From Thermoplasmata archaeon (GTDB lineage: Archaea > Thermoplasmatota > Thermoplasmata > Lutacidiplasmatales > UBA184), in NCBI GenBank assembly GCA_022750455.1, contig JAKIVR010000012.1, forward strand, positions 1 through 49,057: a stretch of DNA of 49,057 nucleotides. The letters are read 5' to 3'. The position numbers were made by a program, and so were the translations under genes. Shown in pieces: positions 1-49,057 of the stretch (position 1 is the stretch's first letter; each line of letters opens with the position of its first letter). Below the pieces are notes generated by a model that was not told the DNA's origin, did not search any database, and saw only the letters and a program-made list of their open reading frames with translations.

Positions 1-1541
1 CTCGGATCGTCTCCGAGGATCTCCAGATCTGGGACCGGGACCATGGGACCAAGATCGAGCTCGTCCTCAAGGCGAAGTACATGCGGGGGCGGCAATCCCC
101 GTTCGATTACCTGCGGAATACGGCGATCGTCAACCCGCACGCCCGGATCACCCTCGTCGAGCCGGACGGCACGAAAGTCACCTGGGAACGGGCGTCCACG
201 GAAGTCCCGCCGATCCCGAAGGAGGTCCAACCGCACCCGTACGGACTCGAACTGGGGGAGCTGGCGTACCACCTCAAAGCGTCGAAGCGGCCGCGGCTCG
301 ACGAAACGATCCAGAAGGAGTTCGCCGGGGTCACTCCCCGAGCTTCGCGGGAGATCCTGGAGAAAGCCGGTCTGAACCCGAAGCACGCCCCCGATACGGT
401 CACGGGCGAGTCGCTCGAGAAACTGTTGGCCGCGATGCACGAGGTCGCCCTGATCGCGCCCTCCATGGAATCCCTGTCGCCGATCGGCCCGATCTTGATC
501 AAGCGCGGGCTGAAGAACGTGCTTGGCGACATCCGGCCCGAGTTCGTGGCGCCCCCGGTCAGCCGACCGCCCAAAGTGCGCGGCGGGTTCCCATTCGTCG
601 TCGAGGTTGGCCTCGTATTCGGTGGGGGGCTTCCCTCGGACCAGCAGATCCAGCTCCTCCGGTTCGCCAATCGCGTCCCGCTGCTCTTCCAGCAAGGAGC
701 TTGCGCCATCACCAATGCGGTCTCGGTCATGGACTGGCGACGGTACGGATTGGACCAGAAGGGAGGGAGCGGGCTTCCTATCGGGCCCGTCCTCCTTCTC
801 GTGCACGTCGCCTCCACGAAGATCCCGTTCACGAGCGAGGCGAAGGAGGCGGTCGCAGAGGATCCCGAGATTGACAAGGAGATCACCCTCGCCGTCCAGG
901 CGGCCGCCCGCCACCTGAAGACCCACCTCTCCCGCCGGAGCCGTCAGGACCAGGCGGCCGAGAAGTTCGCCATCATCCAGCGCATCTTGCCACGGCTCGC
1001 CGAGAAGACGAGCCGGCTCGTCGGAAAACCGATCCCGGATCTCACGCCCGTGATCACGAAGATCATGGACATCGTCTACGTCGAGAGCGCCGACCCCGAG
1101 ACGGACAAGGTCGCGCGGCGTACGACCGTGAAGGTCACCGTGACCAACTACACGCCCCGTCCCCGCGTTCTCGAGCTGTTCGTCGAGATGCCCAAGGAGC
1201 TGTTCGGACCTCCGCGGGCGGAGCCCGAGGCGGACGGCACGGACGCCGAGCTCGGCCGCGCGTGGTGGACGCTTCCGAAGCTTCTGCCCAATACCCGGGC
1301 CGTGGTCACCCTGACGTTCCCGGGAATTGCTATGGACTCCGACGATCTGGACTGGTATGTGGCGGGCGTGGACGAGGCACATTTGATCGGGGCCGAGGCG
1401 TTGCCGGGCGACTGGGACGTCCGCCTGCCGCGGGCCGTGATCGAGGCGGCGACGGCCGAGGGGAGCCCCTTGCCCCTCGGAGAGGATGGGGAGGTGGATC
1501 TGGATGGCGCCGAGGCGCAAGCCGGCCTCGACGACGAGTGA
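1..1541 (+). CDS. top6B: DNA topoisomerase VI subunit B, C-terminal part (cut by left edge)
   Basis: ATPase subunit of the archaeal type IIB topoisomerase, which with subunit A passes one DNA duplex through another. The frame is open from base 3, so the start and the N-terminal GHKL ATPase domain lie outside the window; about 512 residues are visible. They include a helix-two-turn-helix stretch (GVTPRASREILEKAGL, near base 330), the transducer domain with the STKIPF segment that carries the family's switch lysine (near base 819), and a C-terminal Ig-like beta domain with an acidic tail, as in longer euryarchaeal Top6B. The end overlaps the top6A start, the usual archaeal gene order. Family call is secure. 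Topo VI is reported absent from Thermoplasmatales, which helps exclude that order. Confidence 0.95.
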   Translation, partial: RIVSEDLQIWDRDHGTKIELVLKAKYMRGRQSPFDYLRNTAIVNPHARITLVEPDGTKVTWERASTEVPPIPKEVQPHPYGLELGELAYHLKASKRPRLDETIQKEFAGVTPRASREILEKAGLNPKHAPDTVTGESLEKLLAAMHEVALIAPSMESLSPIGPILIKRGLKNVLGDIRPEFVAPPVSRPPKVRGGFPFVVEVGLVFGGGLPSDQQIQLLRFANRVPLLFQQGACAITNAVSVMDWRRYGLDQKGGSGLPIGPVLLLVHVASTKIPFTSEAKEAVAEDPEIDKEITLAVQAAARHLKTHLSRRSRQDQAAEKFAIIQRILPRLAEKTSRLVGKPIPDLTPVITKIMDIVYVESADPETDKVARRTTVKVTVTNYTPRPRVLELFVEMPKELFGPPRAEPEADGTDAELGRAWWTLPKLLPNTRAVVTLTFPGIAMDSDDLDWYVAGVDEAHLIGAEALPGDWDVRLPRAVIEAATAEGSPLPLGEDGEVDLDGAEAQAGLDDE

Positions 1542-2637
1542 CGACGTCGCCACCCCGAGGGTGGACGCGCTCAAGCCGACGTTGAACCTCGCCCGCGAGA
1601 TCTACGACCAGCTCGACAACGGCGAGATCCCGCGGATGCGGCTCCCGTTGCGGACGAAGCAGAACATCACCTTCCAGCAACGGGAGGGCGTTTGGAAGCT
1701 CGGCCGAGCTCTCGGGACCCGGTCCGCACGCAAGCAGGATGGCGCCCTGATGCTGCTCCGGACGTTCTACCTCGTGGATTTCATCAACGAGATGGCGCGG
1801 GAGAACAAGACCTCCACGCTCCGCGAACTGTACTATATCTCCGAAGGCTGGGAGGACGGGAAGTTCCACAGCGAGGACGAGTCGAACCTGCTCATCGAGG
1901 ACTTGGAGGTGCTCTGCGAGCGACTCCGCGAGGACTTCCGGGTCCACCCCGAGGAGAACGGGGCGTCCATCATCGGCGACCTGACGATCCGCGAACACAA
2001 CCGGCGGGGCCAGGTCAAGAAGATCAATTGCCGTGACGACGTGGGGGACGGTGGCTACGGCCTTCCGTTCAACGTCGAGAAGGAGAAGATCGAGCTTCTC
2101 TCGACCGGGGCCAAGTTCGTCATCGCGATCGAGTGCGGAGGCATGGTCGATCGACTCGCGGAGAACGGGTTTGACGACGACCACAAGGCCCTCTTGCTGC
2201 ACCTCAAAGGTCAGCCGGCCCGCTCCACCCGCCGATTCCTGAAGCGATTGAACGAGGAGTTGAAACTTCCAGTGGTCGTCTTCACTGACGGCGACCCCTG
2301 GTCGTTCCGGATCTTTGCGAGCGTAGCCTTCGGGGCCATCAAGACGGCCCACATCTCCCACTACCTCGCGACCCCCTCGGCCGAGTTCCTCGGCGTGACC
2401 GCCTCGGACATCGAGAACTACAAGCTCCCTTCCGACAAGTTGAGCGACGTGGACATCAAGGCGCTCCAGGCGGAACTCACCGACCCGCGGTTCGCTACCG
2501 CCGAGTGGCGCAGCGAGATCGAGCTCATGCTGAAGAACGGCAAGAAGGCGGAACAGCAGTCGCTGGCGAAGTACGGGTTGAACTACGTCACCGAGACGTA
2601 TCTCCCCGAGAAGCTCGGCGAGATGGGCGTCATCTGA
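1504..2637 (+). CDS. top6A: DNA topoisomerase VI subunit A (Spo11-like)
   Basis: DNA-cleaving subunit of topoisomerase VI, homologous to Spo11, 377 residues. The winged-helix domain carries LRELYY with the catalytic tyrosine at 110/111. The Toprim domain shows the metal-binding glutamate in AIECGG and the DxD pair in DGDPW. The start at 1504 is preferred over an in-frame ATG at 1486 because the sequence GGGGAGGTG (1488-1496) is a strong ribosome-binding site seven bases before 1504; using 1486 would put that site inside the gene. It overlaps top6B by 38 bases, so the two subunits are probably translationally coupled. No missing catalytic residue was seen. Confidence 0.95.
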   Translation: MAPRRKPASTTSDDVATPRVDALKPTLNLAREIYDQLDNGEIPRMRLPLRTKQNITFQQREGVWKLGRALGTRSARKQDGALMLLRTFYLVDFINEMARENKTSTLRELYYISEGWEDGKFHSEDESNLLIEDLEVLCERLREDFRVHPEENGASIIGDLTIREHNRRGQVKKINCRDDVGDGGYGLPFNVEKEKIELLSTGAKFVIAIECGGMVDRLAENGFDDDHKALLLHLKGQPARSTRRFLKRLNEELKLPVVVFTDGDPWSFRIFASVAFGAIKTAHISHYLATPSAEFLGVTASDIENYKLPSDKLSDVDIKALQAELTDPRFATAEWRSEIELMLKNGKKAEQQSLAKYGLNYVTETYLPEKLGEMGVI

Positions 2638-2651
2638 ACGGAAAGGCCGCG

Positions 2652-3065
2652 CTAGTCGCGGAGGACCATCTCGAGCACTTCGGGACGGTCTAGGCTCGGC
2701 GCGAACTCCTCGGGAACGTAGGTGATGCGTCCGTTCGGCCAGCGGCGCCGACTGAACTCCACCCCGGACTCGAAGAACCGGTCCGATTCCGCGGCCACCT
2801 CAACGGCCTCGACGGTCGACTTTGCCGTGATCAGCTGGCCCGGCGGCGTCAGGAGGATCTCACCGCCCTCGGAACCTTCCGACAGCCACGAGACGGGGAC
2901 CCAGACTCGGAGGCGCACGATCGGAGGACGGAATTTGAGCTCGCTCTCCGTCTCCGTCCGTCCGAACACCGCGAACGGGGTTCCGGCGAGGGAGTAGCTT
3001 CGGAGGAAATCGAAGCTCTTCCCGCGGAACGCCATCACCGTGTCAGTTAGTACTTCAGCCTCCAC
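2652..3065 (-). CDS. Hypothetical protein, 137 residues
   Basis: Not recognised. The product has no hydrophobic segment, so it is probably cytoplasmic. It looks like a mixed alpha/beta protein rich in beta strands, with a central LRVWVPVSWL strand and a charged C-terminus. The GTG start at 3065 is chosen because the TATA-like GGTACGTAAA (minus strand, 3091-3100) lies about 29 bases upstream, which fits a leaderless transcript; an internal ATG at 3035 (MAFRGKSF) is the alternative. It converges on top6A with a 14-base gap, so both genes end in the same short interval. It has no operon partner. Codon use is GC-rich like its neighbours. Confidence 0.6.
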   Translation of the reverse strand: MEAEVLTDTVMAFRGKSFDFLRSYSLAGTPFAVFGRTETESELKFRPPIVRLRVWVPVSWLSEGSEGGEILLTPPGQLITAKSTVEAVEVAAESDRFFESGVEFSRRRWPNGRITYVPEEFAPSLDRPEVLEMVLRD

Positions 3066-3196
3066 ACTCCCACGTCACGGTCCCCCGCTCTTTACGTACC
3101 GGAGCCGCGTCGGTTCAACCCCCCGAGTCTTGGATCCCCCGACGGAGCGCCCCCCACGATCCGAGGAGGCGCGCGAGGGGGGCTCGGACGATGGAA

Positions 3197-5977
3197 CTAT
3201 GGGGCGGGGGGTCGAGCTGCGACCGACGGCTTTCCGGGCTTTCCCTGTCGCCGGGCCAAGTGAAGAACGAGGGCTCCGACTATGATCCCCGCAACGAACA
3301 ACGCGCTGCCCCATAGGTACCACGGTATGCTGCTGGGGCTCAGTGTGGACCCGACTCCCGAGCCCCCGCCCGGTCCGGAGAGGAAGAACGCAACGTCCGG
3401 CAAGACGCTCGGATGGCCCGCCACCACGGCGAGGGTCGAGGAGTAATTCGAACTGAATCCCGTCGGAGGCTGGACGACGATCAGGTATGTCCCGTTGCCG
3501 AGGGCAAGGATGACCGAGCTTCCGCTCGAGTTCGCATGTTCGACAGAACCGTTCGACAGGTCGGTCATGGTCAGATGCCATGCGGTGCCGGCCGGGAGCC
3601 CACTTTCCACCAATGTGATGGGGAATGTGAGCAGGAGGAACTGCACATGAACGGCCACGGGATCTCCTTGCACCGTTACGGATGCGTTGAAGTATGGTTC
3701 GTAATCCATGTCGGCGGCGACAATCGATAGGCCGAATGAGCCATTGGGAAGAGTGAGGTTGGTCGAGGCTTTGGTGATTGGTCCCTTACTCTCCAGGGGA
3801 AACCCGGTAGGTCCCGAGCTGAGGTTCACGAACCAGGGGATGCCCGAAGGCAGACCTGTCTCGGACACCGAAATGGCCCCCCGCACCAGGAAGAAGAATT
3901 GGATGTCGAGGGTGGAGCCAGGTCCCTCGACCGGGAGCGTGCCATTGCTCGGAGCGACCAGGTATCCGGGTTGGGAACTCACGTTGAACAGGTACGTGCC
4001 ATTCGGGACGTTCAGCGTAAGGTGGGAGCCTGGTGTGGACGAGTTCAGGTAGAACGGTTGGAGTGGATTGCTCACTTCGAACCTCCAGATGGTCCCGGGG
4101 ACCAGGCCCGTTTCCGCTACTGCCACCGGGTACGTGCGTAGCGCGAAATCTATCGGAACCGTGATGGAATTCCCGTTGACCTGAAAGTACCCCGGGTTCG
4201 AGAACAGAAACGACCGATTGCTGGTCGAGGCGGAGAATCCGTAACTCCCGTTGGGGAGGTCGAACCGGGCGGACACGGAGGTGATCGGGCCCGAACTCGG
4301 GGGAGTGATCTCCGGAGGGGACGTCGTGAAATTCGTGAACCACGTTGCCCCCGCGGGAAGTCCGCTCTCTTGGAGGACCACTTGGAAGGTGAAGAGGGTG
4401 AAGTTGAGCGTCTCACTGACCGCTTGACCGTTCACGTCGACCTCCCCGTACTGCCGTAGGGTAGAATATCCCGGAATGGGGTCCACCGAGTATTCGTGCG
4501 AACCGTTTGGCTCGTCGAAGGAGATAGTCGGGCCCGTAGAACTCCCCAGGATGCCTCCCACCAGGATCGACCAGGGTTGCCCTGAGCCCAGCCCGGATTC
4601 CAGGAAATTCACAGGGTACGTTGCCGTGCCGAGGTTGAAGATGACCGGTACGGAGGCGGGAGGGGTTCCCCCCGAGTAATCGTAGGTGGCCGGTTCGGGG
4701 TAGTACCCGTCCACGGCCGAGATGGCGAACGATATCTCGGTGTTCATCACCTCGAACCGGATCATACTCCCGGTGGAGTTCTGGACACTGAGGTCGTTCA
4801 TGGTAACTTCCCAGTTCGTCCCCAGGGGCAGACCACTTTCCGCGAAGGGGATCGGAACCGGGTTCTCGACCCAAGGGCTCGACGCCTGAAAGCATTCGAA
4901 CGACTGATTGTCCGAATTGGTCACGCACATCTGACCAGTGTCGGGATCGAACGCGGCCCCGCTCGGATCGTCCCAAAGGTAGGCAGACACGGCCGCCGGG
5001 GAGGCGTTAAGGATGAGTAAGCTGGCCCGGCCCGCCCCGACCCACATCTGACCCGTCCCGTTGTCGTATGCGATCCCCTCCAGCGTGATCGGGCCCGCGA
5101 TGCCGGCGTACCCAACCGAGACCGAATCGGTCACCTGTTCCCGGACGGCACTGATCTCGCTCACGTTCTGGGAGCCCTGATTGGTGACAAAGATGCTGTC
5201 CGTCGCATTGTCGAGCGCGACCCCGTAGGGCTCCGAGCCGACCGAAATGTTCGCCGCCACCGTGTCCGTGATCCCGTGGATCACCGTGACAGTATCCGAA
5301 TTCTCATCGGCCACAAACACGAGATCGGTGGCGGGATCGAAGGCGAGCCCGACGGGACTTTGGCCGACGGAGATATTGGCCACCACACTGTCCGTCGACG
5401 TCGAAATCACGGTGACATTGTTGGATCCCGCATTGGCGACGAACATCGTGCCTTCCGAGGGATCGAACGCAACCCCCTCCGGTTCAACCCCGACCCCCAC
5501 TGAAGCGATGGGGGCATCGGTCGCATCTGAGACGATGGATACATTGTTCGAGTCGGTGTTTGTCACAAAGACCTGGTGCGCGGACGGGTCGACTGCCACC
5601 CCGAAAGGCGAGTCACCCACCGGGACCACCGTATCCGGTCCCCAGATGTCGTCCGCTGGCACCACATCCAGACTCGAGCTCCCGACAGCGACCCAGAACG
5701 ACAGGTCGTTGTGGTCATAGGCGAGCCACGCGGTTCCGTTCTCCTCGAATATGGTGGAGGGCGCTGACGGAAGCGGGGCCACTTGGTGCGCTGGGCCGGG
5801 GGAGAGCGTCGGCACACGTTCAGCCCTCGGGGAGACCGCGGGGGTGATCGCTCGTTGGCCGATCGGCGGGTGTACGGCGTGGTTCCCTAGCGATGAGACC
5901 GCTCCGCTCCCCCCGAGAAGGAGGGCCAATGAGGCCACTACCATCATCTGCCGGAGACTCGGGGTGATCCATCCCAT
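3197..5977 (-). CDS. Cell-surface protein: YVTN beta-propeller plus six ESGLP modules, C-terminal membrane anchor
   Basis: Large exported protein of 926 residues. After a signal peptide (hydrophobic MMVVASLALLLGG close to the start), residues about 95-330 hold repeated YVTN-type propeller blades (for example VFVTNTDSNNVSIV and MFVANAGSNNVTVI). Six beta-sandwich modules follow, each opening with a variant of F-x-ESGLPxGTxW: FAESGLPLGTNW, FLESGLGSGQPW, LQESGLPAGATW, VAETGLVPGTIW, VSETGLPSGIPW, LVESGLPAGTAW. A Gly/Ser linker, one transmembrane helix and a basic tail end the protein. N-x-S/T sequons are abundant. The start at 5977 is favoured over 6034 because a TATA-like GTAAATAG lies 29 bases upstream. 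The ESGLP module is, from memory, typical of Thermoplasmatota surface proteins. Ligand and role are unknown. Confidence 0.85.
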   Translation of the reverse strand: MGWITPSLRQMMVVASLALLLGGSGAVSSLGNHAVHPPIGQRAITPAVSPRAERVPTLSPGPAHQVAPLPSAPSTIFEENGTAWLAYDHNDLSFWVAVGSSSLDVVPADDIWGPDTVVPVGDSPFGVAVDPSAHQVFVTNTDSNNVSIVSDATDAPIASVGVGVEPEGVAFDPSEGTMFVANAGSNNVTVISTSTDSVVANISVGQSPVGLAFDPATDLVFVADENSDTVTVIHGITDTVAANISVGSEPYGVALDNATDSIFVTNQGSQNVSEISAVREQVTDSVSVGYAGIAGPITLEGIAYDNGTGQMWVGAGRASLLILNASPAAVSAYLWDDPSGAAFDPDTGQMCVTNSDNQSFECFQASSPWVENPVPIPFAESGLPLGTNWEVTMNDLSVQNSTGSMIRFEVMNTEISFAISAVDGYYPEPATYDYSGGTPPASVPVIFNLGTATYPVNFLESGLGSGQPWSILVGGILGSSTGPTISFDEPNGSHEYSVDPIPGYSTLRQYGEVDVNGQAVSETLNFTLFTFQVVLQESGLPAGATWFTNFTTSPPEITPPSSGPITSVSARFDLPNGSYGFSASTSNRSFLFSNPGYFQVNGNSITVPIDFALRTYPVAVAETGLVPGTIWRFEVSNPLQPFYLNSSTPGSHLTLNVPNGTYLFNVSSQPGYLVAPSNGTLPVEGPGSTLDIQFFFLVRGAISVSETGLPSGIPWFVNLSSGPTGFPLESKGPITKASTNLTLPNGSFGLSIVAADMDYEPYFNASVTVQGDPVAVHVQFLLLTFPITLVESGLPAGTAWHLTMTDLSNGSVEHANSSGSSVILALGNGTYLIVVQPPTGFSSNYSSTLAVVAGHPSVLPDVAFFLSGPGGGSGVGSTLSPSSIPWYLWGSALFVAGIIVGALVLHLARRQGKPGKPSVAARPPAP

Positions 5978-6001
5978 GCTTGAGCCGATGAACGGCAGGG
6001 T

Positions 6002-6009
6002 ACTATTTA
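6002..6009 (-). promoter_or_regulatory. TATA-like box of the propeller surface protein
   Basis: Minus-strand GTAAATAG within an AT-rich patch in otherwise GC-rich DNA. Its centre is 29 bases from the ATG at 5977, which implies a leader of only a few bases. Confidence 0.5.
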
Positions 6010-6153
6010 CACAAAGGCCGGCCGCCCCGGTCACGGCGAGGGGATGCGAACGACGACCTCCTACCGCGCATTGGCCGCTCGCAGGGAGGGGGAGACCTCC
6101 TTGCGCAACCTACTAAGGGGGTGCCGATACGCGCCGACGCTCAACCGGACGTC

Positions 6154-6261
6154 ATGAAACGTAGCTCGCGGGTTTGGAAAAAGCGCGGCCACATGCGGTG
6201 GAAGTGGCGCAAGAAGCGCATGCGACGCCGCATGCGCGCTCAGAAGATGCGCCGTCAGTAG
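6154..6261 (+). CDS. rpl41e: Ribosomal protein eL41 (L41e), 35 residues
   Basis: Very small, extremely basic large-subunit ribosomal protein. It reads MKRSSRVWKKRGHMRWKW, then RKKRMRRRMRAQKMRRQ and TAG. The core MRWKWRKKRMRR matches the eL41 signature (M-R-x-K-W-x-K-K-R-x-R-R), and the N-terminal extension K-R-x-x-R-x-W-K-K-x-G-x-M-R-W-K-W resembles the longer archaeal form, so ATG 6154 is preferred to the internal ATG at 6193. It is a single helix in known ribosomes, lying at the subunit interface. There is no clear ribosome-binding site; a weak TATA-like CCTACTAAG at 6110-6118 could serve as promoter. Its length puts it below usual gene-calling cut-offs. Six tryptophan or methionine codons in such a short basic frame make a chance match unlikely. 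Confidence 0.85.
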   Translation: MKRSSRVWKKRGHMRWKWRKKRMRRRMRAQKMRRQ

Positions 6262-6297
6262 GGCGCCCGATCGGGGCACCCTTTCCCGGCGGTATCG

Positions 6298-6528
6298 TCA
6301 CCAATCCAGACGCTGGAACGTCCGCTCTTCTTTGGTGGCCTTCTTGTATTCCTTGTAGTGCGCCCGGCAGAGAGGGACGCGCCGGCCCTCCTCGGGAAGC
6401 TTCGGGAACGCCTTGCGGACCTCGGAGCGGGCGAGGTGGCGGACGGCCGGCTCTTGGCACTCAGGGAGCTCGCAGTGGTCCTCGGGGGACTCCACCGCAC
6501 TGCGGCGGGCCGCGCTCGGCGGGCTCAT
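6298..6528 (-). CDS. Small Cys/His (putative zinc-binding) protein, 76 residues
   Basis: Unknown function. The middle of the protein has a C-x4-C pair (CELPEC) and, after about 35 residues, a C-x2-H pair (CRAHY), followed by a lysine-rich helix (KEYKKATKEER). This spacing suggests one bound zinc ion in a treble-clef-like fold and perhaps nucleic-acid or protein binding. Similar short proteins occur in other Thermoplasmatota as far as I recall. The ATG overlaps the sucD stop codon (ATGA, 6525-6528), so the gene is coupled to succinyl-CoA ligase. No metabolic role follows from that linkage alone. Confidence 0.7.
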   Translation of the reverse strand: MSPPSAARRSAVESPEDHCELPECQEPAVRHLARSEVRKAFPKLPEEGRRVPLCRAHYKEYKKATKEERTFQRLDW

Positions 6529-7409
6529 CGCGCTGGGCCGGCCGCGAGCCGTTCCTTCACGAGGGTCGGGATCTCGTACGGGAAGTTGGCGACCTGCGCG
6601 CCGGCCGACTCGAGGGCCTCGCGCTTGCTCTGCGCCGTCCCCCGGCCCCGGGCGATGATGGCGCCGGCGTGCCCCATTCGTTTGCCGGGAGGGGCGGATC
6701 GTCCGGCGATGTAGGCGATCACGGGTTTGGTGAAATTGTGCCGGAGGTACTCGGCCGCTTCCTCCTCGGCCGTGCCGCCGATCTCCCCCACGAGCACGAG
6801 GATGTCGGTCTCGGGGTCCTTCTCGAAGTAGGGGAGGGCGTCCACGAACGAGGTCCCGACGACCGGGTCGCCGCCGAGCCCCATGCAGGTGCTCTGACCG
6901 AGACCGACGTCCTTGATGCCGCTGACGATCTCGTACGTCAACGTCCCGCTGCGCGAGATGACGCCGACCCGCCCCGGGTGGAACACCACGTTCGGGATAA
7001 TCCCGACCTTCGCTTTGCCCGGCGAGGCAATCCCCGGACAGTTGGGTCCGATGATACGCGCCCCCCGAAGCTGACCGTAGTGGTACATCGCCAGCATGTC
7101 GTGGAACGGGATGTGCTCGGTCACGATGACCGCCAGCTTGATCCCGGCGTCAGCGGCCTCGAAGAACGCGTCCTTGGCGTACGGAGCGGGGACAAAGATG
7201 CACGTGGCGTTCGCCCGGGTCTTCTGGACAGCTTCGGCGACGGAATCGAATACGGGTACGCCTTCGACCGTCGTCCCGCCCTTCCCCGGCGTCGCGCCGG
7301 CGACGACCTGGGTCCCGAACTTCTGCATCTGCACGGTATGGACCGTGCCCTGATGTCCCGTGATCCCCTGCACGAGGACTCGGGTCTCGGCGTCGACGAG
7401 GACGCTCAT
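6525..7409 (-). CDS. sucD: Succinyl-CoA ligase (ADP/GDP-forming), alpha subunit
   Basis: Converts succinyl-CoA plus nucleoside diphosphate and phosphate to succinate, CoA and nucleoside triphosphate, in the TCA cycle. The 294 residues match the normal length. A CoA-binding Rossmann domain (LVQGITGHQGTVHT, about 12-25) is followed by the ligase-CoA domain with the phospho-histidine in GKRMGHAGAI (His247). GPNCPG and SRSGTLTYE motifs are intact. The ATG overlaps the sucC stop and its own stop overlaps the next gene, both as ATGA. It forms a heteromer with SucC. Confidence 0.96.
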   Translation of the reverse strand: MSVLVDAETRVLVQGITGHQGTVHTVQMQKFGTQVVAGATPGKGGTTVEGVPVFDSVAEAVQKTRANATCIFVPAPYAKDAFFEAADAGIKLAVIVTEHIPFHDMLAMYHYGQLRGARIIGPNCPGIASPGKAKVGIIPNVVFHPGRVGVISRSGTLTYEIVSGIKDVGLGQSTCMGLGGDPVVGTSFVDALPYFEKDPETDILVLVGEIGGTAEEEAAEYLRHNFTKPVIAYIAGRSAPPGKRMGHAGAIIARGRGTAQSKREALESAGAQVANFPYEIPTLVKERLAAGPAR

Positions 7410-8542
7410 CGAGCGCCTCCGTTCCCCGCGGCGACCGCGGCCTTCGCGGACTCCTCGAGCTCGCGCATCGAGATGACCCCCGCTTCGCGGAGGATGGCGA
7501 TCCCCTCGGTCTCGTTGTTCCCGCGAATGCGGGCGATGAGAGGGAACCGTTCGTTCGCCGGGACCTGCTTCATCGCCTCGACCAGGCCCTTCGCCACCGT
7601 GTCGCAGCGGGTGACCCCGCCGAAGACATTGAGGAACACCGCGGCGGGTCGCGCCTTCGCCATGAGGAGGAACGCCTGAGTGACCTTCGCCGGGTCATCG
7701 GTGCCCCCCAGGTCGAGGAAGACCCCCGGGCGGCCGCCGAACTGCTGGAGAGCGTCCAACGTCGCCATCGTGAGGCCGGCTCCGTTGGCGATCACGCCGA
7801 TGTTGCCGTCGAGTTGCACGAACGCGATCCCCTCCTCCCGAGCGATCTCCTCGAGCGGAGTGCGGTCGTCCCGGATGTCCGCATACTCCGGATGCCGGAA
7901 CGACGCGTCGTCCTCGATGATGACCTTCGCATCGAGGGCGACGATCCGGTCCCCGACGATCGCGAGGGGGTTGATCTCCGCGAGCTCCCCGTCCTCGAGA
8001 TGGAACGTGCGCCACAACTGTTCGAGAAGCGTGTCCATCGTCTTCGCGGGCCCGCCCGTCAGGCCGAGGAACTTGATCACGCGCCGCTTCTGCCAGCCGC
8101 TCAACCCAGCGAACGGATGGACCCAGATCCGGACGATCTGATCGTCCGGGACGGTCTCGATCTCCACCCCGCCCTGAGGGCTCGCCATCAGGAGGGGAAG
8201 CCGCGCGCTCCGGTCCAAGGTCAAGGCGACGTACAGCTCTCGACCGATCGCGAGCTTCTCCTCGAGGAGGAGCTCTTTGACCTTCTCGCCCTTGAACTCC
8301 ATGTCCAGGATGGCGCGGGCCGCCTCGGCGGCTTCTGCCGGGGTGGAGGCGAACCGTACGGCGCCACCCTTCCCGCGGCCCCCGGCGAGGACTTGGGCCT
8401 TCACGACGCAGGGAAGTGGCACTTCCCCGGATTCGGTGACGGCCTTCGCTTCGTCGGCGCTCCGGACGACCCGACCCCGCGGGAGGGACATGCCGTACTT
8501 TCGAAACAGCTCCTTCCCACGCCATTCGGCCAGCTTCACCAT
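7406..8542 (-). CDS. sucC: Succinyl-CoA ligase, beta subunit
   Basis: Nucleotide-binding partner of SucD, 378 residues, with an N-terminal ATP-grasp domain (KAQVLAGGRGKGG) and a C-terminal ligase domain (LDLGGTDDP, NVFGGVTRCD). The ATG at 8542 begins MVKLAEWRGKELF, the usual N-terminus; the frame stays open far upstream, but that stretch is antisense to coaBC and has no family match. A TATA-like CCTTATTAA at 8571-8579 lies about 33 bases before the ATG, giving a leader of some six bases. It is the first gene of a three-gene operon with sucD and a small zinc protein. Confidence 0.96.
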   Translation of the reverse strand: MVKLAEWRGKELFRKYGMSLPRGRVVRSADEAKAVTESGEVPLPCVVKAQVLAGGRGKGGAVRFASTPAEAAEAARAILDMEFKGEKVKELLLEEKLAIGRELYVALTLDRSARLPLLMASPQGGVEIETVPDDQIVRIWVHPFAGLSGWQKRRVIKFLGLTGGPAKTMDTLLEQLWRTFHLEDGELAEINPLAIVGDRIVALDAKVIIEDDASFRHPEYADIRDDRTPLEEIAREEGIAFVQLDGNIGVIANGAGLTMATLDALQQFGGRPGVFLDLGGTDDPAKVTQAFLLMAKARPAAVFLNVFGGVTRCDTVAKGLVEAMKQVPANERFPLIARIRGNNETEGIAILREAGVISMRELEESAKAAVAAGNGGAR

Positions 8543-8570
8543 GGTAGTTCGAAGGGCCGAAGGGTGGCGA

Positions 8571-8579
8571 TTAATAAGG
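8571..8579 (-). promoter_or_regulatory. TATA-like box of the sucCD operon
   Basis: Minus-strand CCTTATTAA, about 33 bases ahead of the sucC ATG. It lies in the 76-base gap between sucC and the end of coaBC and is the only AT-rich stretch there. Confidence 0.5.
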
Positions 8580-8618
8580 CGACCGGCGCGGGATGCGGCG
8601 GTGGAGGTTTCCGTCCGC

Positions 8619-9899
8619 TCACCGAGCCGACGGACGACGTCCCCGGCGGGGGGATGTCGGGTCCCGGATCGGCGCGAGACTCCCGCCCACGACGTCGACG
8701 AGGCGGGCCGCCACGTCCCGTTTCGGCCCTTCAGCGGAGAACGATTGGCCGGCCGGGCCGAGGACGAGCACCCGTGTCGAGTCACCGCCGAGGGCGCTCG
8801 GACCGTTGGCGACGACCCAATCCACGTGGGTCTCCTCCCGCAGGCGCTCCGCCGACGCCCGCAACTTCGAATCATCCGCCTCGGCCGCCAGTTTGAACCC
8901 CACGATCGGCACCGGGGCGGGGACCGAGGTGCGCAGCACCGGGAGCATCTTGGGCGCGCGACGGAGCTCGAGGGTGAACCCCTTCGGGTGGCTCCTCGAG
9001 TCGATCTTTCCCGGGGTGGGAGTGATCGTAAAGTCAGCGAGGGCGGCGGGAACCCACACGGCATCCAGCCCGGGGACCGTCTTCGGGATCTGCCGGACCC
9101 GCTCGATGAGCTCCGAGACGCGGCTCCATCGCTCGGTAGTCAGGAACGGAGGCACTGGAACGTGGGCGCCGCCGAGCCAGAAGGTGACGTCCGCCCCCCG
9201 GAAGTACAGTTCGGTCGCCAACGCCACCGCGGTCGCGCCCGACGACTCGTTCGTGAGCGAGCGGACCTCGTCGATCGGCTCGCGGCTCGCCCCTCCGATC
9301 ACGAGGACGCGACGGCCCTTCCATCCTCCGCGGGCGAGGCGATGGAGCACGGCCGCGGCCACGCCCTCCGGCGTGGCCAGCTTCTCCTCGTTCTCGGACG
9401 ACTGCGTCCCCAGGACCTCGATGCCCCATCCCCGGAGTCGGGTCAGGGACTCGACGATCGCCGGATTCCGGCCCAGCTGTGCGTGCCACGCCGGGGCGAG
9501 CAGGACAGGGATCCCTCCGCCGATCGCCATCGATGCGAAGGAGGTCACGGGGGTATCATCGATCCCGTGGGCGATCTTCGCCACCGTGTTGGCGGTCGCC
9601 GGAGCGATCAGGAACAGGTCGGCCCGGTCCGGACCTGGACCGAACGCCGACACGTGCTCGACCTCCCCCGTCAGCTCGAGCACGGGGGCGTTGCCGGTCG
9701 CGAATCGGATCGCTTCGGGCGTGATGATCCGGGCCGCGTCGGCGGACATCACGGCCCGGACGTCGGCGCCGTGTCGGAGCAGCTCCCGGATGATCCGTGG
9801 CACCTCGACGGCCGCGATCGATCCGGTGATGCCGATGACGATCCTTCGGCCGTCGAGAAGGCGGGACGAGCGTCCGCGGATGACGCGACTCGGATGCAT
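8619..9899 (-). CDS. coaBC: Bifunctional phosphopantothenoylcysteine decarboxylase / phosphopantothenate-cysteine ligase
   Basis: Two consecutive steps of coenzyme A synthesis: ligation of cysteine to 4'-phosphopantothenate and decarboxylation to 4'-phosphopantetheine. Residues 1-180 form the flavin-dependent CoaC domain with GSIAA (26-30), the active-site histidine in EVEHVSA (His82) and APATANT (99-105). The substrate-clamp motif usually written PAMN is here PAWH (137-140). From about 185 the CoaB ligase domain starts (RRVLVIGGASREPID). The ATG at 9899 has a GAGGTG ribosome-binding site nine bases upstream. The total of 426 residues is normal for archaeal CoaBC. It shares a palindromic TATA box with the divergent HAD gene. 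Confidence 0.93.
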   Translation of the reverse strand: MHPSRVIRGRSSRLLDGRRIVIGITGSIAAVEVPRIIRELLRHGADVRAVMSADAARIITPEAIRFATGNAPVLELTGEVEHVSAFGPGPDRADLFLIAPATANTVAKIAHGIDDTPVTSFASMAIGGGIPVLLAPAWHAQLGRNPAIVESLTRLRGWGIEVLGTQSSENEEKLATPEGVAAAVLHRLARGGWKGRRVLVIGGASREPIDEVRSLTNESSGATAVALATELYFRGADVTFWLGGAHVPVPPFLTTERWSRVSELIERVRQIPKTVPGLDAVWVPAALADFTITPTPGKIDSRSHPKGFTLELRRAPKMLPVLRTSVPAPVPIVGFKLAAEADDSKLRASAERLREETHVDWVVANGPSALGGDSTRVLVLGPAGQSFSAEGPKRDVAARLVDVVGGSLAPIRDPTSPRRGRRPSAR

Positions 9900-9973
9900 G
9901 GTTGCCACCTCGGAGGGCTCGGACACCGGACGCCCGACGCTGACTCCGCTCGAGGAGCCCGTACGGGTGGGCG

Positions 9974-9983
9974 ACCTTAAGGG
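9974..9983. promoter_or_regulatory. Palindromic TATA-like box, candidate bidirectional promoter
   Basis: ACCTTAAGGG contains the perfect palindrome CCTTAAGG in the 104-base gap between divergent coaBC and the HAD gene. Its centre is 26 bases before the GTG at 10004 (leaderless on the plus strand) and 80 bases before the coaBC ATG, which has its own ribosome-binding site. Confidence 0.45.
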
Positions 9984-10003
9984 AAGCGGCGCGTCCGGCC
10001 GAC

Positions 10004-10918
10004 GTGCCGCGAGCCTCTCGGAGTTCCGTCGAAACCCACCCGGCGCATTCGGAGTCGGAGCCCCATGACGGGGGGCACGACGAAGCCCCGACCCCACTCC
10101 CGATCCTCGGCTCCGGCGAGATCGGCACCGGCGCTCCGTTGCCGGCCACGGGTCCCGAGACCGAAGTCGCCCCACGCACGGTCGGTCGCGGGGTGATCGC
10201 CTTCGACCTGGACGGAACGATCCTGGACAGCATCTCCTTGATCAGCCATGTCGCCGCCGACGTGCTCCACCGGGCGTTCGGAACTCCCCCCGAGGAAGGG
10301 CGCATCCACTACCTCGCGACGACGGGAATGCCGTTCGAGGCGCAGCTCTCCCAGTTGTACCCGGAGATCCCCGCCGACGAGCGCGAGGGAGCGTCCCGCA
10401 TCTTCCATCAACGGAAGATCACCGAAGCGTACACGCACGCGGCTCTCTTCGCGGAGGTTCCGCGGGTCATCAAACGACTGGACCGGGAGGGATGGACCCT
10501 GGTGATCACCACCGGGGCCGAACGGGAGATGGCCGACCTCCTCCTGGAACGGGAGGGTCTACGGGTCTGGTTCGAAGGCGTGCTCGGCTCCGGACAAGGG
10601 ACCAAGCGCGAGCACCTGAAGGAGTACCAGCGGCGGTTCCCGGGGGTACCCGTCTTCCTGGTCGGGGACTCCCGGTTCGACATGGAGGCGGCCCGAGACG
10701 TCCCGGGCGTCATCCCGATCGGGCGCGCGACGAACTCCCACGGATGGAGCCTGACCCCGGCCGACCTCGCGGCGTGGGGGGCCCGGTGGGCCGCCTACTC
10801 GCTCGAGGAGCTTCCCGACATGCTGCCCCGACTCCTGGCGGGGGAGACCCCGATGGCGTCGAAACCGAAGGCCGCTCCCGCCAAGCGGCGGGCCGCGGCG
10901 CGTCCGCGACGCCGGTAG
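10004..10918 (+). CDS. HAD-superfamily hydrolase
   Basis: Predicted phosphatase of 304 residues. All HAD motifs are present: FDLDGTILDS (motif I, nucleophile and acid aspartates), VITTGA (motif II, threonine) and VGDSRFDMEA (motif IV), with a helical cap between I and II. The catalytic domain starts near residue 63, after a Pro/Glu-rich N-terminus; the C-terminus is a Lys/Arg/Ala tail that could contact nucleic acid. The GTG at 10004 is supported by the TATA-like box 26 bases upstream; the GTG at 10193, just before the FDLDGT motif, is the alternative. Phosphoglycolate phosphatase-like enzymes are closest in pattern; the substrate is unknown. Its stop codon directly abuts the tRNA-His 3' end. 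Confidence 0.85.
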   Translation: MPRASRSSVETHPAHSESEPHDGGHDEAPTPLPILGSGEIGTGAPLPATGPETEVAPRTVGRGVIAFDLDGTILDSISLISHVAADVLHRAFGTPPEEGRIHYLATTGMPFEAQLSQLYPEIPADEREGASRIFHQRKITEAYTHAALFAEVPRVIKRLDREGWTLVITTGAEREMADLLLEREGLRVWFEGVLGSGQGTKREHLKEYQRRFPGVPVFLVGDSRFDMEAARDVPGVIPIGRATNSHGWSLTPADLAAWGARWAAYSLEELPDMLPRLLAGETPMASKPKAAPAKRRAAARPRRR

Positions 10919-11025
10919 GGCCGGGACCGAGACTCTCTCAGCTCGGGGGTTGGCCCCGCGCTGTTTTGAACCCGGGTCGAGGGATCCACAGTCCCCCAGG
11001 ATAGGCCAAACTACCCCATCCCGGC
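10919..11025 (-). tRNA. tRNA-His (GTG) with a probable ~32-nt intron in the T loop
   Basis: Read on the minus strand. Acceptor GCCGGGA (11025-11019) pairs with TCCCGGC (10926-10920). The D arm is GGGT...TCCT. The anticodon stem GGGGA/TCCCT encloses loop CTGTGGA, so the anticodon is GTG. The variable loop is CGAC. The T stem CCGGG pairs with CTCGG (one G-T pair), but the two halves are separated by 39 bases instead of seven. Removing 32 bases (about 10964-10933) restores the loop TTCAAAT. The insert can fold as CAGC-g-CGGGG...CCCCG-a-GCTG. The discriminator is C73 and the genome encodes G at -1 (11026), the histidine identity pair. A TATA-like CTCTTTTAG lies 27 bases upstream. The exact splice sites are uncertain. 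CCA is not encoded. Confidence 0.85.
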
Positions 11026-11049
11026 CGTATCCCGTTGGACTCTCGGGCG

Positions 11050-11058
11050 CTAAAAGAG
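11050..11058 (-). promoter_or_regulatory. TATA-like box of tRNA-His
   Basis: Minus-strand CTCTTTTAG, the only AT-rich stretch upstream of the tRNA. It is centred about 27 bases from the first tRNA base, the standard archaeal spacing. Confidence 0.5.
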
Positions 11059-11150
11059 CCTTTCCCTTCGCCGACCCCGACTCGAGGCCGACCGGCGGCG
11101 CACGGTCGCCCCCGACCGGGAAGCGACCGTCCGGTCTCTCGTACCGGGGA

Positions 11151-11681
11151 TCAGGGACAGACGCCGGCCGCGCCCGTGCACTGCTGGACCTCGGCTGAGA
11201 TCCCCGTGAGCGTCGCAGTCGCGGTCCCGAGGTCGCCGTACAGGACGATGGTGCCAGCGACGGCCGCGGCGGCCTGCTTCAGATAGACGACCTTGCTGAC
11301 CGCGCTCCCGCCGATGACGATGTCGATCTCGAGCGAGCCGGCCATCGCGCCGGTGAACGTGTACGTCACGACCTCGGCCGGATCGCCGGCCGTGCAGGCC
11401 GCCAAGAGGCAGTAGCTGTTCGCGCCGACGACGATGGCGACCGGCACCGCGCCGGTTCCGGTCGCGACGCTCGGAGCGCCGACGACGGATTGGAGCACGG
11501 TGGAGCTGTACGTCAATCCGCCGACAGCCCCGACGGCGTTCACGTAGTTGCCTTGGGCGTTCTGACTGGTCGAGTTGATGGTGATCGCCGCGAGGGCGAA
11601 GCCGGTCAGCAGGGCGACCAACGCGACCGCCGTCGCCGCATACAACCACTTGCCCGAGACTTGTTTCGCCACTGTATCCAC
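11151..11681 (-). CDS. Small secreted or membrane-anchored protein, unknown
   Basis: About 176 residues. One hydrophobic helix near the start (LYAATAVALVALLTGFALAA) after a short basic N-terminus (VAKQVSGKW) looks like a signal peptide or an N-terminal anchor of pilin or TasA/SipW type. The rest is Ala/Gly/Thr/Val-rich beta-strand sequence with four cysteines in two close pairs (CLLAAC and, near the C-terminus, CTGAAGVC), which could form disulfides outside the cell. Start GTG 11681 is chosen; the next GTG at 11672 is equally possible. The upstream gap (11682-11767) is AT-rich (AAAAATCAACATAC), suggesting its own promoter. The frame remains open upstream, but that part is antisense to the neighbour. 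Confidence 0.65.
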   Translation of the reverse strand: MDTVAKQVSGKWLYAATAVALVALLTGFALAAITINSTSQNAQGNYVNAVGAVGGLTYSSTVLQSVVGAPSVATGTGAVPVAIVVGANSYCLLAACTAGDPAEVVTYTFTGAMAGSLEIDIVIGGSAVSKVVYLKQAAAAVAGTIVLYGDLGTATATLTGISAEVQQCTGAAGVCP

Positions 11682-11767
11682 CCGTATAACGCTGTATGTT
11701 GATTTTTCGAGGTTATGAACCTTGATGCCCGGCCGGCGTGCGCCGTGCCGCGACCCCACACGGCTCG

Positions 11768-12760
11768 TCAGGCCCACGCCGGGGGGATCCGGCCCGGGTG
11801 GTACCACCCGGATTTCGCGGAGAGCGACCCATCCGGGGCGATCCGGACCCGGACCGCGGCCGAGCGGCCGAACGCCGCGAACTCCAACGAGTACCACGCC
11901 ACGCCCCAGCTGCCGTCCGACATCGAGACGACCTCGGCAAAGTGGTACGTCTGGTCCAGGACCGAGCCCGTGGTGCGCGCGAGCGGGTACGACCTCTCCA
12001 GCGCCGCGTCGCGCGTCCGGACCGGACCGACCGCGTCGGCCGGCGCCACCAACGGGACGTCGATGCGGCGGATCGGGCCCGTCAAGCCGCGTCCGAGTTG
12101 GAATTCGGCGTGCCCCGTGCGGAGCCGGCCGTCCTCGCGGCGCTCGTACAACAGGAGCCACTTCAGCGGATTGGCGCTCGGTGCCACGTGGGTGAACTCG
12201 GGGTTCCGTCGGCGGAACCGCCCGGCGGACCAGCGTGCGACGAGCCGCAGGCCGATGTAGGCGACGTAGAACGCCATCAGGCCGTACACGGTCGCGAGGA
12301 ACATCTCGGTCGAGACCCTCGACCGCTCCCAACCCAACAGCAGGATTCCCGTGAGGCTCACCGCGAGTACGACAAAATTGATGGCCCGGTCGGCGTCGAG
12401 CTCGAGCGGCCGCTCCGAGAACGGGAGGAGCGGCGCGACGGAAAAGTGGGTGAACGCGTCGCCGAGCATGTGACCGATCCCCGCCAGCTCCATGACGACG
12501 AAGAACAGCCAGCCGGTCCCTCCCACGAAGTACGGGAACACCACGAAACCGCCCACGAGGGCGACGACGGTCACCCCGAACACCGAGTGGGTGATCCCGT
12601 GGTGCCGGAGGATCGGGAACCGCTTCGCCAGCGGCCAGAGGAGCACGTCCGCGTCCGGGAGGCCCCCGGCGATGGCGCCGGCGAGCAGGTACGGAGCGTT
12701 GTCCCCGACCGCGGCGAACGAGATCAGATACCCCAGGATGAGGTGCGTGAAGAGGTCCAT
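11768..12760 (-). CDS. Membrane-bound metal-dependent hydrolase (YdjM/DUF457-like)
   Basis: 330 residues. The N-terminal half has four to five transmembrane helices and the conserved metal-ligand pattern of this family: His6 in MDLFTHL, the LPDADVLLWP aspartates, HHGITHS and HMLGDAFTH. Known members are membrane proteins with a presumed metal-dependent (phospho)esterase activity; the substrate is not established. The C-terminal 130 residues are soluble, with beta-strand content, and look lineage-specific. The gene starts 22 bases after EF1-beta and may be its downstream operon partner. Confidence 0.8.
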   Translation of the reverse strand: MDLFTHLILGYLISFAAVGDNAPYLLAGAIAGGLPDADVLLWPLAKRFPILRHHGITHSVFGVTVVALVGGFVVFPYFVGGTGWLFFVVMELAGIGHMLGDAFTHFSVAPLLPFSERPLELDADRAINFVVLAVSLTGILLLGWERSRVSTEMFLATVYGLMAFYVAYIGLRLVARWSAGRFRRRNPEFTHVAPSANPLKWLLLYERREDGRLRTGHAEFQLGRGLTGPIRRIDVPLVAPADAVGPVRTRDAALERSYPLARTTGSVLDQTYHFAEVVSMSDGSWGVAWYSLEFAAFGRSAAVRVRIAPDGSLSAKSGWYHPGRIPPAWA

Positions 12761-12782
12761 GGACCCTAGGCGTGCCGAGGCC

Positions 12783-13049
12783 TCAGAGGAGGCCCTCTTC
12801 CATCACTTCGACGGATTCGACCTCAGGAAGGCACTGGAGCGCCTCTTCCGTGGCCGGGAGGATCCCGGCGGTGTCGTCCATGACGACGCTGACCAGAAGC
12901 GCCCGCAGTCCGAACGCGATGTCCTTGACCTGCATCCCGCGGATCTTCACGCCGGCCGGGATCCGCTCGGGCACGGCCTTGGCGATCAGATTGATATCCG
13001 TCTCGACGGCCTTCGGCATGATCCGGAACAGCACCGCGACTTGCCCCAT
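12783..13049 (-). CDS. ef1b: Translation elongation factor 1-beta
   Basis: Guanine nucleotide exchange factor for aEF1A, 88 residues, the normal archaeal length. It begins MGQVAVLFRIMPKAVETD and carries the KIRGMQVKDIAFGLRAL core and the acidic VESVEVMEE C-terminus of the alpha/beta domain. GGAGGG sits just ahead of the ATG. It follows the zinc-ribbon gene by 15 bases, a pairing found in many archaea, and belongs to the run that begins with aglB. Confidence 0.93.
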   Translation of the reverse strand: MGQVAVLFRIMPKAVETDINLIAKAVPERIPAGVKIRGMQVKDIAFGLRALLVSVVMDDTAGILPATEEALQCLPEVESVEVMEEGLL

Positions 13050-13064
13050 CGATCGCCCTCCGGC

Positions 13065-13235
13065 CTACGGGCCAATGAACTCGCACTGCGGGCAGTGGTA
13101 CGGCACGCTCTGGTCGCGGCATCGAGAGCAGCGGCCGATCGCCCCGTTCCCGCACTGCGGGCAGATGAACTGCGTCGTCCCGCGGCTCGTCAGCGAGAGT
13201 CCGCAGGAGGTGCAACGGCGCTCGGGATCGGTCAT
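13065..13235 (-). CDS. Zinc-ribbon protein upstream of EF1-beta, 56 residues
   Basis: Four CxxC knuckles (CTSC, CPQC, CSRC, CPQC) in 56 residues, enough to bind two zinc ions. This is the archaeal HVO_2753/DUF1610-type small zinc protein that is often encoded next to EF1-beta; the role is not settled, although its conservation and neighbours suggest translation or RNA binding. ATG 13235 is used because the protein then begins just before the first knuckle, as in relatives, and lies 23 bases after the preceding stop codon. Confidence 0.88.
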   Translation of the reverse strand: MTDPERRCTSCGLSLTSRGTTQFICPQCGNGAIGRCSRCRDQSVPYHCPQCEFIGP

Positions 13236-13258
13236 GATTCTCGTCGACGCCCTCCCAA

Positions 13259-14092
13259 TCACTTGGATCGGCGGCGTCGGCGGTTGTTCACAAACGTGAG
13301 CCATATAAAGATGGCTGCGACGAGAAGCCCGCCTCCGATCACGTAGAGCGCGGTGTAGTCCGGGGGCGCCCCGGCGACGTAGAACGACACGGAGTACGTC
13401 GTCGCTCCGTTGGCGAAGACGACGAGGCCGTGGGCGTCTCCGAGGGAGAGCGTGAACGTGTGCCAACCGGCGGCCAAGGAGACGATCACGTACGCGTACG
13501 ACAGCTTGTACGTCGTGTGGGACGTCAGCGACGGGACCTCAACGCTGCCGACGGGGCTCCCGTCGAGGCTCACTGTGACGGGGAACGGCTGAGTTCCGTA
13601 CGTGGAGGAGACGAGCAGCGTCGCGGTGACCTGGTACGGCGCGAGCACCGTCAGCGTGTAGCTCAGATTCAGGGTGGCGTTGTCCGTGTCGAGGCTGCTC
13701 GTGACCTCGACATTGATCGTCAGGGACTCGGTCACGTTCGGCCCGGTGAGGGAGACGTTGCCGACTCCGTCCTCGAGGACGCCCGACGCCGGGGCGATCG
13801 TCGCGGTGGTGGTATTGGAGCCGGCGAGGACCGCCGTGAACGTCACTGTGCCGACCTGCGTCCCGTTGGCGGCGAAGGCGGGACCGCCGGAGGCGTGGAT
13901 GTCGTACGTCGACGTCAGGCTCTCGCCGAGGAACATCGGCCCGGTGATGTTCCCCGTCAGAGCCGTCGAGGACGAATCAGCCGGGGTCGCGGCGGAGGCG
14001 GTGGTCATCGCCGGTAGGCCGACCAACAGCAGCAGCAGCGCCGCGATCAGGGCGGCGCGCAGGGCCAACGAGCGGCTCACCGGCGGGTCCAC
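13259..14092 (-). CDS. Membrane-anchored extracellular protein, unknown
   Basis: 277 residues: a signal peptide (ALIAALLLLLVGLPAM), an extracellular region of Thr/Ser/Val-rich beta strands with many N-x-S/T sequons (such as NTTT, NVSL, NVTES, NLSY), one C-terminal transmembrane helix (near 248-266) and a basic stop-transfer end (NNRRRRRSK). The GTG start lies inside the last codons of aglB (16-base overlap), so both are probably translated together. It could be an accessory or substrate of the oligosaccharyltransferase; that rests on context only. No named domain was recognised. Confidence 0.75.
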   Translation of the reverse strand: MDPPVSRSLALRAALIAALLLLLVGLPAMTTASAATPADSSSTALTGNITGPMFLGESLTSTYDIHASGGPAFAANGTQVGTVTFTAVLAGSNTTTATIAPASGVLEDGVGNVSLTGPNVTESLTINVEVTSSLDTDNATLNLSYTLTVLAPYQVTATLLVSSTYGTQPFPVTVSLDGSPVGSVEVPSLTSHTTYKLSYAYVIVSLAAGWHTFTLSLGDAHGLVVFANGATTYSVSFYVAGAPPDYTALYVIGGGLLVAAIFIWLTFVNNRRRRRSK

Positions 14093-17000
14093 CTCCGGGT
14101 CTTCTGCCAGCGGAAGATCAACGCCCCGATCAGGAACGCCGCGGCCGGGACCACGACCAGCACGTACGGCAGGTACGTGGGGTACGGGCTCGGCGACCCG
14201 ATCGAGGGTCCGGTGACGTACACCGTGGAGTTCTGGACCGAGACGGCGAGGGAAGGAACGATCAGCGTCGTCTCCGTCGACAGCTTCGCCGAGTCATTGA
14301 AGACGGTCGCAATGATCGTCCCGGAGCCCGGAGGCAACACGGGCGTCTGCGGCGCGGCGAGCGAGAGGAAGAACGAAGTGTTCTCGTTCGGAGCGAACTG
14401 GACCGGAGCGGTGATCACCGTCGTCGCCTGCTTGACCTCGGTCGACCAACCGAGTCCGTTGAGGCGGTTCGCGTCCAGGACGGAAAGCGCGATCAGCTCC
14501 GGGACGTTGCCCGTGTCCTGCACCCAGAACGAGAGGAGGGCGTCGGAGCCGCCGATCGTGTTCAGGTTCGGCGTCGCGCCGATCCGTACACCGTAGACCG
14601 GAAGCACCGTCAGTATGGGGGCGAGCGATTCGACGCTGACGGCCGTCCCCGAACTGTCGATCGCCTGGATCAGCACCGGCGGGTGGGCGACGGCGGTCCC
14701 CACCGGGACGGTGAACACCGCTTCCGCGCTTGCCGAGCGGTTGAGGGTGCCGACGCCGAGGGTGAGGTTGCCGGGGATGAACGTGATGTCCCAGTCGCTC
14801 GGCGTGCCGACCAAGTGGATCGACACCGGCTCGTTGCCCGTGTCCGTCGCGGTCACTTCGTACCGTACCACGCTGCCGGGCGCGACGGAGGCCGCCGAGC
14901 TCCCCGAGAGGGTCAGGGTGACCGGGTGGTTGACCGAGGGGAGAAGAGTGAGCGCCGTCGCCGCGTTGCCGTCGAGCAACGTCACCTGCGCGGTCGCCGC
15001 CGCACTGGTGGAGACCCCGTACGGGGAGGCCGTGCCTTCGGCGCTGACGGTCCAGACTCCCGGGGGCAGGGGCCAGGAAGTCGTGCTGCCGACCGGCGCG
15101 GCGCCGCCGGCGAGCTGCACGCCGTCGGGGCCGGACCACGTGACGTTCACGGTCGCCGAAGTCGCGCCGCCGCCGCTCAGGATCGTTAAGGAGTCGGTCC
15201 ACGAATCGGTCACGTTGACGCTGATCGGGACCGCGACGCCGTACGGCACGGTGACGTTGCTGACGTTCGTGGCGTCGATGCCGCCCGCCCCGATGACCGC
15301 GTAGACGGTGTACTCACCCGGGAGCAACGTGCCTCGGAACGTGCCGTTCGATTCGGGGAGGACCGTCGACGTCGAGGCCGGGTACGGACCGATCCAGGTG
15401 ACGTGGCCCGATGGCGCGCCGGGACTGCGGCCCCAATGGATCGTGCCGATGACGGTGCTGAGGTCGACGGTGCCCGAGAGCCGGATGACGCAGCTCGAGA
15501 AGCCGAACCCGACCGGGCACGTCACGCCGGGTGCGACGGCGTACGTCACGATCTCTGGGACGCCGCCCGGGCCGGTGGCCGAGACCGTCGTGTTCACTTG
15601 GGGTGTCCACGTCTCGTTCGGCGGGACGATCGCAGTGAAGGAGCCTCCGTACTGGAAGGCGGGGATCGTCAGTCCGGCGGGCCCGACCAGGGTGACGGGG
15701 AACGAGGCGTTCACGCGCGTCCCGGCGAGAGTGGTGAGGTTGCCGCGCAACGTCGTCCCGAGCGACCGCAGGGACAGGTACGGAACGACCGTGCCGTTCG
15801 ATTGGAGCGTCACCGTGCTGAGGCTCACGTACGAGGCGTTGTTCCCCGAGGCGAGAGCGTACGCCGTGTACGTGCCGGCGACGCCCAGGAAATGGGTGAC
15901 GAACGCGGCCCCGGAGACGTTGAGCCCGAGGGTCGAGGACGTCAGGCGGATCGAGGTGTTCGCCGCGGAGACCCCCGGGGGCAGCTGGAGGCCGCCCGTC
16001 GACTCCAGGCGCGGGAAGAGACTGAGGAAAAGGCTGGTCGGGGCCCCGCCGAAGGCGATCGTCAGGTTGAGCGACGCCGACGCGCTGTAGAGCTGCGATC
16101 CGTTGGAGGTCGTTGCGTACGCCGAGATCGAGTAGCTGCCCGGCGTCAGCTCCAACGTGAAGTTCGGTCCTCCCGTGGCGGACGTCGAGACGGCCGGAGG
16201 GGCGCTGCCGGTGGCGTTGACGTGGATCGTCTCGCCGGACGGGACCCCGAAGACGGTGACCGTCGTCGGGACCGGCTGCAAGCTCAGCGGGACGGCGGTC
16301 AGGCTCTGGAGCTCCGAGGGGGAGAGGTCGCACTCATTGAACGGCGAGAAGCCGGTCGCCGTGACGTTGAGACAGTACGAAGCGTCGTTCGGAAGGGCGG
16401 CCGGCAGGTAGAAGGTGACGTTGCCGTTGGTCTCGGTCCAGGTCCGGACCGGCAGCGTCCACGCGCCCTGCGCGGTGATGGAGACGAGCGCTCCCGACGC
16501 CGGGAACGGACTGCCGAGGGAGGCGGCCGTGCCGACGGTCGCTTGGAAGGTGATCGCCGGGCCGAGCGGGAGGACGAGCGTCTGCGCCCCTTGCAAGTCG
16601 ACGGACGCCGACCCGGCGTAGACGGAGATCCCGGCCGACGTGGGGACGAGCGACGCGTAGATCTGATACTCGCCGGCCGGCAGCTCGAGGAGCCAATCGC
16701 TCGAGATGTTGTCCTGGGCCACGGCGAACGCCCCGGAGGCGTCGAACCCTTGGATCTCGATCTGCGTCGGCGGCGTGCCGGTCGCTCCCGTCGGCGGGAG
16801 CGTAATGCCCCGGAGCGCCTCGGCGGGGGCCAAGGCGAGGGACGGTAGGAAGAACGTCCCGGTCGACGACCCGACCAAGGCGGTCGCCAGGCCGGCGTAG
16901 TACGTGCTCCCCACGAGACCGAGGGCGTAAACGGAGTAGTTTCCGAGGGGGAGCGTCGCCACGACCGCGCCCGAGGAGGAGCTGAGGATCGTGGTGCCGT

Positions 17001-20000
17001 TCAACTTGACCACCGGGTTCGTCCGGTTCTGGCTCGTTGGCGGCGGGACCGGCGGCAGGATCGGGGTGAACTCCACGGGGATCCCGCCGATGGGGTTGCC
17101 GTTCAGGAGCACGGGGAGCGAGACGGTCACCACGGCGGTGAGGGTGAGGTTGACCTTCTCCTTGGAGCCCGCACTGGCGACGGAGACGGGCGTGCCAACA
17201 CTGGCGAGATGCCCCGTCGGATCGTGTGCCGTCAGGGTGTAGTTGCCGGGGCCGAGGTTCGTCAGAGAGTACGCACCGGTCGAATCCGCGGTGACGATCG
17301 CGACGATGCCGTTCGTCCCCGTGACGGTGACCGTCCCGCCGGGCACTGGCGCCTGATTGACCGTGAGCAGAGAGCCGGTGACGGAGCCCGGCGTCAGTCC
17401 TTCCGTCTCATTCGCCATTTGCCCCGGAGAGAGGGTAATCGCCGTCTCCGTGAAGTTCGCCCCATTCGAGACGATCGAATAGTTGTAGACCCCCGCGGGG
17501 ACGTTCGGGAGCGCGAACGTGCCGCTCGCGTCGGTGGTGGTGTGGAAGACGCCGCCGGTGGAGCTCCAGAGGTTGATCGAGGCGCCGGGGACGACCGAGT
17601 CGACCGGCGTGTAGGTGGTGGAGTTGTTCGAGTTCCAGTAGACGAAGCCGCTCACCTTCGCCGGCTGGAGCGTCACGGTCTGGACGATCGCGGGCGCGTT
17701 GGGGAGCTGCGCCTCGGTCGGAGAGACGTAGATGTGGAGCGTCGAGAGGTGTGTGGTGTCCGACTGGGTGAGGCCGCTGAACGCCCCGGTGGTGACGTTC
17801 ACCGTGTCGTTCCCGGGGGGCAGCACGAGCTGGAAGTTGCCGGTCGAGCTCGTCGTCGTCGTCATGTGGGGGATGTTCCACTGGTCGTAGACCGTGACCC
17901 GTGCGCCGGTCACGGCGGTCCCGTCCGGCAGGACGACGTTGCCGATGAGCGGCTGCCCCGCGTAGTACTCCAGGATCGACTCGCCGCCGTTGAAGTACGA
18001 TCCCGAGGAGGTGTCGGGCGTCGTGTTCGCCTGCTTGGCGAGCGCGACGGCCGTCGGCTCATTCTCGGCGTACGGGCACCCGGAGTTCGCCCCGGGGTTG
18101 TTCTCCGGGCAGTAGTAGGCGGTCCGGTAGACCACCATGAAGTGCTGGAGCATGAAGGCGGGCATGATGGGGAGCGTCGAGGTGTTCGCGTCGAGGCCCG
18201 GAATTCCGGGGGACTCGCCGACATCCGTGCCGTTGTAGCCGATGTACGTCCGGTAGATCATCGAGTTGTAGAACGCCGGGAAGTACGCGATGTTGTAGTT
18301 CACGGGGGAGACGCCCGGGGGCAGGATCCCGTTCGCGTAGGTGTTCCCGTCCGAGCCCGTGACCTCGATGGTGAAGTACGAGGTCGGGACGCCGTTGACG
18401 ATGACGCGGTCGGTCAGGTCCGCCGGCGCGTAGAAGATCCCGGTCGAGGAGCCGCTGAAGGGGAAGAGCCGGGAATCGACCATCGCGTATCGGATCGACT
18501 CACCGGTGTACTGTTCCACATCGTCGTAGAGGTGGGCGACCGAGCTCAACGGGAGCGTCGTGGCGAGGTAGTACGCCATCGTGTCGTACATCGCGTTGAC
18601 CGGGTCGAGATTGCCGGGGTCGACGGGGAGGTAGAGCTGGGGGTTGGCGATGACGATCCCCACGTCCCGGGTCGTGTTGACCATCAGGTTGTGAACGATG
18701 GTGACGTTGACGCCATCGGCTGTGAGGAGATTGTCGAGGCTGACCGGCAGGTACGGCTGGCCTGAGACGGTCTGCTGGTTCGCGATGAGCTCCGTGGCGA
18801 GGATCGCGATCGCCTGGGACTCGTTCTGCGAGAGGAGGAAGTTCCCCGACGGATCGATCCCGTTCTGGAAGTTGTCGGCGACGGCGGGGTGCTGACCCTC
18901 AGCGATCGTCTGGAACCCGTAATCCCACCAAGAGATGAGCGCCGGACGTTCCGTGAGAGGTTCATTCGTATCTTGCGTCGCTAACCAATTGTACCCGGCT
19001 TCATCGTACTGGTTCGGCGTATCCAGCGATGTGCCGGCGGCCCCGATGTAGATCGGGTTCGACCCGGTCGGCGCCGTGCTCGGCTGCAGGGGAGCCGGGA
19101 TCGTGTTGTAGATCTGGGTGGCGTACTGCCCCTTCGAATTGTACGGGATGCCGGCGTCGATCGCGTACCAGATGTTCGGTACGATGAGCAGGAGCACGAG
19201 ACCCATCACCAGCACGTGGCGGACCTTGAACGAGCGACGGAACGCCGTCACCTGGCCCCGGGCGCCGCCCAGGGAGGCGACCGAGCGACGGAGGTTGCCG
19301 TACCCACCGGCGTCGAGGATGAAGATCAGCAATTCGGCGGGCAGCAGCGCGAACGCGGCCGAGCCGAGCAGGAAGAACTTCGCGGCCGTGATCGGGAGGT
19401 AGATGCTGATCACGGCGAACACGATGAAGAACACCATGTCCCGGCGGAATCGGCGACGGACGGTGCGGGCGGTGAAGACGGCGAGGCCGACGAACGTCAG
19501 GAAGAACGTGATGATGCCGTAGCCCAGGATCAGGGCATCGATCGACGGGGCTTGCGCCTCGGCGACGGTCGAGTAGATCAGGGTCTTGACGAAGTACCCT
19601 TGGCCCGAGATGATCGTCGCGAACTGGGTCGGGGAGATGAAATAGAGGACGGCGACGGCGGCCGCTCCCAAGCTCGCGAGGACGGGGACCGAGAAGACCC
19701 ACGGGTAGTCGCGAAGCGCGAGGAACGGCGCCAGGACGAGGAGCGCGCCGAACAGGATGAGGAGAGGCGTGTCGAACCAACCGGCGAAGAGGCCTTGGAA
19801 GTAGTAGTACGGCATCGCCATCGGGAACCCGACGCTCCCGACGATGCCCGTGCAGACGTAGATCCCGAACGAATCGACCTTGCGGATCCGCTCGATGATC
19901 ATCTGGATGACGAGGAAGATCACGATCGCGGCGATGAAGAACGAGTACCCTTGCCACGCAAGGGCCAGGGCGCCCAGACAGACCCCGGTGAAGACGGCCC

Positions 20001-20682
20001 ACTTCACCGCGCTCTGTTCGGTCCGCAGGAACTTCATCAGGGCGCTGGGGATCTGACGGGGGTGGCGATAATCGGTGACCCAACGACGGTGGCCGACGGC
20101 CTGGGCCGTACGGATGTACGCGTAGATCGCGATGAGCATGAAGAACGAGTAGAACGTCAGATAGTTCGCATACCCGAACGCCGACGAATCGATGCTGGCG
20201 ACGATGAACGGGAAGATGATGGCCGCGAGCAGACCGACGCGGCGCCCCGAGAGCGCCTTGCCGATCAGATACACGGGGAAGACACAGAGCGCGGCCCAGA
20301 GCGGCGCCTGGAGGTCGAGGAAGAACGCCCCCGCCACGACCGCCGGGGGCTGACCGTTGACGCTCGTGAAGAACCCCTGGAAGAGGATCCCCAGGATCGC
20401 GTTCATCCAGTCGAACAGCGGCTCGCGCGGGTTGATGGCCCCGTTCGGGTACCGAAGGGCCATGTCTCGGACGAGATTGATGTGATTCTCGATGATGAAC
20501 GTCATCACGCGAGCGTGGTAGAACGAGTCGGAGCCACCCGCGTAGATGTTCAGCCAGCCGAACTGGGCGAAGACGCCGATGGTGAAGATCGTCCGGACCA
20601 GGAACGCCAACGAAAATGCCGTCAGCAGGATCGCGACGGTCCAGCCGTGCTGGCGCCACCACCCTCCTTCGTCCTGTGCCAT
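14077..20682 (-). CDS. aglB: Giant AglB/STT3 oligosaccharyltransferase with a long extracellular tail
   Basis: Transfers a lipid-linked glycan to asparagine in N-x-S/T sequons outside the cell. 2201 residues, against about 800-1000 in most archaeal AglB. Residues 1-500 hold some 13 transmembrane helices with the first acidic motif SDSFYH (51-56) and an STVAE (371-375) loop that could be the TIxE/SVSE-type motif. The soluble domain has the acceptor-binding WWDYG (585-589). From about 950 onward come tandem beta-sandwich repeats of carboxypeptidase-regulatory type (VTGARVTVYD, VPGASINLWS, PVPGGTVTVTG, each followed by a Y-x-L/V strand), then a NEW3/CARDB-like stretch (YEVTATDTGNEPV), one transmembrane helix and a basic end. 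A TATA-like box and a GAGGAGG site precede the ATG. I see no frameshift, so the length appears genuine. Confidence 0.9.
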   Translation of the reverse strand: MAQDEGGWWRQHGWTVAILLTAFSLAFLVRTIFTIGVFAQFGWLNIYAGGSDSFYHARVMTFIIENHINLVRDMALRYPNGAINPREPLFDWMNAILGILFQGFFTSVNGQPPAVVAGAFFLDLQAPLWAALCVFPVYLIGKALSGRRVGLLAAIIFPFIVASIDSSAFGYANYLTFYSFFMLIAIYAYIRTAQAVGHRRWVTDYRHPRQIPSALMKFLRTEQSAVKWAVFTGVCLGALALAWQGYSFFIAAIVIFLVIQMIIERIRKVDSFGIYVCTGIVGSVGFPMAMPYYYFQGLFAGWFDTPLLILFGALLVLAPFLALRDYPWVFSVPVLASLGAAAVAVLYFISPTQFATIISGQGYFVKTLIYSTVAEAQAPSIDALILGYGIITFFLTFVGLAVFTARTVRRRFRRDMVFFIVFAVISIYLPITAAKFFLLGSAAFALLPAELLIFILDAGGYGNLRRSVASLGGARGQVTAFRRSFKVRHVLVMGLVLLLIVPNIWYAIDAGIPYNSKGQYATQIYNTIPAPLQPSTAPTGSNPIYIGAAGTSLDTPNQYDEAGYNWLATQDTNEPLTERPALISWWDYGFQTIAEGQHPAVADNFQNGIDPSGNFLLSQNESQAIAILATELIANQQTVSGQPYLPVSLDNLLTADGVNVTIVHNLMVNTTRDVGIVIANPQLYLPVDPGNLDPVNAMYDTMAYYLATTLPLSSVAHLYDDVEQYTGESIRYAMVDSRLFPFSGSSTGIFYAPADLTDRVIVNGVPTSYFTIEVTGSDGNTYANGILPPGVSPVNYNIAYFPAFYNSMIYRTYIGYNGTDVGESPGIPGLDANTSTLPIMPAFMLQHFMVVYRTAYYCPENNPGANSGCPYAENEPTAVALAKQANTTPDTSSGSYFNGGESILEYYAGQPLIGNVVLPDGTAVTGARVTVYDQWNIPHMTTTTSSTGNFQLVLPPGNDTVNVTTGAFSGLTQSDTTHLSTLHIYVSPTEAQLPNAPAIVQTVTLQPAKVSGFVYWNSNNSTTYTPVDSVVPGASINLWSSTGGVFHTTTDASGTFALPNVPAGVYNYSIVSNGANFTETAITLSPGQMANETEGLTPGSVTGSLLTVNQAPVPGGTVTVTGTNGIVAIVTADSTGAYSLTNLGPGNYTLTAHDPTGHLASVGTPVSVASAGSKEKVNLTLTAVVTVSLPVLLNGNPIGGIPVEFTPILPPVPPPTSQNRTNPVVKLNGTTILSSSSGAVVATLPLGNYSVYALGLVGSTYYAGLATALVGSSTGTFFLPSLALAPAEALRGITLPPTGATGTPPTQIEIQGFDASGAFAVAQDNISSDWLLELPAGEYQIYASLVPTSAGISVYAGSASVDLQGAQTLVLPLGPAITFQATVGTAASLGSPFPASGALVSITAQGAWTLPVRTWTETNGNVTFYLPAALPNDASYCLNVTATGFSPFNECDLSPSELQSLTAVPLSLQPVPTTVTVFGVPSGETIHVNATGSAPPAVSTSATGGPNFTLELTPGSYSISAYATTSNGSQLYSASASLNLTIAFGGAPTSLFLSLFPRLESTGGLQLPPGVSAANTSIRLTSSTLGLNVSGAAFVTHFLGVAGTYTAYALASGNNASYVSLSTVTLQSNGTVVPYLSLRSLGTTLRGNLTTLAGTRVNASFPVTLVGPAGLTIPAFQYGGSFTAIVPPNETWTPQVNTTVSATGPGGVPEIVTYAVAPGVTCPVGFGFSSCVIRLSGTVDLSTVIGTIHWGRSPGAPSGHVTWIGPYPASTSTVLPESNGTFRGTLLPGEYTVYAVIGAGGIDATNVSNVTVPYGVAVPISVNVTDSWTDSLTILSGGGATSATVNVTWSGPDGVQLAGGAAPVGSTTSWPLPPGVWTVSAEGTASPYGVSTSAAATAQVTLLDGNAATALTLLPSVNHPVTLTLSGSSAASVAPGSVVRYEVTATDTGNEPVSIHLVGTPSDWDITFIPGNLTLGVGTLNRSASAEAVFTVPVGTAVAHPPVLIQAIDSSGTAVSVESLAPILTVLPVYGVRIGATPNLNTIGGSDALLSFWVQDTGNVPELIALSVLDANRLNGLGWSTEVKQATTVITAPVQFAPNENTSFFLSLAAPQTPVLPPGSGTIIATVFNDSAKLSTETTLIVPSLAVSVQNSTVYVTGPSIGSPSPYPTYLPYVLVVVPAAAFLIGALIFRWQKTRRWTRR

Positions 20683-20724
20683 GAGGTCGGCCTCCTCGGC
20701 CGGCGGCGGCGCAGATTGGGCGTG

Positions 20725-20734
20725 CTATAAATAG
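20725..20734 (-). promoter_or_regulatory. TATA-like box of aglB
   Basis: Minus-strand CTATTTATAG, self-complementary apart from its centre, 47 bases before the aglB ATG. With transcription starting about 26 bases downstream it leaves a 21-base leader carrying GAGGAGG eight bases before the ATG. Confidence 0.6.
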
Positions 20735-20860
20735 CGTGCCATCGCGCCCGGGCGGGGGAATGACACCTGAAAGTACGTACAGTTCTAGGAAAACCGTTCT
20801 CCAGGGCGTTCTCGGGGTTCTCTGGGGGTTCCGCGGAGGAGGTCGGGGGCTCGGGTGGGC

Positions 20861-21466
20861 TCAGGCGGGGGGCGTGGCGCCCGTCGCCGAGCCGGCCAGA
20901 TCCCGAACGAATCGGTAGAAGATCCGACCGTCGTCCAGCGGGACCGGCACGACGTGGACGGCGTCGCCGATGCGCAACGTCTCCCAACGCCCCCCGTCGA
21001 TCCGCCCGAACAGACGCAACGGCGCCCCGTCGAGGTCGACGAGCCCCACCACGAACGGGACCTCGGACTCCATGCCGAGAGGGGCGCCGAGGAGGACCGC
21101 GCTAAAGGCGTAGACGTGGCCGTTGGGCGGGAGGTCGACCCAATCTAAGTCGTCCCCGTGGCATTCGGGGCAGCTGACACGCGGCGGCCACAACAGGGTT
21201 CCGTCTTTCCGGCACCGGGTCGTCGTGAATCGGCCCGCCCGGAGGTTGTCGAAGAAGGCGGCCACGCGCGTGGTCGCCGCGGTCTCCATCGGATAGAAAT
21301 CGAGCACGGTCGGCACCTTCGGGGCGGCCGGGCGAGCGGGGGGCGTCGCCGCGCTCGCCGACGCCGTCGGCGGGGTCGGAGCCGGCTCCGTCGAGGCGGG
21401 GAGCGGCGGGGCGCCCGGACGAGGCCCGGTCCGGGGCCGCACCGCCTCCGGGGAATCGGTGCTCAC
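20861..21466 (-). CDS. DUF35 OB-fold / zinc-ribbon acyl-CoA-associated protein
   Basis: 201 residues. The first 55 are Pro/Ala-rich and likely unstructured. A rubredoxin-like zinc knuckle and an OB fold follow. Usual members have two CxxC pairs; here the first is reduced to a single cysteine (TTRCRKDG, Cys85), while CPEC (99-102) is intact. Archaeal DUF35 proteins bridge acetoacetyl-CoA thiolase and HMG-CoA synthase and share their CoA-binding site. The GTG start overlaps the thiolase stop (GTGA, 21463-21466), consistent with a physical pair, but no HMG-CoA synthase gene is present here. Confidence 0.85.
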   Translation of the reverse strand: MSTDSPEAVRPRTGPRPGAPPLPASTEPAPTPPTASASAATPPARPAAPKVPTVLDFYPMETAATTRVAAFFDNLRAGRFTTTRCRKDGTLLWPPRVSCPECHGDDLDWVDLPPNGHVYAFSAVLLGAPLGMESEVPFVVGLVDLDGAPLRLFGRIDGGRWETLRIGDAVHVVPVPLDDGRIFYRFVRDLAGSATGATPPA

Positions 21467-22650
21467 GGGGGACCTCCCCGCTGGTAGACCATCAACGAAT
21501 GTACATTCGCGCTGCCGCTCAGGTTGTGGACGAGGGCCCAGTTCGGGTCGGGGACCTGGCGGGCGGCGGGGACCGCGTGGGTGAACTGGCAATGCACCTC
21601 GACGGCCTGGGCGATCCCGGTCGCTCCCAGCGGATGGCCGCAACCGAGCAGCCCCCCGCGTGGATTGACGACGACCTTCCCTCCGATGTCGGCCTGGCCG
21701 TCGGCGACGAACGCGCCGCCCGCGCCGGGGGGACAGAAGCCGAGCGCCTCGTACTCCACGATCTCCGAGATCGAGAAGCAATCGTGGAGCTCGGCGAAGT
21801 CCAGAGAGTCGGCCCCGATGCCGGCGCTGCGGAACGCTTCGGCCGCCGCGATCTTCAACCCCACCCAGTCTGTCAGCGACCCGGCCTGGGCGAGGTTGTG
21901 GAAGTTCGAATACTGGCCGGTCCCCCGGATCCACGCGGGCGTGTCGGTGTACCGGCGCGCGAACTCCTCCGCGACGAGCAGCACCGCCGCGGCCCCGTCG
22001 GTCATCGAAGAACAGTCCCCGAGTCGGAGGGGAGGCGAGACCCACGGCAGCCGGAGCAGCTTCTCCTTGCTGAACGTCTTCTCGGCGAACTGGGCGTCGG
22101 GGTTCGCGTTGGCGAAGCGGTGGTTCTTCTCGGAGACGGCCGCGAGCTGCTCCTCCGTGGTGCCGTACTCGAGCATGTGCCGTTGGGCGACCATGGCGAA
22201 GAACGGCGGAGCGGTCGCGCCGTGGGCCCCGTCCCACGGCCGGTCCATCACGCACGCCATCGAGGTGTTCGCCTCCGCCATCGACGGGATGTTCATCTTC
22301 TCCACCCCGACGGCGATCGCGATGTCCGAGAGCCCGCTCGCGATGGCGGCGTAGGCGCTACGGATCGCCGACTGCCCGGACGCGCACGCGAGCTCGGTCC
22401 GCTGGAGGACTCGACGCGGTTGGATGCCGAGAAGTTCGGCGGCGAGCGGGGCGACGTGTGACTGGAAGGCGAACCGCTCGGGTTCGGCCGCGCCGACGAA
22501 TAGACTGTCCACGTCCTTGGCGGACAACTCCGGAACGGCGCGGAAGAGCGCGGTGCCCGCTTCCTGGACGAGCTCGCTCCAGGTCGCCGCGCGGACCCCG
22601 AACTTGGTCGTGGCCCCGCCGACAAGTGCGACCCGTCGGAGCGCGGTCAC
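21463..22650 (-). CDS. Thiolase (acetyl-CoA acetyltransferase / SCP-x type)
   Basis: 395 residues. Thiolase nucleophile Cys89 in ELACASGQSAI, HDCFSISE, and the C-terminal GCGHPLGATG that carries the second cysteine and a histidine. The sequence resembles archaeal acetyl-CoA C-acetyltransferases, which condense two acetyl-CoA for the mevalonate pathway together with DUF35. A 3-ketoacyl-CoA thiolase role in degradation is the alternative. The GTG start overlaps the leuB stop (GTGA) and its stop overlaps the DUF35 start, so it is embedded in the 2-oxoacid elongation operon. Confidence 0.88.
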   Translation of the reverse strand: MTALRRVALVGGATTKFGVRAATWSELVQEAGTALFRAVPELSAKDVDSLFVGAAEPERFAFQSHVAPLAAELLGIQPRRVLQRTELACASGQSAIRSAYAAIASGLSDIAIAVGVEKMNIPSMAEANTSMACVMDRPWDGAHGATAPPFFAMVAQRHMLEYGTTEEQLAAVSEKNHRFANANPDAQFAEKTFSKEKLLRLPWVSPPLRLGDCSSMTDGAAAVLLVAEEFARRYTDTPAWIRGTGQYSNFHNLAQAGSLTDWVGLKIAAAEAFRSAGIGADSLDFAELHDCFSISEIVEYEALGFCPPGAGGAFVADGQADIGGKVVVNPRGGLLGCGHPLGATGIAQAVEVHCQFTHAVPAARQVPDPNWALVHNLSGSANVHSLMVYQRGGPP

Positions 22651-23777
22651 GGGACGCCCCGGATCGCCGCGACGAGGCGATCGCCCGCGGCGCTGGTGCT
22701 CGTCGTGCCGCCCTGATCGTACGTCCGCGCCGATCCGTCGGCCAGGACCCGGGCGATCGCGCCGGCCAGACGGTCGGCCTGGCCGATCATCCCCGAGTCC
22801 GAGCGCGTCTCGCCGAGATGGCGGAGCAGCATCTCGACCGCGAAGAAGGTGGCGAACGGGTTCACCTCGTTCTTCCCGGCATGCTTCGGCGCGCTCCCGT
22901 GCACGGGTTCGAACATGGCATGTTCCCGGCCGATGTTGCCCCCGGCCGCGAATCCCATCCCGCCTTGGAGTACCGCCGCGAGATCGGTGATGATGTCGCC
23001 CATCATATTGGTGGAGACGACGACATTGTAGTGTTCCGGGTTCCGGACGACCCACTGCGTGAACGCGTCGACGTACGCGTAATCCTTCTCGATTTCGGGG
23101 AACTCCGTGGCGATCCGGTCGAACGTCGCCCGGAAGAACCGACAGCCCGCGAGGACGTTCGACTTGTCCACGCAGGTGACGCGCTTCACGCCGTCCTCCG
23201 GCGCGCCGCGCGGCCGATGGCGGGCGATCTCGAACGCCCGACGGATGATCCGCTCGGCCCCCACCCGGGTGATCACCCGCGTATCGATGGCGACCTCGGT
23301 CGCCCCGCCTCGATCGAGGGTCCCCCGAGCGGGCGTGTACAGGCCCTCCGTGTTCTCCCGCAAGATCACCATGTCGACGTTCTCCGGCTTCCAGACGGTG
23401 GAGAAGCTCCCGCTGATCCGATGCTGAACGCCGGGGTACAGCTTGCACGGCCGGACATTCGCGTACAGATCGAGATCCCGGCGCATCCCGAGAACGAGGT
23501 CCGCGCCGGCGATGTCGCCGTTCGGCAGCGAGACCCCCGGCCAACCGACCGCGCCCAGGAGCACGGCATCCGCGCTGTGTGCGGCGGCCTTCGCCTCGGG
23601 CTCCCACTCCTTGCCGTGGTCCCGGTAGTAGATCGCACCGCCCGGGCACTCCTCGATCGACCACGGGTGCGGACCGTTCTCCGCGAGCGCGTCGAGGACC
23701 TTCCGCCCTTCGCGAACGACCTCGGGGCCCGTCCCGTCCCCCGGGAGCAGGACGACCCGGTAGCCGGCGGACCTCAT
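22647..23777 (-). CDS. leuB: 3-isopropylmalate dehydrogenase family (LeuB/AksF)
   Basis: NAD-dependent oxidative decarboxylase of beta-hydroxyacids, 376 residues. N-terminal LLPGDGTGPEV, substrate arginines in GMRRDLDLYANVRP, catalytic NTEGLY and DKSNVL regions, the metal-binding TNMMGDIITDLAA and cofactor loop EPVHGSAPKHAG are all present. The enzyme oxidises 3-isopropylmalate in leucine synthesis; homoisocitrate or 3-methylmalate activity is possible and cannot be told from motifs. The operon with leuA, leuC and leuD supports chain elongation rather than isocitrate dehydrogenase. It shares ATGA with leuD. Confidence 0.88.
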   Translation of the reverse strand: MRSAGYRVVLLPGDGTGPEVVREGRKVLDALAENGPHPWSIEECPGGAIYYRDHGKEWEPEAKAAAHSADAVLLGAVGWPGVSLPNGDIAGADLVLGMRRDLDLYANVRPCKLYPGVQHRISGSFSTVWKPENVDMVILRENTEGLYTPARGTLDRGGATEVAIDTRVITRVGAERIIRRAFEIARHRPRGAPEDGVKRVTCVDKSNVLAGCRFFRATFDRIATEFPEIEKDYAYVDAFTQWVVRNPEHYNVVVSTNMMGDIITDLAAVLQGGMGFAAGGNIGREHAMFEPVHGSAPKHAGKNEVNPFATFFAVEMLLRHLGETRSDSGMIGQADRLAGAIARVLADGSARTYDQGGTTSTSAAGDRLVAAIRGVP

Positions 23778-24298
23778 ACGACAGGACCCGCCGCCGCGCG
23801 TTGACGGAGCTCGTCCTTGACCTTCTCGACGAGACCGCCGACCTCGAGCAGGTGCAGGAGGTGGGCGGGGAGGGGCGGGAAGGTGACGCTGGCGCCCGTC
23901 CGCAAATTCGTGATCTGACCTTTCTTCAGCTCGATCCGGGCCGTATCCCCGGCCTCGAAGATCTTCCGAACTCCGGGCGCCTCGATGGCGGGAAGGCCGA
24001 GGTTGATGGCGTTGCGGAAGAAGATCCGGGCGAACGAGTCGGCGACGACCGCCCCGACGCCGATCGCCTTCATCGCCTGGGGGGCGTGCTCGCGGCTCGA
24101 GCCGCAGCCGAAGTTCTCGTCGGCGATGATGATGTCCCCGGGAAGCGCGGCCTGGGCGAACTCGGGGAGCGCGATCTCAAAGACGTGCTTCTTGAGCTCC
24201 TGCGGGTCGATGATCGTCAGGTACTTCCCGCCGATGATCCCGTCGGTGTCCACGTCCTTTCCGAGGGTCCACACCCTCCCTTCCATCGGGTCCTGCAT
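23774..24298 (-). CDS. leuD: 3-isopropylmalate dehydratase / homoaconitase small subunit
   Basis: Swivelling small subunit of an aconitase-family isomerase, 174 residues. VDTDGIIGGKYL is followed by the ENFGCGSSREHAP motif, both in their normal places. The short recognition loop after the first motif reads YLTI. From memory, YLRT marks methanogen homoaconitase and YLVM-like loops mark isopropylmalate isomerase, so substrate specificity is unresolved. It lies 12 bases after leuC and overlaps leuB by ATGA. Confidence 0.9.
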   Translation of the reverse strand: MQDPMEGRVWTLGKDVDTDGIIGGKYLTIIDPQELKKHVFEIALPEFAQAALPGDIIIADENFGCGSSREHAPQAMKAIGVGAVVADSFARIFFRNAINLGLPAIEAPGVRKIFEAGDTARIELKKGQITNLRTGASVTFPPLPAHLLHLLEVGGLVEKVKDELRQRAAAGPVV

Positions 24299-24310
24299 TG
24301 GATCGTCTCC

Positions 24311-25594
24311 TTAGAGGAACTCGCGCGGGTCGGTGATCTCGCCGCGGATCGCCGCGGCCACGGTCGCCTGCGGGCTCATCAGGTAGATGCGGGCCTCCTT
24401 CGGTCCCATCCGGCCCGGGAAGTTCCGGTTCGAGCTCGACGCGCAGACCTCGTCCGGCGCCAGGATCCCCATGTTGCCGCCGAAGCACGCCGAGCAGCTG
24501 GAGTTGGTGAACACCGCCCCGGCGTCCGTGAAGACCTGGAGCAGACCCTCCTCGAGCGCCTGCTTGTAGATCTTGGTCGACGCAGGGGAGACGATGAAGC
24601 GGACGTCGGCGTGCACCTTGTGGCCCCGCATGAGCGCGGCGCCCTCCCGGAGATCCTCGATCCGGGCGTTGGTGCAGGAGCCGAGGAAGACTTGGTCGAC
24701 CTTCACATGCTCCCGAGCGACGTCCGGGAGCGGTCGGACGTTGTCCGGCGAGTACGGGCAGGCGATCATCGGCGGCATGTCGTCGACGTTGATGGTGATC
24801 TGGCGCTCGTACGCCGCGTCCGCGTCGGCCCGCAACGGATGGGAGGGATGCTTCGCGATGTTCCGGAGGTACTCCTCCGTGGTCGCGTCGGGCGGCATCA
24901 TGCCGCACTTCGCGCCCATCTCGGTCGTCATGTTGCAGATGGTGAACCGCTCGGGCATCGAGAGGCGCTCGATCGTCGGTCCCGAGAACTCGACGGACTT
25001 GTACGTCGCGCCGGTCGTCTTGACTTCGCCGAGGACCCGGAGCACGATGTCCTTCGCCACGACGCCCTTGCCGAGACGTCCTTCGACCCGGACATTGAGG
25101 GTCGGAGGGACCTTCAGCCACAGCTTGCCGAGCGCGAGCACCGCGGCCATCTCCGTCGGTCCGATCCCGGCGGCGACGGCGCCGACCGCTCCCAGCATGT
25201 TCGTGTGCGAGTCGGTCCCGACGGCGAGGTCGCCGGGGACGACCCATCCGTCCTCGGCGAGGATCTGGTGACAGATGCCGTGGTTGCCGACGTCGTAGAA
25301 GTGGGTCAGGTGTTGTTCGGCCGCGAACTTCCGGAGGATGCGATGAAGCACCGCCGCGCCTTCGGTCGACGCCGGGACCCAATGGTCGATCGCGATGACC
25401 ACGCGCTCCGGGTCCCAGACTCGAGGCGCCCCCATCTCGTGGAACGGCCCGACGGTCTGCGCCCCTTGCTCGTGCATCATCGCGAGGTCGACCTGCCCTT
25501 CGATGATCTGGCCCGGCACCACGCGGTCGAGGCCCGAGGCGCGGGAGAGGATCTTTTCGGCCAACGTTTGACCGTGGCCGTTGTTTCCGCTCAT
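24311..25594 (-). CDS. leuC: 3-isopropylmalate dehydratase / homoaconitase large subunit
   Basis: 427 residues, the archaeal length. Three cysteines that would hold the [4Fe-4S] cluster are seen at 307 (GSCTN) and at 367 and 370 (SSCSACFGG). GTDSHTNMLGA and the C-terminal NRNFPGRMG motif are intact. With LeuD it moves the hydroxyl group of 2-isopropylmalate or a homologue. The start overlaps the stop of the leuA-like gene (ATGA, 25591-25594). Confidence 0.93.
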   Translation of the reverse strand: MSGNNGHGQTLAEKILSRASGLDRVVPGQIIEGQVDLAMMHEQGAQTVGPFHEMGAPRVWDPERVVIAIDHWVPASTEGAAVLHRILRKFAAEQHLTHFYDVGNHGICHQILAEDGWVVPGDLAVGTDSHTNMLGAVGAVAAGIGPTEMAAVLALGKLWLKVPPTLNVRVEGRLGKGVVAKDIVLRVLGEVKTTGATYKSVEFSGPTIERLSMPERFTICNMTTEMGAKCGMMPPDATTEEYLRNIAKHPSHPLRADADAAYERQITINVDDMPPMIACPYSPDNVRPLPDVAREHVKVDQVFLGSCTNARIEDLREGAALMRGHKVHADVRFIVSPASTKIYKQALEEGLLQVFTDAGAVFTNSSCSACFGGNMGILAPDEVCASSSNRNFPGRMGPKEARIYLMSPQATVAAAIRGEITDPREFL

Positions 25595-26835
25595 GCCGCG
25601 GCGACCTCCGGTGGGAGCGCTTCGACAAGGCTCCAGAACTCGGCGTCGGTGAGCCCCGGGTGTTCGAACGCGGCCCGGTACTCCTCCAACAGCTGGCGCT
25701 GGTCGGTCTTCTGGTGAGCCTCAGTCGCGCGCTTGACGCGGTTCAGAAGCTCCGCGAGCCGGGTGTCGCTGAGCGTGATCTGTCGTTCCTTCAACTTCTC
25801 CACGAGCGCGGCCTTGCCCGTGTGCTTTCCCAAGATCATCTGACGATGCCGGCCCAACGTCTCGGGTTGGATCGGTTCGTACGTCATCGTGTGACGGAGA
25901 ATGCCGTGCGTGTGGATCCCCGCCTCGTGCGAGAAGGCGTTGTACCCGACGAGCGCCTTGTTGAGCGGGAGAGGGATCCCCGAGATCTCCTCCACGGTAC
26001 GCGACAGTTGGTAGAGGCGGTCGATCCGCAGGCCGGTCTTGACACCGTACAAGGACTCCACGGCGATCGCGACCTCCTCCAGTGACGCGTTCCCGGCCCG
26101 CTCGCCGAGACCGTTGACGCAGACGTGGGGGCAGGTGACTCCCTCCTCGAGGGCGGTGAGCGTGTTGGCCGTGGCGAGTCCGAAATCGTTGTGGCAGTGC
26201 ACGGCCCAGTCGGTCGGCTGGATCCGACGGGCGAACTCCCGCAGGAACCATCGGAACGTGAGAGGGGTCATGATCCCGACGGTGTCGGAGATCACCAACC
26301 GGTCGGCGCCCGCCTCCCGGACTCCGCGGTAGAGCCTCTCGACGAACGGCAGCGGCGCCCGGACCGTGTCCTCGGTGACGAAGGCGACGTGGAGTCCGGC
26401 CGATTTCGCTTGGCGCACGGACGCGATCGAAGCGTCGTACACCTGATCCTGGGTCATCTGCAGCTTGTACCGGAGGTGGACTTCGCTCGCGGCGACGAAG
26501 ATGGCGATGTGACTCGCGCCGCTCTTGATCACGGCGTCGACATCATTCGGCAGAGTTCGGGCCGAGGCGAGGATCTTGGCCTTCAGACCGGCATGGGCGA
26601 GACGGTGGACCGAGGCGGCCTCCTTCTCCGAGACGACCGGGATGCCGGCGTCGATGACGCCGACGCCGATGTCCGACAGCTCCTCCGCGATCCGGAGCTT
26701 CTCGTCCGGAGAGAACACGACGCCGGGCATCTGCTCCCCGTCGCGCAGCGTCTCGTCCCAGAACACCAGATTGGGAGAGAAATGCCGCTCTGCGGCGGTC
26801 CGATCGTGGTACGTCTCGACGAGCGGAGTCTCCAT
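25591..26835 (-). CDS. leuA: 2-isopropylmalate / homocitrate synthase family (LeuA/AksA-like)
   Basis: Condenses acetyl-CoA with a 2-oxoacid. 414 residues: a TIM barrel with DETLRDGEQMPG, metal ligands in HCHNDFGLATANT and NGLGERAGNASLEE, then a short helical region with HTHGILRH. The C-terminal regulatory domain of feedback-controlled IPM synthases (about 500 residues or more) is missing, and the HCHNDFGLA/ASLEEV pattern leans towards homocitrate synthase (AksA/NifV) or citramalate synthase. I use leuA because of the downstream leuCDB genes. ATG 26835 is favoured: a TATA-like AGGTTAAGCG lies about 31 bases upstream; the frame is open further up but without family match. First gene of a six-gene operon. 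Confidence 0.85.
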   Translation of the reverse strand: METPLVETYHDRTAAERHFSPNLVFWDETLRDGEQMPGVVFSPDEKLRIAEELSDIGVGVIDAGIPVVSEKEAASVHRLAHAGLKAKILASARTLPNDVDAVIKSGASHIAIFVAASEVHLRYKLQMTQDQVYDASIASVRQAKSAGLHVAFVTEDTVRAPLPFVERLYRGVREAGADRLVISDTVGIMTPLTFRWFLREFARRIQPTDWAVHCHNDFGLATANTLTALEEGVTCPHVCVNGLGERAGNASLEEVAIAVESLYGVKTGLRIDRLYQLSRTVEEISGIPLPLNKALVGYNAFSHEAGIHTHGILRHTMTYEPIQPETLGRHRQMILGKHTGKAALVEKLKERQITLSDTRLAELLNRVKRATEAHQKTDQRQLLEEYRAAFEHPGLTDAEFWSLVEALPPEVAAA

Positions 26836-26860
26836 CGGTGGGCGAGAAACCGCTCGATTC

Positions 26861-26870
26861 CGCTTAACCT
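26861..26870 (-). promoter_or_regulatory. TATA-like box of the leuA-DUF35 operon
   Basis: Minus-strand AGGTTAAGCG, centred 31 bases before the ATG at 26835, so the leader is about five bases. It shares the 244-base divergent gap (26836-27079) with the korA promoter. Confidence 0.45.
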
Positions 26871-27012
26871 TTGTCGGATTCCGACTCCCCCACATGCTCT
26901 CATGGAGCCGGTCGTGAGCGTCCGGGTCCGACGTTCCCGGGACCCGGGTCCCTCCCTCGCCTCCGTCGACCGGGGCGCGACGAGCCCGAATTCTCGGCGG
27001 GGCCGCCCCCAC

Positions 27013-27021
27013 GGTTAAATA
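27013..27021 (+). promoter_or_regulatory. TATA-like box of the korAB operon
   Basis: GGTTAAATA in the divergent gap. Transcription would start near 27043, which excludes the upstream ATG at 27032 as a start and supports the ATG at 27080 with its GAGAGGTTAG ribosome-binding site (27069-27078). Confidence 0.55.
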
Positions 27022-27079
27022 CCGGCGGAGAATGAAAACGTCTGACGACCCGGCCCGAGGGCCGGGCGAGAGGTTAGCG

Positions 27080-28888
27080 ATGAGCGCACCGGCAATTCCG
27101 ACGGCGGACCGGTCGAGTCAGACCGGACCGGCCGTAGGCGGTTCCCCGAAGGAATTGACCGATCTCGCCGTCCTCATCGGGGGACAAGGCGGGGACGGAA
27201 CCCTCACGGTCGCCGACCTGCTGGCCCGATACTTCCATCGTCGGGGGCTCTACGTCTACCTGTCCCGGAACGTCCTGTCCCGGATCCGAGGCGGCCACGC
27301 CGACTCCTCGGTCCGCGCGTCGGTGGACCCGACCACGTCGATCAAGTCGGAGATGGAACTGATCGTCGCCTTCGACGCGCAGTCCCTGGAACTCGGGCTC
27401 CCCGAGCTCGCCCCCGATGGCTTGGTCCTTTACGATTCTTCCTCCTTCCATAGTGACCGGCCGAACGCCATCGGGCTGCCGTTCGCGACGCTCGCCGGGA
27501 GTCAGCTCGGACAGCCGATCTACAAGAACACGACCGCGTACGGCGTGGTCTCGTACCTGCTCGGATTTGACCCGGCCGAGACCCGCGCCGTCATCGAAGA
27601 GCGGTTCCAACGACGGAGCCCGGAAGCGCTCGAGAAGAACCTGAAGGCCATCGAGATCGGTCGGAAGGCCGCGGCCGAGCACCCGGAGCTCGCGCAGCGC
27701 TGGAGCGTGGCCAAGGGTTCGCTCTCCGGCTACCGGATCATGGCGGGCAACCAGGCGGTCGCCCTCGGATTCGTCGTCGGTGGGGGACGCTTCTTCGCGG
27801 GGTACCCGATCACACCCGCCACGGAGATCATGGAGTACTTGGGACGGTACCTTCCTTCGATGCACGGCGTCGTGCGTCAGGCCGAGGACGAGCTGGCATC
27901 GATCAACATGGTGATCGGGGCCGCGTACGCGGGAGCCCGCGCGATGACCTCCACGAGCGGCCCGGGACTCTCCCTGATGACGGAGGGGATCGGCCACGCG
28001 GGCGCCGCCGAGATCCCGATCTTGGTCGCCGACTGCCAACGCGTCGGGCCCTCCACCGGCCAGCCGACCCGACATGAGCAGTCCGACCTCTCCCACCTCG
28101 TCCACATCGGCCACGGGGAGTTCCCGCGGTTCGTGATCTCGCCGGGGAGCATCGAGGACTGTTTCTATCTCACGATCGACGCCCTCAACCTCGCCGAGAG
28201 ATGGCGGTTGCCCGTGATCCTTCTCCTCGACCAAGCGCTCTGCCAGAACGGGACGTCGACCCCCCCGTTCGATCTGAACGGGCTCCGCGTCGACCGGGGC
28301 AAGCGCCTCTCGGCCGAGGAGGTAGCGAAGCTCGAGGCGTACCAATACTACAAGTTCACGCCCGATGGATCCTCCCCATACGCCCCGCCGGGAACCCCGG
28401 GCATCACGGCCCAAGTGACGGGGAACGAGCACGACGAGTTCGGGCACGTCAGCGTCAACATCCCGAACCGGAACAAGATGATGGCCAAGCGGATGGAGAA
28501 GCTCATCCACGCCCTGCCGGAGCTCCCCCGACCGCGCACGTTCGGCGAGCCGACCGCGCGGATCGGTCTGATCGCCTACGGGAGCACGGAAGGACCCGTT
28601 CGGGAGGCCCAGGAGATCCTCGCCGCGAAGGGGACCCCGACGAAGTTCCTGCAGATCCGGACGATCTTCCCCGTGCTCACGGACACGATCGTCCCGTTCT
28701 TGGAATCCGTCGACGTCGCCTACGTCGTGGAGCACAACTACACGGGTCAGCTCGCCGCGCTGCTCCGCGGGGCGATGCCCGAGCACCACAAGCGGATCCA
28801 ATCGATCGTCAAGTACGACGGCTTCTCGTTCCGCGGGCCCGAGCTCGTCGCCGCCCTCGAGGGGAGGAAGAATGGTCCAGTCCGCTAA
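27080..28888 (+). CDS. korA: 2-oxoacid:ferredoxin oxidoreductase, fused gamma-alpha subunit
   Basis: Oxidatively decarboxylates a 2-oxoacid (most likely 2-oxoglutarate) to acyl-CoA and reduces ferredoxin. 602 residues: an N-terminal gamma domain (LIGGQGGDGT, then SRNVLSRIRGGHAD) is fused to the alpha domain that begins around residue 225 (GNQAVALGFV) and holds the YPITPATEI motif of the thiamine-enzyme family. The alpha domain includes the TSTSGPGLSLM stretch. ATG 27080 is chosen over 27032 on promoter and ribosome-binding grounds. The end overlaps korB by 17 bases. Substrate specificity (2-oxoglutarate or pyruvate) is not fixed by sequence alone, but sucCD and gltA in the window favour 2-oxoglutarate. 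Confidence 0.93.
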   Translation: MSAPAIPTADRSSQTGPAVGGSPKELTDLAVLIGGQGGDGTLTVADLLARYFHRRGLYVYLSRNVLSRIRGGHADSSVRASVDPTTSIKSEMELIVAFDAQSLELGLPELAPDGLVLYDSSSFHSDRPNAIGLPFATLAGSQLGQPIYKNTTAYGVVSYLLGFDPAETRAVIEERFQRRSPEALEKNLKAIEIGRKAAAEHPELAQRWSVAKGSLSGYRIMAGNQAVALGFVVGGGRFFAGYPITPATEIMEYLGRYLPSMHGVVRQAEDELASINMVIGAAYAGARAMTSTSGPGLSLMTEGIGHAGAAEIPILVADCQRVGPSTGQPTRHEQSDLSHLVHIGHGEFPRFVISPGSIEDCFYLTIDALNLAERWRLPVILLLDQALCQNGTSTPPFDLNGLRVDRGKRLSAEEVAKLEAYQYYKFTPDGSSPYAPPGTPGITAQVTGNEHDEFGHVSVNIPNRNKMMAKRMEKLIHALPELPRPRTFGEPTARIGLIAYGSTEGPVREAQEILAAKGTPTKFLQIRTIFPVLTDTIVPFLESVDVAYVVEHNYTGQLAALLRGAMPEHHKRIQSIVKYDGFSFRGPELVAALEGRKNGPVR

Positions 28889-29747
28889 GGCGATCCCTTC
28901 GACGTGGTGCCCCGGCTGCGGGGACTTCGGACTGCTGGCGGCGGTGAAGAAGGCGCTCATCGAGCTCAAGGTCCCCCAGCACCAGACCGTGCTCGTCGGC
29001 GGCATCGGTTGCTCCGGCGGCATCCACAACTTCCTGGAGATCAACGGCCTCCACGCCCTGCACGGCCGCCTGCTCGCCCAAGCCGTCGGGGTGAAGCTCG
29101 CCAATCCCGAGCTGATGGTCATCGCCGCGGGGGGCGACGGCGACGGGTACGCCATCGGGATGGGACATTTCATGCACGCGTTCAAGAAGAACGCGTCGTT
29201 CCTCTACCTCGTCATGATGAACGAGACGTACGGACTGACCAAGGGGCAGGCGTCCCCGACGGCCCCCATCGGCTTCGAGGGGAACGTCGAACGTCCGTTC
29301 GATGCGATCCTCGCCGCGCTCTCCCAGCCCGTGCCGAACTTCGTGGCCCGGACGTTCTCGGGCGATCCGAAGACGATGACCAAGATCATCGTCGAGGCGC
29401 TCCGGTTCAACCAAGAGGGACGCGGCTTCGCGTTCATCGAAGACCTCTCCCCGTGCATCACCTACAACGACACGTTCAAGCTCTGGCGGGAGAAGGTCGT
29501 CGACCTCGCCACGCTCCCCGGCAACGACCCGTCGAACCGGTCCACCACGTTCCGACAGTACCTCGAAGTCGTCGAGTCGGGACGGATCCCGATCGGGGTG
29601 ATGCACCGGCCGGCCACCGTCAGCGCAGAGGTCGAATCGTTGGAGCTCAAGCTGCTCCCCGACCACATCGGTCCGGCGAACGCCGGCATCGAACTCAGCG
29701 AAGAGAACCTGACCGGCTACCGCAAGCTCCTCGCCTCCGTGAGGTGA
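28872..29747 (+). CDS. korB: 2-oxoacid:ferredoxin oxidoreductase, beta subunit
   Basis: Thiamine-diphosphate and [4Fe-4S] subunit, 291 residues. WCPGCGDFG (cysteines 13 and 16), a third cysteine in GGIGCSGG, and GGDGDGYAIG followed by NETYGLTKGQ for Mg-thiamine binding are visible; a fourth cluster ligand is likely the cysteine in DLSPCITYN. No separate delta (ferredoxin) subunit is encoded nearby, as in other two-subunit archaeal enzymes. The ribosome-binding GAGGGGAGGA lies inside the korA end. It is followed after one base by a secreted-protein gene. Confidence 0.94.
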   Translation: MVQSAKAIPSTWCPGCGDFGLLAAVKKALIELKVPQHQTVLVGGIGCSGGIHNFLEINGLHALHGRLLAQAVGVKLANPELMVIAAGGDGDGYAIGMGHFMHAFKKNASFLYLVMMNETYGLTKGQASPTAPIGFEGNVERPFDAILAALSQPVPNFVARTFSGDPKTMTKIIVEALRFNQEGRGFAFIEDLSPCITYNDTFKLWREKVVDLATLPGNDPSNRSTTFRQYLEVVESGRIPIGVMHRPATVSAEVESLELKLLPDHIGPANAGIELSEENLTGYRKLLASVR

Positions 29748-29748
29748 G

Positions 29749-30699
29749 ATGCCGTCGCGCCGCGGCGCGATCTGGCGGGCGATCACCGTCGGATCCGTGG
29801 TCGCCCTGCTCTTGGTGGGAGCCCCGCTCGCGAGCGCTCTCCCCGCGCTCCCCTCGTATGCGGGGGTCGATCTCACGTTGGCGACGAACGGAACGTTGAC
29901 GATCGCGGTCACCAGCCAAGTGACCAACGGCTCGGCGCTCCGCTTCGCCATGGACGGGAACTTCACGCCGCTCTTGGGGGTGCTCCAGTTGAACGCCTCC
30001 GAGACCGCGAAGATCGTGGGGACGATCAACGGGCTCGAGAGCAGCCCGTTCACCGCGTCCCTCTTCGGCAATCGGAACGGGCAAGTCAGCGCCTACGAGG
30101 TGACGACGTTCGAGAGCTTGATCGGGCGCGAGTCGAGCCTCGTGCCGAAGGGCCTCCTCGGCGGCACCGGAGTGCTCCCGAGCACCCTGGACGGAGCCCC
30201 CCCCCTCAGTGAGTCGGTGGGAAGTGTACTTTTCACCGGAGCGACCGGGTCCGATACTTCGACCGCGCCGATCGGCGTGCAAGTCCAATCGTCCGATGCC
30301 TTCGACTTCGCCGGTTCGACCCACACGTTGACGCTCGGCAGCCCCAGCCTTCCGTTCGGATTGCCGGGTTCGCTCGACCTGAACCTCTCCTTCACGACCC
30401 CGGCGGGGGAGATGATCACCGGGGTGAGCGGGACGACGACCGACCACGTCTCCAACGACCCGCTCGGCTGGGGCGCTGCGTCGATGCACGGGACGGTCGT
30501 GGCCGCGACGAACTCGTCGGTCACGGTCGAATTCCAAAACGCTCCGCCGGTCGGGACGATCGCGATCATCCTCGGATCCCTCGCCGTCGGGGGGTTGGTC
30601 GCCGGTGGGTGGCTCTGGCGTCGCCGGGCGAGGGCTCCAGCCACACCGTTGGTCCCTCCGACCTCGCCGGTCCCCCTGGGGCCGCCCCCAGCGCCATGA
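29749..30699 (+). CDS. Membrane-anchored extracellular protein in the kor-tiaS unit, unknown
   Basis: 316 residues: a signal peptide (ITVGSVVALLLVGAPLASA), an extracellular beta-rich region with N-x-S/T sites (NGTLT, NASET, NSSVT), one transmembrane helix (IAIILGSLAVGGLVAGGWLW, about 272-291) and a Pro-rich basic tail. No domain was recognised. The ATG lies one base after the korB stop and its own TGA overlaps the tiaS ATG, so it is in the same transcript as metabolic and tRNA-modification genes; that placement says nothing clear about function. Confidence 0.75.
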   Translation: MPSRRGAIWRAITVGSVVALLLVGAPLASALPALPSYAGVDLTLATNGTLTIAVTSQVTNGSALRFAMDGNFTPLLGVLQLNASETAKIVGTINGLESSPFTASLFGNRNGQVSAYEVTTFESLIGRESSLVPKGLLGGTGVLPSTLDGAPPLSESVGSVLFTGATGSDTSTAPIGVQVQSSDAFDFAGSTHTLTLGSPSLPFGLPGSLDLNLSFTTPAGEMITGVSGTTTDHVSNDPLGWGAASMHGTVVAATNSSVTVEFQNAPPVGTIAIILGSLAVGGLVAGGWLWRRRARAPATPLVPPTSPVPLGPPPAP

Positions 30700-32066
30700 C
30701 GTGGCTCGGCGTCGACGACACCGACGGCCCGGAGGGGGGCTGCACGACGTTCGTTCTCACCGAGATCCTCCGCACGGCCCATGCCCTCGGCATCGATCCG
30801 ATCGGCTGGCCCCGATTGGTGCGTCTGAATCCGAACGTCCCGTGGAAGACGCGGGGGAACGCGTCCCTCGGCGTGCGTCTCGGCCACGGCCGAGGCCGTA
30901 CGCACCCGGTCGCCCAGCTCCCGGAAGGGGCCATCCGAGGATACTCCCGAGGGACGCCACTCCCCCGGCGCGAACGATCGAGGGTTTTCGACGAACTGTG
31001 GCACGTCGTCGAACGGAGCTGTGGCCGGGGGTCGCCGCCTCCGGATCCGGCGTTGGTGCTCTCCCCGCGGCAGCTGCCCCCCTCGATCTACTGGACCGCC
31101 GTGGGGCGGGAAGTCCAGGCCCGGGACGTCTCCCGCGTCCTCGAACGGGAGGGGGCGTTGGTCCGGGCCGCCGGCGATGGTCGAGGGATCATCGGCGCGG
31201 CGGCCGCCATCTCGTGGCCCGAGGCGCGCCCGACCTGGGAGATCATCACCTATCGGCCGCAACAACGGTGGGGCTCGATGCGTCGCGTCGATCTCGGCTC
31301 GGTTCGGCGGCTCTCCCGCGCGGTCCCGGAAACGTTCCTCTCCTTCGACGCCGGTCAGAATCGACTGCTGGTGACCCCCCACACTCCGTGCCCGATCCTG
31401 TACGGGATCCGGGCGACGAGCCCGAAGAGGCTGCCGGGTTTGGTAGCGCGCGTCCGTTCGGAACCGGTGGAACGCTGGTGTCTCTTCGTCAGCAACCAGG
31501 GGACCGGCGACCACGTTCGGAGCCGAGCGATCTCGGAGCTCCGTCCGTTCGACGCCGCGATCCTCGACGGGGAGGTCGCCGATCTCCCGACGGTGCGAAC
31601 GGGGGGACACTGGCGCTTCCGATTGCGGGAGCCCGGAGGCCCCTCGATCGATTGCTGGGCGTTCGAACCCAGCAAGGTCCTTCCGTCGGTCGTCCGCCAG
31701 CTCGTCCCCGGGGACCGGGTCCGAGTCTGGGGAGGCATGGGAGCCGAGGGACCGTTCCGTCTCGAGGGGGTGATCGTTCGACACTTGGCGATCCGCCGGA
31801 CGAGGGGCCCGAACCCGAAGTGCCCCCGGTGTGGCCGGGCGACCCACAGTGCCGGTCGGGGACGGGCGTTCCGCTGCCGTCCATGCCGCCTCCAACTCCC
31901 CCCGGAGAGCCGAGCCGACACCATCGAGACGACCGGATTGAATCTGCGCCGGTACGATCCCGTGCCTTCGGCCCGACGACATCTGCACCCGCTTGCCCCG
32001 GAAGGAGAGCGGGATGCTACCCCGTGGCGTGCCGTGGTGGCCCGGTCGCCGAGAACCGATTTATAG
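30696..32066 (+). CDS. tiaS: tRNA(Ile2) 2-agmatinylcytidine synthetase
   Basis: Attaches agmatine to C34 of the isoleucine tRNA with CAU anticodon so that it reads AUA; found only in archaea. 456 residues. The N-terminal signature VDDTDGPEGGCTT (about 6-18) is followed by the kinase-like domain (VPWKTRGNASL), the central TiaS-specific region (SRAISELRPFDAAILDG), an OB-fold near 340, and a zinc ribbon with C376-x2-C379 and C394-x2-C397. The ATG overlaps the preceding TGA; the open frame upstream belongs to the secreted-protein gene read in another frame. The last 50 residues beyond the ribbon look poorly ordered. Confidence 0.94.
   Translation: MTWLGVDDTDGPEGGCTTFVLTEILRTAHALGIDPIGWPRLVRLNPNVPWKTRGNASLGVRLGHGRGRTHPVAQLPEGAIRGYSRGTPLPRRERSRVFDELWHVVERSCGRGSPPPDPALVLSPRQLPPSIYWTAVGREVQARDVSRVLEREGALVRAAGDGRGIIGAAAAISWPEARPTWEIITYRPQQRWGSMRRVDLGSVRRLSRAVPETFLSFDAGQNRLLVTPHTPCPILYGIRATSPKRLPGLVARVRSEPVERWCLFVSNQGTGDHVRSRAISELRPFDAAILDGEVADLPTVRTGGHWRFRLREPGGPSIDCWAFEPSKVLPSVVRQLVPGDRVRVWGGMGAEGPFRLEGVIVRHLAIRRTRGPNPKCPRCGRATHSAGRGRAFRCRPCRLQLPPESRADTIETTGLNLRRYDPVPSARRHLHPLAPEGERDATPWRAVVARSPRTDL
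32060..32066 (+). promoter_or_regulatory. TATA-like box of htpX, inside the tiaS end
   Basis: TTTATAG overlapping the last codons of tiaS. Its centre is about 27 bases before the htpX ATG at 32090, which predicts a leaderless mRNA. Confidence 0.55.
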
Positions 32067-32089
32067 CAACTTCCGGTCGTCGGAGTTCT

Positions 32090-33022
32090 ATGACGTCGGC
32101 CACCATGAAGACCGCCCTCCTGTTCGGGGTGATCATCGGTCTGTTCATCGTCGTCGGGGGAATCCTCGGGGCGTGGCTGTTCGGAAGCCTGATCGCCGGG
32201 CTTCTGATCGCCCTCGCCCTCGGGGCCGTGTTCAACCTTATCTCCTACTTCTTCTGCGACAAGTTCGTCATCTGGAGCTCCCACGCCAAGATCGTCACCG
32301 CGGCCGAGGCCCCCCGCCTCGCCAAGATCGTCGACGAGCTGGCCCCAAAGTTCGGACTGGTCAAGCCTCGCTTGGCCCTGATCCCGAGCCAGGCCCCGAA
32401 CGCGTTCGCCACGGGAAGGAACCCCGAGCACGCCATCGTCGCCGCCACGGAAGGGATCCTCCGGCTCTGCGATGACCGGGAGCTGCGCGGGGTCTTGGCC
32501 CATGAGCTCGCGCACGTGAAGGACCGCGACATCCTGGTGATGACGTTCGCCGCCACGGTCGCCGGCGCGATCTCGTTCGCGGCCCAGATGGTGCTGTTCC
32601 AGTCGTTGTTCGGGGGCGGCGGCAACCGCGGGGGACAGAACTTCATTGTCGTGATCATCGCCGCCATCACCGCTCCGATCGCGGCGCTGCTCATTCAACT
32701 GGCCATCTCCCGGTCGCGCGAGCTTCACGCCGATGAGGTCGGAGCGATGACGATCGGAGACCCGAACGCCCTGGCCGACGCGTTGCAGAAGCTCGAGGAG
32801 GGAACCTCCCGGAACCCCCAACCGATCGGGACGCCGGCCACCGCGGCCCTCTGCATCGTGAACCCGCTTCGGGGCGGCGCCCTCGCCACTCTCTTCTCGA
32901 CGCACCCCCCCATCGGCGAGCGGATCCGGATCCTCCGCCAGATGGCCTCGAGGATGCCCCCGAACTTCGGCGGCGTCGTGCCTCGGCCCCTCCGGTCCGG
33001 CGCCCGCGCCGGCCACGCCTAG
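32090..33022 (+). CDS. htpX: Zinc metalloprotease HtpX (M48)
   Basis: Membrane-bound protease of the M48B family that degrades misfolded membrane proteins in bacteria, 310 residues. Two N-terminal transmembrane helices, the zinc motif HELAHVKDRD, a second pair of membrane segments and the third ligand region RSRELHADEVGA are all present. The start at 32090 fits the TATA spacing; the next ATG (MKTALLF) is five codons downstream. C-terminal HPPIGERIRIL is typical of the family. It stands alone between tiaS and hisS, with its own promoter. Confidence 0.94.
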   Translation: MTSATMKTALLFGVIIGLFIVVGGILGAWLFGSLIAGLLIALALGAVFNLISYFFCDKFVIWSSHAKIVTAAEAPRLAKIVDELAPKFGLVKPRLALIPSQAPNAFATGRNPEHAIVAATEGILRLCDDRELRGVLAHELAHVKDRDILVMTFAATVAGAISFAAQMVLFQSLFGGGGNRGGQNFIVVIIAAITAPIAALLIQLAISRSRELHADEVGAMTIGDPNALADALQKLEEGTSRNPQPIGTPATAALCIVNPLRGGALATLFSTHPPIGERIRILRQMASRMPPNFGGVVPRPLRSGARAGHA

Positions 33023-33066
33023 GCGGCCCCCGACCGATCGTGGCTCGGCGGCTCCGAGCACCGAGG

Positions 33067-33073
33067 CATTAAG
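33067..33073 (+). promoter_or_regulatory. TATA-like box of hisS
   Basis: CATTAAG, centred 28 bases before the GTG start at 33098. No ribosome-binding site intervenes, consistent with a leaderless GTG start. Confidence 0.5.
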
Positions 33074-33097
33074 ACCGACCCGTCTCCTCACGGCGGC

Positions 33098-34399
33098 GTG
33101 TCCATCGAATCGCTCCGCGGATTTCGGGACTATCTCCCCCCCGACGCCGGGGCTCGCTCGGAGATCCGCCGACGCCTGCGGGCCGCCGCCCGACGGTCGG
33201 GATTCCAGGAGCTCGAGACGCCGAGCGTCGAAAGCCTCGAGCTGTTTGCGAAGAAGAGCGGCGAGGAGATCGAGTCGGAGCTGTGGACGTTCGTGGACAA
33301 AGGGCAGCGTCCGGTCACCCTGATCGCGGAGTCCACGCCCGCGCTGGCCCGGATCTACGCGCAACGCGCCTCGGCCGAGGCGCTACCGGTCAAGTGGTTC
33401 TCCGTCGCCCGGGTCTGGCGGTACGAGGAGCCCCAAGCGGGCCGCACCCGGGAGTTCACGCAGTTCAATCTCGACATCCTGGGGGCGCCCGGCGTCGAGG
33501 CGGAGGTCGAGGTGTTGTCCACCGCGGCCGCGCTCCTCGACGAGGCGGGCGCGAAGGGGCTCTACGCGTTCCGGATCAACGACCGACGCCTGATCGAAGG
33601 ATTGGGCGACGCCTTCGGCGTCCGGGACCGTCCCGGTTTCCTCCGAGCGCTCGACCGGCGAGCCAAGAGCACGGCCGATGCCTTCCGGGACGAGTTGCGC
33701 ACATCGGGCCTCGACTCGGAGGCGGTTCGACGGTTGGAGGAGCTGTTCGAACGAGTCGGCCCCGGTGTCCCGTTGGGGGAGGCCGCGTCGTTCTGGTCGG
33801 CGCTGGAGGCATGGAACCTCTCCGAGGCGACCCGCGCCGCCATCGCGTCCCTCCGTCGGCTGTCGGAGCTGCTCGGCGCGGTGGGCATCGCGGATCGGGT
33901 CGTCCTCGACCCGGGGATCGTTCGAGGCTTGGCCTACTACACCTCGACCGTGTTCGAGGCGTACGATCGGACCGGGGATGGACGAGCGCTGTTCGGTGGA
34001 GGCCGGTACGATGGGCTCATCGAGCTGTTCGGGGGACCGGCGACCCCGGCGTGCGGACTCGCGATCGGGGACCAGACCCTCGAGATCCTTCTCCGATCCC
34101 ACGGTCGATGGCCGGAGGGCGAGCCGGCACTGGACACGTACGTCGTGGCGATCTCGGCCAACGAACTCCCTCTCGCCCTGAGCTGGGTCGCGCGCCTCCG
34201 GGCCGCGGGCCTCGCGGCGGACTGCGACGTCATGGGTCGCTCGTTGACCAAGCAGCTCAAGGAGGCGTCGCGGCGGAAGGCCCGCCGTGCGATCCTGCTG
34301 GGCCCCCGTGAGGTCGCTCGTGGTGTCGTGCTGGAGCGGGATCTGGTGACGGGGGATCAACGGGAGCTGCCGGCATCCGGGCCGCCATCTCCGGTGTGA
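33098..34399 (+). CDS. hisS: Histidyl-tRNA synthetase
   Basis: Class II synthetase charging tRNA-His, 433 residues. N-terminal GFRDYLPPDAG, motif 2 arginine region (ARVWRYEEPQAGRTREFTQFN), the histidine-specific segments VRGLAYYTSTVFE and GGGRYDGL (motif 3 side), and a C-terminal anticodon-binding domain. A leaderless GTG start is supported by a TATA-like box 28 bases upstream. The last 143 bases overlap the antisense end of the TPD nuclease gene. Its substrate tRNA is also in this window (10919-11025) with the G-1/C73 identity pair. Confidence 0.96.
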   Translation: MSIESLRGFRDYLPPDAGARSEIRRRLRAAARRSGFQELETPSVESLELFAKKSGEEIESELWTFVDKGQRPVTLIAESTPALARIYAQRASAEALPVKWFSVARVWRYEEPQAGRTREFTQFNLDILGAPGVEAEVEVLSTAAALLDEAGAKGLYAFRINDRRLIEGLGDAFGVRDRPGFLRALDRRAKSTADAFRDELRTSGLDSEAVRRLEELFERVGPGVPLGEAASFWSALEAWNLSEATRAAIASLRRLSELLGAVGIADRVVLDPGIVRGLAYYTSTVFEAYDRTGDGRALFGGGRYDGLIELFGGPATPACGLAIGDQTLEILLRSHGRWPEGEPALDTYVVAISANELPLALSWVARLRAAGLAADCDVMGRSLTKQLKEASRRKARRAILLGPREVARGVVLERDLVTGDQRELPASGPPSPV

Positions 34400-35141
34400 G
34401 CCCCTCGATCATATCGCCGTCCCACAGCAGGATCCCGGGGGGAGACGTCGCGCCCTCCACGTATCCGTGCCAGTAGACGACCGCGCCTTCGCCGAACAGC
34501 TCGGTGTAGGGGCCGAGCTGCCGCTTCAGGTTCCGACGCAGTTCGACGTCGTCGCCGAAGTTCCCCTTCGACTCGATCCATTGCAACTTCTGGCCGAAGA
34601 AGACGATCGGTTTGTCGAGGAGGGCATCCGGGGTCTTCGCATACTTGCCCCGGAGGTCGACCTCCGTCCGGTAGCCGATGCCGTGCTTCTCGAGCCAGTT
34701 GTACAGTCGCTCCTCCCCTATCCGTCCGCGTTCCCGCTGCAGCTCCATTCCCTGCGGGGAGTAGATGAGGTCGTGGTCGAGGAGCTCCTGGACCTCCTCC
34801 CGCAGCCGCTGGTCGGGAGCGGTCTTCGGGTCCAAGAAGCAACCCCAGATCTTCTTCCGGGGCAGTTGGAGTTCCTGCAGGAGGATCTGCCCGGTCAGCA
34901 CCGGGGGGAACTTCCACTCCTGGGCGATCTCGTAGATCCGGCGGCCGTGCCGCCACTGGTCGGCGAGTCGCGGCATCTGACGTTTGATCACGTAGAACCG
35001 GCGCGTGGCGTCGCGGGTCACCCGGTGGGTGTGGATGACCAACAACAGCTCGGGGTCTCTCCCCTCCCGCTCCGCGATCTTGGCGATATCTTCGTACGTG
35101 GCGAGCGCATCATAGAGGCGTTGGTAGGTGGGGCGATCCAT
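34257..35141 (-). CDS. TPD-motif nuclease-like protein (CDIN1/C15orf41 family)
   Basis: 294 residues. Family of archaeal and animal proteins related to human CDIN1, with a predicted restriction-endonuclease fold. N-terminal helices (residues 1-130) resemble DNA-binding HTH segments; the PD-(D/E)xK core shows TPD at 170-172 and the E-x-K pair at 190-192 (WIESKGNF). The substrate and biological role in archaea are unknown. ATG 35141 begins MDRPTYQRLY, as in relatives, and the open frame upstream has no match. The last 45 residues (Pro/His/Gly-rich) are read through the antisense strand of the hisS end, which may mean a real overlap or simply a late stop. Confidence 0.8.
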   Translation of the reverse strand: MDRPTYQRLYDALATYEDIAKIAEREGRDPELLLVIHTHRVTRDATRRFYVIKRQMPRLADQWRHGRRIYEIAQEWKFPPVLTGQILLQELQLPRKKIWGCFLDPKTAPDQRLREEVQELLDHDLIYSPQGMELQRERGRIGEERLYNWLEKHGIGYRTEVDLRGKYAKTPDALLDKPIVFFGQKLQWIESKGNFGDDVELRRNLKRQLGPYTELFGEGAVVYWHGYVEGATSPPGILLWDGDMIEGLTPEMAARMPAAPVDPPSPDPAPARHHERPHGGPAGSHGGPSAATPP

Positions 35142-35270
35142 GCCGAGTCCCGGACGGACCGAAAGACGGTCCGTGAACGGCCCTAGGGAGCCCGGGGGGA
35201 CTATAGCGGCGTTGGTCGCCAGTCCCCCCAGGGTCCGGTCGACCGGAATCCCCCCGCCCGCGGCGCATAC

Positions 35271-35278
35271 GCTTAAAC
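35271..35278 (+). promoter_or_regulatory. TATA-like box of the InlB-repeat-like surface protein
   Basis: GCTTAAAC in GC-rich DNA, 38 bases before the ATG at 35312, leaving a leader of about 12 bases. Confidence 0.45.
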
Positions 35279-35311
35279 GACGGGACTCCGTTACCCTAGT
35301 GCCGCTCAAGA

Positions 35312-36202
35312 ATGGGCGGAGCGAGAGCCGTGGAACAACGCGCAGTGGCCGCAGCGGTCGTCCTCCTGATGGTAGCCGGAGGCGTGGCGTTCGGTTCATC
35401 GGCTCCCACCGTCGGCTCGGCCTCGGCTCCGGTAGATTTCCATCCCCCCACTCCGAACGGTCAATCCGCCGGTCCCGGCGCGCACGCGGAGATCGCCCGT
35501 ACGGCGGTCGCGGATCCGAGTGCGTACCAAGTGAAGTTCAACTCGAGCACGAAGTTCTCCAACGGCACTTCATGGACGGTGACGATCGGAGGGACGACCT
35601 ACACCTCGACCGGATCGAACATCACGGTCGGCAATATCACGGCCGGGGACTACAACGTCACCGTGGACACGGTGCTCTCTCCGGATACGCTCACCCAGTA
35701 CACGCCCACGAGCCCCACCTTCTCGATCTCCGTGTCGGGGAACACGAGCCCGGTCGTGACGTTCCGGGTCAGCTACTGGGTCTCGATCTGGGCGGCCGGC
35801 CCCGGCGCCGTGATCCCTGGAACCGGTTGGTATCCGGCCGGTTCGGTCGTCCAACTCACCGCCGCGGCCCGGCCCGGCTACGTCTTTGCCGGGTGGTCCG
35901 GCTCCGGCCAAGGCGCGTACAACGGAACGGACACCACTCTCTCGGTCACGGTCGGGGGACCGGTCCAGGAGATCGCCATCTTCGCGCCGGAGCCCCCGGT
36001 CGCCCGGACCATGTCCGGGACCCCCACGTTCTGGAGCTCCCCGACGATCGTGGCGACCTTGGCGGTCGCGGCCCTCCTCTCGGGCCTCGGCGTCGGGGTC
36101 GTGATCTGTCGTCGCCCCCCGGAGCGTGGACCCCCCTCGAGTTCGATCGCCACGCTCGCGTACGCGATCCGGGACGAAGCTCCCGCGACCGAGCGCACGT
36201 AG
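35312..36202 (+). CDS. Surface protein with InlB-like repeat and membrane anchor
   Basis: 296 residues: a signal peptide (AVAAAVVLLMVAGGVAFG), a beta-sandwich region (about 70-155) with several sequons (NGTSW, NITV, NVTV), then a single Listeria-Bacteroides (InlB B) type repeat around residues 168-225 (WYPAGSVVQLTA, then GYVFAGWSGSG), one transmembrane helix (VATLAVAALLSGLGVGVVIC) and a cytoplasmic tail. Such repeats occur in adhesion-type surface proteins. Free-standing gene with its own promoter; it converges on nadE with 14 bases between stops. Confidence 0.8.
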   Translation: MGGARAVEQRAVAAAVVLLMVAGGVAFGSSAPTVGSASAPVDFHPPTPNGQSAGPGAHAEIARTAVADPSAYQVKFNSSTKFSNGTSWTVTIGGTTYTSTGSNITVGNITAGDYNVTVDTVLSPDTLTQYTPTSPTFSISVSGNTSPVVTFRVSYWVSIWAAGPGAVIPGTGWYPAGSVVQLTAAARPGYVFAGWSGSGQGAYNGTDTTLSVTVGGPVQEIAIFAPEPPVARTMSGTPTFWSSPTIVATLAVAALLSGLGVGVVICRRPPERGPPSSSIATLAYAIRDEAPATERT

Positions 36203-36216
36203 CCCGAGTCGGGTCG

Positions 36217-37026
36217 TCAGTCCCGCCAGTCGATCCCGATCGTCCGCAACCGCACCTTCGGGATCGGCGCCGAGCGTCGTTTGTGCCGGAACCGGCCGAC
36301 CCGGTCGGCGATCTCCCGGACGCGTTCGGGGCTCTCACCCGTCACGCGGGCGATCTCCTCCTCCGAGCGTAGCTCCTCCAAGCCGAGGAGGATGCGGTCG
36401 ATCCGCGCGTAGGAGCCGCCCAGCTCGGCCTCGTCGGTCTGGCCCTCCCACAACCCGGCCGTCGGGGCGCGCTCTCGGATCGCGGCCGGCAGCTCGAGTT
36501 GGCGCGCCAGCTCCTGGATCTCGCTCTTGTACAGATCTCCCAGGGGCAACAGGTCGACTCCCCCGTCGCCGTGCTTGGTGAAGTACCCCAGGAGGATCTC
36601 CGACTTGTTGCCCGTCCCGAGAACAAGACCTCGGTGCTCCCGGGCGAGCGCGTAGACGATGGTCATTCGGAGCCGGGCCTTGGTGTTCCCCCACGTGAGC
36701 CGGTCCTTCAGCTCGGGGAGAAGCTGGCGGAGAGCGGCCTCGGCGGAGTCGATCGGGATCACGCGAGGCTCGGTCCCCAGAGATCGAGCATAGGCGATGG
36801 TCTCCTCGGAGAGCGCCGCCGGATACGCGGCATCCGGGAGCAGGACGGGCATCACCCGCTCCGGACCGAGAGCGTCCCGGGCGATCCGGGCCACGAGGGC
36901 GCTGTCGATCCCGCCGCTGAGGCCGATGACGACCCGCTCCGCCTGGGCGTCGGCGACGTGGGCGCGGAGAAACTCCGAGATCGTCGCGAGAGCGTGGGAG
37001 GTCAGACGGGGCGTCAGATCGCTCAC
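36217..37026 (-). CDS. nadE: NAD+ synthetase, ammonia-dependent
   Basis: Amidates nicotinic acid adenine dinucleotide to NAD+. 269 residues with PP-loop SGGIDS (37-42), LLPDAAYP, and the downstream TGNKSEILLGY and KHGDGGVDLLPLGDLYK motifs. There is no glutaminase domain, so ammonia is the expected nitrogen donor. The GTG at 37026 is chosen because it overlaps the RaSEA stop as GTGA, the junction seen across this window; a longer version starting at 37083 would overlap RaSEA by 61 bases. Last gene of the Lsm-ribK-RaSEA-nadE operon. Confidence 0.93.
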   Translation of the reverse strand: MSDLTPRLTSHALATISEFLRAHVADAQAERVVIGLSGGIDSALVARIARDALGPERVMPVLLPDAAYPAALSEETIAYARSLGTEPRVIPIDSAEAALRQLLPELKDRLTWGNTKARLRMTIVYALAREHRGLVLGTGNKSEILLGYFTKHGDGGVDLLPLGDLYKSEIQELARQLELPAAIRERAPTAGLWEGQTDEAELGGSYARIDRILLGLEELRSEEEIARVTGESPERVREIADRVGRFRHKRRSAPIPKVRLRTIGIDWRD

Positions 37027-38045
37027 GACGAATCCGCTCCGAGCGGCTCCAGCGCCCGTTGCGTCTTCCACGTCGCGCGACACGCGCAGTCGAGCTCATC
37101 GAGCGCGTCCCACGCCTGGTCGAGGGACGCCGCCTCGATGGCGGCGAGCACCGTGCGGTCGCAGCGACCGCAGTTCCGCGGGCCCCGCGGGAGACCGCCC
37201 GCGGTGGGGAAGGAGACGAGCCGAGCGCCGTGCCGATCGCGCGAGCCGTCCCGCAGCACCTCCACGACGCTCCACAGCCACGGGGGCCGGTAGCGTCCGC
37301 GGCGGAACAGCCACTCCACGACGGTCCCGTTCTGGATGTGGACCGGGTTCACGGATAGGGTGTCGAACTTCGGAGACGCCACCCGGATCGAGGTGAGGAC
37401 GTCGCGGATCGCCTCGTCCTCGGTCAGGTACGGGGGCTTGAGGAGGAGGTAGCCCTTCGGATGCGCCCCGAACTGGCGGACCCGGTCCGCGCCGTCGAGA
37501 TACTCCTTCGGCGGCGCGTTCTTGTGGACCAGGCGGAGCAGGACGTCGGGCTGGGTCGACTCGAGCCCGAGGGCGATCTCGAGATCCCCGTGGAAGACGT
37601 CCCGGAGCTCCCCCACGGTCGACTCGGTGACGAACTCCGGCAGCGATTCGAAGAGGAAGCGGGTCGCCCGACCCTCGAACGCCGAGATGAGGCGTCGTCG
37701 AGAGGACGGATCGACCTCCCGGTCGTCGAGGAAGCTGCCGGAAGTGTACACCTTCACATACGGCTCCCCCCGGTAACGCAACAGGGCCTGATCGATCTGC
37801 GTTCCGAGCTCCTCCGGCGTCGCCGAGCGGCCGAGGGTATCCTTGGCGTAGCCGCACATCGAGCAGCCCTTCTGGTCCGCCCAGTAGCAGCCGCGCGTCC
37901 TCAGGATCAGAACAAAGGCGTCGACCCGTGTCGTCCCGATCGCCTCGGCCTCCCGCCAGAGGTTCACGTATCGGTCGGCCGTGGCGTCCGCCTCCCGCGA
38001 CGGCCGGCGATCCCGCGCGATCGTCCGGGCGACGGACTCCGTCAA
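37023..38045 (-). CDS. Archaeosine biosynthesis radical SAM protein (RaSEA)
   Basis: Radical SAM partner of ArcS in making archaeosine at position 15 of archaeal tRNAs: it cleaves the lysine adduct left by ArcS. 340 residues. The cluster motif is the unusual C-x7-C-x2-C (Cys53, 61, 64: GCYWADQKGCSMCGY), matching this family instead of the standard C-x3-C-x2-C. ETFLESLPEF-like and GLESTQPDVLLRLVHKN segments follow, and a C-terminal cysteine cluster (CGRCDR, CAC) may bind zinc. ArcS itself is not in the window. It starts four bases after ribK. Confidence 0.88.
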   Translation of the reverse strand: MTESVARTIARDRRPSREADATADRYVNLWREAEAIGTTRVDAFVLILRTRGCYWADQKGCSMCGYAKDTLGRSATPEELGTQIDQALLRYRGEPYVKVYTSGSFLDDREVDPSSRRRLISAFEGRATRFLFESLPEFVTESTVGELRDVFHGDLEIALGLESTQPDVLLRLVHKNAPPKEYLDGADRVRQFGAHPKGYLLLKPPYLTEDEAIRDVLTSIRVASPKFDTLSVNPVHIQNGTVVEWLFRRGRYRPPWLWSVVEVLRDGSRDRHGARLVSFPTAGGLPRGPRNCGRCDRTVLAAIEAASLDQAWDALDELDCACRATWKTQRALEPLGADSS

Positions 38046-38049
38046 CGGC

Positions 38050-38763
38050 TCAGGTCTCCTGGATCTCCACGTCGATCGGGTCGCCGTCCTTGACGTGGAG
38101 CTGGTCCCGAAGTCGGGCCGGGGCGATGAACTCGGCGACCTCCTTGTGGATCGTTCGGTCCGGCGCGATCAGGTGCGCGTCGACGCCGTCGAGGTGGGCG
38201 GTCAGGCAGAGCGCCCCTCCGAACGTACGTCCGCTGGCCGTGAACCCATCGATCCGGATCCCACGCCAATCGCGAGCGCCGGCGACCTGCACGACGTCCA
38301 CCGGTCCGACCCGCACGTTCAACGTGCCCGGGTACGGGGAGTATCCGAGGCGGGTCTCGAACTGCCGGACGTAGCCGGGTTGACTGAGATAGTACCGTCC
38401 TTCGCCGAGTCCGGATTCGACGGTCCCACGGAACTTCAGCTTGGACGGCCCTTCGAAGATCCGTCGGTACTCCGAGTACTCCCGGCGGAGCGTCTCGAGT
38501 CCCTGGGCGGTGAGGAGGAGGCGCGGTTTGCGGGCGCCGAGGGTTCGCTCGATCAGCCCCTGACGCTCCAAGGAGAGGAGGTATCGATCGGCGGCCTGCT
38601 GACTGACCCCCAGCTTCGTACCGATCTCGCTCGAGGTGAGGACCACGGCCTGCCGGTCGGCGCCCGCGGCGGCGACCACCTTGAGGAGGGCGATCTCCTC
38701 GTGGTGCACGCGAGGCCGAGGGGGAGTCGGGGTCGTCCGGGCCGGGCGAGTCGAGGCCGTCAC
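38050..38763 (-). CDS. ribK: CTP-dependent riboflavin kinase with HTH domain
   Basis: Archaeal enzyme making FMN from riboflavin with CTP. 237 residues: an N-terminal winged helix (about 25-85, SSEIGTKLGVSQQAADRYLLSLERQGLI) and a C-terminal DUF120 cradle-loop barrel (FRGTVESGLGEGRYYLS, YPGTLNVRV, RTFGGALC). The HTH suggests it may also regulate riboflavin genes, as proposed for fused members of this family. The GTG start overlaps the Lsm stop as GTGA. No riboflavin biosynthesis gene lies nearby. Confidence 0.9.
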   Translation of the reverse strand: MTASTRPARTTPTPPRPRVHHEEIALLKVVAAAGADRQAVVLTSSEIGTKLGVSQQAADRYLLSLERQGLIERTLGARKPRLLLTAQGLETLRREYSEYRRIFEGPSKLKFRGTVESGLGEGRYYLSQPGYVRQFETRLGYSPYPGTLNVRVGPVDVVQVAGARDWRGIRIDGFTASGRTFGGALCLTAHLDGVDAHLIAPDRTIHKEVAEFIAPARLRDQLHVKDGDPIDVEIQET

Positions 38764-38999
38764 GGCGAGGATCCGGGCGGGCCGCCCGCCGCATAGAGCG
38801 AGATCACGTTCGATCCGCGCAGCACGACGCGGCCGAGACGGCGCGTCATCTCCGCCGTGCGCTCCTCGACATCATCGAGGACGAGGTTCATGTGCTCGTC
38901 CCCGCCCAACAGACGGCCGACGATCACCCGGTTGTCCTTCAGCCGGAGCTCGACGCGCTGTTGGACCAAGCGATCGACCAGGGAGCTGGGCGTCGACAT
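38760..38999 (-). CDS. Sm-like archaeal protein (Lsm/SmAP)
   Basis: RNA-binding subunit that forms a heptameric ring, 79 residues. Sm1 (VELRLKDNRVIVGRLLGGDEHMNLVLDD) and Sm2 (RRLGRVVLRGSNVISL) are both intact, including the RNA-contacting N-x-V and RGxN residues. A TATA-like CCCTTATTCC lies 27 bases before the ATG, predicting a leaderless transcript. First gene of the four-gene operon with ribK, RaSEA and nadE. Confidence 0.93.
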   Translation of the reverse strand: MSTPSSLVDRLVQQRVELRLKDNRVIVGRLLGGDEHMNLVLDDVEERTAEMTRRLGRVVLRGSNVISLYAAGGPPGSSP

Positions 39000-39020
39000 G
39001 CGCGCTCAGACGGGAGGGGA

Positions 39021-39030
39021 GGAATAAGGG
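39021..39030 (-). promoter_or_regulatory. TATA-like box of the Lsm-nadE operon
   Basis: Minus-strand ACCCTTATTCC region centred 27 bases before the Lsm ATG (38999), so transcription should begin at the start codon. Confidence 0.5.
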
Positions 39031-39139
39031 TTTCCGAGCCGACCGACGATCTCGGGGAGCGGGTGGTCGGCGAACGCTCATAGGGGGCACCCGTTTGGGC
39101 CCGACGCCGCGACCCCCGCTGCGGCAGGTCTCTCAGCCC

Positions 39140-40282
39140 ATGGTAGATTCGGAACAACGCGGCCTCGACGACGTCGTGATCGGCAGTTCGGCGATCTCCC
39201 GGGTGGACGGGGAGGAGGGGCTGCTCTGGTACCGAGGGTACTCGATCCAGGACGTCGTCACCCACCTCGGGTACGAGGGCGTCGTGCACCTGCTCCTGTG
39301 GGGGGAACTCGGCGACCGGGATCCGCCGGAGGAGCTGGTCATTCGGTTGGGCGAGCTGCGCGGGTTGTCGGGGCCCGAAGCCGCGATGGTCGATGCGATC
39401 CCTTCGAACGCGCCTCCGATGGACGCCCTCCGCGCGGGGCTCGGCGGATTGGGGGGCCGCGGGTTCGGCTACCCCCCCGATGAGACCGACGTGCTCGTCC
39501 TCGTCGCCGTGCTGCCGACGATCCTCACTCGATTCTGGCGCCGGGTCCGGGGGCTTCCGATCGTGGCGCCCGATCCGAAGCTCGACCACGTCAAGAACTA
39601 CCTGACGATGCTCCACGGGGAACCGCCGAGCGCCCGGCGTACCACCGCGCTCGAGAGCTACTTCGACATCCTCGCCGACCACGGAATGAACCCGTCGACG
39701 TTCACCTTGCGCTTGGCGCTCTCGACGAACACCACGTTGCTCGCCGCGGAGTCCGCCGCCATGGGGACGCTGCAGGGACCGCTCCACGGGGGCGCCATGG
39801 ACCGCGTCATCACGATGCTCGACACGGTCGGAGATCTCGACCGGGCGCCGCGGATCATCCGGGAGGCGCTCGACCGGAAGGAGCGGCTGTTCGGCTTCGG
39901 CCACCGGGTCTACAAGGTCGACGACCCGCGGGCCGACCTGCTTCGTGAGATCGCCTCCCATTCCGCGGAGCCGAAACGGTTCGAACTCGCTCGCGGTGTC
40001 GAGGAGATCGCGCTCGATGAGCTCGCCCGCCGCCGGCCCCAGCAACGGTTGCGGACGAACGTCGAGTTCTACGCGGCCGTGGTCCTCGAATCGGCCGGGA
40101 TTCCGCCCCCGCTGTTCGTGCCCACGTTCGCCCTGGCCCGTTCGATCGGCTGGGGCGCCCATGCGATCGAGCAGGCGGCGACGAACCGGCTGATGCGCCC
40201 GGAGCTCGAGTATTCCGGCAAGGAGCTCCGAGAGTTCCCGTCCCGGTTCCCGGGACGTCGGACGGCGGACCGCCGGGCCTAG
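39140..40282 (+). CDS. gltA: Citrate synthase (CitA-like)
   Basis: Condenses acetyl-CoA with oxaloacetate, entry of the TCA cycle; 2-methylcitrate synthase is the alternative. 380 residues. Conserved histidines at 181 (DHGMN), 216 (GPLHGGAM) and 255 (FGHRVYK) are present. The position of the catalytic aspartate (usually NVDFY) holds glutamate here (TNVEFY, Glu309). The C-terminus ([15 protein letters not shown], then [12 protein letters not shown]) is normal. ATG 39140 begins at the usual N-terminus. A weak TATA-like GCTCATAGG lies at 39076-39084. The stop TAG is palindromically shared with dnaK (CCTAGG). Confidence 0.92.
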
Positions 40283-42174
40283 GACTCTCCCTTCTCTTCG
40301 CCGACGACCTTGAAGTCGGCGTCCACGGGAGCCGGACCGTCCTTGGCCGGAGAGTCCCCGGAGGGGGAGCTGTCCCCGTCCGAGCGCGTCGAGGGCCCGT
40401 CGTCGCCCGACCGGGCCGCGGCGGCGCCGGCCTCGTACATCTGCTGGGCGATCGCGTGCAGTGCCTGGGTGAGCTGCTGGACCTTGTCGGTCAAGGCCGG
40501 AGCGTCCTTGCCGTCCATCGCGGTCCGGACGGCGCCGATCTTCTCGCGCAGCTCCGCCGCGGCCGGCTCGGGGATCTTGTCCTTGGCGTCGACCAGCAGC
40601 CGCTCGGCCTCGTAGGTCAACGACTCCGCGCGGTTGCGGGCCTCGATCTCCTGGGCCCGTTCCTTGTCCTTGTCGGCGAACTGCTCGGCCTGGTGGATCA
40701 TCTTCTGGACCTCGTCCTTGGAGAGCTTGGTCGAGGCCGTGATGGTGATCCCCTGCTTCTTCTGCGTCGCGAGGTCCTTCGCCGATACGCTGAGGATGCC
40801 GCTCGCGTCGATGTCGAACGAGACCTCGATCTGCGGGGTGCCCCGGGCGGCTGACGGGATCCCGGTGAGCATGAAGCTCCCGAGCGCCACGTTGTCCACT
40901 GCGATCGGTCGCTCGCCCTGGAAGACCTTGATCTCCACGGAGTTCTGGCCCTCGGAGGCCGTGGTGAAGATCTGGCTCTTCCGGGTCGGGATCGTGGTGT
41001 TCTTCTCGATGAGGCGGGTGAAGACGCCGCCGAGGGTCTCAACCCCGAGCGAGAGCGGGGTGACGTCGAGGAGCAGGACGTCCTTCACTTCGCCGGCGAG
41101 CACCCCGCCTTGGATCGCGGCGCCCATCGCGACGCACTCCATGGGGTCGACGCCGCGCTCGATCGGTCGGCTGATCTCCTGTTCCAGGAACCGCTGAACG
41201 ATCGGCATCCGAGTCGGGCCTCCGACGAGGACGATCCGGTCGATCTGGTTCATCTCGAGCTTCGCGTCCTTGATCGCCTGGAGAACGGGCTGACGGCACC
41301 GGTCGACGATCGGACGGACGAGATCCTCCAGCTTGGCCCGGGAGAGGGCGAGGGCGAGGTGCTTCGGTCCCTCGGCGGTCGCCGACAGGAACGGGAGGTT
41401 GATCTGGGTCTCCAAGGTGGAGGAGAGCTCGATCTTCGCCTTCTCGGCCGCATCTCGGACCCGTTGCATCGCCATCTTGTCCGCGTGGATGTCGATCCCG
41501 GACTCCTTGCGGAACTCGCCGACGATCCACTCGGTCGTCGCCGTGTCCATGTCGGTCCCTCCGAGCTGGGTGTCGCCGCTCGTGGCGAGCACCTCGAAGA
41601 CGCCCTCGCCGAACTCCATCGCCGTGACATCGAGCGTCCCTCCGCCCAGGTCGAAGACGAGGATCTTCTGGGACTTGCCGCCCTTGTCGAGACCGTAGGC
41701 GAGCGAGGCGGCCGTCGGCTCGTTGATGATCCGAACGACCTCGAGGCCGGCGATCGCGCCGGCGTCCTTGGTCGCCTGGCGCTGATTGTCGTTGAAGTAG
41801 GCCGGGACCGTGATGACGGCCTTGTCGACCTTTTCCCCGAGGAACGCTTCCGCGTCCCGTTTGATCTTCTGGAGGAGCGAGGCGGAGAGCTGCTGCGGGG
41901 TGTACTCCTTGCCGTGGAGATTGTACTTGTAATCGGTTCCCATCTTCCGCTTGAAGGCGGTGACGGTCCCCTCCGGGTTCGAGATCGCCTGCCGACGAGC
42001 CGGTTCGCCGACGATCAGCTGCCCGTCCTTGGTGAAGGCGACGTACGACGGGAACGCCTTCCCGCCCCCCACCGTCGTCCCTTCCGAGGACGGCACGATG
42101 ACCGGCCGTCCGCCTTCGAGGACCGCGGCCGCCGAGTTGCTTGTTCCCAGGTCGATCCCGATGATCTTGCTCAT
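40279..42174 (-). CDS. dnaK: Chaperone DnaK (Hsp70)
   Basis: ATP-driven chaperone, 631 residues. The nucleotide-binding domain shows [43 protein letters not shown] and VGGPTRMP; the substrate domain and a helical lid with an acidic Ser/Asp-rich tail follow. Between the [14 protein letters not shown] segment and YTPQQLSA it lacks the roughly 25-residue insert of Gram-negative DnaK, as in Gram-positive and archaeal forms. Archaeal DnaK is regarded as acquired from bacteria. grpE and dnaJ are not adjacent. ATG 42174 follows GGGAG at about ten bases. A 19-base inverted repeat lies beside its promoter. Confidence 0.96.
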
Positions 42175-42241
42175 GTGGTGTCTCCCAGCGCTTCGTGGAC
42201 CAGAGGGCAACGTCCTATTGGAATGTTACCCACGGCCGCAA

Positions 42242-42260
42242 TACGAGGCTAACACTCGTA
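42242..42260. promoter_or_regulatory. Inverted repeat TACGAG-N7-CTCGTA, candidate operator of dnaK
   Basis: Perfect six-base arms (42242-42247 and 42255-42260) around the seven-base spacer GCTAACA, immediately downstream of the AT-rich dnaK TATA region and 68 bases or more before the dnaK ATG. A repressor bound here would cover the predicted transcription start. No transcript terminator function is likely since it lies at the 5' end of the gene. Confidence 0.55.
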
Positions 42261-42282
42261 TAAAAAAGAATGTTTTAAAGGT
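42261..42282 (-). promoter_or_regulatory. AT-rich dnaK promoter region
   Basis: On the minus strand it reads CCTTTAAAACATTCTTTTTT across these positions. Two candidate TATA boxes are visible, CTTTAAAA (42274-42281) and TTTTTTATA (42258-42266), which would place transcription start near 42251 or 42238, inside or just after the inverted repeat. Confidence 0.45.
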
Positions 42283-42423
42283 GACGGGTCCCGGGCCTCT
42301 GAATGGCCCCTTCGATGCGGGGAGCCGGCGGGATCCGAGGGGACAGGGAACTCGAGCGCCTCCTCGTCGGCGATGGGTCCCATTCTTTCGTCGGCAGCTC
42401 CGCCCACCGGTTTCTGCGCCCCG

Positions 42424-42432
42424 CCTTAAGTA
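42424..42432 (+). promoter_or_regulatory. TATA-like box of the kelch/PKD surface protein
   Basis: CCTTAAGTA, centred 38 bases before the ATG at 42466; the leader would be about 12 bases without a ribosome-binding site. Confidence 0.45.
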
Positions 42433-42465
42433 CCGTCGGCAGGAATAGAGAGCCGGGACGGGAAC

Positions 42466-45447
42466 ATGGACGCGGCAGGCGGAGGGAGGGAGCTGAGCGG
42501 ATCGATCCCTGGGTCGGTTCCAGCTCCGGCGAACGTCCTCCCGGAACGAACCGTCAACTACCGCTCTGACATTCTCCGCAGAATGCCGCCCGGAACGACG
42601 CGGCACCGAACTCTCGCGAGGCTCCGGTTCGGGTGCCTGCTCCTTCTCGGCCTGCTGGCGCTGAGTTCGGCGGGAACGGTGGGATGGTCCGGTGCGCTGC
42701 CCGAACTCCACACCCCCGACGCTCCTGGGAGCCCGTCGACCCCCGTCGTCGCGCCCGCCCGTGCCATGACCGATCCGAGCGCACGCCAGGTGCCGACGAG
42801 TTCGGGCCCCGACATCTCCTACACACCCTCTCCCGACGCCTCCGTGACGGCGTGGAGCAATCTCACCAACAGCTCCGCGAACCCCAGGGGTAGTTCGGGT
42901 CCGAGCCCATACGTCCCGGCGCCGCGCGCCTCTCCGAATCTGGTGTTCGATGCGGCCGATGGGTACGACCTCCTCTTCGGGGGGGTGGGAGGTTGGGTCC
43001 GAGCCACCAACGGCACGTACGTCCCCGGGCACACGGCTCTGAACGACACGTGGACGTTCGAGGATCAGGTCTGGCGCAACATCTCCAGCTCTGTCGGGGC
43101 GGTCCCACCGCCGGGAGAGGAATCGATGGCCTACGACGCCTCCGACGGGTACGTCGTGCTGTACGACTGGAGCGCCGAGGTGCCGGTCGGGCCCTGTGGG
43201 GCGTACAACCTCACCACTCATACGTACGATGACGATCTCGCCAACTGCACCTGGGAGTTTCACGATGGTCGATGGACGCAGCTCACGGATCCGACCCCAA
43301 CGGGAGTGGGGGGTCCCGAGGGCCTCACCTACGACTCTCGGGATGGATACGTGCTCGCCGTGGGACTCTACCCCCACCCCTGGACCTTCTCGTTCCGTGA
43401 CGGGGTGTGGACGAACGAGACGCACGGCGTGCAACCGGACTCGGTGCAAGCGCCCCTCCTGAGCCTGTCGGATGACCCACCGGCCGGCGGAGCGATCTTC
43501 GTCGGAGGCAGCTCGACCGCGGGAACCCAACTGACGACCTGGAGATACTCGGAGGGGAATTGGACCAACCTGACCGCCAGCGTGGGGCCGTCGCCATCGC
43601 CCCGGAACGGAACCACCATGGCGAACGATCCCGCCCTCGACGGTGCGGTGCTCTACGGGGGCCACGGAGGATTCGCCCTCGGGCCCAGCCTCAATGAGAC
43701 CTGGGTCCTCGGAGCCACGGGATGGACCAACGAGACGAGCGCGCTCGGTCGATCGCCGCCTCCCCTGGCCGGCGCCGGCCTCGCCTGGGACCCCGGGGAA
43801 CAGGAGCTTGTTCTCTTCGGGGGCATCGACTATCCGTACGACACCGACGCCTCCCCCGCCAGCGATCAGACATGGATCCTCTCCAACGAGAGTCTCCCGG
43901 GGTCGCTCCAGATCACCGCGACGCCGGACCCGGCCGACGCCGGGGCCCCCGTCAACTTTCAGGCGACGTTCTCGGGGGGAGTGGCGCCGTTCTCGTACGC
44001 ATGGGCGTTCGGCGACGGCAACGGCAGCGCGCTCGCCTCCCCGTCCCATGAGTACACGTCCGAGGAGGTGTACACCGTCGACCTCACCGTCCGAGACTCC
44101 CGGGGGAGTTCGACCTCCGCCCAGTCCCAAGTGCAGATCGTGGCCCCGCTGAGCGTCTCCGTCTCGATCGCCCCGGATCCGACGGAAGCCGGGATCAACA
44201 CGTCGTTCGTGGCCACGGCCACCTCCGGCTCGGAGACGGTCCCCAACTCCACCGAGAGCACCTTGACCGAGGTGTGGAGCTACGGCGACGGGTCGTTCCT
44301 CGAGCCCGGAGGCCTCCACCCATACGAGGAGTCCGGGAACTTCACCGTCAAGCTCTGGGTCAACGACTCGGGCGGTGGGGCGTACTTTGACGAGTGGACC
44401 CTCTGGGTGCATCCGTCCCTGGGAACGCCAGTGATCCACGCCTCTTCGTTCTCCCCCGTCTTCGGACAGGTGGTCAACTTCAGCGCCGCGGAGTTCGGCG
44501 GGGTCTCGCCGTACTCCTACTTCTGGGCGTTCGGGGACGGAAGCACCGGTGGGGATCTTCCCGTGATCTCCCACGTCTACACTTCGAATGGACCGTTCAC
44601 CGTGCAGGTGACGGTCACCGATGCGCTAGGGATCGTCGCCCGGGCTAGCCTTCCCCTCGCGGTACTTCTCAACGTGACGATCTTGGGGGAGTGGAGCGCC
44701 GGCGCGGCGCCTCTTCCGATCACGTTCGACACCACCATCCACGGAGGGGATCCAGGCTACGCGTACCAGTGGGCGTTCGGCGATGGGGGCACGAGCCCGC
44801 TCGCGGATCCGACGCACACGTTCACCACCCCGGGGTACTACGATCCGGCCCTCACCGTGACGGACGCCGCCGGTCACACGGCGCAGGCGTCGTGGCCGGT
44901 CTACATCGCCGTCGGGGGGGCCACCCTGAACGTCTCTCTCACGGCGTCTCCCGCGACCATCCCGTTGGGCGGATACACCGTCGTCACCGCCGCCGTCTCC
45001 GGAGGAGCTGGGGGGTACACCTTCGCCTGGCAGGGGGGCACCGGGGCCTGCGTGCTCCAAGGGATCCTCTCGGAACGGTGCACCGGCACGACGCTCGGTT
45101 CGTATCCGTTGCATCTGACGCTGACCGGGAGCCAAGCGGGCACGGGCGTCGCCTCGGCGACGATCGTCGTCGTGGAGATGGCGGTCATCTCGGGTCCGCC
45201 TCCGAGTCCCGATTGGATCGCGATCGCAGGTCCGGTCGCCCTCGTCGCGGCGGTGCTGGTCGGCGCTCTGCTTCTGACGCGGAACATTCAGACCCGGGGC
45301 GGGCGGGGTGGATCCGGCGAGGATGTGAACCGCGAGTACCGCCTCGGGGCCGCGACGACGCCCGCGACCGTCGAGAATCGGCCGGTCAAGAAGGGAGCCG
45401 TGGATTCCGAATCGCCGTCCGCCGATCCGATGCAGGACCTCGTGTAA
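42466..45447 (+). CDS. Surface protein with kelch-type propeller and PKD repeats
   Basis: 993 residues, predicted extracellular. A signal-anchor segment (LRFGCLLLLGLLALSS, 54-69) is preceded by a long N-terminal part; ATG 42583 (residue 40) is an alternative start, though the TATA position favours 42466. Residues about 130-470 form kelch-like blades (LLFGGVGG, AVLYGGHGG, LVLFGGIDY, each followed by a tryptophan strand). Four PKD domains follow, marked by YAWAFGDGNG, EVWSYGDGSF, YFWAFGDGST and YQWAFGDGGT, then a further Ig-like domain with two cysteines, one transmembrane helix (about 905-925) and a 60-residue cytoplasmic tail. Sequons are frequent. Likely glycosylated adhesin or envelope protein; ligand unknown. 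Confidence 0.88.
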   Translation: MDAAGGGRELSGSIPGSVPAPANVLPERTVNYRSDILRRMPPGTTRHRTLARLRFGCLLLLGLLALSSAGTVGWSGALPELHTPDAPGSPSTPVVAPARAMTDPSARQVPTSSGPDISYTPSPDASVTAWSNLTNSSANPRGSSGPSPYVPAPRASPNLVFDAADGYDLLFGGVGGWVRATNGTYVPGHTALNDTWTFEDQVWRNISSSVGAVPPPGEESMAYDASDGYVVLYDWSAEVPVGPCGAYNLTTHTYDDDLANCTWEFHDGRWTQLTDPTPTGVGGPEGLTYDSRDGYVLAVGLYPHPWTFSFRDGVWTNETHGVQPDSVQAPLLSLSDDPPAGGAIFVGGSSTAGTQLTTWRYSEGNWTNLTASVGPSPSPRNGTTMANDPALDGAVLYGGHGGFALGPSLNETWVLGATGWTNETSALGRSPPPLAGAGLAWDPGEQELVLFGGIDYPYDTDASPASDQTWILSNESLPGSLQITATPDPADAGAPVNFQATFSGGVAPFSYAWAFGDGNGSALASPSHEYTSEEVYTVDLTVRDSRGSSTSAQSQVQIVAPLSVSVSIAPDPTEAGINTSFVATATSGSETVPNSTESTLTEVWSYGDGSFLEPGGLHPYEESGNFTVKLWVNDSGGGAYFDEWTLWVHPSLGTPVIHASSFSPVFGQVVNFSAAEFGGVSPYSYFWAFGDGSTGGDLPVISHVYTSNGPFTVQVTVTDALGIVARASLPLAVLLNVTILGEWSAGAAPLPITFDTTIHGGDPGYAYQWAFGDGGTSPLADPTHTFTTPGYYDPALTVTDAAGHTAQASWPVYIAVGGATLNVSLTASPATIPLGGYTVVTAAVSGGAGGYTFAWQGGTGACVLQGILSERCTGTTLGSYPLHLTLTGSQAGTGVASATIVVVEMAVISGPPPSPDWIAIAGPVALVAAVLVGALLLTRNIQTRGGRGGSGEDVNREYRLGAATTPATVENRPVKKGAVDSESPSADPMQDLV

Positions 45448-45813
45448 CGGGTGATCGCCGCACCTGACCGTCGACCTCAAGATCTCGGCCTCTCGAGGGC
45501 GCCCGGGTTGGAGGCACGGCCGGACCCCGAGTCCGTCCCGCGAGGAGCGCACAGCCGGTAGGGAGATTTCACCCGGTTCCGCCCCGCGGGGGGCGTCCCG
45601 TCGGACGTGCGACGGTTATGGGCCGGAGACTATTGGCCTTCGGTAGAACCGGATGATTGGAGTGAGGATTGGGTCTGCGGTTCCGACTTTGACGGCGAGG
45701 TTCCCGACGAGGCGCGAGGGCCCGGGGACCACTTGCCGTCCGCTGTTCGGGCCCCCGTTCCGAAATCCTTCGAACCTGGCCTCCCCGGCCCACCGGCGGC
45801 CTGAGGTCCCATC
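45448..45813 (+). other. 366-base gap with two competing very small frames
   Basis: No clear gene. The first 150 bases are GC-rich without a fold I could recognise as tRNA or other RNA. GGTTATGGG (45614-45622) is a possible TATA box. Two plus-strand frames follow: a GTG-started 65-codon frame (45607-45804) with an acidic middle (DDWSEDWVCGSDFDGE), and an ATG-started 54-codon basic frame (45653-45817) whose TGA overlaps the next GTG as GTGA, the junction style used elsewhere here. They overlap in different phases, so at most one is likely real. Neither resembles a protein I know. Confidence 0.4.
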
Positions 45814-46878
45814 GTGATCAAGTCGAGGGCGCTCAGCGAGGCCGAGGGACTACTGACCCAGCGAGTGCTCGCGGGAGAAGGTTCGGGGCCCCGGTCCCCG
45901 GGAAGCGGGACCGAGGTGCCTCGCCGGACCCGTCAGACCGTGGTCCAGCGCATCTATCAACGCGGATGGGTCCACGATCGCTACGTGCCCAACCCCGCCT
46001 GGATCGACCGCCCGTTCGTCACGTTCGCGTTGGCCCAACCGTACTCGGAGGAAGTCGTCCGTGCCGCCCAGCGGTGGCGACAGGAGGCCGGCACTGTCCT
46101 TCTCTGGGTCTCCCCCGAGACGCTCTTCGGGGTCTTCTTCTCTCGCGACGAGCGAAGCCGATCGCGCTTGGCGGAGAAGCTTCGCTCCTCGGTCCGGGAT
46201 CGGACCGAGATCCTGCTCGCCCTCGATCTCCGGGAACAGGCGATCCCGGTGTACTTCGACTTCGAAGCCGCTTGGAGCCGGGTGGCCGGGCTCTCGGGGG
46301 CGATCTCGTATCCACACTCGCTCCCGGGAGTCGTTGTGGACCCCGCCCGGTCGGAGGGCGAGCCGAGCGGAGGCCGAAACCTTCGTCCGCTCTCCGAACT
46401 CGTCGGCACGTCATTCCCCAGCGGTCGGTTCCGATCGCCGCGGTTGGGTTCTTCGTTGCACATTCGGGGGAACGTCGAGCAGCGGTACCTCCGTCATGGA
46501 TGGATGGAACGCCGGACGTTTCTGGAGCCGACCGAGGTGGCGCGGTGGGTCTCCGACTTCCCCCGACGGGTGGCGTTCGTTCAGGGAGAGATGCTCCCCG
46601 GCGCCACCGCCCCGGCCCTGTTCCACGCTCTCGTCGAGGAGTGCCGGATCAATCCGTTCCTGTACGCCACAGATCACCAGCGCGTCCTCCTCGCGACGTT
46701 CTCCCAGGACCCCGGGACGCGTCGTTCCGAGAGGGAGATCCCCCGGGCGGGCGTCCTCGCTACCCTGCAGAAGTCCCTGCGGGGCATCACGATCGTCCGG
46801 GACTCCCTCGATTCCATGAGCACCCTGGTGGATCATCGGTACGACCATCTCTTCGACACGGACGACGCCGGTCGCTGA
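45814..46878 (+). CDS. Unknown protein with internal duplication (possible regulator)
   Basis: 354 residues, no signal peptide, cytoplasmic. Two halves appear related. Residues about 43-115 contain QRIYQRGWVHDRYVPNP, then VTFALAQP, a helix with AAQRWRQEAG and the strand LLWVSPETLFGVFFSRD. Residues about 218-300 contain QRYLRHGWMERRTFLEP, then VAFVQGEM, a helix with LFHALVEECR and the strand YATDHQRVLLATFSQD. The RGW-x-x-R-x-x-x-x-P signature looks like the wing of a winged helix, and the alpha/beta part like a small ligand-binding domain, so a transcriptional regulator is plausible but not shown. The GTG start has TGAGGT eight bases upstream. Confidence 0.65.
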   Translation: MIKSRALSEAEGLLTQRVLAGEGSGPRSPGSGTEVPRRTRQTVVQRIYQRGWVHDRYVPNPAWIDRPFVTFALAQPYSEEVVRAAQRWRQEAGTVLLWVSPETLFGVFFSRDERSRSRLAEKLRSSVRDRTEILLALDLREQAIPVYFDFEAAWSRVAGLSGAISYPHSLPGVVVDPARSEGEPSGGRNLRPLSELVGTSFPSGRFRSPRLGSSLHIRGNVEQRYLRHGWMERRTFLEPTEVARWVSDFPRRVAFVQGEMLPGATAPALFHALVEECRINPFLYATDHQRVLLATFSQDPGTRRSEREIPRAGVLATLQKSLRGITIVRDSLDSMSTLVDHRYDHLFDTDDAGR

Positions 46879-46982
46879 ACCAAGATCGGAACTCCCATTG
46901 GCCCCGGGGGCGGGCCGGAGGTCCCCCGGTCTTGCGCCCAGCCGACCCGGGGTTTCATCAGGCGGCTTGCCGTGCCATCAGC

Positions 46983-48296
46983 ATGGCCGCCGCCCGAACC
47001 CCGTCGATCCCCGAGCCACCGGAACCGGGACCCGTAGGTCTCCCCGCCGTGCGGAGCGAGTTCCCCGCCCTGCGGCCGAGGGAGGGGAGCACGGTGCCGG
47101 CGTACCTCGACTCGGCGTGCATGTCGCTCGTCCCGAACGAGGTGCTCGCGGCGATGGAAGAGTACTACCGGGACTTTCCAGGATGTGGCGGGCGCAGCCT
47201 CCACCGGTTCGCCGAGGAGGTCTCTCACCGTTTCGAAGGCTCTCGGGCGTCGATCTCCCGGTTCCTCCGGGCGGCCGGCCCCGACCGGATCGTCTTCGTC
47301 CGGAACGCGACCGAGGCGATCAACGTCGTCGGCCGCGGGCTTCCGTGGAAGAAGGGGGACCGAGTTCTCATCACCGACCAGGAACACAACTCGAACCTCG
47401 TCCTCTGGCAGCGACTGGCGGAACATCCCGGGATCGAGATCGATGTGCTCCGGTTGGAGCCGGACGGGACGTTCGAGGGGGACGCCCTCGCGCGGGCGAT
47501 CCGCGCGAAGACCCGTCTCGTCAGCGTCTTCGAGACGTCGAACTTGGATGGGCGCTCGCTTCCGATCCAGGAGATCTCCGAGATCGTCCACGATCGGAAG
47601 GCGAAGCTCCTCGTCGACGGGTGTCAGGCGGCCCCCCACCGGCAGATCGACCTGGCGCGGACGCAGGCCGACTTCTACGCGATCTCGATGCACAAGATGC
47701 TCGGCCCCACGGGTACCGGGGTACTCGCCGGGGCGCCCGGAGCCCTCGAGGAGCTCGAGCCGCTGATCGTCGGTGGCGAGACCGTCGAGTGGACGACGTT
47801 GACCGACCACCAGCTTCGGCCGCCTCCCCACCGGTTCGAGGCGGGGTTGCAGAACTACGCCGGGGTGCTCGGGGCCGGGGCCGCGATCCGGTTCCTGGAG
47901 CGGGTCGGCGTCGAGAACATCTCCGAGCACGACCGGCAGTTGAACGAGCGGGTGACCCGGGCCCTCGACGGAGAGCCGCGCGTCCACCTTCTCGGGCCGA
48001 CCAAGACCCGGGACCGGCCCAGCATCTTCGCGTTCACCCTCGACGGCATCGACCCGCACGACGCCGCGATCTTCCTCGACACGGGACACAACGTCATGGT
48101 CCGATCCGGGATGCACTGCGCCCACTCGTGGTACGCCGAGCGGGGGATCCCGGGGAACGTCCGGGCGTCGTTCTACCTCTACAACACCCCCGAGGACACG
48201 GACCGGCTCCTCGCGGGGATCCGGGAGATGCTCCAACTGCTGCCCGGCGCCGCGCACGCCTCGGCGACGAAGCGACGGGTCGCGGCGGCCCGGTAA
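46983..48296 (+). CDS. Cysteine desulfurase-like aminotransferase (SufS type)
   Basis: PLP enzyme of aminotransferase class V, 437 residues. Schiff-base lysine Lys238 in AISMHKMLGPTG, cofactor aspartate and histidine region VDGCQAAPH, early NATEAIN and TDQEHNSN segments, and the persulfide cysteine Cys379 in RSGMHCAHSW match group II (SufS/CsdA) desulfurases, which deliver sulfur to Fe-S clusters or thiolated tRNAs. SufE, SufU, SufBCD and IscU are not nearby. The frame is open far upstream, overlapping the preceding gene in another phase; ATG 46983 gives a normal length. Selenocysteine lyase activity cannot be excluded. Confidence 0.9.
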   Translation: MAAARTPSIPEPPEPGPVGLPAVRSEFPALRPREGSTVPAYLDSACMSLVPNEVLAAMEEYYRDFPGCGGRSLHRFAEEVSHRFEGSRASISRFLRAAGPDRIVFVRNATEAINVVGRGLPWKKGDRVLITDQEHNSNLVLWQRLAEHPGIEIDVLRLEPDGTFEGDALARAIRAKTRLVSVFETSNLDGRSLPIQEISEIVHDRKAKLLVDGCQAAPHRQIDLARTQADFYAISMHKMLGPTGTGVLAGAPGALEELEPLIVGGETVEWTTLTDHQLRPPPHRFEAGLQNYAGVLGAGAAIRFLERVGVENISEHDRQLNERVTRALDGEPRVHLLGPTKTRDRPSIFAFTLDGIDPHDAAIFLDTGHNVMVRSGMHCAHSWYAERGIPGNVRASFYLYNTPEDTDRLLAGIREMLQLLPGAAHASATKRRVAAAR

Positions 48297-48305
48297 CCCA
48301 CCGGC

Positions 48306-49057
48306 TCAGCGGTACATCGGCGTCGTCGGGGACGACTGCGGGCGCTCGACCTGCTGGCGCTCTTGGGCGTGCTTTTGGATCGAGATCAGCTGCTGTTCGA
48401 TTCGCTCCGCCTCGTGGTACAAGGGCTCCGGGTCCAACGGCGTCCGCAGCAGGACGCGGTTGATCGTCTCGATCACTTTGGCGGCGGCGCGGGCGTCCGG
48501 GTAGTCGGCCTGCGCCTCGGCGAGGAAGGTGAGCACGTCGAAGTTTCGACGCCGGCCCTCGTTCAGGAGCACCCCGGCGATGCCGGTGATGACCCCTTCA
48601 TTGAACGGCAGTAGGTTCGGCTCGATGTACAGGTCCCGGGCCCGCGCGGTACTGGCGACGCCGTAGACCTTCACATCCTGCAGTTTGGACGAGGGGGAGG
48701 AGCTCCGGCTGCGCCCCGCCTCGTGGGCCGCCGGCCGCTCCACGCTCAACCCTTCCGGGGAGACGAGGAGGGCGCAGCGCTGCTCCTGCGCCCAGTCCAT
48801 GATGGCGTGGGCGAGGGGATAGATGACGGTCGGGGCCGGGTGGAACTCCGAGACGAACGCCACGATCTTGTCAGCGACGGAGCCTTCCCGGGTCGACGCC
48901 GGGCTGCCGGCGTAGATGCGGACCGGGTGTTGCGGCTTTCCGTCCCGCACGAGCGACACCGTCGGGAACGCCGGCGACTCGACGATGCCGATCTGCTCCA
49001 TCTGGAGGGTGTCGATGAGATAGTTGGCCACGATGGTACTGACGAGCCCCACCGAAG
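48306..49057 (-). CDS. PAC2-family protein (proteasome assembly chaperone-like), N-terminus cut by right edge
   Basis: About 250 residues visible. VGLVSTIVANYLID near the edge is the family's N-terminal glycine-rich segment, which normally follows a few residues, so the true start probably lies just outside the window (a GTG at 49052 is the only start inside). GVASTARARDLYIEPNLLPF and ITGIAGVLLNEG motifs and the DYPDARAAAKVIETINRVL C-terminal part fit archaeal COG2047/PbaB-type proteins. A short coiled coil (LYHEAERIEQQLISIQKHA) and a Gln/Pro-rich tail end it. It converges on the desulfurase with a nine-base gap. PbaB-type proteins assist 20S proteasome assembly; that role is inferred. Confidence 0.85.
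   Translation of the reverse strand, partial: SVGLVSTIVANYLIDTLQMEQIGIVESPAFPTVSLVRDGKPQHPVRIYAGSPASTREGSVADKIVAFVSEFHPAPTVIYPLAHAIMDWAQEQRCALLVSPEGLSVERPAAHEAGRSRSSSPSSKLQDVKVYGVASTARARDLYIEPNLLPFNEGVITGIAGVLLNEGRRRNFDVLTFLAEAQADYPDARAAAKVIETINRVLLRTPLDPEPLYHEAERIEQQLISIQKHAQERQQVERPQSSPTTPMYR

Follow-up and report, generated by a model that had tools for sequence, protein, structure and literature searches.

Putative bulge-helix-bulge introns in the T loop of tRNA-His and other tRNAs of Thermoplasmatota

How can a gene encode a conventional tRNA-His when the two strands of its T stem lie 39 nt apart instead of the usual 7? This question is raised by a locus on the minus strand of the window, the whole 49,057-nucleotide stretch of DNA analysed here, which belongs to the genome of a soil archaeon (a draft MAG, 92.75% complete, as nearly all the genomes compared with it are draft MAGs). 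An earlier note on this DNA had drawn every arm of a tRNA-His(GTG), G-1 and C73 included, had pointed to the spacing of the T-stem strands and had proposed that deleting 32 bases restores TTCAAAT, and the coordinates given below bear out all three observations.

The interrupted gene and its predicted splice junction

The tRNA-His(GTG) gene occupies positions 10919 to 11026 of the minus strand, with G-1 at 11026, C73 at 10919 and no encoded CCA. The earlier note had placed it correctly, starting at G1 (11025) and thereby omitting G-1, and the true length is 108 nt. The 5' exon (10965 to 11026, G-1 to A59) ends in TTCAAA, with U54 at 10970, A57 at 10967 and A59 at 10965, and the 3' exon (10919 to 10932) consists of U60, the T-stem strand CTCGG, the acceptor strand TCCCGGC and C73. 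Between A59 and U60, that is, at site 59/60, lies the 32-nt T-loop insert ACAGCGCGGGGCCAACCCCCGAGCTGAGAGAG (10933 to 10964), flanked by the T-stem strands CCGGG (10975-10971) and CTCGG (10931-10927). Removal of the insert restores all arms and loop sizes of the tRNA, as is characteristic of a bulge-helix-bulge (BHB) intron, including an acceptor stem formed by 11025-11019 and 10926-10920. The anticodon loop, with GTG at 10989-10987, is whole, which sets the insert apart from a canonical 37/38 intron, and the exons stand in normal order at a single locus, which sets the gene apart from permuted and split tRNAs. ARAGORN detected the gene with a wrong, forced 3' end (10951), and Rfam at its gathering threshold missed it. 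The folded precursor contains all arms plus an intron hairpin, with a z-score of -1.9 that is unpersuasive by itself; what is persuasive is the conservation of the interrupted gene.

We aligned 35 interrupted tRNA-His copies, 34 from the family of the window genome (f1, represented by 95 genomes in a class sample of 400) and one from family f16. Their introns, of 30-33 nt, are diverged, their exons are near-invariant and the TTCAAA that ends the 5' exon is invariant. A single BHB scheme fits all 35, with two 3-nt bulges, each with a predicted 2/1 cut, and a four-position core, of which at least three pairs are kept in 34 copies. The outer helix of this scheme is the T stem, the core pairs U54 U55 C56 R57 with intron positions -3 to -6, the inner helix is the intron stem, and the bulges are A58 A59/i1 on the 5' side and NN/U60 on the 3' side (the slash marking the cut). 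In the window, the inner helix is formed by CAGCGCGGGG (10954 to 10963) and CCCCGAGCTG (10939 to 10948), whose pairs show two-sided changes across genomes, and the central helix by U54 U55 C56 A57 (10967 to 10970) and the intron segment AGAG (-6 to -3; 10935 to 10938), with U54-G, U55-A and C56-G paired and A57-A mismatched. The 5' bulge A58 A59/A1 (10964 to 10966) and the 3' bulge A G/U60 (10932 to 10934) place the predicted cuts, by BHB geometry, at 10965/10964 and 10933/10932, all on the minus strand.

The earlier note had recognised the intron hairpin, which is indeed present, and had assigned to its CAGC/GCTG helix a role in the BHB. The alignment rules out that helix as the BHB core, since its sequence is that of the variable inner stem. 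Nor does the note's description of the pairing as something other than a clean canonical BHB survive the comparison, the geometry being canonical with UUCA (54-57)/AGAG as its core and a single A57-A mismatch in the window copy. Despite the divergence of its sequence, the hairpin is preserved by compensatory changes, and in the 35 tRNA-His copies pairing is kept through two-sided changes at nine positions, all within the intron stem. The register was checked by sliding the structure along 29 tRNAs with T-loop introns, drawn from several isotypes: 92% of cells were paired in register, compared with 34-54% after a shift of one to three columns.

The central helix was examined in 129 distinct T-loop introns from many families, gathered with a scanner that reads only the T stem, the acceptor and TTCRA and is blind to intron bases. 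Position 57 is A in some of these tRNAs and G in others, and intron position -6 varies with it, being C in 45 of the 49 introns with G57 and in none of the 80 with A57 (Fisher p about 1e-30, a value that ignores shared ancestry). The neighbouring positions -7 and -8 show little association with position 57 (p 0.07 and 0.01, respectively). Intron -5 is invariably G and -4 invariably a purine, while -3 is a purine in 128 of the 129. The covariation of position 57 with intron -6 is that of a central helix joining exon and intron. Its fourth pair is standard in 84 of the 129 introns and mismatched in the rest (about a third), the window copy included; the A57 tRNAs comprise 37 with A-U, 39 with A-G and 4 with A-A at this position, and their core, as in the tRNA-His of the window, often consists of three base pairs and a mismatch. 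The frequency of the A-G mismatch suggests that the splicing endonuclease (EndA) may have some tolerance at this position.

On this evidence, the insert is very probably a BHB tRNA intron at 59/60, the BHB-type T-loop intron in a Thermoplasmatota tRNA-His that the earlier note had proposed, and it would be removed by the alpha'2 endonuclease of the genome. Sequence is the basis for its location, conservation, structure, covariation and distribution, as well as for the enzyme type and the introns common to several tRNAs, and it is from these that we infer cleavage, ligation and the direction and mechanism of spread.

T-loop introns across tRNAs, families and the phylum

A covariance model built from the 35 aligned copies was run over the 400 class genomes. 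Counted from its matches, 83 of the 95 f1 genomes carry a full-length interrupted tRNA-His; the remaining 12 are without a full-length match, in two because the contig ends inside the gene, the others showing no recognisable tRNA-His. Uninterrupted tRNA-His was not found in any f1 genome among the listed high-scoring matches, and a DNA search of 60 relatives recovered the interrupted gene in almost all f1 genomes. The earlier note had named a second, intact tRNA-His(GTG) as the finding that would speak against it, and neither the model searches nor the DNA searches detected one in the window genome. Comparison with related genomes, proposed in the same note, shows that the interruption is shared by all 83 full-length f1 copies and that sister families often have the empty site, which in the tRNA-His of other class families frequently reads TTCAAATCTCGG or TTCAATTCCCGG. 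The tRNA-His T-loop intron is also present in f16, f20 and f23. In two genomes of f2, a sister family of f1 in the same order, and in one genome of f15, the T loop of tRNA-His is uninterrupted and the intron sits instead in the anticodon loop, at 37/38.

From the names of the matching MAGs (UBA184, AcS/SubAcS), we infer that f1 corresponds to Ca. Lutacidiplasmatales/UBA184 of the Thermoplasmatota. AcS/SubAcS soil genomes have been placed in Ca. Lutacidiplasmatales in a study that applied tRNAscan-SE and in whose main text the word "intron" is absent (PMC9287336).

Model searches were also used to gather the other tRNAs of the window genome, with long matches classed by the positions of their T stem and acceptor, never by length alone. 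Among the 44 tRNA genes listed, at least 14 have a T-loop intron at the tRNA-His site (His, Glu-CTC, Arg-TCG, Asp-GTC, Arg-TCT, Gln-CTG, Asn-GTT, Ala-GGC, Gly-TCC, Ser-GCT, Ser-CGA, Ser-GGA, Lys-TTT and Leu-TAG), which rules out the tRNA-His intron as an isolated oddity. Lys-TTT and Leu-TAG have a D-loop insertion in addition to the T-loop intron; D-loop insertions, which we read as introns, were observed in Leu-TAG, Lys-TTT, Arg-GCG, Pro-TGG and initiator Met. In the Met, Tyr and Leu-TAA genes of the same genome, the anticodon loop contains a long insert that we read as a 37/38 intron.

Separately, two tRNA-Ile-GAT 3' halves lie 1.8 kb apart on contig C95 (1074-1139 and 2847-2911), with no recognisable 5' halves. 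A split tRNA-Ile is disfavoured because each relative has only one match to this gene, and the two halves resemble remnants left by an integrated element at its attachment site.

Classified representatives place T-loop introns in 23 of the class families sampled, f1 included, and, outside the class and within the phylum, in families f37, f47, f50 and f55. One further family, f8, has an Arg-TCT with a T-loop intron in eight classified genomes, and genome G038 of family f3 has T-loop introns of only 13-14 nt; the same tRNA genes of G038 also carry long anticodon-loop inserts. No clear T-loop intron was seen in the single representatives of f19 and f26. We propose that T-loop introns are old in Thermoplasmatota.

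The splicing endonuclease and alternative explanations

Alpha'2 endonucleases are classed as narrow in reviews, and the characterised ones have been tied to the 37/38 site. The window genome has a single EndA gene, on contig C35, whose 353-aa product contains the PF01974 domain twice. When aligned to the enzymes of A. fulgidus and M. jannaschii, its catalytic residues (Y291, H299 and K330) are found in the second repeat only. Two fused repeats with the triad confined to the second are the hallmark of the alpha'2 type, to which this EndA belongs by sequence, and the identification of the enzyme, one of the checks the earlier note had suggested, is thereby provided. The CSL or ASL loop that marks the catalytic unit of (alpha-beta)2 and epsilon2 enzymes, an insertion between YGS and LSL, is absent at the sequence level from this EndA and from 30 other aligned EndAs, and most class representatives show two PF01974 matches in one frame. 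The first, non-catalytic repeat contains a PRGG.P.K.PS loop conserved in the window genome and its relatives. Most families that have T-loop introns share this loop, the representatives of f15 and f27 lack it, and it also occurs in f26, whose single representative showed no clear T-loop intron; it may possibly act as a specificity element, the association being one of correlation only.

In the precursor, the T stem would serve as the outer helix and the intron hairpin as the inner helix, and UUCR (54-57) of the TPsiC loop would pair with intron positions -3 to -6, of the form (N)GAR, to create the central helix. The alpha'2 EndA would be expected to cut each 3-nt bulge 2/1, and a ligase would then join the exons and restore TTCAAAT. 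The sequence UUCRA is near-universal in tRNAs, so that the T loop of any tRNA would offer a ready half-site, which would account for the recurrence of one intron design at 59/60 in many different isoacceptors and for its copying between tRNA genes.

The earlier note had envisaged a real T-loop intron with a relaxed BHB, built on a CAGC/GCTG core with odd bulges and cut by a broad enzyme of the (alpha-beta)2 or epsilon2 type. Such a reading could appeal to the window copy, which has only three of the four core pairs, and to noncanonical introns elsewhere, which accompany broad-specificity endonucleases (PMC4090602). We nevertheless consider it improbable, given that CAGC/GCTG belongs to the variable inner stem rather than to a conserved core, that the (N)GARNN 3' end of the intron pairs with UUCR over 129 introns, and that the one EndA gene is of the alpha'2 type and devoid of the CSL/ASL insertion. 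Because the geometry of the T-loop introns is canonical, no relaxed enzyme type is needed, contrary to what that note had concluded.

An insert retained in the mature RNA, whether because the ribosome tolerates the enlarged T loop or because the gene is merely tRNA-like and has another role, is highly improbable. A T loop of 39 nt would break the elbow formed by the D loop and the T loop, the interrupted gene is the sole tRNA-His found in the window genome and its relatives, and a processing signal is the best explanation for the exon-intron covariation beside the predicted splice sites. The draft status of the MAG could be taken to favour an assembly artefact, a degenerate gene or the remnant of an element integrated in the T loop, an explanation whose likelihood is negligible when the same structure recurs in 83 f1 genomes and in other families and classes, with invariant exons that yield intact tRNAs once the intron is removed. 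The reading that we retain is that of a BHB intron at 59/60 predicted to be within the reach of an alpha'2 enzyme.

Spread of T-loop introns and their place among archaeal tRNA introns

Identical introns are found in different tRNAs of one genome. In G432, a 45-nt intron is identical in Arg-CCT and Gly-TCC and a 16-nt intron is identical in Gln-CTG and Arg-TCT, and in G437 a 48-nt intron is common to Gly-TCC and Gly-CCC. In the window genome, the Ser-GCT and Arg-TCT introns, the best of 233 intron pairs over four genomes, are 84% identical, above all 1000 of 1000 structure-keeping shuffles. Identity between introns of different tRNAs indicates that T-loop introns spread, and for some lineages it supports copying between tRNA genes, by a route in which gene conversion is indistinguishable from reverse splicing. 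Tentatively, and with less confidence than we place in the intron itself, these introns may form a self-spreading Thermoplasmatota lineage: a minimal element of 13-48 nt, needing nothing more than a hairpin and a terminal (N)GARNN on its 3' side to match the universal UUCR of the TPsiC loop. Such an element would move by copying between tRNAs, with gene conversion or reverse splicing followed by reverse transcription as examples of a route, and would be tolerated since a strict alpha'2 enzyme would see a canonical BHB in any T loop.

Noncanonical positions and inter-tRNA spread of BHB introns are known in Thermoproteales (PMC4033280, PMC8450103). The noncanonical BHB introns of Thermoproteales, Thaumarchaeota and some Asgard archaea resemble those described here in being short, in their BHB junction, in occurring several per genome and in spreading between tRNAs (PMC4033280, PMC8450103, PMC11291895). 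They lie, however, at scattered positions and mostly accompany (alpha-beta)2 or epsilon2 enzymes where the enzymes are known, whereas in Thermoplasmatota site 59/60 dominates, the phylum is one of alpha'2 enzymes and the TPsiC motif itself takes part in the core helix. The permuted tRNAs of Thermofilum pendens and Cyanidioschyzon merolae share a BHB junction at exactly 59/60 (PMC3218864), but in these the 3' half precedes the 5' half, in contrast with the normal exon order of the window tRNA-His and its intervening intron. Compared with canonical 37/38 archaeal introns, the general BHB geometry is alike and the exon strand comes from the T loop, not from the anticodon loop. The alpha'2 enzymes of Archaeoglobus fulgidus and Thermoplasma acidophilum (PDB 1RLV/2GJW, 2OHC) likewise have fused PF01974 repeats with Y/H/K in the second only; the window EndA is about 50-65 aa longer, has the PRGG loop in its first repeat and, unlike these two enzymes, appears to count many T-loop BHBs among its natural substrates.

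Euryarchaea with α4 or α2 endonucleases have been described as having few tRNA introns, with a single intron at the canonical position (PMC4090602). No paper reporting tRNA introns of the T-loop kind in Thermoplasmatota was found in the open-access literature searched; single entries may exist in databases such as GtRNAdb. As far as this literature shows, two elements are new: an intron site in the T loop that extends across a phylum of the α'2 lineage, and a core whose exon half is supplied by the TΨC motif.

Many tRNA genes with T-loop introns are truncated or overlooked by ARAGORN and Rfam, and genomes can consequently seem to lack tRNAs. The presence of these introns in most sampled families of an α'2 phylum, and in about a third of the tRNA genes of the window genome, contrasts with the expectation set by reviews. 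If they are spliced as predicted, the type of endonuclease would constrain the geometry of the BHB rather than its position, and the TΨC loop would be a general entry site for introns.
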